From Gammaproteobacteria bacterium MedPE (GTDB lineage: Bacteria; Pseudomonadota; Gammaproteobacteria; Enterobacterales; Psychrobiaceae): 33,543 bases of DNA. Position 1 is the stretch's first letter. Each line of letters starts with the position of its first letter. The stretch is from NCBI GenBank assembly GCA_001874365.1, contig MPDF01000021.1, positions 1 to 33,543 on the forward strand, written 5' to 3'. Shown here one piece after another: positions 1 to 33,543 of this stretch. A program made the position numbers and the translations under genes. The notes under the pieces are model-generated. The model did no database searches. It was not told where the DNA came from and saw only the letters and a list, made by a program, of their open reading frames with translations.

Positions 1-192
1 AAGCATATAGATAACGGAATAGTCCTTTGACGAATTTTTGTCGTAACTTTCCGGTAAATAGACGGAAAATGATCGCGCCTCCTTCAAAATATCTGATTCT
101 AACGCTCTCTCTTGTGATGGCGATGACGCCAGCACTGTGCTGCTTAGGAGTAAACTAGCACTAATCACTAGGTGTTTTAACAGACTGTTCAT
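1..192 (-). CDS. Putative secreted esterase (alpha/beta hydrolase), 5' part only
   Basis: The minus frame opens at ATG 192 and runs off the left edge, giving 64 codons without a stop. It begins with a clear signal peptide: MNSLLKH, a hydrophobic stretch, then cleavage probably after VLA or LAS near residue 23. The text after it, including SFSVYLPESY at residues 41-50 and YSVIYML at the edge, resembles the opening of the PF00756 'putative esterase' family (esterase D / enterobactin-esterase-like), in which R-x-x-x-V-Y-L-P and a YPVLYLL strand are typical. A GAGAG stretch lies just before the ATG. The catalytic Ser, Asp and His fall outside the window, so the function is family-level only. It is transcribed away from the gbsR-cydAB operon. 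Confidence 0.62.
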   Translation of the reverse strand, partial: MNSLLKHLVISASLLLSSTVLASSPSQERALESDILKEARSFSVYLPESYDKNSSKDYSVIYML

Positions 193-209
193 TGCAACTC
201 TCACTTAAT

Positions 210-227
210 TTCTAGGAACAACTAGAA
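210..227. promoter_or_regulatory. Perfect inverted repeat TTCTAG-N6-CTAGAA, candidate operator
   Basis: Arms TTCTAG (210-215) and CTAGAA (222-227) match perfectly around six bases. The element ends 18 bases before the minus-strand esterase ATG and about 200 bases before the GbsR-type regulator gene. Its position suits an operator or an mRNA leader element for the esterase. No known factor is recognised. Confidence 0.35.
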
Positions 228-361
228 TACATGACTAATCCACGCTCTCTAGCCAAAATTTGTATGGAAATATGTCAGATCTTATCTACTTGCACCTATT
301 ATTTGCGATTCAATAGATCCATATCAAGATAAGAACCAATGTCCAAAAATTCGAAAGAACT

Positions 362-375
362 TTGATCTTTATCAA
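362..375. promoter_or_regulatory. FNR box upstream of gbsR-cydAB
   Basis: The sequence TTGATCTTTATCAA is a perfect match to the FNR/ANR consensus TTGAT-N4-ATCAA. It ends 52 bases before the regulator ATG at 428, a distance that suits FNR activation of the whole regulator-cydA-cydB transcript. An FNR gene with all the required cysteines lies in this window at 15872. No convincing -10 hexamer was found at the expected distance. Confidence 0.8.
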
Positions 376-427
376 TTTGAGCGTATAGTTTCACTAATTA
401 CTGAAACTTCAGAAGGTAGCAATCAAA

Positions 428-976
428 ATGATAATAGCACCAAAACTTGAGTCCTTTGTTATGCATTGCGGCGAAATGGGCAGTCGTTGGGGATTTAACC
501 GGACCGTAGGCCAAATGTATGGCTTAATGATTATTAACGAAGAGCCGTTAACCGCCGTTGATATCGCCGAAACACTAAACATTTCCCGTGGTAACGTCTC
601 AATGGGCATTAAGGAACTGCAATCGTGGCGCCTAATAAGCGTTACTCATAAACCCAAGGATCGCAAAGAATATTACGCTCCCGCTGGCTCTATCTGGGAC
701 ATGGCAATCAGGGTTTTTGAAGAGCGCCGTAAACGCGAAGTCGACCCTACGCTTTCTCTGTTACGTGACAACTTGCTGGATGAACCATCGACTGAGCAAG
801 AAACATATGCCCATAAGCAATTATTAGAAATTCATGATCTGCTCGAAACCGTAACCGAGTGGGCCGGTGAGCTTCAAACCATGAACCCTGAGAACTTAAC
901 AACCTTAATGAAACTAGGTTCAGGCGTCAGCAAAGTATTAGATATTAAAGACAAGCTATTAGCCAATAATAGCTAG
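428..976 (+). CDS. GbsR/MarR-family transcriptional regulator next to cydAB
   Basis: This 182-residue protein has the winged-helix layout of the GbsR branch of the MarR superfamily: an N-terminal helix, LTAVDIAETLNISRGNVSMGIKEL (about residues 41-64) as the helix-turn-helix, and the wing K-P-K-D-R-K-E-Y-Y. The C-terminal half is a predicted helical dimerisation region. Known GbsR proteins repress glycine-betaine synthesis genes and sense choline, but here the gene is coupled to a cytochrome bd oxidase. Its TAG stop (974-976) overlaps a perfect AGGAGG ribosome-binding site for cydA, so the two are surely co-transcribed. A likely role is local control of cydAB under FNR. The effector is unknown; a redox, quinone or respiratory signal is speculation. 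Confidence 0.85.
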   Translation: MIIAPKLESFVMHCGEMGSRWGFNRTVGQMYGLMIINEEPLTAVDIAETLNISRGNVSMGIKELQSWRLISVTHKPKDRKEYYAPAGSIWDMAIRVFEERRKREVDPTLSLLRDNLLDEPSTEQETYAHKQLLEIHDLLETVTEWAGELQTMNPENLTTLMKLGSGVSKVLDIKDKLLANNS

Positions 977-984
977 GAGGCACC

Positions 985-2343
985 ATGATTGAAGAAACAT
1001 TGATGCTATCGCGAATTCAGTTTGCAGCGAATATTAGTTTTCATATTTTATTTCCAACGATTACGATTGCACTCAGTTGGTTTTTAGTATTTTTTAAAGT
1101 CAAAGCGAACATGACTGATGATCCCGTGTGGATGCGGATGTATCGATTCTGGGTGAAAATCTTCGCCCTTTCCTTTGCTATTGGCGTCGTTACAGGTGTC
1201 ACGATGTCATTTCAGTTTGGCACCAATTGGCCTCATTTCATGGAACGAGTGGGTAATATTGCTGGCCCATTATTGGGTTATGAAGTACTAACCGCATTCT
1301 TTTTAGAAGCGTCATTCTTGGGTATCATGTTATTTGGCATTAAGCGTGTACCCCCGGTGGTACACACGATAGCGACTATTGTCGTTGCCATCGGTACGAG
1401 CTTATCGGCATTTTGGATTCTTGCACTAAACTCATGGATGCAAACCCCACAAGGCTTTGAGATGATTGATGGCGTTGCGTTTCCAACTGATTGGTGGGCA
1501 ATTATCTTTAACCCTTCATTTCCTTATCGTTTACTGCATATGTTAATTGCATCAGGGCTTACCGCATCGTTCTTAATTGCGGGTATTAGCGCCTATCGTT
1601 TACTTAAAGGTGATAATAAACGTGCGCCAACTAAAGCATTAAAGATAAGTTTAACGGCGGCACTAATTCTGACAACGTGTCAGGTTTATGTGGGCGACAT
1701 TCACGGTCTAAATACGTTAAAACACCAGCCTCAGAAAGTTGCAGCGATGGAAGGCGTTTGGGAAACTCAAAAAGGCGTTCCATTATTACTTTTTGCGGTG
1801 ATTGATGAAGAGAACCGAGAAAACCACTTTGAATTGGCTATCCCAAATCTTGCAAGTTTCATTCTAACGCATGATATGAACGGTGAGATCAAGGGACTTA
1901 ACGAATTCAAAGGCAACCACCCACCTGTTGCACCTGTATTCTATGCTTTTCGACTAATGGTAGGGTTAGGCTTTTTAATGCTAGTCGTCGCGTGGACATC
2001 ACGAATTTGGCTTGCTAGGAAAGATGAGTTACCGCCGTGGATGCTCAAAATTCTTGTTTTGATGACATTTTCAGGCTGGATTGCAACCCTTGCAGGCTGG
2101 TATGTGACTGAAATAGGACGCCAACCTTGGCTAGTAACTGGCGTGTTGTCGGTTAAAGACGCCGCCACAGATATTGCGCCTGAAAACGTGATGATTTCAC
2201 TGGTCGCTTATTTGGTTATTTATGTCGTGGTGATGTGGGCGTATTTACACACATTGTTGACCATGTCGCGACGAGCAATTGAAGTCGAAGAGATAAGCGA
2301 TAACGAATACTATTCTTCAGCGCTAGTTAAGAAGGAAGCATAA
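985..2343 (+). CDS. cydA: Cytochrome bd ubiquinol oxidase subunit I (short Q-loop, CIO-like)
   Basis: CydA oxidises quinol and carries hemes b558, b595 and d in the inner membrane. Residues matching the E. coli ligands are present: H20 (b595), H185 and M325 (b558), E100 and E108 in GYEVLTAFFLEASF, and the quinol-loop K251 and E256 in KVAAME. GRQPW near the C-terminus is also conserved. At 452 residues it is about 70 shorter than E. coli CydA, mostly because the Q-loop insertion is missing, as in cyanide-insensitive oxidases (CIO). The start is fixed by AGGAGG at 975-980. It overlaps no gene but lies 8 bases after the regulator and 1 base before cydB. The perfect FNR box at 362 suggests low-oxygen induction. 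Confidence 0.96.
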   Translation: MIEETLMLSRIQFAANISFHILFPTITIALSWFLVFFKVKANMTDDPVWMRMYRFWVKIFALSFAIGVVTGVTMSFQFGTNWPHFMERVGNIAGPLLGYEVLTAFFLEASFLGIMLFGIKRVPPVVHTIATIVVAIGTSLSAFWILALNSWMQTPQGFEMIDGVAFPTDWWAIIFNPSFPYRLLHMLIASGLTASFLIAGISAYRLLKGDNKRAPTKALKISLTAALILTTCQVYVGDIHGLNTLKHQPQKVAAMEGVWETQKGVPLLLFAVIDEENRENHFELAIPNLASFILTHDMNGEIKGLNEFKGNHPPVAPVFYAFRLMVGLGFLMLVVAWTSRIWLARKDELPPWMLKILVLMTFSGWIATLAGWYVTEIGRQPWLVTGVLSVKDAATDIAPENVMISLVAYLVIYVVVMWAYLHTLLTMSRRAIEVEEISDNEYYSSALVKKEA

Positions 2344-2344
2344 T

Positions 2345-3352
2345 ATGTTTGAACAAGAAACCCTAGCGGTAATCTTCGCCGCGTTAATGGCATTAACTGT
2401 TATTTTGTACGCCATATTAGATGGCTACGACCTCGGCGTGGGCATGCTAATACCACTAAAAGACGAGAAACAAAGTGACACTATGATCGCCTCTATAGGT
2501 CCTTTTTGGGATGCTAATGAAACGTGGTTAGTCATGGCAATGGGACTGCTATTCATCGCGTTCCCATTAGCTCACTCTATTGTTTTTAAAGCGCTCTATT
2601 TACCGACCTTGGTGCTATTAATAAGCCTCATCCTTAGAGGCATCGCCTTTGATTTTCGAGCTAAAGCGTTATTCGCCCATAAACCATTATGGGATCGTGC
2701 ATTCAAGTTCGGCTCACTCTTTGCGGCGCTTAGTCAAGGCTACATGTTGGGTCAGTATATTGTCGGTTTTGATAACAGCGGTATGTCAATTGCGTTCAGT
2801 TTAATTAGTGCCGTTGGTGTAGCAATCGCTTATACGCTCATTGGCGCCGCGTGGTTAATCATGAAATGTGAAGGTGAGTTACAAGCTCGTGCAATTAAAT
2901 GGTTTTACAAAGCCCTTTTTGTCAGTTGGTTAGGTGTTATTGCAGTATCGATTGTTAATCCATTGGTCAACGATGATGTATTTAATCGTTGGTTATCAAC
3001 ACCAGCTTACTGGGTTTTACCTATTTTATGCGGACTTTGCTTTGTAGTGGCCTTGTTTGAAATTCGTAAGATGATTGCTAGAAAGTCAATCAATGACAAT
3101 GATGACAGTCGTTGTTGGAGTCCGTTTGCGTTGACGGTGGCTATTTATCTTCTGTGTTTTGTGGGAATCGCCCTTAGTTTCTATCCAGACATTGTGCCTG
3201 GTCAGCTAACAATCTGGGAGTCGGTCGCTGCACCACAAGCGCTGAATTTTATTTTGTGGGGCGCTATAATTGTAATTCCAACAATTATTCTTTACACCAT
3301 TTATTCGTATCGAGTGTTTTGGGGCAAAGTATCACCACTTCAATACTATTAA
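2345..3352 (+). CDS. cydB: Cytochrome bd ubiquinol oxidase subunit II
   Basis: CydB is the heme-free partner that stabilises CydA in the membrane. The 335-residue protein is almost all transmembrane helix. It starts with the family hallmark YAILDGYDLGVGML (about residues 22-35), followed by GPFWDANETWLV and RGIAFDFRAKA. The length is typical of CIO-type CydB. The ATG follows the cydA TAA by one base, and AGAAGGAAG supplies the ribosome-binding site inside the cydA tail. The operon ends here: no cydX-like small membrane ORF fits before the terminator at 3371, and cydDC is not in the window. Confidence 0.96.
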   Translation: MFEQETLAVIFAALMALTVILYAILDGYDLGVGMLIPLKDEKQSDTMIASIGPFWDANETWLVMAMGLLFIAFPLAHSIVFKALYLPTLVLLISLILRGIAFDFRAKALFAHKPLWDRAFKFGSLFAALSQGYMLGQYIVGFDNSGMSIAFSLISAVGVAIAYTLIGAAWLIMKCEGELQARAIKWFYKALFVSWLGVIAVSIVNPLVNDDVFNRWLSTPAYWVLPILCGLCFVVALFEIRKMIARKSINDNDDSRCWSPFALTVAIYLLCFVGIALSFYPDIVPGQLTIWESVAAPQALNFILWGAIIVIPTIILYTIYSYRVFWGKVSPLQYY

Positions 3353-3370
3353 TATAAGTTAATAGGCAAT

Positions 3371-3399
3371 AAAAAGGCTCCAAAATTGGAGCCTTTTTA
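3371..3399. terminator. Bidirectional intrinsic terminator between cydB and gnd
   Basis: A hairpin with 12-base arms (AAAAAGGCTCCA and its complement) closes on a 3-4 base loop. It has A-tracts on one side and T-tracts on the other, so it can stop transcripts of the converging cydB and gnd genes. Confidence 0.88.
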
Positions 3400-3417
3400 T
3401 TGTGTGATATTTGGCGA

Positions 3418-4947
3418 TTAGTCCACCTCTAACATGTCACGTTTCTTTTGCGACCATGTCACGTGAAATTTTTTGCCTTGTGGTTTATCAATGCGCTCAA
3501 AGGTATGAGCACCAAAGTAATCACGCTGCGCTTGTAACAAGTTTGCTGGCAGTGTATCCATGCGATAAGAGTCGTAATACGCCAATGCTGAGCTAAACGC
3601 GCCACATGGGATCCCATCGATCGTAGCTTTGGCAATTGCTTGTCGCCAGTTATGTTGATATTTCGCAATTTCGTTAGCAAAATATTCATCGAGCAATAGG
3701 TTACCTAGGTCACTATCACGGTCGTAAGCATCGGTGATTTTTTGTAAGAATGCCGCTCGAATGATACAGCCTGCACGCCAAATTTTTGCAATTCCACCAA
3801 AATCAATGGGCCAATTTTGCTCGCGCGCTGCCAATTTTATAAGTTGGAACCCTTGCGCGTAGGCAACGATTTTCGAACAATAAAGTGCATCGTGAATTTG
3901 TTCAATGCATAGTACTCGTTCTTGCTCTGTAACATCATTGATGGCGGGACCTTTTAACAGTTTAGCAGCGCGAATTCTCGCATGCTTTAGTGTTGAGAGA
4001 GAACGGGCAAATACCGATTGTGCAATAGTCGTTGCAGGTGCACCGACTTGCAACGCGCTCACTGCTGTCCATAAGCCAGTACCTTTTTGGCCTGCCTTAT
4101 CTAAGATAATATCTACTAATGGCTTTTTGGTTTCTGGATCGAACTCTAATAACACCTCTGCACTAATTTCCATGAGATAACTGTTTAGAATGCCGTTATT
4201 CCATTGTTTGAAAATGTTAGCAATATCAGTCGGCGTCATTTTTAACGACTCACGCATGATATGGTAGGCCTCACAAATCATTTGCATATCGGCGTATTCA
4301 ATGCCGTTATGAACCATCTTCACGTAATGACCGGAACCTGCTGGGCCGATGTATGTAGCACAAGGTTCACCCTGTGGTAACGGCTGGGTATGCGATGTGC
4401 GCTCTAAAGCACGGCCTGTTAATGGATCGACCTTAGCAGCGATTGCGTGCCAAACAGGTTCAATTCGGGCCCATGCATAAGGATCACCACTTGGCATCAA
4501 CGATGGCCCAAAACGCGCACCGACTTCGCCGCCTGAAACCGCTGTTGTGAAGAAATTAAATTTACCGCGGTAGCGTTTTTCACGCTCAACAGTATCAGTC
4601 CATAGGCTATTGCCTGTATCGACGATAATGTCGTCGGCGTTAATACCAGCATCAATAAGTTTCTCGCAAACATTATCCACTGGCGCACCCGCTGGAATTG
4701 ACAATATGATGAGGTGCGGCGCTTTTAACTTGCCTAATAGTTCGGTAAATGAATGACAAGGAACAATTCTTGGTACATCGGTCGTATTCTCTTGGGCGTC
4801 TGCTGCAAGTATTTCATCGACTTTGCAATGATCTAAATCGAATCCAGCAATTTTATAGCCATTATCGGCAAGATTTAACGCAAGGTTTTTACCCATTACG
4901 CCTAAACCAATAAATCCGATGTCACATGAAGTTTGTTGTTCTGTCAT
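3418..4947 (-). CDS. gnd: 6-phosphogluconate dehydrogenase, decarboxylating
   Basis: Gnd converts 6-phosphogluconate and NADP+ to ribulose 5-phosphate, CO2 and NADPH in the oxidative pentose-phosphate pathway. The Rossmann motif GLGVMG is at residues 14-19. The active-site signature includes SGGEVGARFGPSLMPSG (138-154) and the catalytic K210, H213, N214 and E217 in HYVKMVHNGIEYADMQ. The C-terminal all-helical domain is complete. At 509 residues it is somewhat longer than the approximately 470-residue enterobacterial enzyme, with extra residues around 176-196 and at the C-terminus. An AAGG stretch precedes the ATG. A HexR-like palindrome lies about 150 bases upstream. Confidence 0.96.
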   Translation of the reverse strand: MTEQQTSCDIGFIGLGVMGKNLALNLADNGYKIAGFDLDHCKVDEILAADAQENTTDVPRIVPCHSFTELLGKLKAPHLIILSIPAGAPVDNVCEKLIDAGINADDIIVDTGNSLWTDTVEREKRYRGKFNFFTTAVSGGEVGARFGPSLMPSGDPYAWARIEPVWHAIAAKVDPLTGRALERTSHTQPLPQGEPCATYIGPAGSGHYVKMVHNGIEYADMQMICEAYHIMRESLKMTPTDIANIFKQWNNGILNSYLMEISAEVLLEFDPETKKPLVDIILDKAGQKGTGLWTAVSALQVGAPATTIAQSVFARSLSTLKHARIRAAKLLKGPAINDVTEQERVLCIEQIHDALYCSKIVAYAQGFQLIKLAAREQNWPIDFGGIAKIWRAGCIIRAAFLQKITDAYDRDSDLGNLLLDEYFANEIAKYQHNWRQAIAKATIDGIPCGAFSSALAYYDSYRMDTLPANLLQAQRDYFGAHTFERIDKPQGKKFHVTWSQKKRDMLEVD

Positions 4948-5239
4948 TTTTGTACCTTAATGCAGAGAGGAGATTATTGGCGCGGAGTATAACTTAATTA
5001 TTTTGTAAAAATAATACCAAAGTTGGAAATTCCTAAACTAAATTTGCATGATGTAATGTGCTTTGGTTCATGTTTATTGAAGAATTCAGGCTCCTTTATG
5101 TAATTTTGTTACAGTAATGTGATATTACTACGTAAATAATTAGTCCCTGTAATGTTAACACTAGCCGCATATCAACGTTGATCATTAATTAATTTTCACG
5201 TTATATTGTTTACTTTCCGTTACTTAACATAAGAACAAT
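4948..5239. promoter_or_regulatory. Divergent intergenic region between gnd and yicG
   Basis: This 292-base, very A+T-rich stretch separates two divergent genes and must hold both promoters. On the minus strand a TATACT-type -10 for gnd lies near 4987-4993, with no good -35. A HexR-like palindrome (5099-5113) and an overlapping inverted repeat (5113-5129) lie in the middle. No RNA gene or ORF of note is visible. Confidence 0.5.
5099..5113. promoter_or_regulatory. HexR-like operator TGTAAT-TTT-GTTACA
   Basis: The 15-base palindrome TGTAATTTTGTTACA differs by one base from the gammaproteobacterial HexR consensus TGTAATwwwATTACA as I recall it. HexR is the phosphosugar-responsive regulator of central carbon genes, so a site upstream of gnd makes biological sense. 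It overlaps by one base a second inverted repeat, AGTAAT-N5-ATTACT (5113-5129). It lies about 150 bases from gnd and 127 bases from yicG, so its target is not certain. Confidence 0.5.
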
Positions 5240-5872
5240 ATGAATCAGTTATTAGACTTAGAATTTATGGTGACCCTTTTAGGCTTATTTGGTATCGCCG
5301 TCTTTGCGGTATCTGGCGCATTAGACGCCGCAAGAAAGGAAATGGACATCTTAGGTTTTATGTTAATAGGAACGGTTACTGGTCTTGGTGGCGGTACTAT
5401 TCGAGATGTTTTGTTAGGAAACGTTCCTGTGTATTGGATCATGGATGCGACCTACGTCGGTTTGTGTATGTTGATGTCCTTAATGACCTATTTTGTTGCA
5501 CCCTTGTTAGAATCTCGTACTAAAGCACTTATTTGGATGGATGCTCTGGGTTTGGCGCTATTTTGTGTCACTGGAACTCAAATAGCTGCGTCATTAGGTG
5601 CACCACCGCTGATCTGTGTTTGCATGGGCGTTGTTACCGCGTCATTCGGCGGAATTATTCGAGACGTACTTTGTGGTTATGATTTGGTCCTAAGTAATCG
5701 CGAGCTCTATGTGACAACCGCTGTAGCTGGTGGCTCAATTTATTGGGTATTACATTGGGTTGGCGTTGTAGAAAGTATTGCTATGTTAGGCGGGTTCTTG
5801 GCAGCGTTCGGCTTACGAAGCGCCGCCATTATCTGGGGCTTGTCATTGCCCTCTTATCAATCTAAACGCTAG
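5240..5872 (+). CDS. yicG: YicG/UPF0126 (TRIC-type) membrane protein
   Basis: This 210-residue integral membrane protein carries the tandem UPF0126 repeat. The first signature, GTVTGLGGGTIRDVLLG, is at residues 44-60; the second, ASFGGIIRDVLCG, is near 134-146. The fold is that of trimeric intracellular cation channels, and some bacterial members have been linked to glycine uptake, so either cation-channel or amino-acid transport activity is possible. Seven membrane segments are expected. The ribosome-binding site is weak (AAGAA). It converges with the DUF501 gene, with only two bases between stop codons and no visible terminator. Confidence 0.9.
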   Translation: MNQLLDLEFMVTLLGLFGIAVFAVSGALDAARKEMDILGFMLIGTVTGLGGGTIRDVLLGNVPVYWIMDATYVGLCMLMSLMTYFVAPLLESRTKALIWMDALGLALFCVTGTQIAASLGAPPLICVCMGVVTASFGGIIRDVLCGYDLVLSNRELYVTTAVAGGSIYWVLHWVGVVESIAMLGGFLAAFGLRSAAIIWGLSLPSYQSKR

Positions 5873-5874
5873 CG

Positions 5875-6393
5875 CTAAATATTAATGGTCAGTTTATCGA
5901 GTTCAAATTCTTGATCCATTAGCTGTCCAATCACGTTATCACCGCATAAGTGATGCGCATACTGCATATGAAGGCAACGTACTTTGGTCCAATTGGTGAT
6001 TCCACCGATGCCATATTGGTCGAATAATTTAATAAAGCCCAATTCGTCTAAGCGGAATTTATCTTCAGGTAACATCGCTTCCCAACGTGCTTTTACATAT
6101 TGTTGGTGGTTTTTGTAAAAGGTTTCACGTAGTTCTTCGTCTTCCATGATTCGCTGCTCAATGTGCTTAGTCCAGCCATTGGTTTCAATTTTGTTAATCG
6201 CTTTATGTAAATCTTTAGAACACAGCCAGTACATTGTCGGAAATGGCTTATCAGCCACTAAGCTACGAGTCTGGAGTACTGTCGGAATTTGCTTATCGGT
6301 TTGATGGGCAATCTTAATGATTCCGCGAGGAGTTCGCCCCAGTTGTTGATTAATAATTTCTAATTGTTGTTCACTCAGTTGGCAATTTGACAT
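5875..6393 (-). CDS. DUF501 domain protein
   Basis: This is a 172-residue soluble protein of the DUF501 family (PF04417), whose function is unknown. Family features visible are PFPTMYWLCS, in which a substrate-like pocket has been guessed at but not shown, and the C-terminal GIGG...VRCLHMQYAHHLCGDN block with conserved Cys and His residues. The start is set at ATG 6393 (MSNCQLSEQQ). An in-frame extension to 6489 exists but reads as noncoding sequence and would run into the promoter of the divergent DUF3087 gene. It has no signal peptide or membrane segment. Confidence 0.85.
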   Translation of the reverse strand: MSNCQLSEQQLEIINQQLGRTPRGIIKIAHQTDKQIPTVLQTRSLVADKPFPTMYWLCSKDLHKAINKIETNGWTKHIEQRIMEDEELRETFYKNHQQYVKARWEAMLPEDKFRLDELGFIKLFDQYGIGGITNWTKVRCLHMQYAHHLCGDNVIGQLMDQEFELDKLTINI

Positions 6394-6521
6394 TGAAATA
6401 GATTCTTTTGGGAAATTTCGCGAGATTATACCGATATTTTTTGTGGTTTTAACTGTAATTGTTGTATGTTCTGTTAATATTCGCGGCATTAATTTGATCG
6501 CAGTAACATTAAGGGCTGAAA

Positions 6522-7031
6522 TTGCAGTTAAAAGATATCGATAAGGCGACCTATCGCCAGCACTTTAAATATACAACCTTCGCAGTTATCGCCGGGCTAA
6601 TGGTCGGTGCGTTAAGTATTTCTTCTCTTTTGATATTATTCTTGGGAAACAATGAAGGCAGCAATTTCAACTTAAATTTGGCCGGTGTCGCTATTACTAT
6701 TGTCATCTTGGCAATCGTGGCGAGCCAAGTGAAATCAAAGCCCTATTTTGCGGAGATCCTTTATGTTTCTCGTTTAAAGTTCGAACTATCCCATATCAAT
6801 CGAAAATTTAAAGCCATTGAAAAAGCGGCTAAGAGTGAGAATACGACAGCATTGGACATTCTCGCTTTTTATTATCAGGCAACTCGTCAAGTTTGGACGC
6901 TTGACGACAATACTATTACGATGAGTGAACTAAACAGTAAAGAAGCAAAGTTTTTTGAACAAGTAAATCAGCTGAACTACCAAGCAGACGCTAACCGCTA
7001 TTCTCGTGACCTATTAGCTCAATTTTCATAA
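6522..7031 (+). CDS. DUF3087 family membrane protein
   Basis: This 169-residue protein has two N-terminal transmembrane helices (about residues 19-39 and 50-68) and a cytoplasmic helical C-terminal part. The opening DKATYRQHFKYTT and the later L-x-F-YYQ-x-x-R-Q-V-W region fit DUF3087 (PF11286), whose function is unknown. Translation begins at a TTG codon, with AAGGG at 6511-6515 as ribosome-binding site; the next in-frame Met is inside the first helix. It is followed nine bases later by the UPF0149 gene, so the two probably form an operon. Confidence 0.8.
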   Translation: MQLKDIDKATYRQHFKYTTFAVIAGLMVGALSISSLLILFLGNNEGSNFNLNLAGVAITIVILAIVASQVKSKPYFAEILYVSRLKFELSHINRKFKAIEKAAKSENTTALDILAFYYQATRQVWTLDDNTITMSELNSKEAKFFEQVNQLNYQADANRYSRDLLAQFS

Positions 7032-7040
7032 GGATTATAC

Positions 7041-7676
7041 GTGCATAAGTTAACCAACGAACAAGAACAACAGTTATCTCATTGGCTAGTCGATGAAGCG
7101 CCAAGTCAAACGCTTTGTCTACATGCAGTCAAAGGGTATTTATTTGCCGTGATCGCAAGCCCTGACCCAATTGAAGTCAATGATTGGCTGCCACTAATTT
7201 TTAATGCTGAAACCGACAGTATTCCAGACGAAATAACCATGATTTTGGCTCAGTTATACAATTACACCAGTGATTTGGTATTTGATGAAGGTTATAAACT
7301 CCCAGAAGTATTAGAGTTTTCAGAAGAGATGGTCGAGGCTAACTTCCTGAGTGGCCATCCTTTACACGAATGGAGCTATGGATTTGCATGCGGTGCTAAT
7401 TTCTATTCGAACAAATTGCTCGATAACTTAACCGAAGAATCTGAAGTTCTTGAATCATTTACACTTGCGATAATGGCATTGACATTTTTTGCAGACCGCC
7501 AAATGGCTCAGGAGGTAGTAGATAGCCAAGATGATAGTAACTTATCTATTTTCGCGCCGATAATGTACAGCATGATTGGTGACTTGGTGCCTGAATATGC
7601 ACAACTCGTTGAGCAAGCGGCATTAAGTACGGGTCTATACGATTTTGAAGAATCTGAAGGTTGGGACGAAGAGTAA
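7041..7676 (+). CDS. UPF0149 (YecA/YgfB-like) protein
   Basis: The 211-residue acidic protein matches the UPF0149/YecA family: LHAVKGYLFAVIASPDPIEVNDWLPLIF (about residues 27-54) is the signature helix-loop, and HEWSYGFACGANF (about 112-124) is the second conserved block. There is no C-terminal SEC-C zinc motif, so it is the short YgfB-like form. The biochemical role is not settled. It starts at GTG, supported by AAGGAT just upstream at 7030-7035, and follows the DUF3087 gene by nine bases. The C-terminus is very acidic. Confidence 0.85.
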   Translation: MHKLTNEQEQQLSHWLVDEAPSQTLCLHAVKGYLFAVIASPDPIEVNDWLPLIFNAETDSIPDEITMILAQLYNYTSDLVFDEGYKLPEVLEFSEEMVEANFLSGHPLHEWSYGFACGANFYSNKLLDNLTEESEVLESFTLAIMALTFFADRQMAQEVVDSQDDSNLSIFAPIMYSMIGDLVPEYAQLVEQAALSTGLYDFEESEGWDEE

Positions 7677-7735
7677 TACTTTTTACTTATGTTCTGCTAA
7701 ACTTTAATTACTAACTTAACGTGATGAGGTGAAAA

Positions 7736-8020
7736 ATGCATTTAAACCTTGATATTCATAACTACTATGAAAAGTTGATGATAGAACATCTTGTTTCCCA
7801 TCCTGAGTATAGTGCGTTTGATAAGGAGTTTATGGCTGATGTTTGTTGTCTTGCATTAACACAACTCCCAGCCCGTTATATTAGACATGAAATTGATATG
7901 TCGTTTTATTTAAGCTCAGATGACCGACTTAAAATGAACTATCAAGTTGACCAAGCCGTTCAATCGGCCATCGCTTACTTACGCAATAAAACGGAACATC
8001 GACCTAACGCTGCACCGTAA
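7736..8020 (+). CDS. ComFB-domain protein
   Basis: The 94-residue protein fits the late-competence ComFB family (PF10719): HNYYEKLMIEHL at the N-terminus, then DVCCLALTQLPARYIRHEIDM (about residues 35-55), equivalent to the family's 'DV.ALALN.LPP.YV' core. In other bacteria ComFB-type proteins have been reported as cyclic-di-GMP receptors, but whether this shorter form binds the nucleotide is unknown. A GAGGTG ribosome-binding site precedes the ATG. Only one of the Cys pairs seen in some homologues is present (C37, C38). The 3' end overlaps the converging lipoprotein gene by 17 bases. Confidence 0.8.
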   Translation: MHLNLDIHNYYEKLMIEHLVSHPEYSAFDKEFMADVCCLALTQLPARYIRHEIDMSFYLSSDDRLKMNYQVDQAVQSAIAYLRNKTEHRPNAAP

Positions 8021-8396
8021 TTATTTGTTCGAAATATTGGGACTTGCCGTTTTCTTGCCAAGTCAGTGATAATCGCCACTGCATCACTGGTAAGGCACAC
8101 GCGCCGAGTAAAACTTGAGTCGAATACACGTTCAATTCACCATCGATGTCTTTAAAAAATAATGGCACTTTGCCCATATCCATGGAAACGCCCGTTAGTT
8201 CGCCTTTTAAATTTGATATGGGATGATCAAATGCGATCCCAACTTCAAATAGTGTTTCCGCAAACAAGGTTTGCGGTATAGACAATGTGAGATATTCCGT
8301 TTGGAATGTACTGATTTTAGGCGAGTTCTCTTTATTGGCTATATCGTCGCCACACCCCGTTAACATAAGTAAACTGGCAAGTATAAATCGTTTCAT
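8004..8396 (-). CDS. Small predicted lipoprotein, function unknown
   Basis: A 130-residue protein with a clean lipoprotein signal: MKRF, a hydrophobic core, then LTGC with the lipidated Cys at residue 15, followed by GDDIANKENS. The mature part is predicted mostly beta-strand, with a short Cys-containing hairpin (LLGACALPVMQW). I do not recognise a domain. A TATAAT-type -10 (8426-8431 on the minus strand) lies 30 bases upstream. Its last 17 bases overlap the end of the ComFB gene on the opposite strand. Confidence 0.75.
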   Translation of the reverse strand: MKRFILASLLMLTGCGDDIANKENSPKISTFQTEYLTLSIPQTLFAETLFEVGIAFDHPISNLKGELTGVSMDMGKVPLFFKDIDGELNVYSTQVLLGACALPVMQWRLSLTWQENGKSQYFEQIITVQR

Positions 8397-8522
8397 TTTG
8401 CAACTTTCTGACTTTTGACGGCAAGATTATAACGAGTTTTTTGCAACTTTTTGCGTATAAAAACGTCACTTAGTTAATATTTGTCAAAATATTTCTGAAA
8501 TCTTCCTCTGCAAATTTCATCT

Positions 8523-8536
8523 TTGATCTAAATCAA
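8523..8536. promoter_or_regulatory. FNR box upstream of ccoNOQP
   Basis: The sequence TTGATCTAAATCAA is a perfect TTGAT-N4-ATCAA FNR/ANR site. Its distance to the TATGAT hexamer at 8560 fits an activator centred near -41.5. FNR control of cbb3 oxidase genes is well established in proteobacteria. Confidence 0.88.
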
Positions 8537-8660
8537 GCTACAATACCGCCGTTTTAACGTATGATATCGCTGCAAATTGGTCATGGTGGAACCGTAATGA
8601 AACCATCACTAATGTAGCACGGGTCCTTATGCATTTTTATAAAAATAAATAAGGTTTTCA

Positions 8661-8680
8661 GCCGAAACTTTGGGTTCGGC
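8661..8680 (+). other. Stem-loop in the ccoN leader
   Basis: A six-base perfect stem (GCCGAA/TTCGGC) closes an eight-base loop, 35 bases before the ccoN ATG. No T-tract follows, so it is not a terminator; it may affect mRNA stability or translation. Confidence 0.4.
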
Positions 8681-8715
8681 ATTCACAAGCAAATGTAAGC
8701 ACTGGAAGCAATAAG

Positions 8716-10137
8716 ATGAGTCACACTAGTCCATCACACGCTGATTATAACTACACTGTTATCCGCCAATTCGCAATTGCCACGGTAATTCTGGGGATTG
8801 TGGGTATGGCTGTTGGTGTATTTATCGCAGCACAGCTCTACTGGCCAAGTTTAAATTTCGATACTCCTTGGTTGACCTTTAGCCGGTTACGACCGCTTCA
8901 CACTAATGCCGTTATTTTCGGTTTTGGTACGAGCGCCCTTTTCGCAACGTCCTACTACGTTGTTCAACGCACCTGTCAAGTCAGGTTATTCAGCGACAAG
9001 CTTGCCGCATTCACCTTCTACGGTTGGATGGCAATCATCGCATCAGCAGTTATCACTTTACCACTAGGTTTCACCTCGTCTAAAGAATACGCTGAACTTG
9101 AATGGCCAATCGATATCGCTATCGCTATTGTCTGGGTCGCTTATGCTATCAACTTCTTTGGCACCTTAATGAAACGTAAGACCTCACACATTTATGTGGC
9201 GAACTGGTTCTACGGTGGTTTCATCCTAGTTGTAGCTATCTTACATATCGTAAACAGTGCAGCAGTACCTGTATCATGGTTAAAATCTTACTCTGCCTAC
9301 GCCGGCGCAACTGATGCGATGGTTCAATGGTGGTACGGTCATAATGCGGTAGGTTTCCTATTAACTGCTGGCTTCCTAGGTATGATGTATTACTTCGTTC
9401 CTAAACAAGCTGAACGTCCAGTTTATTCTTACCGTCTATCTATCGTTCACTTTTGGGCGTTAGTAGCACTTTATATTTGGGCTGGTTCACATCACCTTCA
9501 CTACACAGCGCTTCCTGATTGGACGCAAACTGTCGGTATGGTTATGTCTGTTATCTTATTTGCACCTTCTTGGGGTGGTATGATCAACGGTATCATGACG
9601 TTATCTGGTGCATGGCATAAACTACGTACTGATCCTATTCTACGTTTCCTTATCGTTTCATTGTCTTTCTACGGTATGTCTACCTTCGAAGGTCCAATGA
9701 TGTCAATCAAGACTGTAAACGCGCTTTCTCATTACACAGATTGGACTGTTGGTCACGTTCACTCAGGTGCTTTAGGTTGGGTTGCTATGGTGTCAGTTGG
9801 TGCCTTGTACCATATGATCCCACGTTTATACGGTAACACTCGTATGTACAGCAAATCACTAATCAACACTCACTTCTGGTTAGCGACTATCGGTACAGTA
9901 CTATACATCGTAGCTATGTGGATATCTGGCGTTATGCAAGGTCTAATGTGGTCTGCTGTTAATGCTGACGGTACACTGACGTACAGCTTCGTTGAAAGTG
10001 TTGAGGCATCTATGCCATTCTACTTGATGCGTACTATTGGTGGTGCTTTCTTCTTGTTCGGTATGTTCATCATGCTATACAACGTTATTAAAACAATTAC
10101 TGCACCGAAAGGTTCACTAATTGAAGAAGAAGCGTAA
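8716..10137 (+). CDS. ccoN: cbb3-type cytochrome c oxidase subunit I
   Basis: CcoN is the catalytic subunit of the high-affinity cbb3 oxidase, reducing O2 at a heme b3-CuB site and pumping protons. Expected ligands are visible: H62 in [13 protein letters not shown] and H349 (low-spin heme b), H209 in WWYGHN and H259/H260 in AGSHH (CuB), H347 in VGHVHSG (heme b3), and the cross-linked Tyr253 in LYIWAGSHH. At 473 residues with about 12 membrane helices the length is normal. GGAAG at 8704-8708 sets the start. It is the first gene of ccoNOQP, behind a perfect FNR box. Codon use is strongly biased, consistent with high expression. Confidence 0.97.
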
Positions 10138-10147
10138 GGAGCGAACG

Positions 10148-10762
10148 ATGTTTAAAAAGTTAAATCATGAACGCGTTGAAAAGAACGCTGGCTTACTTGG
10201 CATCTTTACTATCTTAGCGATTAGCTTCGGTACATTAGTAGAGATTACACCAAACTTATTCCTAGAAGAGACTAACCGCCCTATCGACGGTATGAAGCCT
10301 TTAACGGCCCTACAGTTTGAAGGTCGCGATATTTATATTCGTGAAGGTTGTGTTCAATGTCACTCGCAAATGATTCGTCCGTTCCGTCATGAGACTGAAC
10401 GTTACGGCCACTATTCATTAGCTGGTGAATCTGTTTGGAATCACCCATTCTTATGGGGCTCTAAGCGTACTGGTCCAGATTTGGCTCGTGTTGGCGGTCG
10501 CTACAGCGACGCATGGCATGAAGCTCATTTAATCGACCCACGCGCGGTTGTTCCTGAGTCGAACATGCCAGGGTTCCCTTGGTTAGCGGAAAACACATTA
10601 GATGGTGAATTAACACCGAAGAAGCTTAGCATCTTCAAAAACACCTTTGATGTGCCTTACACCGATGCTGACATTGCAGGCGCTACAGATGCTGTTAAAG
10701 GCAAAACTGAGCTTGAAGCGTTAATCGCTTATCTGCAATCGCTTGGCACTAACTTAAAATAA
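10148..10762 (+). CDS. ccoO: cbb3-type cytochrome c oxidase subunit II (mono-heme c)
   Basis: CcoO is a membrane-anchored c-type cytochrome that passes electrons from CcoP to CcoN. The 204-residue protein has one N-terminal anchor (about residues 14-34), a heme-binding CVQCH at residues 68-72, and the axial Met140 in [10 protein letters not shown]. The frame can be extended to 10121 inside ccoN, but AAGGAG at 10135-10140 and family alignment (start [13 protein letters not shown]) place the true ATG at 10148, 10 bases after the ccoN stop. Confidence 0.97.
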
Positions 10763-10771
10763 GGAGTTCCC

Positions 10772-10954
10772 ATGGATTACGGTACATTTCGTGGCATCGT
10801 AACAGTGGGAATGCTGATTTTGTTTATCGGCATTTACGCTTGGGCTTACAGCTCACGACGCAAGAAAAGCTTTGATGAAGCAGCAAACCTAGTGTTTGCT
10901 GATGAGCAACCAAAACAGACAAATAAAGATCAGGAGAAGAGTACACATGAGTAA
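10772..10954 (+). CDS. ccoQ: cbb3-type oxidase small subunit CcoQ
   Basis: A 60-residue protein with one transmembrane helix (about residues 8-26), a basic SSRRKK stop-transfer stretch, and a polar tail containing the family pattern FDEAANLVFADE. CcoQ stabilises the assembled cbb3 complex. AAGGAG just upstream gives a strong ribosome-binding site. Its last eight bases overlap the start of ccoP. Confidence 0.93.
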   Translation: MDYGTFRGIVTVGMLILFIGIYAWAYSSRRKKSFDEAANLVFADEQPKQTNKDQEKSTHE

Positions 10955-11900
10955 CTTCTGGAGTGCTTGGATTATCGCCGGATCACTTATTGTTATCTTT
11001 GGCTGTGCATATTTATTACGCATGGTTATCGTTGACACTATGGGTGAAGAAGGCAAGGAAATGTCGCATAAATTTGACGGCATTGTTGAAATGAATAACC
11101 CGCTTCCACGTTGGTGGACAATAATGTTCGTCATGAGCATTATCTGGGGTTTAGGCTATTTCATTGTTTTCGGTATTGGTAGTTTCGAAGGGGTTATCGG
11201 TTGGAAAAGTGCTAACAAGCAAGTGTATTCACTCGCTGACTCAAAAGCACAAAACGCCCGTAGCCGCGAAAATAACGAAATTATTCAATATCTAAATGAG
11301 TTAGATACTGCAGATGCTGTTTACGGTAAAACGTATGCAAAATATGCAGCAATGACACCAGAGCAGTTAATGGAAGACGAGCAAGCGTTAAAAGTTGGTC
11401 AACGTCTATTCATTCAAAACTGTGCACAGTGTCATGGTAGTGATGCACGTGGTCAACGCGGCTTCCCTAACCTAACTGATACTGATTGGCTACATGGCGG
11501 CAGCTTTGCAAAAATCAAAGAAACTATCAATAAAGGCCGTGATAGCCGTACGATGGTATCTTGGAAAGCTGCACTTGGCGGTGACGAAGGTGTTAAAGAC
11601 GTAGTAACTTACGTTCGTAGCCTAAGTGGTCGTAAAGTAAATGCTAAGGACGCCGCTGCAGGTAAACTGAAGTTCGGTATCTGTGCTGGCTGTCATGGTA
11701 TTGATGGTAAAGGTAATCAAGCACTTGGTGCGCCTAACTTAACAGATAACATATGGTTATACGGCGGTTCTACTGCTGCTATCACTGATTCTGTTGCCAA
11801 TGGTCGTATCGGTGTAATGCCTGCTTGGGAAGAAATCCTTGGCGAAGACAAAGTTCACGTAATCTCTGCTTACGTATATAGCTTGTCTAACAAGAAATAG
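10947..11900 (+). CDS. ccoP: cbb3-type cytochrome c oxidase subunit III (di-heme c)
   Basis: CcoP is the di-heme electron entry subunit. The 317-residue protein has an N-terminal FixP_N-type region with two membrane helices (about residues 6-26 and 57-78), then two cytochrome c domains with CAQCH (159-163) and CAGCH (246-250). The likely axial methionines are M203 and M291. The longer in-frame start at 10896 lies inside ccoQ; AGGAG at 10932-10936 and the family start MSNFWSAWII support ATG 10947. The gene ends the structural operon, just before a strong terminator. Confidence 0.97.
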   Translation: MSNFWSAWIIAGSLIVIFGCAYLLRMVIVDTMGEEGKEMSHKFDGIVEMNNPLPRWWTIMFVMSIIWGLGYFIVFGIGSFEGVIGWKSANKQVYSLADSKAQNARSRENNEIIQYLNELDTADAVYGKTYAKYAAMTPEQLMEDEQALKVGQRLFIQNCAQCHGSDARGQRGFPNLTDTDWLHGGSFAKIKETINKGRDSRTMVSWKAALGGDEGVKDVVTYVRSLSGRKVNAKDAAAGKLKFGICAGCHGIDGKGNQALGAPNLTDNIWLYGGSTAAITDSVANGRIGVMPAWEEILGEDKVHVISAYVYSLSNKK

Positions 11901-11919
11901 ATTAAACTAAAATCTAGTA

Positions 11920-11950
11920 GGGCTTCGTGATATGCGAAGCCCTTTTTTTT
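11920..11950 (+). terminator. Intrinsic terminator after ccoP
   Basis: An eight-base perfect stem (GGGCTTCG/CGAAGCCC) closes a seven-base loop, followed by eight T residues. It should separate abundant ccoNOQP mRNA from the downstream assembly genes, unless there is read-through. Confidence 0.9.
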
Positions 11951-11954
11951 AAAG

Positions 11955-11990
11955 TGTATTACCGTTAAAGCCCTCTTTAACGCCAATACA
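11955..11990. repeat. Long imperfect inverted repeat between ccoP and ccoH
   Basis: Starting five bases after the ccoP terminator, TGTATT-AC-CGTTAAAG-CCCT-CTTTAACG-CC-AATACA forms 6 + 8 paired bases, interrupted only by a 2 x 2 internal mismatch. No T-tract follows. It ends about 20 bases before the ccoH start. It could be an operator for a dimeric regulator or an RNA hairpin protecting or processing the downstream message. Confidence 0.6.
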
Positions 11991-12011
11991 TTTATAACAC
12001 TGGAGTTTTCT

Positions 12012-12509
12012 GTGAGTACGATTGAACCTTGGTACAAACAAGGCTGGCCTTGGGCACTTATTATATTACCTTTGGTCGTTGTTGTTGCCTGTGTCACTAC
12101 ACTAATGATCGCTATTAATAACAAGCCTGATCTTGTAGCAGAAGATTACTATAAAAAAGGTAAAGCGATTAACGTCGACTTGTCGCGTTTAGATAATGCG
12201 TATCGTCTCGCTTTAAAATTCCGTCTTAAGGTGACTGGTGAAAAACTTTCATTGACTCAAACGATGGGAGAGCCACAAAAAGCTGCATTAAAATTGCGTT
12301 TTATTCACCGTACTCAAAAAGCTAAAGATTTTGAAATATTGTTGACTGCCAATGCCGCTGGTACTTTTGAACAAACATTAAATATGCCGCTTGAGGGTAA
12401 ATGGACGATTCAACTCGAATCCTTCGATGCCAAATGGCGTATTCAAACCGTCGATAAATTCCCGTCTGATCACGACACCATGTTAGATTCTTTTGCTAAT
12501 CGTCTCTAA
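12012..12509 (+). CDS. ccoH: FixH/CcoH family cbb3 assembly protein
   Basis: The 165-residue protein has one N-terminal membrane anchor (about residues 14-35) preceded by WYKQGWPWALI, the typical FixH opening. It then has NKPDLVAEDYYKKGKAIN (about 37-54), a hallmark of the family, and a periplasmic beta-rich domain. CcoH is needed for assembly or stability of cbb3 oxidase. It starts at GTG, with GGAG at 12002-12005. Its TAA overlaps the ccoI ATG (TAATG). ccoG, which often precedes ccoH in other bacteria, is absent here. Confidence 0.9.
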   Translation: MSTIEPWYKQGWPWALIILPLVVVVACVTTLMIAINNKPDLVAEDYYKKGKAINVDLSRLDNAYRLALKFRLKVTGEKLSLTQTMGEPQKAALKLRFIHRTQKAKDFEILLTANAAGTFEQTLNMPLEGKWTIQLESFDAKWRIQTVDKFPSDHDTMLDSFANRL

Positions 12510-14941
12510 TGTCCAACACTCTTAACGATTGTTATCACTGCGGGGAGAATATTCCCGCAGACTTCGCTCAATCTGTCATTATTGATAATCAAGAGCAGCC
12601 TATGTGCTGTATCGGCTGTGCTAGTGTCGCACAAACGATTGTTGATAATGGGCTTACTGGCTATTACCGCCATAGAACTGATAAAGGCGCCAAAGGCTCT
12701 GAATTAGTACCAGAAGAGCTGAGAACCCTTCAATCTTATGATTTAACGGAAATAGAACAAGAATTCACTGTTGAGAATGGTGAACTGAAGGAAGTTATTC
12801 TTACCGTTGAAAATGTCACCTGTGCAGCTTGTGCTTGGTTGATCGAACGAAAACTTGGCGCGATGAAAGGGATTGCTCAATCAAACGTCAATACATCGAG
12901 TGCAAGATTAAGTATCAAATGGCAACATGATCAATTAAAACTATCGGATATTTTATTGGCATTGGCGGAGATTGGCTACAAGGCCTACCCTTTTAAGGCT
13001 GACGTTGCCGAAGAAAACGAAGTTGCCAGTGCAAAAGCCTATTTACGCCGCGTCACCATCGCTGGTTTGGCAACCATGCAAATCATGATGTTTGCAATGG
13101 CAACCTATGTTGATATGCCTGGTGATGGCGGGACATTGACGGATGGCTTTAGTGACTACTTTCGATACGTCAGTCTATTATTCGCCCTACCCGTGGTATT
13201 TTATTCAAGTTTGCCTTTCTACAAGAATGCATTTAGTGCCCTTTTGGCAAAGCGACTCAATATGGATGTTCCCGTCTCTGTTGCGATTTTGCTTTCTTTC
13301 TTTGCGAGCGCTTATGCAACATTAACAGATCAAGGTGAGGTTTATTTTGAATCCATCTGTATGTTCGCATTTTTCTTGTTGCTAGGACGTCATCTCGAGC
13401 AATCGGCAAAACGAAAAGCTGCCCAATCGAGTTCTAATTTATTAAAGTTGATTCCGTCAACAGCAACGCTAATAGAAGATGGGGAATTCACAAGCATTCC
13501 AGCAAAGACCCTAAAACTTGGACAACGGGTACTTGTCAAACCAGGCGAAGTCATTCCGTGTGACGGTATTATTGTGCAAGGTGCAACACATTGTAATGAG
13601 TCGGTATTGACTGGCGAGCAATTACCTGTTGCCAAAGCAGTCAATGATTGGGTGTTTGCAAGTACCATTAATAATGACCAATCAATTGAGGTGATTGTTA
13701 AGGAAGAACGCGGTCAACAACTTATTACGAAGATTATTGACCTGCAAGAGAAAGCCGCTAACGATAAACCGAAGTTAGCAACCATTGCTGATCGCTTATC
13801 GCAATACGTGGTCATTGGCATCTTGTTGCTTGCCGCAGCGACCTACCTTGGTTGGTATTTTGTCGAACCATCTCATGCATTGTGGTATTCACTAGCCGTT
13901 TTGGTCGCTACATGTCCCTGTGCCTTGAGTCTTGCCACACCGTCGGCTTATACCGCAGCAACAACAAAGATGCAGCAGTTTGGTTTGCTTGCAAAACAAG
14001 GTAAGACTCTAGACACGTTAACGCAGATTGATCACATTTGTTTTGATAAAACCGGTACATTAACGACTGGTCTGTTTTCCGTTGATAAGGTGATATTAGC
14101 TGATAACGCACCAGATGAATCAGAGATACTGACACTCGTTTCTGCGTTAGAGTCACACTCCAGTCATCCCATTGCCAAAGCATTTGATCGATTTGGCGGT
14201 GCAAACGCCAAATTAACTGATGTAAACACCCAACAAGGCGGTGGTTTAAATGCGCTGGCCAATAATAAGCGTATTTATGTTGGCAGCCAAACTTATATTT
14301 CACAGTATGCATCCATCAGTGGTGAATTAACCGCACACCAAAGTGACAACCATTGTGTGGTCATTTTTGTCGCCGTCAATGCTCAATGCGTAGCGAAAAT
14401 TGAGCTAAGCGACAAGATACGGCCTGAAAGCGCGCAGTTAATCAAAGATTTACATGCACAAGCGATCGAAACCACGATGCTTACGGGTGATAACTCTGAC
14501 AATGCTAATTTTGTGGCCAAACATTTAGGACTAACACATGTCAAACAAGGTCAAAGTCCACAAAACAAACTCGACTATCTTAAGACGGTTCAAGACGATA
14601 ACAAGGTCGTCGCAATGTTTGGTGACGGTGTAAATGATGCGCCAGTGCTGAGTCAAGCTCATTTATCGTTTGCAATGGGAACTGGCGCCGACATCGCTAA
14701 GTCGTCTGCCGATATTGTCATTTTGCATGATGATTTAGCGGCAGTTGTCAAAGCGATTAATCTTGCAAAACAAACAAAACGTATCATCAAACAGAACTTT
14801 TTTTGGGCATTGGGGTATAATCTCACGGCAGTACCATTTGCTGTCGCTGGCTACCTTCCCCCTTATGTCGCTGCTATTGGTATGTCCCTGAGTTCCATTA
14901 TTGTCGTAGTCAACTCACTACGCTTATTGAAGGTTAAGTAA
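12509..14941 (+). CDS. ccoI: Copper-translocating P1B-type ATPase for cbb3 oxidase
   Basis: CcoI/FixI exports copper towards the periplasm for CuB insertion into CcoN. The 810-residue protein opens with a Cys-rich metal-binding region (CYHCGENIP and CCIGCASV, residues 8-40), followed by a heavy-metal-associated domain with CAAC at 105-108. P-type ATPase landmarks are TGE (368-370), the intramembrane CPC (469-471), phosphorylated D513 in DKTGTLT, HP at 553-554, and GDGVND (705-710). It overlaps both neighbours by one base through TAATG. The full-length motif set argues that it is active. Confidence 0.96.
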   Translation: MSNTLNDCYHCGENIPADFAQSVIIDNQEQPMCCIGCASVAQTIVDNGLTGYYRHRTDKGAKGSELVPEELRTLQSYDLTEIEQEFTVENGELKEVILTVENVTCAACAWLIERKLGAMKGIAQSNVNTSSARLSIKWQHDQLKLSDILLALAEIGYKAYPFKADVAEENEVASAKAYLRRVTIAGLATMQIMMFAMATYVDMPGDGGTLTDGFSDYFRYVSLLFALPVVFYSSLPFYKNAFSALLAKRLNMDVPVSVAILLSFFASAYATLTDQGEVYFESICMFAFFLLLGRHLEQSAKRKAAQSSSNLLKLIPSTATLIEDGEFTSIPAKTLKLGQRVLVKPGEVIPCDGIIVQGATHCNESVLTGEQLPVAKAVNDWVFASTINNDQSIEVIVKEERGQQLITKIIDLQEKAANDKPKLATIADRLSQYVVIGILLLAAATYLGWYFVEPSHALWYSLAVLVATCPCALSLATPSAYTAATTKMQQFGLLAKQGKTLDTLTQIDHICFDKTGTLTTGLFSVDKVILADNAPDESEILTLVSALESHSSHPIAKAFDRFGGANAKLTDVNTQQGGGLNALANNKRIYVGSQTYISQYASISGELTAHQSDNHCVVIFVAVNAQCVAKIELSDKIRPESAQLIKDLHAQAIETTMLTGDNSDNANFVAKHLGLTHVKQGQSPQNKLDYLKTVQDDNKVVAMFGDGVNDAPVLSQAHLSFAMGTGADIAKSSADIVILHDDLAAVVKAINLAKQTKRIIKQNFFWALGYNLTAVPFAVAGYLPPYVAAIGMSLSSIIVVVNSLRLLKVK

Positions 14942-15114
14942 TGAATATAATTCTACTGTTAATACCTGTAGCTATTGGCGTCATCATTGTCGCTGGTTTT
15001 ATTTTCGTCTGGGCGGTAAAAACCGATCAGTTTGAAGATTTAGATCGTCAGGGATCTAATATTTTGTTTGATGACGACGAGGTAAAATCAACCCAAGATA
15101 AACCACCACAATAA
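14941..15114 (+). CDS. ccoS: cbb3 oxidase maturation protein CcoS
   Basis: This is a 57-residue single-pass membrane protein. The helix is about residues 3-25 and ends in the family hallmark FVWAVKTDQFEDLDRQG, followed by ILFDDDE in the cytoplasmic tail. CcoS is required for cofactor insertion into CcoN. The ATG shares its A with the ccoI stop (TAATG), and its own TAA overlaps the next ATG in the same way. Confidence 0.95.
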   Translation: MNIILLLIPVAIGVIIVAGFIFVWAVKTDQFEDLDRQGSNILFDDDEVKSTQDKPPQ

Positions 15115-15800
15115 TGGAAAATTACGATTTTTGGGCAGCGCTCATGGTTGGCCTATTGAGTGCCGGCCATTGCTTTGGTATGTGTGGCGGCGTTGTAGGT
15201 GCTTTTTCTGCTAATATTCCTCTGCACCATCGCATGAGTAAAGCCCACCGACTCCAATACATCATCAGCTACAACATTGGTCGCATCGCGAGTTACGCAC
15301 TTGCAGGTGCGCTAATTGGTTATTCCGTCAGTTTTTTCGCCGTTAAATCTTCTTCTATAATTTACGCACTTCAGTTAGTTGCTGGATTAATGCTAGTTCT
15401 AATTGGACTTTACTTGTTAGGTCTTGGCAACTTCGTTAGAAAAACTGAAATAATTGGTAAGCACTTGTGGCCACGTATTTCAAAACTCGCTAATAACTTC
15501 ATCCCATTTAAATCTCCCGTGAGTGCGTTTCCATTTGGCATGGTATGGGGATGGCTGCCATGTGGCCTAGTTTACAGCACTTTAACGTGGTCAGCAGCGT
15601 CGGGCTCGCCCACCTCTGGTGCATTAATCATGTTAGGCTTTGGTCTAGGTACTTTACCCGCCATGGTCAGTATGGGTTTCTTCTCTGAACAACTTAAAAA
15701 AGTCCTAACCAACCGAGTTATAAGAGTTTTCTGTGCACTACTAATTATTGGCTACGGCGCACTGATGATCGGTAAAACCCTGATAAGGTTTATAATTTGA
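15114..15800 (+). CDS. TauE/SafE-UreH-like membrane protein with paired Cys motifs
   Basis: The 228-residue protein has about six membrane segments. It carries GHCFGMCGG at residues 18-26 in the first helix and WLPCG with C150 at the matching place in the second half, the pattern of the UreH/DsbD_2-type transmembrane family (PF13386), often labelled 'sulfite exporter TauE/SafE'. Its constant place after ccoS, with a TAATG overlap, suggests a role in cbb3 maturation, for example copper or reductant handling, rather than sulfite export. That is inference from context and cysteines only. Confidence 0.85.
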   Translation: MENYDFWAALMVGLLSAGHCFGMCGGVVGAFSANIPLHHRMSKAHRLQYIISYNIGRIASYALAGALIGYSVSFFAVKSSSIIYALQLVAGLMLVLIGLYLLGLGNFVRKTEIIGKHLWPRISKLANNFIPFKSPVSAFPFGMVWGWLPCGLVYSTLTWSAASGSPTSGALIMLGFGLGTLPAMVSMGFFSEQLKKVLTNRVIRVFCALLIIGYGALMIGKTLIRFII

Positions 15801-15810
15801 TCTCGCTCAG
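15797..15810. promoter_or_regulatory. FNR-like site upstream of fnr
   Basis: TTGATCTCGCTCAG matches the FNR consensus at 8 of 10 informative bases. It lies directly after a TATAAT hexamer (15791-15796), so a bound protein would cover the predicted transcription start. This is the geometry of negative autoregulation known for E. coli fnr. It overlaps the stop codon of the preceding gene. Confidence 0.4.
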
Positions 15811-15829
15811 TCTTCTTTAAGGTGGTAAT

Positions 15830-15871
15830 ATGGCGCTAATTAATCAAAATGTTTACAAAAAAGGTGTGTAA
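15830..15871 (+). CDS. Possible 13-residue leader peptide upstream of fnr
   Basis: A short frame, MALINQNVYKKGV, begins with AAGGTGG at 15819-15825 as a good ribosome-binding site. It ends with TAA directly abutting the fnr ATG. The fnr ribosome-binding site (AAGGTG, 15861-15866) lies within it. Translation of the leader could therefore affect fnr translation. With only 13 codons, chance is a real possibility. Confidence 0.3.
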   Translation: MALINQNVYKKGV

Positions 15872-16597
15872 ATGAGCAGTAGTTCTTGTTCGGGCGTTGG
15901 AAGCATTCATTGTCAAAGCTGCAGTATGTCTGACTTATGTATTCCTTTTTCCCTCAATGAAACGGAAATGGACCAGCTCGACAACATCATTGAGCGCAAA
16001 AAACCAATTCAAAAGGGACAAATAATTTGTAGCGCGGGTGATAAGTTAAATTCTATTTTTGCCATTCGCTCTGGTAGTTTTAAAAGCTACACGTTAAGCA
16101 GTGATGGAAATGAGCAAGTTGTTTCATTTAACCTGGCTGGCGATATCGTTGGTTTTGATAGTATCGGACGTGGGGTTCACCAAAGCTTTGCTATTGCGTT
16201 AGAAACAGCCATGGTGTGTGAAATACCTTATGATACTGTTGAACAATTATCAGGACGGATGCCACGTTTGCGTCAACAAATGATGCGGTTAATGAGCGAC
16301 GAGATCCTAAATGATCAGGGAATGCTCATGTTGCTTAGTCAACGAAACGCCGAAGAACGTCTAGCAACGTTTATTAGTTCACTCGGCGAACGATTCGGCG
16401 AACGCGGATTTTCAAGTAAAGAATTCCGTTTAACCATGACTCGCGGCGATATCGGTAATTACTTAGGCTTAACAGTCGAAACCATTTCACGCTTACTCGG
16501 TCGTTTTAAGCGCGATAAATTAATTGAAGTGACAGGTAAGTATGTCACCATACTTGATAAAGAAGCATTAGACGCTGTCAGCGGCGTAGCCAAGTAA
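15872..16597 (+). CDS. fnr: FNR oxygen-sensing transcriptional regulator
   Basis: FNR binds a [4Fe-4S] cluster without oxygen, dimerises and activates or represses anaerobic genes. Cluster cysteines C14, C17, C23 and C116 match E. coli C20, C23, C29 and C122. The cyclic-nucleotide-like fold and dimer helix follow, and the recognition helix [11 protein letters not shown] carries the E-xx-SR residues that read TTGAT. The 241-residue length fits once the shorter N-terminus is counted. It ends at a terminator and sits after the cbb3 assembly genes, as in Shewanella (etrA). Two perfect FNR boxes in this window are its likely targets. Confidence 0.97.
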
Positions 16598-16615
16598 ACA
16601 AAAACGTATATGAAT

Positions 16616-16643
16616 AAAGCCGATGATTTATCGGCTTTTTTTT
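16616..16643 (+). terminator. Intrinsic terminator after fnr
   Basis: A nine-base stem (AAAGCCGAT/ATCGGCTTT) with a five-base loop is followed by a continuous T-tract. The end of the T-tract overlaps the FNR-like half-site before uspE. Confidence 0.88.
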
Positions 16644-16655
16644 GATCTAAATTCG
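16642..16655. promoter_or_regulatory. Degenerate FNR-like site upstream of uspE
   Basis: TTGATCTAAATTCG has a perfect left half-site and the same spacer as the ccoN box, but only 2 of 5 matches in the right half. Its centre lies 32 bases from the centre of CATAAT (16678-16683), the spacing expected for a class II FNR promoter. The weak right arm keeps confidence low. Confidence 0.3.
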
Positions 16656-16717
16656 CTTGGGGATCTTTAAAACTTGTCATAATATAAGAATAGTCAACAG
16701 CTAAAGAGAGCTACATT

Positions 16718-17638
16718 ATGATGGAATACAAAAATTTGTTGGTAATGGTTGATCCAACCAAAGAAGAGCAACCTAGCTTAAAACGTGCTGTTTTTCTAGC
16801 CCGGAGTTATGGCGCAAAAATCTCCGTAATCCTTTGCGTGTATGATCTATCCTATGAAATGACCTCTATGTTGTCCCAAGAAGAGCGCGACTCAATGCGC
16901 CAAGTGGTATTGAGCCAACATCAACAATGGCTCGATGATGTCATTGCCGATTACAGCGATGTTGCGATGGAAACAACTGTAGCTTGGCATAACCGCCCTT
17001 TCGAAGCTGCTATTAAGCAAGTTCTGGCTAACAAACACGATCTGTTAATTAAGACAACTCATAGCCATGACAAGTTAAAATCCGTTATTTTCACGCCAAC
17101 CGATTGGCACTTATTACGTAAATCGCCTTGCGATGTGTTGCTGGTAAAAGACCATGATTGGCCAGTGAATGGTACTATTGCAACAGCGGTTAACGCGGTA
17201 AGTGAAGACAGTGATCACATCAATTTGAACAACAAGGTGCTACAGCACGCCGTTGATATGTCTAAAGTGATTAACGCTAATGTGAAAGTGATTAATGCCT
17301 ATCCAGGAACACCGGTTAACATTGCTATTGAGATCCCTGAATTTAACAGCAACGAATACAATGACAGTGTAAAAACACATCACGATGAAAAAACAAAAGC
17401 TCTGGCGGCGGAATTTGACATTGCAGCTTGTGATTGCATCGTCGAAGAAGGCCTTGCTGAAGATGTGATTCCTCGAATCAGTCACGAATTAGACGCCGAA
17501 CTTGTCATCATCGGCACGATAGGACGCACTGGTTTTTCTGCCGCCTTCATTGGCAATACTGCGGAACACGTCATTGATGGTATTGATTGCGATCTACTTG
17601 CCATTAAACCCGATGGCTTTGAATGCCCAGTGTCATAG
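16718..17638 (+). CDS. uspE: Universal stress protein E
   Basis: UspE is a cytoplasmic tandem universal-stress protein. The 306-residue protein has two USP domains (about residues 3-145 and 155-300). Strong UspE-specific stretches are VWHNRPFEAAIKQV-like (about 88-101), FTPTDWHLLRKSPCDVLLVKD (about 125-145) and GTIGRTGFSAAFIGNTAEHVID (about 266-287), the last being the ATP-binding-type loop. In E. coli, uspE is also next to fnr. Two adjacent ATG codons (16718, 16721) could start it; AAAGAGAG precedes both. Confidence 0.95.
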   Translation: MMEYKNLLVMVDPTKEEQPSLKRAVFLARSYGAKISVILCVYDLSYEMTSMLSQEERDSMRQVVLSQHQQWLDDVIADYSDVAMETTVAWHNRPFEAAIKQVLANKHDLLIKTTHSHDKLKSVIFTPTDWHLLRKSPCDVLLVKDHDWPVNGTIATAVNAVSEDSDHINLNNKVLQHAVDMSKVINANVKVINAYPGTPVNIAIEIPEFNSNEYNDSVKTHHDEKTKALAAEFDIAACDCIVEEGLAEDVIPRISHELDAELVIIGTIGRTGFSAAFIGNTAEHVIDGIDCDLLAIKPDGFECPVS

Positions 17639-17712
17639 TCAAAATTAATTAACTTTGAGTAAAAGGTCTCATTAACTCATGCGCTGTTGCTAGATTTAGC
17701 CTCAGGTTTGGG

Positions 17713-17718
17713 TATAAT
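17713..17718 (+). promoter_or_regulatory. Probable -10 element for ttcA
   Basis: A consensus TATAAT lies 29 bases before the ttcA ATG. The only -35-like hexamer, TTGCTA at 17687-17692, is 20 bases away, which is longer than usual. Confidence 0.5.
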
Positions 17719-17747
17719 GCGGCCTTTATTTTCTATTAGCGTCTCTT

Positions 17748-18647
17748 ATGTCTATACAAACTACTGCAGCAATCTCGTCGTCTGAAAAGGCACTAAAGAA
17801 ATTAGATAAAAAACTAAGTCGAGGTGTTGGTAAAGCCATCAGCGACTTCAATATGATTGAAGACGGTGACAAGATTATGGTTTGTCTGTCCGGCGGTAAA
17901 GACAGTTACGCAATGCTCGATATTCTTTTGTCACTAAAGAAACGTGCCCCGATTCACTTTGATATTGTCGCCGTTAATCTTGACCAAAAACAACCTGGAT
18001 TTCCTGAAGAAGTTTTGCCGAACTACCTTGAAAGTATTGGCGTTGATTTCAAAATTGTCGAAGAAGATACCTACTCCATCGTCATGGACAAAATAGAGCC
18101 GGGTAAAACAACTTGTTCTTTGTGTTCGCGTATGCGACGCGGCATTTTGTATCGCACGGCTACAGAGCTTGGTGCAACAAAGATTGCCCTAGGGCATCAT
18201 CGCGATGACATGCTAGAAACGATGATGTTAAACATGTTTTACTCAGGAAAACTTAAATCTATGCCACCAAAACTTGGTAGCGACGACGGCAAACATATTA
18301 TTATTCGCCCACTGGCCTATTGCGTTGAAAGTGATATCAGTGAATTCGCTACGCTAAAGGAATTTCCCATTATTCCGTGTAACCTATGTGGTTCACAGGA
18401 AAACCTTCAGCGTCAAGCTGTTAAAGCGATGCTAAATGACTGGAGCGAACGTTTCCCTGGTCGTATTGAGTCAATGTTTACTGCGATGCAAAATGTTGTA
18501 CCGTCACATCTCGCTGACCATTCGCTCTTTGATTTCAAAAATATTCAAGCAGGCGATTTGATTGACGGTGGTGATACCGCTTTCGACCAAGAAGTGAAAC
18601 CTGCTATCCAAGCACCAGATAACACGGTTCAAATTGTAGAGCTTTGA
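17748..18647 (+). CDS. ttcA: tRNA 2-thiocytidine synthetase
   Basis: TtcA thiolates cytidine 32 of certain tRNAs using ATP and an iron-sulfur cluster. The PP-loop SGGKDS is at residues 48-53. The cluster region has CSLC (C123, C126) and CNLC (C211, C214). [16 protein letters not shown] (about 149-164) is also characteristic. At 299 residues the length is normal. No good ribosome-binding site is seen before the ATG, but the next in-frame ATG would truncate the N-terminus. Confidence 0.96.
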
Positions 18648-18652
18648 TAACG

Positions 18653-18680
18653 AAAAAGGCGCAATCATCAATTGCGCCTT
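18653..18680. terminator. Terminator between ttcA and the DUF2987-type gene
   Basis: A ten-base perfect stem (AAGGCGCAAT/ATTGCGCCTT) closes a five-base loop. The T-tract is good only for the minus-strand transcript, so it mainly ends the 20865-18752 gene group and perhaps also ttcA. Confidence 0.75.
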
Positions 18681-18751
18681 ACTTTCAATCCATAAATTTA
18701 ATTAGTCTAAAAACAAAAGTTTCCTGTTATCTTGCGTCTTTTCCGATACTT

Positions 18752-19417
18752 TTATTTGGATAATTGCGGCAATACCGACAGTAATTCCCCGTGAAAGGCT
18801 AATTGTGGCGCATCAGTCATTAGTGCGATGTCTTCGCGGCCAATCACTAACTTCTTATTCTCGCTTGTTAACACTTTCCGTTGCTTGTCCTTACCTACTG
18901 TTATTTCAATATCGCGGTCAAACGTCAACACTAATGCTGTCACTTCAGGCATGAAATAGCGCCCTGGCCAACCTGCTAAAGTACTGTAAAGCGCTTCGAA
19001 TTGATTATACCAAGAACTGAGATTCGCACCGGTTAACGTATCAAGCTCAAAATCTGCGACCTTAATCTGCATTGACAAATGGCAAGTGATATTACTCGTT
19101 GTCGTAAAACGTATTGCAGCGTGATCCTGCTTTAAGGATTTGTCCAACGGCAGTAACAGTGCTCCTTCTTTGCTTCTGAGCACTTCGTATTGATGTTCGC
19201 CGTCACCAAGGGTGACTTTGTCAGTTGGGCATAAATCACCACTGCCTGTTTCTAGTAGCAAAAAATTTAGTTTTAGCTGAGAAAATTCACTTTGCTTGGA
19301 CGTTTTAAGACTTTTATAGAGTCCTGTATAAGTAAACGCTGATTCTTTCTCAGCACTAACACAGGAAAAACTCATGAGCGCCGCGATTGCAACGCCCCCC
19401 AATAATTTGTACTTCAT
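18752..19417 (-). CDS. DUF2987-like secreted protein
   Basis: A 221-residue protein with a signal peptide (MKYKLLGGVAIAALMSF, cleavage probably after VSA at residue 22). The mature part begins FTYTGLYKSLKTSKQSEFSQLKLNF, which resembles the DUF2987 family known mainly from Alteromonadales-type genomes. It contains two cysteines (in GDLCPTD and NITCHLS) that could form a periplasmic disulfide. Function is unknown. Its ATG overlaps the stop of the upstream Bax-like gene (ATGA), implying co-translation and perhaps a shared cell-wall role. The family name is from memory and not certain. Confidence 0.7.
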   Translation of the reverse strand: MKYKLLGGVAIAALMSFSCVSAEKESAFTYTGLYKSLKTSKQSEFSQLKLNFLLLETGSGDLCPTDKVTLGDGEHQYEVLRSKEGALLLPLDKSLKQDHAAIRFTTTSNITCHLSMQIKVADFELDTLTGANLSSWYNQFEALYSTLAGWPGRYFMPEVTALVLTFDRDIEITVGKDKQRKVLTSENKKLVIGREDIALMTDAPQLAFHGELLSVLPQLSK

Positions 19418-20196
19418 AAATAAGCCTTATTGTGGCGCAACATTTGTAAAAGCTCTAATACATACTCTTCACCGCGCTCTGAGTAACTCGTGAGTCCGGT
19501 TGCTAACTTTGAAGCAGTCACCGCTTCATTATGCTCTCGAAGTACTGCGCGAACATCCCGTAAATGACGGTAGGCAGGGTGTGTATTGAGATTTCTTAAG
19601 TAACTAGCAATCGATTCATCAACACTAGCGAATACTTTGACTTCATGGCTGGCATCGTCATTGCGTGCATTTGGCACTAAGCCACAGCCTTTGCTAAAAC
19701 ACCACTGGCCGAAAAAATTTAAACCAAGTCGAGCGAAACGTGAGGTGCCCCACCCTGATTCATTCGCTGCTTGTACCATAACGAGAGCATTTGGAATGAC
19801 GTCGACGCGTCTCAGCAGCCGATTTAGGGTGGGTAAATCAAATTCAGTGGTTTCTAACTTATAATGTTTCAGGAGTTCAAGATATTTTTCAGGCGCTAAA
19901 CTCTGACCGTCATAACTGGCTTTTAAGTCGAGTAAATATTGTCTATCTAACGCAATTGCGCGGTTAGCATTGACAACGCCAGGCCTGATAAAATTGAAAA
20001 ACGCTTGCTTTTTTTCCGCCACATTTGTCATCGCAGAAAATGCTGGAATAACGTCTTTTGTCGGTAAAGGCTGCTTGCCAACGACGACAGGCTCTTGCGT
20101 TGAGAACTGACGATTAAAGGTCGCTTTAATAAATACGATGCTAACGACTAGTATCGACAAAGCGACTACTACTTTCGCTACGAAGCCAAATCTCAT
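19414..20196 (-). CDS. bax: Bax-family glucosaminidase-domain protein
   Basis: The 260-residue protein has an N-terminal membrane anchor or signal (residues 4-25) and a C-terminal glucosaminidase domain (PF01832). The catalytic Glu sits in QAANESGWGTSRFA, followed by NFFGQWCFSKGCGLVP and YLRNLNTHPAYRHLR, which match E. coli Bax closely. The enzyme class cleaves beta-1,4 bonds of peptidoglycan glycans; Bax's own activity is less well defined. It follows the membrane-protein gene by 24 bases and overlaps the next gene by four, forming a three-gene minus-strand unit. Confidence 0.88.
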   Translation of the reverse strand: MRFGFVAKVVVALSILVVSIVFIKATFNRQFSTQEPVVVGKQPLPTKDVIPAFSAMTNVAEKKQAFFNFIRPGVVNANRAIALDRQYLLDLKASYDGQSLAPEKYLELLKHYKLETTEFDLPTLNRLLRRVDVIPNALVMVQAANESGWGTSRFARLGLNFFGQWCFSKGCGLVPNARNDDASHEVKVFASVDESIASYLRNLNTHPAYRHLRDVRAVLREHNEAVTASKLATGLTSYSERGEEYVLELLQMLRHNKAYL

Positions 20197-20220
20197 AAAG
20201 TTCTCCTACAAAATTACCGC

Positions 20221-20865
20221 TTATTGCTTGTCAAAAAGCTCGCAATACAAAATACCTTTCGCATTCACATAAAAAGGTATCGTTAGAATAAGTGCAATAC
20301 CAAAGGTAAAAAATGATGCCACAATTAAAATAAACAAAACAGTATACATCTGGATAACGAGGCCTGCGTGCGCATAGCATTTCTTAACACTTTGCTTTAC
20401 CGCTTCAATCATGGGTAAGCGATAATCGACCATTAACGGTTGTGCCATTGATAGCATGGCCAGTAAAAATAGACCTGGCAGTATTAACAATGCCATACCA
20501 AATTGCACCACGACAAAAGATAGAATGGCGAGGATAATGATTTTAGGGCTTGAAGGGATTATCGCAAAAATATCCGTCGCTTTTAAACTCAGGCCGCGTG
20601 AAGCTTTTACCCCCATCAACATAAAACCAATCTCAATTGGCGTTAATAAAACGCTAATTAGCGTCACGATATTTGCTTTTTGTTGTAAATCCGCTAGCGC
20701 TGCTTGATCGCTCAGGTCAATCTCACCAATGTATGTATTGGCCGCATAGGTCGCAATGAGGATTATGGTGACGATTAACGGTAAAAAAGCAATAAAATTA
20801 CTTTTCGTTTGCTCAAATGCTTGGCTAAAAATATTAGACAGCGAAATAGAAGGTGTTGAATTCAT
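20221..20865 (-). CDS. Predicted multi-pass membrane protein (YciC/UPF0259-like)
   Basis: A 214-residue protein with about five membrane segments. It has the sequence ILPGLFLLAMLSMAQPLMVDYRLPMIEAVKQS (about residues 127-158), a layout seen in YciC/UPF0259 and related helical membrane families: a Pro-Gly in the helix, then an amphipathic 'ai..S.k' stretch. The N-terminus (ISLSNIFSQAFEQTKSNF) fits the same pattern. There is no assigned function. No clear ribosome-binding site precedes ATG 20865. It is the likely first gene of the unit with bax and the DUF2987-like gene. Confidence 0.65.
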   Translation of the reverse strand: MNSTPSISLSNIFSQAFEQTKSNFIAFLPLIVTIILIATYAANTYIGEIDLSDQAALADLQQKANIVTLISVLLTPIEIGFMLMGVKASRGLSLKATDIFAIIPSSPKIIILAILSFVVVQFGMALLILPGLFLLAMLSMAQPLMVDYRLPMIEAVKQSVKKCYAHAGLVIQMYTVLFILIVASFFTFGIALILTIPFYVNAKGILYCELFDKQ

Positions 20866-21078
20866 AGTGACGCAATTAAAAAAAACAGAATAGCGGTATT
20901 ATAGAGGTAAAGTGTTGTTTATAAAATCATTCAGAGCATATTTCTGCTTCGTTTCACAAAAAGCTGTTACAATTTAGCAATAACACTCATCGCTCTGTTT
21001 CGTTATGCTTTAACACAGTGTATATATGGTGGGTAGAAAAACAAAGTACTCACAGTTTTAATCATTTGGAACCTATTT

Positions 21079-22926
21079 ATGTCAGATAAACCCAATCTGT
21101 TTGTTCGAATTATCCGCCGAATTTGGTGGGTGATTAACAACACCCGCAAGTTACTTCTCAATTTATTATTCTTTGGTATTGTCATCGTACTGTTAGCGTC
21201 TTCCGGCAAAGATAATGCAGTAGCGCCACCAGATGGCGCCGCACTAGTACTTAATATTGCAGGCAGTCTAGTAGAACAAAAGAAACCTACAGACCCTTTT
21301 GACGAGATTTCTCGTGATATATACGGTCAAAGTAAAGAAACCGAAACACTCGTCGGCGACGTATTAAAAGCTATCAAAGCTGCAAAAACGGATGACAACA
21401 TTAAGATGTTAGTCATTGCGACAGGTGGTATGAGTTGGGGATCGTTGTCAAAACTGCAAGATATTGGCGCAGCGATTAATGACTTTAAAGAGAGTGAAAA
21501 ACCTGTCTACGCCGTTGGTGGGGGGTATTCTCAAGCCCAATATTATCTAGCGAGTTATGCTGACAAAATTTTTATGAACCATGAAGGCAACGTATCACTT
21601 GATGGTTACTCTCGTTACCGCATGTATCACAAAGGATTACTCGATAAACTTAAAGTAAACTCGCACATTTTCCGAGTCGGTACGTTTAAATCGGCACTAG
21701 AACCTTATTTACGTGACGATATGTCTCCTGCCGCAAAGACGGCCAACATGGCTTGGCTTGATGATCTATGGGGCACCTATGTTCACGATGTTGCTAAAGC
21801 CCGTGAATTGACACCTGAGCAAGTTAATTTGCCTATTGATGAATACCTTACAGCACTTAATGCGGCTGGCGGTGATATGGCAAAAACGGCGCTTAACCTA
21901 GGGTTGGTTGATGTGATCGATTCTGATCTCAATATTACTAAGGCACTTGTTGACGTTGTTGGTCAATCAGAGAACAAAATGAGCTACAACAAAATTGCCA
22001 TGAATGACTATCTTTCATACCGTGATAGACAGCCTACCGCTTACTCACCATCCAAATCTAATATTGCTATAGTTGTCGCTAAGGGCACCATATTAAATGG
22101 CAACCAGCCTACTGGTACCATTGGTGGCGTTAGTACGTCTAAGCTACTACGTAAAGCGCGCCTGGACGATGATATCAAAGCAGTTGTACTAAGAATTGAT
22201 TCTGGCGGCGGCAGTGCATATGCGTCTGAGCAAATTCGTACTGAAGTATCTGCCCTGCAAGCAGCAGGTAAACCAGTCGTCGCATCATTTGGTAGTGTTG
22301 CAGCATCAGGTGGTTACTGGATAGCTGCGACGAGTGACAAAATTATCGCACAGCCAACAACTATTACCGGTTCAATTGGCATCTTTGGGATGATTAACAC
22401 CTTCGAGAATTCATTGGCAACGATTGGGGTGTACACTGACGGAGTTGGCACGAAAGAAATGGCGGGTTTATCCATAACGCGTGATCTTCCTCAAGGCTTC
22501 AAAGCATTGATGCAAAGTCATATAGAACACGGTTATCGCCAATTTTTATCCTTGGTGGCGAAAGGTCGCAATATGACGGTAGAGCAAGTTGATCAAATTG
22601 CACAAGGCCGCGTATGGTCCGGCGAAAAAGCATTCGAGTTTGGTTTAGTTGATCAACTCGGTAATTTCGATGATGCAATAAAAGCCGCAGCGCAATTAGC
22701 GAACTTAGAAGATTACTCAACGAAGGTTATTGAGAAAACATTAACTCCCATGGAACAGTTTTATCGCGATGTATTTAACGCCGCAATTGACTCTATGGGC
22801 ATCGAACCTCAATCGCAGACTGTTATTGGGAAATTACTTGGCGAGGTTGAATCAAACCTTAATACCTTTAATAGCTTTGACGACCCTCAACATGCCTACC
22901 TCTTCTGTATGGAATGTAGTCGCTAA
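21079..22926 (+). CDS. sppA: Signal peptide peptidase SppA, 67 kDa type
   Basis: SppA degrades cleaved signal peptides in the inner membrane. The 615-residue protein has one N-terminal membrane helix (about residues 24-42) and two tandem S49 domains. The Ser-Lys dyad is split as in E. coli (K209/S409): K204 in RVGTFKSALEPY and S410 in VAASGGYW. The length matches the E. coli protein (618). A modest GGAACC element precedes the ATG. It is followed by its own terminator and then ansA, the same order as in E. coli. Confidence 0.96.
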   Translation: MSDKPNLFVRIIRRIWWVINNTRKLLLNLLFFGIVIVLLASSGKDNAVAPPDGAALVLNIAGSLVEQKKPTDPFDEISRDIYGQSKETETLVGDVLKAIKAAKTDDNIKMLVIATGGMSWGSLSKLQDIGAAINDFKESEKPVYAVGGGYSQAQYYLASYADKIFMNHEGNVSLDGYSRYRMYHKGLLDKLKVNSHIFRVGTFKSALEPYLRDDMSPAAKTANMAWLDDLWGTYVHDVAKARELTPEQVNLPIDEYLTALNAAGGDMAKTALNLGLVDVIDSDLNITKALVDVVGQSENKMSYNKIAMNDYLSYRDRQPTAYSPSKSNIAIVVAKGTILNGNQPTGTIGGVSTSKLLRKARLDDDIKAVVLRIDSGGGSAYASEQIRTEVSALQAAGKPVVASFGSVAASGGYWIAATSDKIIAQPTTITGSIGIFGMINTFENSLATIGVYTDGVGTKEMAGLSITRDLPQGFKALMQSHIEHGYRQFLSLVAKGRNMTVEQVDQIAQGRVWSGEKAFEFGLVDQLGNFDDAIKAAAQLANLEDYSTKVIEKTLTPMEQFYRDVFNAAIDSMGIEPQSQTVIGKLLGEVESNLNTFNSFDDPQHAYLFCMECSR

Positions 22927-22944
22927 TACCTAAGTTCATTGATG

Positions 22945-22976
22945 AAATGCCAGCGTTAACGCTGGCATTTTTTTTT
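22945..22976 (+). terminator. Intrinsic terminator after sppA
   Basis: A 26-base perfect palindrome (22945-22970, arms beginning AAATGCCAGCG) runs into a T-tract to 22976. It is a strong Rho-independent terminator. Confidence 0.9.
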
Positions 22977-23162
22977 GCGGCAATAACGTTAAAGGAATAG
23001 CCTTCTTCCCTTTTAGCAAGAACACAATGTTAGATTGAGCAATAACGCGGTGATCATTGACTTCGGCCAGTGCTCGTTAAACGCTATTTAAGTAACTAAG
23101 GCATTCCGTTATTTGTAAATTGTGATAACCTTGCGCCTAATTTTACGATACTTTATGTTGAG

Positions 23163-24182
23163 ATGAGTGTAATGACCCAGAAGAGAATCTACATTGCTTA
23201 CACTGGCGGTACCATTGGTATGACTCCGTCACCAAATGGTTTTGTTCCCCAAAAGGGTTTCCTCACCGATTGTGTTAATCAATCCGCTGAATTTTCTCGT
23301 AGCGAAATGCCCCACTACACCATTAATGAATATTCACCACTTATCGACTCGTCAGATATGAAACCAAGCGATTGGCAGCGCATCGCTCAGGATATTAAAG
23401 CCCGTTATGATGAATATGATGGATTTGTGATCCTTCATGGCACCGATACAATGGCGTACACCGCGTCGGCGCTGTCGTTTATGCTCCAAGGTTTGACCAA
23501 ACCGGTTATTGTAACCGGCTCTCAAATTCCCTTCGCCCAACTGCGTTCAGACGGTCAGTCTAACTTGCAAAACGCGTTATTTTTGGCCGCGTATTATCCC
23601 ATTAATGAGGTCACACTGTTTTTTAATAACAAGCTCATGCGCGGAAATCGGTCAACCAAAGCTTATGCAGATGGATTTAATGCCTTTGAATCCCCCAACC
23701 TACCAGAGCTACTCAATGTTGGTATCAATATTGAGTTAGTAGAAGGTAAAATAAACCAAGTAAGCGATAAACCATTTCAAGTCCACAATATTACCAGCCA
23801 AGCGGTTGGCGTTGTGATGTTGTATCCGGGGATTAACGCGTCGGTTGTCGCCAATATTATTCAGCAACCGGTAAAGGCATTGATCATGTTAAGTTATGGC
23901 GTAGGTAATGCGCCCCAAGATCCGACACTGCTGAGTGTGCTACAAAAGGCGAATGATGACGGGATTACCATCGTCAATCTTAGCCAGTGCCAACGGGGAA
24001 AAGTGAATATGTCCGGATACGCGACTGGCGCAGCTCTGGCTAAAATCGGCGTCATTAGCGGGAGTGACATGACCATTGAGGCGGCGCTAACAAAACTTCA
24101 TTGGTTACTGAGTAACGATGAAAAATTCGATAGTATTAAGACGATGATGCAGACGGACGTTGTCGGAGAACTAAGTAACTAA
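23163..24182 (+). CDS. ansA: L-asparaginase type I (cytoplasmic)
   Basis: AnsA hydrolyses L-asparagine to aspartate and ammonia. The 339-residue protein carries the first active-site loop YTGGTIG (with catalytic Thr) near residues 13-19 and the second, LHGTDTMAYTASALSFML, near residues 95-112 (Thr-Asp pair). There is no signal peptide, which fits the low-affinity cytoplasmic type. Two in-frame ATGs are possible: 23163 and 23172. The second starts MTQKRIYIAYTGGT, closer to the E. coli N-terminus; neither has a strong ribosome-binding site. It converges on the GH3 gene with no obvious terminator between. Confidence 0.95.
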   Translation: MSVMTQKRIYIAYTGGTIGMTPSPNGFVPQKGFLTDCVNQSAEFSRSEMPHYTINEYSPLIDSSDMKPSDWQRIAQDIKARYDEYDGFVILHGTDTMAYTASALSFMLQGLTKPVIVTGSQIPFAQLRSDGQSNLQNALFLAAYYPINEVTLFFNNKLMRGNRSTKAYADGFNAFESPNLPELLNVGINIELVEGKINQVSDKPFQVHNITSQAVGVVMLYPGINASVVANIIQQPVKALIMLSYGVGNAPQDPTLLSVLQKANDDGITIVNLSQCQRGKVNMSGYATGAALAKIGVISGSDMTIEAALTKLHWLLSNDEKFDSIKTMMQTDVVGELSN

Positions 24183-24236
24183 CGATATCCCAAAACACAG
24201 TTTTAGCTTGATTAGCAACCGACACCAATGAGAGCC

Positions 24237-25994
24237 CTAATCAATGGTAATAGGTAATTTTCCGGTTGCTATAACATTGCTAAACAAAATCTGTGCTAAC
24301 GCGTAAAATGCTGCACCACACCATTGTCCGCTATTATCTTGGTAACAGTTGGCGTCAAAACTCGCAAGTGATATTGACGCTGCACTAATATAGGGTTGGC
24401 AATGATATGGGGCTTTTAACGACACAAAGACACTTCCAGCACCTAATTCCTTATGCTCTCTCAAGCAATCAATAACGGATAAAGGCGCTATTGCTTGTTG
24501 TGACATTGCATCAATGTCGTCCATTCCGCCCAAATCAACCACACTTCGTTTATCTTCTATGCCAATGATAACTAGATGATTCGGCCGTGCCTTGATCTCG
24601 CTCAGCTGAGGTAAAATCAGGCAGTGAATATCGAGACACCCAGCACTTTGTCGTTCTATACCCGTTTTTAGAGCCAATGCTTGCTCTAAGTTTGGCATGA
24701 CGATACTGCATGATTCAATTTGAGCAATATCAAGCGTCTGATGGCGTGATAGATTAATGATCGACCGCAGAGCTAACCTACGTTCAAATTCACGGTGCTT
24801 TTCATAATCCATTACTCCAGTTGATTGAGGTATGTCCATTTTGATCTTAAGAATTCGTCGATAAGATGCCATGACCTCACTTGCTAGTGCTTGGTCACAG
24901 ATGATGTGTTCAACTAATGAATCAACGAGCTGATAAAAACGCTTGATACCATCAGGATGGTGTACCTTAAATGGCATCAGCGCAATATCGACGCCTGCAC
25001 GAAATGTTTCCAAGACGGCTTCTAATGGCGTAAAGAATTCACTAATACTCGCCATGTCAAGCGCATCAGTGATGACAAGACCATTAAACCCCATTTCTTG
25101 ACGTAACTTCTCGGTAATTATTGTCCGTGATAGCGTCGCTGGTCTAATCATCTTTTGACCATGTTTATTGATGATAATCGAATCATCAAGCGCGGGATAT
25201 TGAATATGTGCTGTCATAATAAGCTCACATTGACCAGCGTCTATCGCCTCTTGAAATGGCATGAGGTCAACAGATTCAACAAAGCTTTTCGAATGCGTTA
25301 CACACGGCAACCCAGTATGGCTATCTGTCTGCGTATCACCGTGTCCAGGAAAGTGCTTAAAGGTTGCCAAAATCCCCTCACTTTTGAGACCTTGGGCAGT
25401 TGCGATACCCAGCTTGCCAACCATTTTGGGATCATCGCCAAACGAGCGAACATTAATTACCGGGTTTTCATGGTTAATATTTACGTCTACTGTTGGTGAA
25501 TGATTGACGTTTATACCAAGCTCACTGAGTTGTTCACCAATTAATAGGCCATTTTCATAAGCGAATTCAGTACTACTATCACACGTGGCACCAATTGCCA
25601 TATTGCCACTAAACGTGGGCCACTTTTCTTTAGGTAGTCTTGTTACGCGTCCGCCTTCTTGGTCAATTGATATCAACGCGGGTATTGCGGCTTGTGATTG
25701 CGATGCACTGCGTTGAATGGCTTGTGTTAGTGCTGATATTTGAGATTTAGATTGGCAGTTTTCCGCAAACAAAATGACGCCGCCAATATTTAATTGTGAC
25801 AGTAACCGCCCTAACTGAGTCGGCAACTTTGTCACGCCAGCGCGATTGCAATGACTACTTTGATAGCCAATGAGCTGGTTTTCGCTACTCCTTGACAGAT
25901 CCTCATCGTTAAAATAACGAATATCTATCATCAACTTTTGACCAATCGCGATCCGTAGTTCGTCGCGACTGACAGCTGATTTAACGGAATCCAT
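24237..25994 (-). CDS. GH3 beta-N-acetylhexosaminidase with extra C-terminal domain
   Basis: The enzyme removes terminal N-acetylglucosamine, from muropeptides or chitin oligomers. The N-terminal TIM barrel has KHFPGHGDT (213-221), the NagZ-type Asp-His dyad D224/H226 in TDSHTGLP, and the nucleophile D310 in VITDALDM. No signal peptide is seen, so it is probably cytoplasmic. At 585 residues it is much longer than single-domain NagZ (about 340). Residues from about 400 on form a second alpha/beta domain, as in two-domain GH3 enzymes. It is last in an operon with yeaC and a zinc-ribbon gene. Confidence 0.88.
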   Translation of the reverse strand: MDSVKSAVSRDELRIAIGQKLMIDIRYFNDEDLSRSSENQLIGYQSSHCNRAGVTKLPTQLGRLLSQLNIGGVILFAENCQSKSQISALTQAIQRSASQSQAAIPALISIDQEGGRVTRLPKEKWPTFSGNMAIGATCDSSTEFAYENGLLIGEQLSELGINVNHSPTVDVNINHENPVINVRSFGDDPKMVGKLGIATAQGLKSEGILATFKHFPGHGDTQTDSHTGLPCVTHSKSFVESVDLMPFQEAIDAGQCELIMTAHIQYPALDDSIIINKHGQKMIRPATLSRTIITEKLRQEMGFNGLVITDALDMASISEFFTPLEAVLETFRAGVDIALMPFKVHHPDGIKRFYQLVDSLVEHIICDQALASEVMASYRRILKIKMDIPQSTGVMDYEKHREFERRLALRSIINLSRHQTLDIAQIESCSIVMPNLEQALALKTGIERQSAGCLDIHCLILPQLSEIKARPNHLVIIGIEDKRSVVDLGGMDDIDAMSQQAIAPLSVIDCLREHKELGAGSVFVSLKAPYHCQPYISAASISLASFDANCYQDNSGQWCGAAFYALAQILFSNVIATGKLPITID

Positions 25995-25997
25995 TAG

Positions 25998-26273
25998 TTA
26001 CTTATCGACTTTCTGACGTAGGATCTCTGTATCATTAAACTGATTTCGTAGCTGTGATTTACTGTGATGGTTAATGACGCCATCTTTACCCACAGTCATG
26101 TGATCAGTTTGTGATAAGTGTTTGCCTTGATACAACATCATCGCTTGAGTCGCCTGCTCTCGTTGGCTATCTTCTAATGCGACGCCGTTTGGCCACTTGC
26201 CTATCTCTACGGCCTGCTTTAGCACCTCATATACCTGAGGTGACATTGCATTGATTAGCTGGTCGATATTCAT
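25998..26273 (-). CDS. yeaC: YeaC/DUF1315 family protein
   Basis: A 91-residue soluble protein that aligns almost throughout with E. coli YeaC: NAMSPQVYEVLKQAVEIGKWPNGVALE (about residues 9-35), MLYQGKHLSQTDHMT and SKSQLRNQF. Its function is unknown. The ATG shares its A with the stop codon of the zinc-ribbon gene upstream (TAATG), and the GH3 ATG begins three bases after its own stop, so the three genes are very probably one transcript. Confidence 0.9.
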   Translation of the reverse strand: MNIDQLINAMSPQVYEVLKQAVEIGKWPNGVALEDSQREQATQAMMLYQGKHLSQTDHMTVGKDGVINHHSKSQLRNQFNDTEILRQKVDK

Positions 26274-26614
26274 TAGCGCTCGCTCTTATATTGTTTAGTT
26301 AGGTAGGCAATTCGCACACGATTAATCAAATACCACACTAACCCGAGAATAATGCCGCCCATTGCAATCCATTGTTGCATCTGTGGATCATTAATTGGGT
26401 CGTCCAGATAATAAAATATGAAGCCAGCAATACTGACAAATAGCGCTAGCATCGTCTGAAATTGAATTGATTGAATTGCTTTAATACGTTCAACGCGTTT
26501 TGAGCTCTGGGACTGCTCAAGGCTTTGCTCCGTTAATGATAAATCGCAATGAGGACATTCTTTTGCTTTGTCAGAAATTTGCTCGCTACACGACGGACAG
26601 CTGATAATTGCCAT
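26273..26614 (-). CDS. Zinc-ribbon membrane protein
   Basis: A 113-residue protein with an N-terminal zinc ribbon (CPSC at residues 6-9 and CPHC at 20-23), a polar linker with many Gln and Ser, and two membrane helices (about residues 55-70 and 82-100). The C-terminus is basic. Such zinc-ribbon proteins with membrane helices are widespread, but no function is established. AAAGG precedes the ATG, and a TAATAC-type -10 lies just upstream. It opens the operon with yeaC and the GH3 enzyme. Confidence 0.72.
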   Translation of the reverse strand: MAIISCPSCSEQISDKAKECPHCDLSLTEQSLEQSQSSKRVERIKAIQSIQFQTMLALFVSIAGFIFYYLDDPINDPQMQQWIAMGGIILGLVWYLINRVRIAYLTKQYKSER

Positions 26615-26674
26615 GTTTAACCTTTAGGTATTATTGTTTGGACTAGATCCTACCTGAGCACTTTTTCAAAGTAA

Positions 26675-26697
26675 ATAAAAAGCCCTCATATGAGGGC
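26675..26697 (-). terminator. Intrinsic terminator after the AGCS symporter gene
   Basis: The perfect palindrome GCCCTCATATGAGGGC (26682-26697) is followed on the minus strand by a T-tract (26681-26675). It separates the symporter gene from the zinc-ribbon operon. Confidence 0.88.
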
Positions 26698-26724
26698 CTC
26701 AACAACGTTATTCACGAATAGACC

Positions 26725-28386
26725 TTAATCATTTGGATTAAAATTCTTCCAATAATCTTTAACGGTCGTTTTCATTTCTTTCGCCAGCATTAAAATGCCA
26801 AATAGATTCGGAATTGTCATTAGTACGATGGCAACTGCCGCTAACGTCCAAACTAGGGTAGTATCAGCGAACGATGCCCAAAAGAAACCGCCAACATAGA
26901 ACACTCGATAGGTGTTAACCCATTTGCTACCCCACAAGTAAGTTACCGCGCGATCGCCATAATACGACCATGCAATTGCCGTCGAAAAAGCAAATAATAG
27001 TAAGCCAATTGATACAATATATTGGCCATACTCACCGAAATAGCCTTGTTTAAATGCAATCGTTGTTAACTTTGCGGAGTGAACTAATGATTTACCTGTC
27101 ACATCAACAGCATTATTTGTTAACTCTCCATCTACCACGTCGAGTGCGCCATTAAATGGCTGGCCATCAATGCTATAACTCACTTCTTCAGCAATCGAAC
27201 GTGAGGCTAGCAACGTATATCCCGTATTAGTCGCCTTACCATCAATGACTTGGAACGAGCCATTAAAGTTTTCGATGTTAGTGCTGTCATCTTCGTTGAT
27301 AAGTTTGAATAATTCTTTGCGATCACTATCGACCTTATCGCTGATAGTACCTGCCATGTATGTCATGTCCGAACGTTGAAATTCATTTTCAAATTTTTGA
27401 TTCCAAACGCCTGATGACAAAATAACCATACCTGTCAACGTACAAATAATAATAGTATCGATAAACGGTTCTAAAATTGACACCATACCTTCAGCCACAG
27501 GCTGATCCGTTTTAGCAGAAGCATGTGCTATTGGTGCGCTACCCTGGCCCGCTTCATTTGAGAACAAGCCACGGTTTACACCACGGTTGAACGCATAGGC
27601 GAAACTCGCACCAAGGAATCCACCAACAGCAGCTGACCCTGTAAATGCGTATTCAAATACAGATAGAAATGACGGTACTAAATTATCGATGTTATAGAAA
27701 ATTACCGCTAACGCACCGATGATATAAATCACCGACATAAACGGAACTATCGTTGACGTTACTTTAGCGATTCGAGAAATGCCGCCTAAAATTACCAACG
27801 CTAGCACAATTGAAAGTACGCCACCCGCAAGCATACGGTCAATACCAAAGGTGTCTTGCAGACCCACCGTAATATTATTAACTTGGGGCATGTTACCTGT
27901 GCCAAACGACGATATGATGGTTGCGATTGCAAAAATCACCGCTAACCACTTCATGTTCAAGCCTTTGTCCATATAATACATTGGACCACCAGCCATGGTA
28001 CCGTCTTCCACTTGATCGCGATATTTATGCGATAAAGTCACCTCTACAAATTTTGTCGTCATCCCAAAAAATGCGGTCGCCCACATCCAGAATAACGCTG
28101 CAGGACCACCTAAGAATAAGGCGAAAGCAACACCACCTATATTTCCCGTACCGACAGTACCTGATAACGCTGTAGCAAGCGCTTGAAAATGAGTAGTATC
28201 GCCCTTGTCATCTTTCTTTGCATATTTGCCTGTAACAACATTCCATGCGTGTTTGAAGTATCTGACTTGGGGAAATCCAAGATAAAGGGTAAAAAATAAA
28301 CCGGTTCCTAATAATAGAAACGGAAAGTATTGAGCACTCCCGAGATAACCGTCGAGAAATGTTAAAAAATTATGTATGGCTTCCAC
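26725..28386 (-). CDS. AGCS-family Na+:alanine/glycine symporter with inserted domain
   Basis: The protein couples Na+ entry to uptake of small amino acids. Family signatures are [13 protein letters not shown] (about residues 75-87) and [19 protein letters not shown] (271-289). Residues about 330-435 form a soluble insertion between SGVWN at the end of one helix and [12 protein letters not shown], where the family normally has a short loop. This brings the total to 553, against the usual 450-490. The insertion contains two copies of an FNGxxxVxDG repeat. It starts at GTG, with AAGGAAG five bases before. Substrate specificity cannot be read from the sequence. Confidence 0.92.
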
Positions 28387-28506
28387 ACTAACTTCCTTAA
28401 ATTATAATTATTTTTGTGACGGACTCGATCATAACCCAATATCAATCAACAATTAAGATAGAACCCTATAGTTTATAAATTTTCTTTGTAACTTAATTTG
28501 GACAAT

Positions 28507-28530
28507 AAAAAGCCCACCAAATGGTGGGCT
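28507..28530 (-). terminator. Intrinsic terminator after psrA
   Basis: An eight-base stem (AGCCCACC/GGTGGGCT, 28511-28530) with a four-base loop is followed on the minus strand by TTTT. Confidence 0.82.
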
Positions 28531-28540
28531 ACATTTTACA

Positions 28541-29173
28541 TTATTTTGCTGGACTGCTTACACCAGCTGCGATGAACGGAATAACGCGATGGATCAGTCC
28601 TTCAATATCGACGTCGGCCCCAAAATCGGCTTTCGCAATATCGATAAGCGCCTTGCTTGATGCCATCGTGAACACCACAGAACCTAACGTAAAGTGTAAA
28701 CGCCAAAATATTTCTTCTTTCGACAAATGCGGATTAGCTTCACGTACTACATGATTAAACAGACCAACGACTTTGCCGTAATGAGTCATGATGTACCAAC
28801 GAAGGTGCCCTTGACTCTCAACATAGCCGCGCCCTAATAGGCTTAAGAAAACTGTCGTTCCTTGATGTTTGAACGAATCAAGCGCTAACAATGGCTCTAT
28901 CAAACAGTTAAACACTTGAATTTGGTCAACACGCTTTTCGTCATCGACTAATGCTTGAAGTGACGACTCTAGTGCGGGTGCAAATACATCAAGGTATCTT
29001 GCGAGTACAGCTTGGATAAGTTCTTTCTTCGAGCCAAAATGATAGTTAACCGATGCAAGGTTCACTTCAGCCTGACTGGTAATAAGTCGTAACGAGGTAT
29101 CCGCAAAACCGCGCTCTGCAAATAGTTGCTCGGCAGCGTTAAGAATTTTTGTTTTTGTGTCTATTTTCTGCAC
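28541..29173 (-). CDS. psrA: PsrA-type TetR-family regulator
   Basis: The 210-residue regulator closely resembles Pseudomonas PsrA, a fatty-acid-responsive TetR protein controlling beta-oxidation and stationary-phase genes. The helix-turn-helix part AEQLFAERGFADTSLRLIT...NLASVNYHFGSK is nearly identical to PsrA, and the C-terminal SQGHLRWYI and FWRLHFTLGSVVF fit too. I chose GTG 29173, which has AGGA eight bases upstream. The longer frame starts at TTG 29197 inside the operator palindrome. A matching AAAC/GTTT operator immediately upstream suggests autorepression. Confidence 0.88.
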   Translation of the reverse strand: MQKIDTKTKILNAAEQLFAERGFADTSLRLITSQAEVNLASVNYHFGSKKELIQAVLARYLDVFAPALESSLQALVDDEKRVDQIQVFNCLIEPLLALDSFKHQGTTVFLSLLGRGYVESQGHLRWYIMTHYGKVVGLFNHVVREANPHLSKEEIFWRLHFTLGSVVFTMASSKALIDIAKADFGADVDIEGLIHRVIPFIAAGVSSPAK

Positions 29174-29190
29174 ACTACTTTTCCTATCAT

Positions 29191-29206
29191 TAAACAAACG
29201 TTTAAA
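29191..29206. promoter_or_regulatory. PsrA-like operator TTAAAC-N4-GTTTAA
   Basis: A perfect six-base inverted repeat lies just before the psrA ribosome-binding site. PsrA operators described in gammaproteobacteria have AAAC/GTTT arms of this kind, so it is probably the autoregulatory site. Confidence 0.6.
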
Positions 29207-29324
29207 ATATAACGTCTATAAAAACTGTGTCAAGTGCGAAAGTATACGCTAATAAAATGAGAAAAAGAACCTTGCGTTTTAGCGGTTTAATCACCTAATG
29301 CATGATAAAAGACTTGTATAGTAA

Positions 29325-29364
29325 ATAAAAAAACGCCGCTTAATTTAAAAAATCAAACGGCGTT
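29325..29364 (-). terminator. Terminator after the S9 peptidase gene
   Basis: A seven-base GC-rich stem (AACGCCG/CGGCGTT, 29332-29364) with a 19-base loop is followed on the minus strand by a seven-base T-tract. The large loop makes it weaker than the other terminators here. Confidence 0.7.
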
Positions 29365-29383
29365 GCAAGAACTTATCAGTTAA

Positions 29384-31426
29384 TTATTTAGTGAATTTGT
29401 CCATCCAACTAATGACAGCATCATACCACTGCACTTTATTATCTTTGTCCAATATCCAATGATTTTCCTGCGGGAAGACAATCAATTGAGACTCAATCTT
29501 TTTGCTTTGCAGGACCGTAAATGCTGCAAGTCCTTGGCCATATGGCACTCGGAAATCTTTCTCGCCATGAATCACTAACATTGGCGTTTTCCAGTTATCG
29601 ACAAAGTTAACGGGATTAAACTTTTCGTAATTCTTAGGCACTTGAGCATAACTGCCCCCAAAATCGTAACTAGGGAACCAAAGTTCTTCAGTGACATTGT
29701 AAAACATCCGCATGTCAAACAGACCAGCATGGTTTACTAGGCACTTAAATTGTTCATTCCAATTACCAGCGATCCAATTAACCATATAGCCACCATATGA
29801 TGCACCCAACGCACACGCATTATTGCTATCAAGCCATGGTTGCTGGCTTGTTACTGCCACGAGGCCTTTTTGAAGATCTTCTAACGGTTTACCACCCCAA
29901 TCTTGATTAATGGAATCGGTAAATTGTTGGCCGTAGCCCGTGGAACCGTGGAAGTCGATCATGACAACGCCATAGCCTGCACCGGCCCATAATTGGGGAT
30001 TCCAACGCGTTGACCATGAGTTCCCAAAAGACCCTTGCGGACCGCCGTGAATTAAAAATGCAACTGGGTATTTCTCGCCGGCTTTATAGTCACTTGGTTT
30101 TACCCAATAACCATACACGGTTTCATCATTCCACCCCTTAAATGAAAACTGTGAAAATTGTCCGAAATCTACGTCTTTTAACTTTTCTTTATTTACGTTA
30201 GTGAGCTGTTCAACATGTACGCCGTCAAAACTTACTTTATATAATTGGCCGGGATTATTAAGTGCTTTCTTTTTAATAACGACATCATTGCCAGCAACGC
30301 CGACGATGTTAGCGCTACCCTCGCCTTGGATCTGTTTAATATCACCAAATTGAATATTAATCATAAATACAGATACCTGCCCAATATCTTGAGCAGTAAC
30401 AATAAGATTACGACTATCAGGCGCAAACATTAATTGCCTTGCCGATCTGTCCCATAATGGCGCAACTTCTTTTACAGTTCCTGTGACCAGATCTTTCAGC
30501 ATAATAGCAAAGCGATCAGATTCAGCGCCGGGCTTTTCCATCGCAACATAAGCCATATAACGGCCATCCGGTGAGAATGTAGGATGTGCATCCCAGGCTT
30601 GATTTTTTTCCGTGAGGTTTTTGCGGTTCTCGCCCTTTACATCAACCTGCCATAAATCGTAATTAGTATGACCTGCTTGTGTCGTAGAGGGCGCCTTAGC
30701 AGTATAAACAATGTGATTATTGTCAGGTGTAAACGTTACTTCTTCCATGCCAGAGAACGGTTTTGCTGGCGTGTCAGTCGCCAAACCTTGAGTAATGTCT
30801 GTCACTTGCGTGATAACTTTGTCGCCAAGGTTAGCAACAAATAAATGTTTATAGCTTCCGTCTTTCCACGTGTCCCAATGGCGTACCATCAGCTGATTGT
30901 AAACCTTACCAGCATTAGGAGTCGCTTTTTGTGCTGCGAACTTATCTGCACTACAACGAAGCGACTGACAGTCATTGAACGCAGACATCGATAGGACAAT
31001 TTTGCTACTGTCTGACGCTATCTTAAAACCTTCGACCGTTAGTGGAAGGTTAGTGACCTGTTTAGCTTCCCCGCCCGTTAATGGTAAGTTCCAAACCTGA
31101 GGACTACCACTGCGGCTACTAATGAAATAGATGGACGAATTATCATGACTCCACACAACACTATGCTCTGTCGATGCATGGTTTGTGAGCTGTACATCTG
31201 ACTGTTGTTGATTGAGACGTTTTAGAAACAAATTAGATAAAGTCGATTTACCATCAATTGTCTTTAACCCATAAACCAAGGATGCGCCGTCTGGTGAAAC
31301 AGCGGATGAATGAATTGAATCTAATTGCGTAAGTGTACGTACGTCAAATCCTTTAGCGAATGTCATTGGCGTTGCAATTAATGCAGCAACCATCAATCCA
31401 TGAATCTTAGAAAATCGACCTTTCAT
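29384..31426 (-). CDS. Secreted S9 family prolyl oligopeptidase (DPP5-like)
   Basis: This exported serine peptidase releases short peptides, probably in the periplasm. The 680-residue protein begins with a signal peptide (cleavage near TFA at residue 24). Residues about 30-420 form a beta-propeller with WD40-like blades (VSPDG, WSHD, FSPDGRYMAY). The C-terminal alpha/beta-hydrolase domain carries catalytic Ser543 in GASYGGY, Asp624 in GEKDFRVP and His656 in ENHW. The frame can be read from 31498, but ATG 31426 has AAGG nine bases upstream and gives a proper signal peptide. A Fur-like site lies 21 bases before it. Confidence 0.93.
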   Translation of the reverse strand: MKGRFSKIHGLMVAALIATPMTFAKGFDVRTLTQLDSIHSSAVSPDGASLVYGLKTIDGKSTLSNLFLKRLNQQQSDVQLTNHASTEHSVVWSHDNSSIYFISSRSGSPQVWNLPLTGGEAKQVTNLPLTVEGFKIASDSSKIVLSMSAFNDCQSLRCSADKFAAQKATPNAGKVYNQLMVRHWDTWKDGSYKHLFVANLGDKVITQVTDITQGLATDTPAKPFSGMEEVTFTPDNNHIVYTAKAPSTTQAGHTNYDLWQVDVKGENRKNLTEKNQAWDAHPTFSPDGRYMAYVAMEKPGAESDRFAIMLKDLVTGTVKEVAPLWDRSARQLMFAPDSRNLIVTAQDIGQVSVFMINIQFGDIKQIQGEGSANIVGVAGNDVVIKKKALNNPGQLYKVSFDGVHVEQLTNVNKEKLKDVDFGQFSQFSFKGWNDETVYGYWVKPSDYKAGEKYPVAFLIHGGPQGSFGNSWSTRWNPQLWAGAGYGVVMIDFHGSTGYGQQFTDSINQDWGGKPLEDLQKGLVAVTSQQPWLDSNNACALGASYGGYMVNWIAGNWNEQFKCLVNHAGLFDMRMFYNVTEELWFPSYDFGGSYAQVPKNYEKFNPVNFVDNWKTPMLVIHGEKDFRVPYGQGLAAFTVLQSKKIESQLIVFPQENHWILDKDNKVQWYDAVISWMDKFTK

Positions 31427-31446
31427 GTCAATAAACCTTAAAAAAT

Positions 31447-31461
31447 TGAGAATTATTATTG
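31447..31461. promoter_or_regulatory. Fur-like site upstream of the S9 peptidase
   Basis: On the minus strand CAATAAT-A-ATTCTCA matches the 7-1-7 Fur motif (TGATAAT-N-ATTATCA) at 11 of 14 positions. It lies between the ATG and a GGTATA-GGG-TATACC inverted repeat (31463-31477) that includes a plausible -10. The region is A+T-rich, so chance matches are possible. Confidence 0.35.
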
Positions 31462-31528
31462 TGGTATAGGGTATACCAGTTTGATTTAAGGGGTGCAAAT
31501 AAATCCCTCACTTGAGCGCTATCTTTAC

Positions 31529-31556
31529 AAAAAAGGCACTCAAGTGAGTGCCTTTT
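31529..31556 (-). terminator. Intrinsic terminator after fumarase
   Basis: Twelve-base perfect arms (AAAAGGCACTCA and its complement) close on two bases, with a six-base T-tract on the minus strand. It isolates the fumarase transcript from the S9 peptidase gene. Confidence 0.88.
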
Positions 31557-31573
31557 GTACTGATGTTCTAAAA

Positions 31574-33085
31574 CTATGCTGGATCTTGTAATTTAACTTT
31601 CCACGTAGCTGGACCCGTTTCGTGGGCGTTATCACCCGTTGAATCAACGGCTACCGTTACTGGCATATCTTCAACTTCAAATTCATAAATGGCTTCCATC
31701 CCCAATTCTGGAAATGCAACAACACGTGCCTTTTTGATCGCTTTAGACACAAGATACGCTGCGCCCCCCACAGCCATTAGGTAAACAGATTTGTTGTCTT
31801 TAATCACTTCTACTGTTGCTGGACCGCGTTCCGCTTTACCGATAGTACCAAGTAAACCCGTCTCTTCGAGCATCATCTTAGTAAATTTATCCATACGCGT
31901 TGAAGTTGTTGGTCCAGCGGGACCAACAACTTCATCACCGACAGCGTCGACAGGACCAACGTAATAGATAAACTTACCGTTGAAATCTACACCAGCAGGT
32001 AAGCCTTCACCAGACGTTAACAGTTCTTGAATTTTCTTATGTGCAGCATCACGACCCGTTAAAATCTTGCCGCTAAGAAGTACTGTCTCACCCGTTTTCC
32101 ACTCTGCAATGTCTTCTTTAGCAAGGTTGTCAACATTCACACGACGTACATTCTCACCGACTTCCCATGTGATTTCAGGCCAATCTTCCAATTTAGGTGG
32201 TTGTAAGTCCGCAGGGCCGCTACCGTTTAAATGAAAGTGAACATGGCGGGTCGCTGCACAGTTCGGGATCATAACAACGGGTTTTGATGCCGCGTGTGTC
32301 GGTGCTGACTTAATTTTAATATCTAATACGGTATGTACACCACCAAGACCTTGAGCCCCTATGCCAAGTTTGTTAACACCATTAAAGATATCTAAACGCA
32401 ATTGCTCTTCGCCAGACTGCGGTCCATTTTCAATCAACTCATTAATATCAATACTTTCCATTAATGACTCTTTAGCCATGACCGCTGCTTTTTCAGCCGT
32501 ACCGCCAATACCTATGCCAAGCATACCCGGTGGACACCAGCCTGCACCCATCGTAGGTACCGTTTTCAACACCCAATCTTCGATTGAATCGCTTGGGTTT
32601 AGCATAACCATTTTCGATTTATTTTCACTACCGCCGCCCTTTGCAGCAATCATCACTTCAACTTCGTCTCCAGCAACCATGTCGATGTGAACGACTGCAG
32701 GCGTATTGTCTTTGGTATTTTTACGACTACCAGCTGGATCAGCAACAATAGAGGCGCGAAGTGGGTTATCAGCATTGTTATAAGCACGGCGCACACCTTC
32801 ATCAACCATCTCTTGAACAGTTAAGTCGGAATCCCAGCGAACATTCATACCAATTTTAACAAAACACGTCACAATGCCAGTGTCTTGACATAGTGGACGA
32901 TGTCCTTCGGCTGACATACGAGAATTGATTAGGATTTGTGCCATAGCATCCTTTGCAGCGCTACTTTGTTCCGTGTTGTACGCCTTTTCCATCGCGTCAA
33001 TGAAGTCTTTTGGATGGTAGTAAGAAATGTACTGCAGTGCGTCTTCAATACTGTCGACGAAATCTGCTTTTTTGATTACTGACAT
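31574..33085 (-). CDS. fumA: Class I iron-sulfur fumarate hydratase
   Basis: The enzyme interconverts fumarate and malate in the TCA cycle using an oxygen-sensitive [4Fe-4S] cluster. The single 503-residue chain fuses the alpha and beta parts of class I hydratases. The probable cluster cysteines are C66 (RPLCQDTG), C184 (GAGWCPPGMLG) and C276 (PNCAATRHVHF). GPAGPTTSTRMDKF in the beta part is typical of the active site. The ATG at 33085 gives the full-length N-terminus. It is divergent from pabB. The symbol is by E. coli analogy; fumA and fumB cannot be told apart. Confidence 0.95.
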   Translation of the reverse strand: MSVIKKADFVDSIEDALQYISYYHPKDFIDAMEKAYNTEQSSAAKDAMAQILINSRMSAEGHRPLCQDTGIVTCFVKIGMNVRWDSDLTVQEMVDEGVRRAYNNADNPLRASIVADPAGSRKNTKDNTPAVVHIDMVAGDEVEVMIAAKGGGSENKSKMVMLNPSDSIEDWVLKTVPTMGAGWCPPGMLGIGIGGTAEKAAVMAKESLMESIDINELIENGPQSGEEQLRLDIFNGVNKLGIGAQGLGGVHTVLDIKIKSAPTHAASKPVVMIPNCAATRHVHFHLNGSGPADLQPPKLEDWPEITWEVGENVRRVNVDNLAKEDIAEWKTGETVLLSGKILTGRDAAHKKIQELLTSGEGLPAGVDFNGKFIYYVGPVDAVGDEVVGPAGPTTSTRMDKFTKMMLEETGLLGTIGKAERGPATVEVIKDNKSVYLMAVGGAAYLVSKAIKKARVVAFPELGMEAIYEFEVEDMPVTVAVDSTGDNAHETGPATWKVKLQDPA

Positions 33086-33241
33086 TAAAATCCCCTTCGG
33101 ATTGCTTCTATTACTTTATTAGGATTAAGTTGTTAACGAGATAGAACAGCGCTAAAACTTTTTATTATTTAAGTATATAATACCTTGCAATAAAGTCACT
33201 AGCCAAGTGCTACCATCGTCCAAGAGCAGTAAAAGGTTAAA

Positions 33242-33543
33242 ATGTCCACAGCGTTCCAAGTTAGTTCTCTTAATTTATCCATCTCTTCTCGTGAGTTATT
33301 TAAATCCATTGCCCATTTGCCTTGGTCAATGTTACTCGACTCAGGAAGTAGCAATCACATAGACGCCCATCACGACATTATTGTTTTTGATCCTGCCATG
33401 ACGTTAGTCTCCGATGACGAGTTAACAACCATCGTCGATACTAAGACGCATCAAACAAAAACATCACAGTGTAATCCTTTTGATGTGTTGGCGGATGAAC
33501 TCGCTAAATTTGACTTTTGTACCCACAGATCAAACTTCCCTTT
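33242..33543 (+). CDS. pabB: Aminodeoxychorismate synthase component I, 5' part
   Basis: The frame opens at ATG 33242, with AAAGG just before it, and runs off the right edge after 100 codons. The visible part, IAHLPWSMLLDSGSSNH (about residues 23-39) followed by HDIIVFDPAMTLV, is the N-terminal domain of PabB. The enzyme converts chorismate to aminodeoxychorismate for folate synthesis. The catalytic C-terminal domain is outside the window. The N-terminal PWxMLLDS stretch belongs to the conserved lid-like region shared with TrpE-type enzymes. Confidence 0.85.
   Translation, partial: MSTAFQVSSLNLSISSRELFKSIAHLPWSMLLDSGSSNHIDAHHDIIVFDPAMTLVSDDELTTIVDTKTHQTKTSQCNPFDVLADELAKFDFCTHRSNFP

Follow-up and report, generated by a model that had tools for sequence, protein, structure and literature searches.

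The membrane protein of the DsbD_2 family encoded directly downstream of ccoS in Gammaproteobacteria bacterium MedPE very probably acts in the maturation of the cbb3 oxidase, as judged from gene order, co-occurrence and published counterparts. Its orthologue in another genus is a known factor, and the role itself is already known because orthologues at the same place have been published; they bear out the suggestion of a cbb3 factor made in the sequence-only reading. The reading of the whole subfamily in terms of copper may constitute the new part. With a probability of about 0.5, resting on gene context and the HCxxMC motif, copper handling would be the way in which the protein works in cbb3 maturation.

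The gene lies in a stretch of 33,543 nucleotides (contig MPDF01000021.1), hereafter the window, in the order ccoN, ccoO, ccoQ, ccoP, ccoH, ccoI, ccoS, DsbD_2 gene and fnr/etrA; the genes beyond fnr/etrA are taken by us to be uspE and then ttcA. The features are as follows (window coordinates and strand).

8523..8536, +, perfect FNR-box-like site TTGATCTAAATCAA, 180 bases upstream of ccoN
8716..10137, +, ccoN, cbb3 subunit I (profile matches)
10121..10762, +, ccoO (profile matches)
10772..10954, +, ccoQ (FixQ; profile match)
10896..11900, +, ccoP (open reading frame as listed; true start probably further in)
11919..11943, +, terminator-like hairpin followed by a T run, between ccoP and ccoH
12012..12509, +, ccoH (FixH; profile match)
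12509..14941, +, ccoI, P1B-type copper ATPase (profile matches)
14941..15114, +, ccoS (FixS), its stop overlapping the start of the DsbD_2 gene (TAATG)
15114..15800, +, gene of the DsbD_2 (PF13386) membrane protein, 228 residues (open reading frame and Pfam); motifs read from the translation: HCxxMC at residues 19-24, PC at residues 149-150
15872..16597, +, fnr/etrA regulator, directly downstream of the DsbD_2 gene

The ccoS stop (TAA) and the initial ATG of the DsbD_2 gene overlap in TAATG, in agreement with the coupling proposed earlier, and ccoI and ccoS overlap in the same way (TAATG); the three genes are therefore probably co-translated. CcoI (12509-14941) carries an N-terminal putative metal-binding domain (PF12156) plus an HMA domain. 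The site at 8523-8536 was found with the FNR-box consensus. Sites with up to two mismatches number 44 in the window against 31 expected, and two are perfect (8523-8536 and 362-375). The hairpin at 11919-11943 may divide the cco genes between two transcription units; a scan of the window for such terminator-like hairpins gives four sites, i.e. fewer than the 8.6 found in shuffles.

The protein passes the curated cut-off of PF13386 over the whole model (186.5 bits against 24.9, model positions 1-198 of 199), the only Pfam family that it matches at E 0.001. It contains GHCFGMCGG, with C20, C24 and C150 at the positions given in the sequence-only reading. NCBIfam provides no meaningful name, its single match being far below cut-off, PHROGs yields one weak match of unknown function, and sequence searches of the PDB return nothing useful. 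Two predicted models have pLDDT values of 81.4 and 88.6, and neither matches a PDB entry at E 0.001 in Foldseek. Among the VIA matches listed for the predicted models, the top one is LAT4 (Z 7.1); RnfA/NqrE-type subunits reach Z values of up to 6.9 (8ahx_A, rmsd 5.7 over 159 residues), unrelated transporters equal the Rnf/Nqr subunits in Z, and no CcdA structure is present.

The link to the cbb3 genes extends across the order. The DsbD_2 gene is found in 124 of the 197 sampled genomes, and ccoS scores above its cut-off in 123 (a list without G148, at 22.3 bits below cut-off, and without a second weak match in G167). All 123 carry the DsbD_2 gene; the single genome with the latter and no ccoS, G173, has a weak match (E 7e-5). 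In 119 of the 123, the DsbD_2 gene comes next after ccoS, on the same strand; the gap between the matched stretches is 21-316 bases in 118 of them and 927 bases in the other, G172. The four exceptions comprise G096, where both matches lie at contig ends, and G147, G039 and G023, where the genes are apart. Among the best 80 of 586 relatives recovered by a motif scan of genome contigs, ccoS is detected in 53 and stands directly upstream in 50.

Loci of Shewanella and Vibrio show the same order as the window, i.e. ccoS, DsbD_2 gene and fnr/etrA. A 2005 paper on Vibrio cholerae reportedly speaks in its abstract of a "novel CcdA-like protein", and the P. aeruginosa orthologue of the DsbD_2 gene is presumably PA1547. 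PA1547 and PA1548 are listed among the genes strongly depleted in wounds (PMC6448920, accessible part). As cited in the available text of PMC3899249, VC1435 of V. cholerae, located at the same place, is required for cbb3 assembly; the same text describes an additional gene annotated as dsbD, SO2357, which lies downstream of ccoS and is 77% similar to VC1435. SO_2357 received the new annotation "Cytochrome c oxidase maturation protein" from fitness data on multiple mutants (PMC3219624, in part), and it lies directly upstream of etrA (PMC3078092, in part). Like these DsbD-like proteins, the window protein is encoded directly downstream of ccoS and, like SO_2357, upstream of fnr/etrA; it belongs to another genus, however, and orthology rests on position and on the gene order of Shewanella and Vibrio. 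The accessible parts of the orthologue papers do not distinguish between copper supply and other steps of assembly, and no mechanism study of a VC1435/SO_2357-type protein was found in the literature as far as it was available. VC1435 is not mentioned in the accessible part of PMC9109917, and the words DsbD and TauE are absent from the main texts of the copper/cbb3 papers PMC8267372, PMC7558416 and PMC6769254.

In a wider search, 172 of 397 genomes contain a match to the DsbD_2 gene. The neighbourhoods of 60 such loci outside the order (52 genomes), hand-picked for variety from printed rows and not random, were compared with those of 40 free-standing CcdA loci (37 genomes), likewise hand-picked and leaning on family f64. 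An ATPase was called P1B-like when its best BLASTP match was to the ccoI or CopA references, and the counts of cco neighbours, at the 60 loci and the 40 controls alike, cover cco genes other than ccoP. A P1B-like ATPase lies within about 3.5 kb of 29 of the 60 DsbD_2 loci versus 3 of the 40 controls, and another cco gene within the same distance of 30 versus none. The Fisher values (p = 1e-5 for the ATPase and 4e-9 for the cco gene, relatedness ignored) are a guide only, since the loci are hand-picked, the control leans on f64 and genomes that are related do not count as independent. One or the other neighbour is present at 34 of the 60 loci. The remaining 26 have neither, and 22 of the 60 lack SCO1 as well; these loci speak against the copper reading. 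SCO1 occurs near 4 of the 60, one at only 38 bits; relatives seen next to SCO1 are L094 (by Pfam), L099 and L102 (both by eye). In the relatives L100 (Rugosibacter) and L105 (Azonexus), the DsbD_2 gene follows a presumed hemN, and 11 of the 60 loci also have a match to hemN. A gene resembling sigma-54-type activators is seen by eye directly after the DsbD_2 gene at L138, L141, L143, L150, L157, L161 and L168; this pair (around 4150-5300) occurs in seven loci with no cco gene, P1B-like ATPase or SCO1 nearby.

Five plasmid relatives, chosen by us from the 83 plasmid records with a match, illustrate the contexts. On plasmid pAt of Agrobacterium vitis (L117:2984-5684), the gene immediately before the DsbD_2 gene encodes a copper amine oxidase. 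In a Sinorhizobium meliloti plasmid it precedes a P-type ATPase (Pfam match, no HMA domain found) and has cbb3 genes upstream, in a Natrinema plasmid it also precedes a P-type ATPase (by annotation only), and in a Bernardetia plasmid it lies in a cco cluster before a Crp/Fnr gene. The relative from Acetoanaerobium contains an HMA domain (46.6 bits) as a fusion, and the gene after it encodes an ATPase that also bears HMA; the relative's cupredoxin match (23.9 bits) is below the cut-off of 27. HCxxMC is retained in four and PC in all of the five plasmid relatives; the A. vitis protein has Gln in place of M23, which argues against the copper reading. Proteins of COG2836 combining HMA and DsbD_2 are reported as inferred members of the CsoR copper regulon in gut Firmicutes (PMC4938975, accessible part). 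Such proteins resemble the window protein in having a DsbD_2 domain with HCxxMC and PC (Acetoanaerobium) near an HMA-bearing ATPase. They differ by their N-terminal HMA domain (and, in Acetoanaerobium, the sub-threshold cupredoxin match), both of which the window protein lacks, and they presumably serve detoxification and not cbb3.

All 141 aligned sequences, that of the window included, share H19, C20, M23, C24, P149 and C150 (L044 was excluded from alignment A2 due to a stop codon). The HCxxMC/PC motif is therefore not a matter of chance; the identity is nevertheless partly by construction, because 80 of the 141 sequences were picked up by scanning for either of two motifs in which these cysteines are included. 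A profile of the 141 homologues aligns with that of 40 CcdA proteins over 210 columns (hhalign probability 97.4, E 1.2e-11), pairing C20 and C150 with the two conserved cysteines of CcdA. On this comparison, the DsbD_2 family is clearly a remote CcdA relative, and the fold family is thus that of a thiol carrier. The kinship is clear only at the level of the 141-versus-40 profiles, not by pairwise BLAST or by a shallow profile against the genome's own CcdA, and at E 0.001 PF02683 does not match the window protein. The sequence-only reading placed C150 in the matching position of the second half, for which support is weak: a comparison of the two half profiles pairs C24 with C150 (E 0.001, probability 21%), whereas the CcdA comparison pairs C20 and C150. 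The first CcdA cysteine would thus correspond to C20 according to the CcdA profile, or to C24, which is favoured by the half-against-half comparison.

The site around the first cysteine differs between the families: PCxxP is found in 40 of 40 CcdA proteins (their frames were chosen for a PC somewhere, so that only the rest of PCxxP is free evidence) versus HCxxMC in 141 of 141 DsbD_2 sequences. In our own side-by-side reading (hhalign itself places a gap between G22 and M23), His and Met appear to replace the CcdA prolines, and one cysteine would be extra. His, Met and Cys together are usual Cu(I) ligands. The window family and CcdA or the DsbD transmembrane domain (PF02683) thus share homology over nearly the whole length and a cysteine in each half; they differ in that the window family has HCxxMC instead of PCxxP, has lost the proline after the second cysteine and has an extra cysteine, and in that its P1B-like ATPase and cco neighbours are commoner and TlpA-like ones rarer.

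The earlier proposal was that the protein supplies reductant or handles Cu(I); gene context and HCxxMC favour the copper half of it, with the thiol route as a rival. As the orthologue of VC1435/SO_2357, the protein would be an inner-membrane cbb3 maturation factor, probably made together with CcoI and CcoS. Most likely, it has a CcdA fold whose redox cysteine site became a Cu(I) site made up of H19, C20, M23, C24 and C150. Acting next to the ATPase CcoI, it would keep Cu(I) reduced in the membrane and hand the ion over either to SCO/PCuAC or straight to the CuB site of CcoN. Cu(I) binding, the direction of transfer and the partners are what we infer; matches to the SCO1 and PCuAC families are present in the genome itself. 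The CcdA-like fold with a conserved cysteine in each half also fits thiol transfer.

A thiol relay of CcdA type is the strongest rival, less likely than copper handling yet a serious one. C150 would act with C20 or C24 in moving electrons from cytoplasmic thioredoxin to the periplasm, where the cysteines of SCO, PCuAC or CcoO/CcoP would be kept reduced for copper or heme insertion. The match to the CcdA profile argues for it, and so do the Acetoanaerobium relative, which also scores above the PF02683 cut-off, the SCO1 neighbours of some relatives, and the TlpA-type thioredoxins that adjoin a few relatives away from cco genes (L111 and L113, by eye). Such neighbours are, however, rarer than for CcdA (3 of 60 loci versus 10 of 40 controls). 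Moreover, the CcdA prolines at the first cysteine are missing, and a relay does not need the invariant H19 and M23 or a third cysteine. The genome also encodes a separate CcdA-type protein; a PF02683 search of the genome gives a match at C130 only. The CcdA-type protein at L002:1408-2504, in the same genome, stands beside a thioredoxin-like periplasmic protein and offers a natural comparison for the thiol reading.

A purely structural role, in which the protein would assist the assembly or stability of CcoNOQP with no metal or redox chemistry, seems improbable. It would suit the tight linkage to cbb3 genes in the order. It fits poorly with the invariance of the His, Cys, Met and Cys of the first motif and of PC, and with relatives found in copper contexts with no cbb3 genes in the stretch shown.

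There is hardly any chance that the protein stands in for an absent CcoG as the source of Cu(I). The idea was prompted by the cco cluster of the window, and it is correct that ccoG is missing between ccoP and ccoH; the gene is present elsewhere, as a genome-wide search finds a full ccoG (G000:C108:6709-7995, 525.3 bits, cut-off 316.7), so nothing needs replacing by the DsbD_2 gene. Above its cut-off, ccoG is found in 125 of the 197 sampled genomes of the order, including 122 of the 123 with both the DsbD_2 gene and ccoS (G113 has none), and the argument from its absence fails. Of these 122 genomes, 15 have their best ccoG copy no more than 15 kb from the DsbD_2 gene and 107 do not (best copy only, contig breaks ignored and the weak match in G173 excluded). 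In G039, ccoG is beside ccoN and the DsbD_2 gene is apart. Three genomes (G013, G035 and G127) have ccoG and no match to the DsbD_2 gene; G013, an assembly rated 85% complete, contains ccoN and ccoG and neither ccoS nor the DsbD_2 gene. The ccoG gene of S. oneidensis (SO4737) stands alone, apart from the cco cluster (PMC3899249, accessible part). The co-occurrence of the two genes contradicts replacement, which is rejected. The cupric reductase CcoG is, like the window protein, a cbb3 factor, and it is concerned with copper (PMC7558416, accessible part); it is a different, iron-sulfur protein, and the same genome encodes both.

Export of sulfite or sulfonate is equally far-fetched and is rejected on profile and gene context: the only point in its favour is the product name of homologues, "sulfite exporter TauE/SafE family protein", from which the unfitting name derives, and against it stand the position, the co-occurrence with ccoS, the published orthologue data and the match at E 0.001 to DsbD_2 only, not to the TauE profile, which we take to represent the TauE/SafE sulfite exporters.

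How cbb3 oxidases obtain the copper of their buried CuB site is, to our knowledge, incompletely understood. The HCxxMC motif, the ATPase neighbours and the HMA fusion tie the DsbD_2 protein to copper and make the copper reading a directly testable idea. More tentatively, the family as a whole could have turned the intramembrane redox cysteine site of a CcdA fold into a Cu(I) site (HCxxMC plus PC) and be a general Cu(I) partner of P1B ATPases in bacteria and haloarchaea, in settings ranging from cbb3 and amine oxidase to the HMA fusions of Firmicutes. If this is true, its members would deliver Cu(I) to the cbb3 oxidase, to copper amine oxidase and to other copper enzymes, and the HMA-fused ones in Firmicutes would belong to copper-resistance operons.
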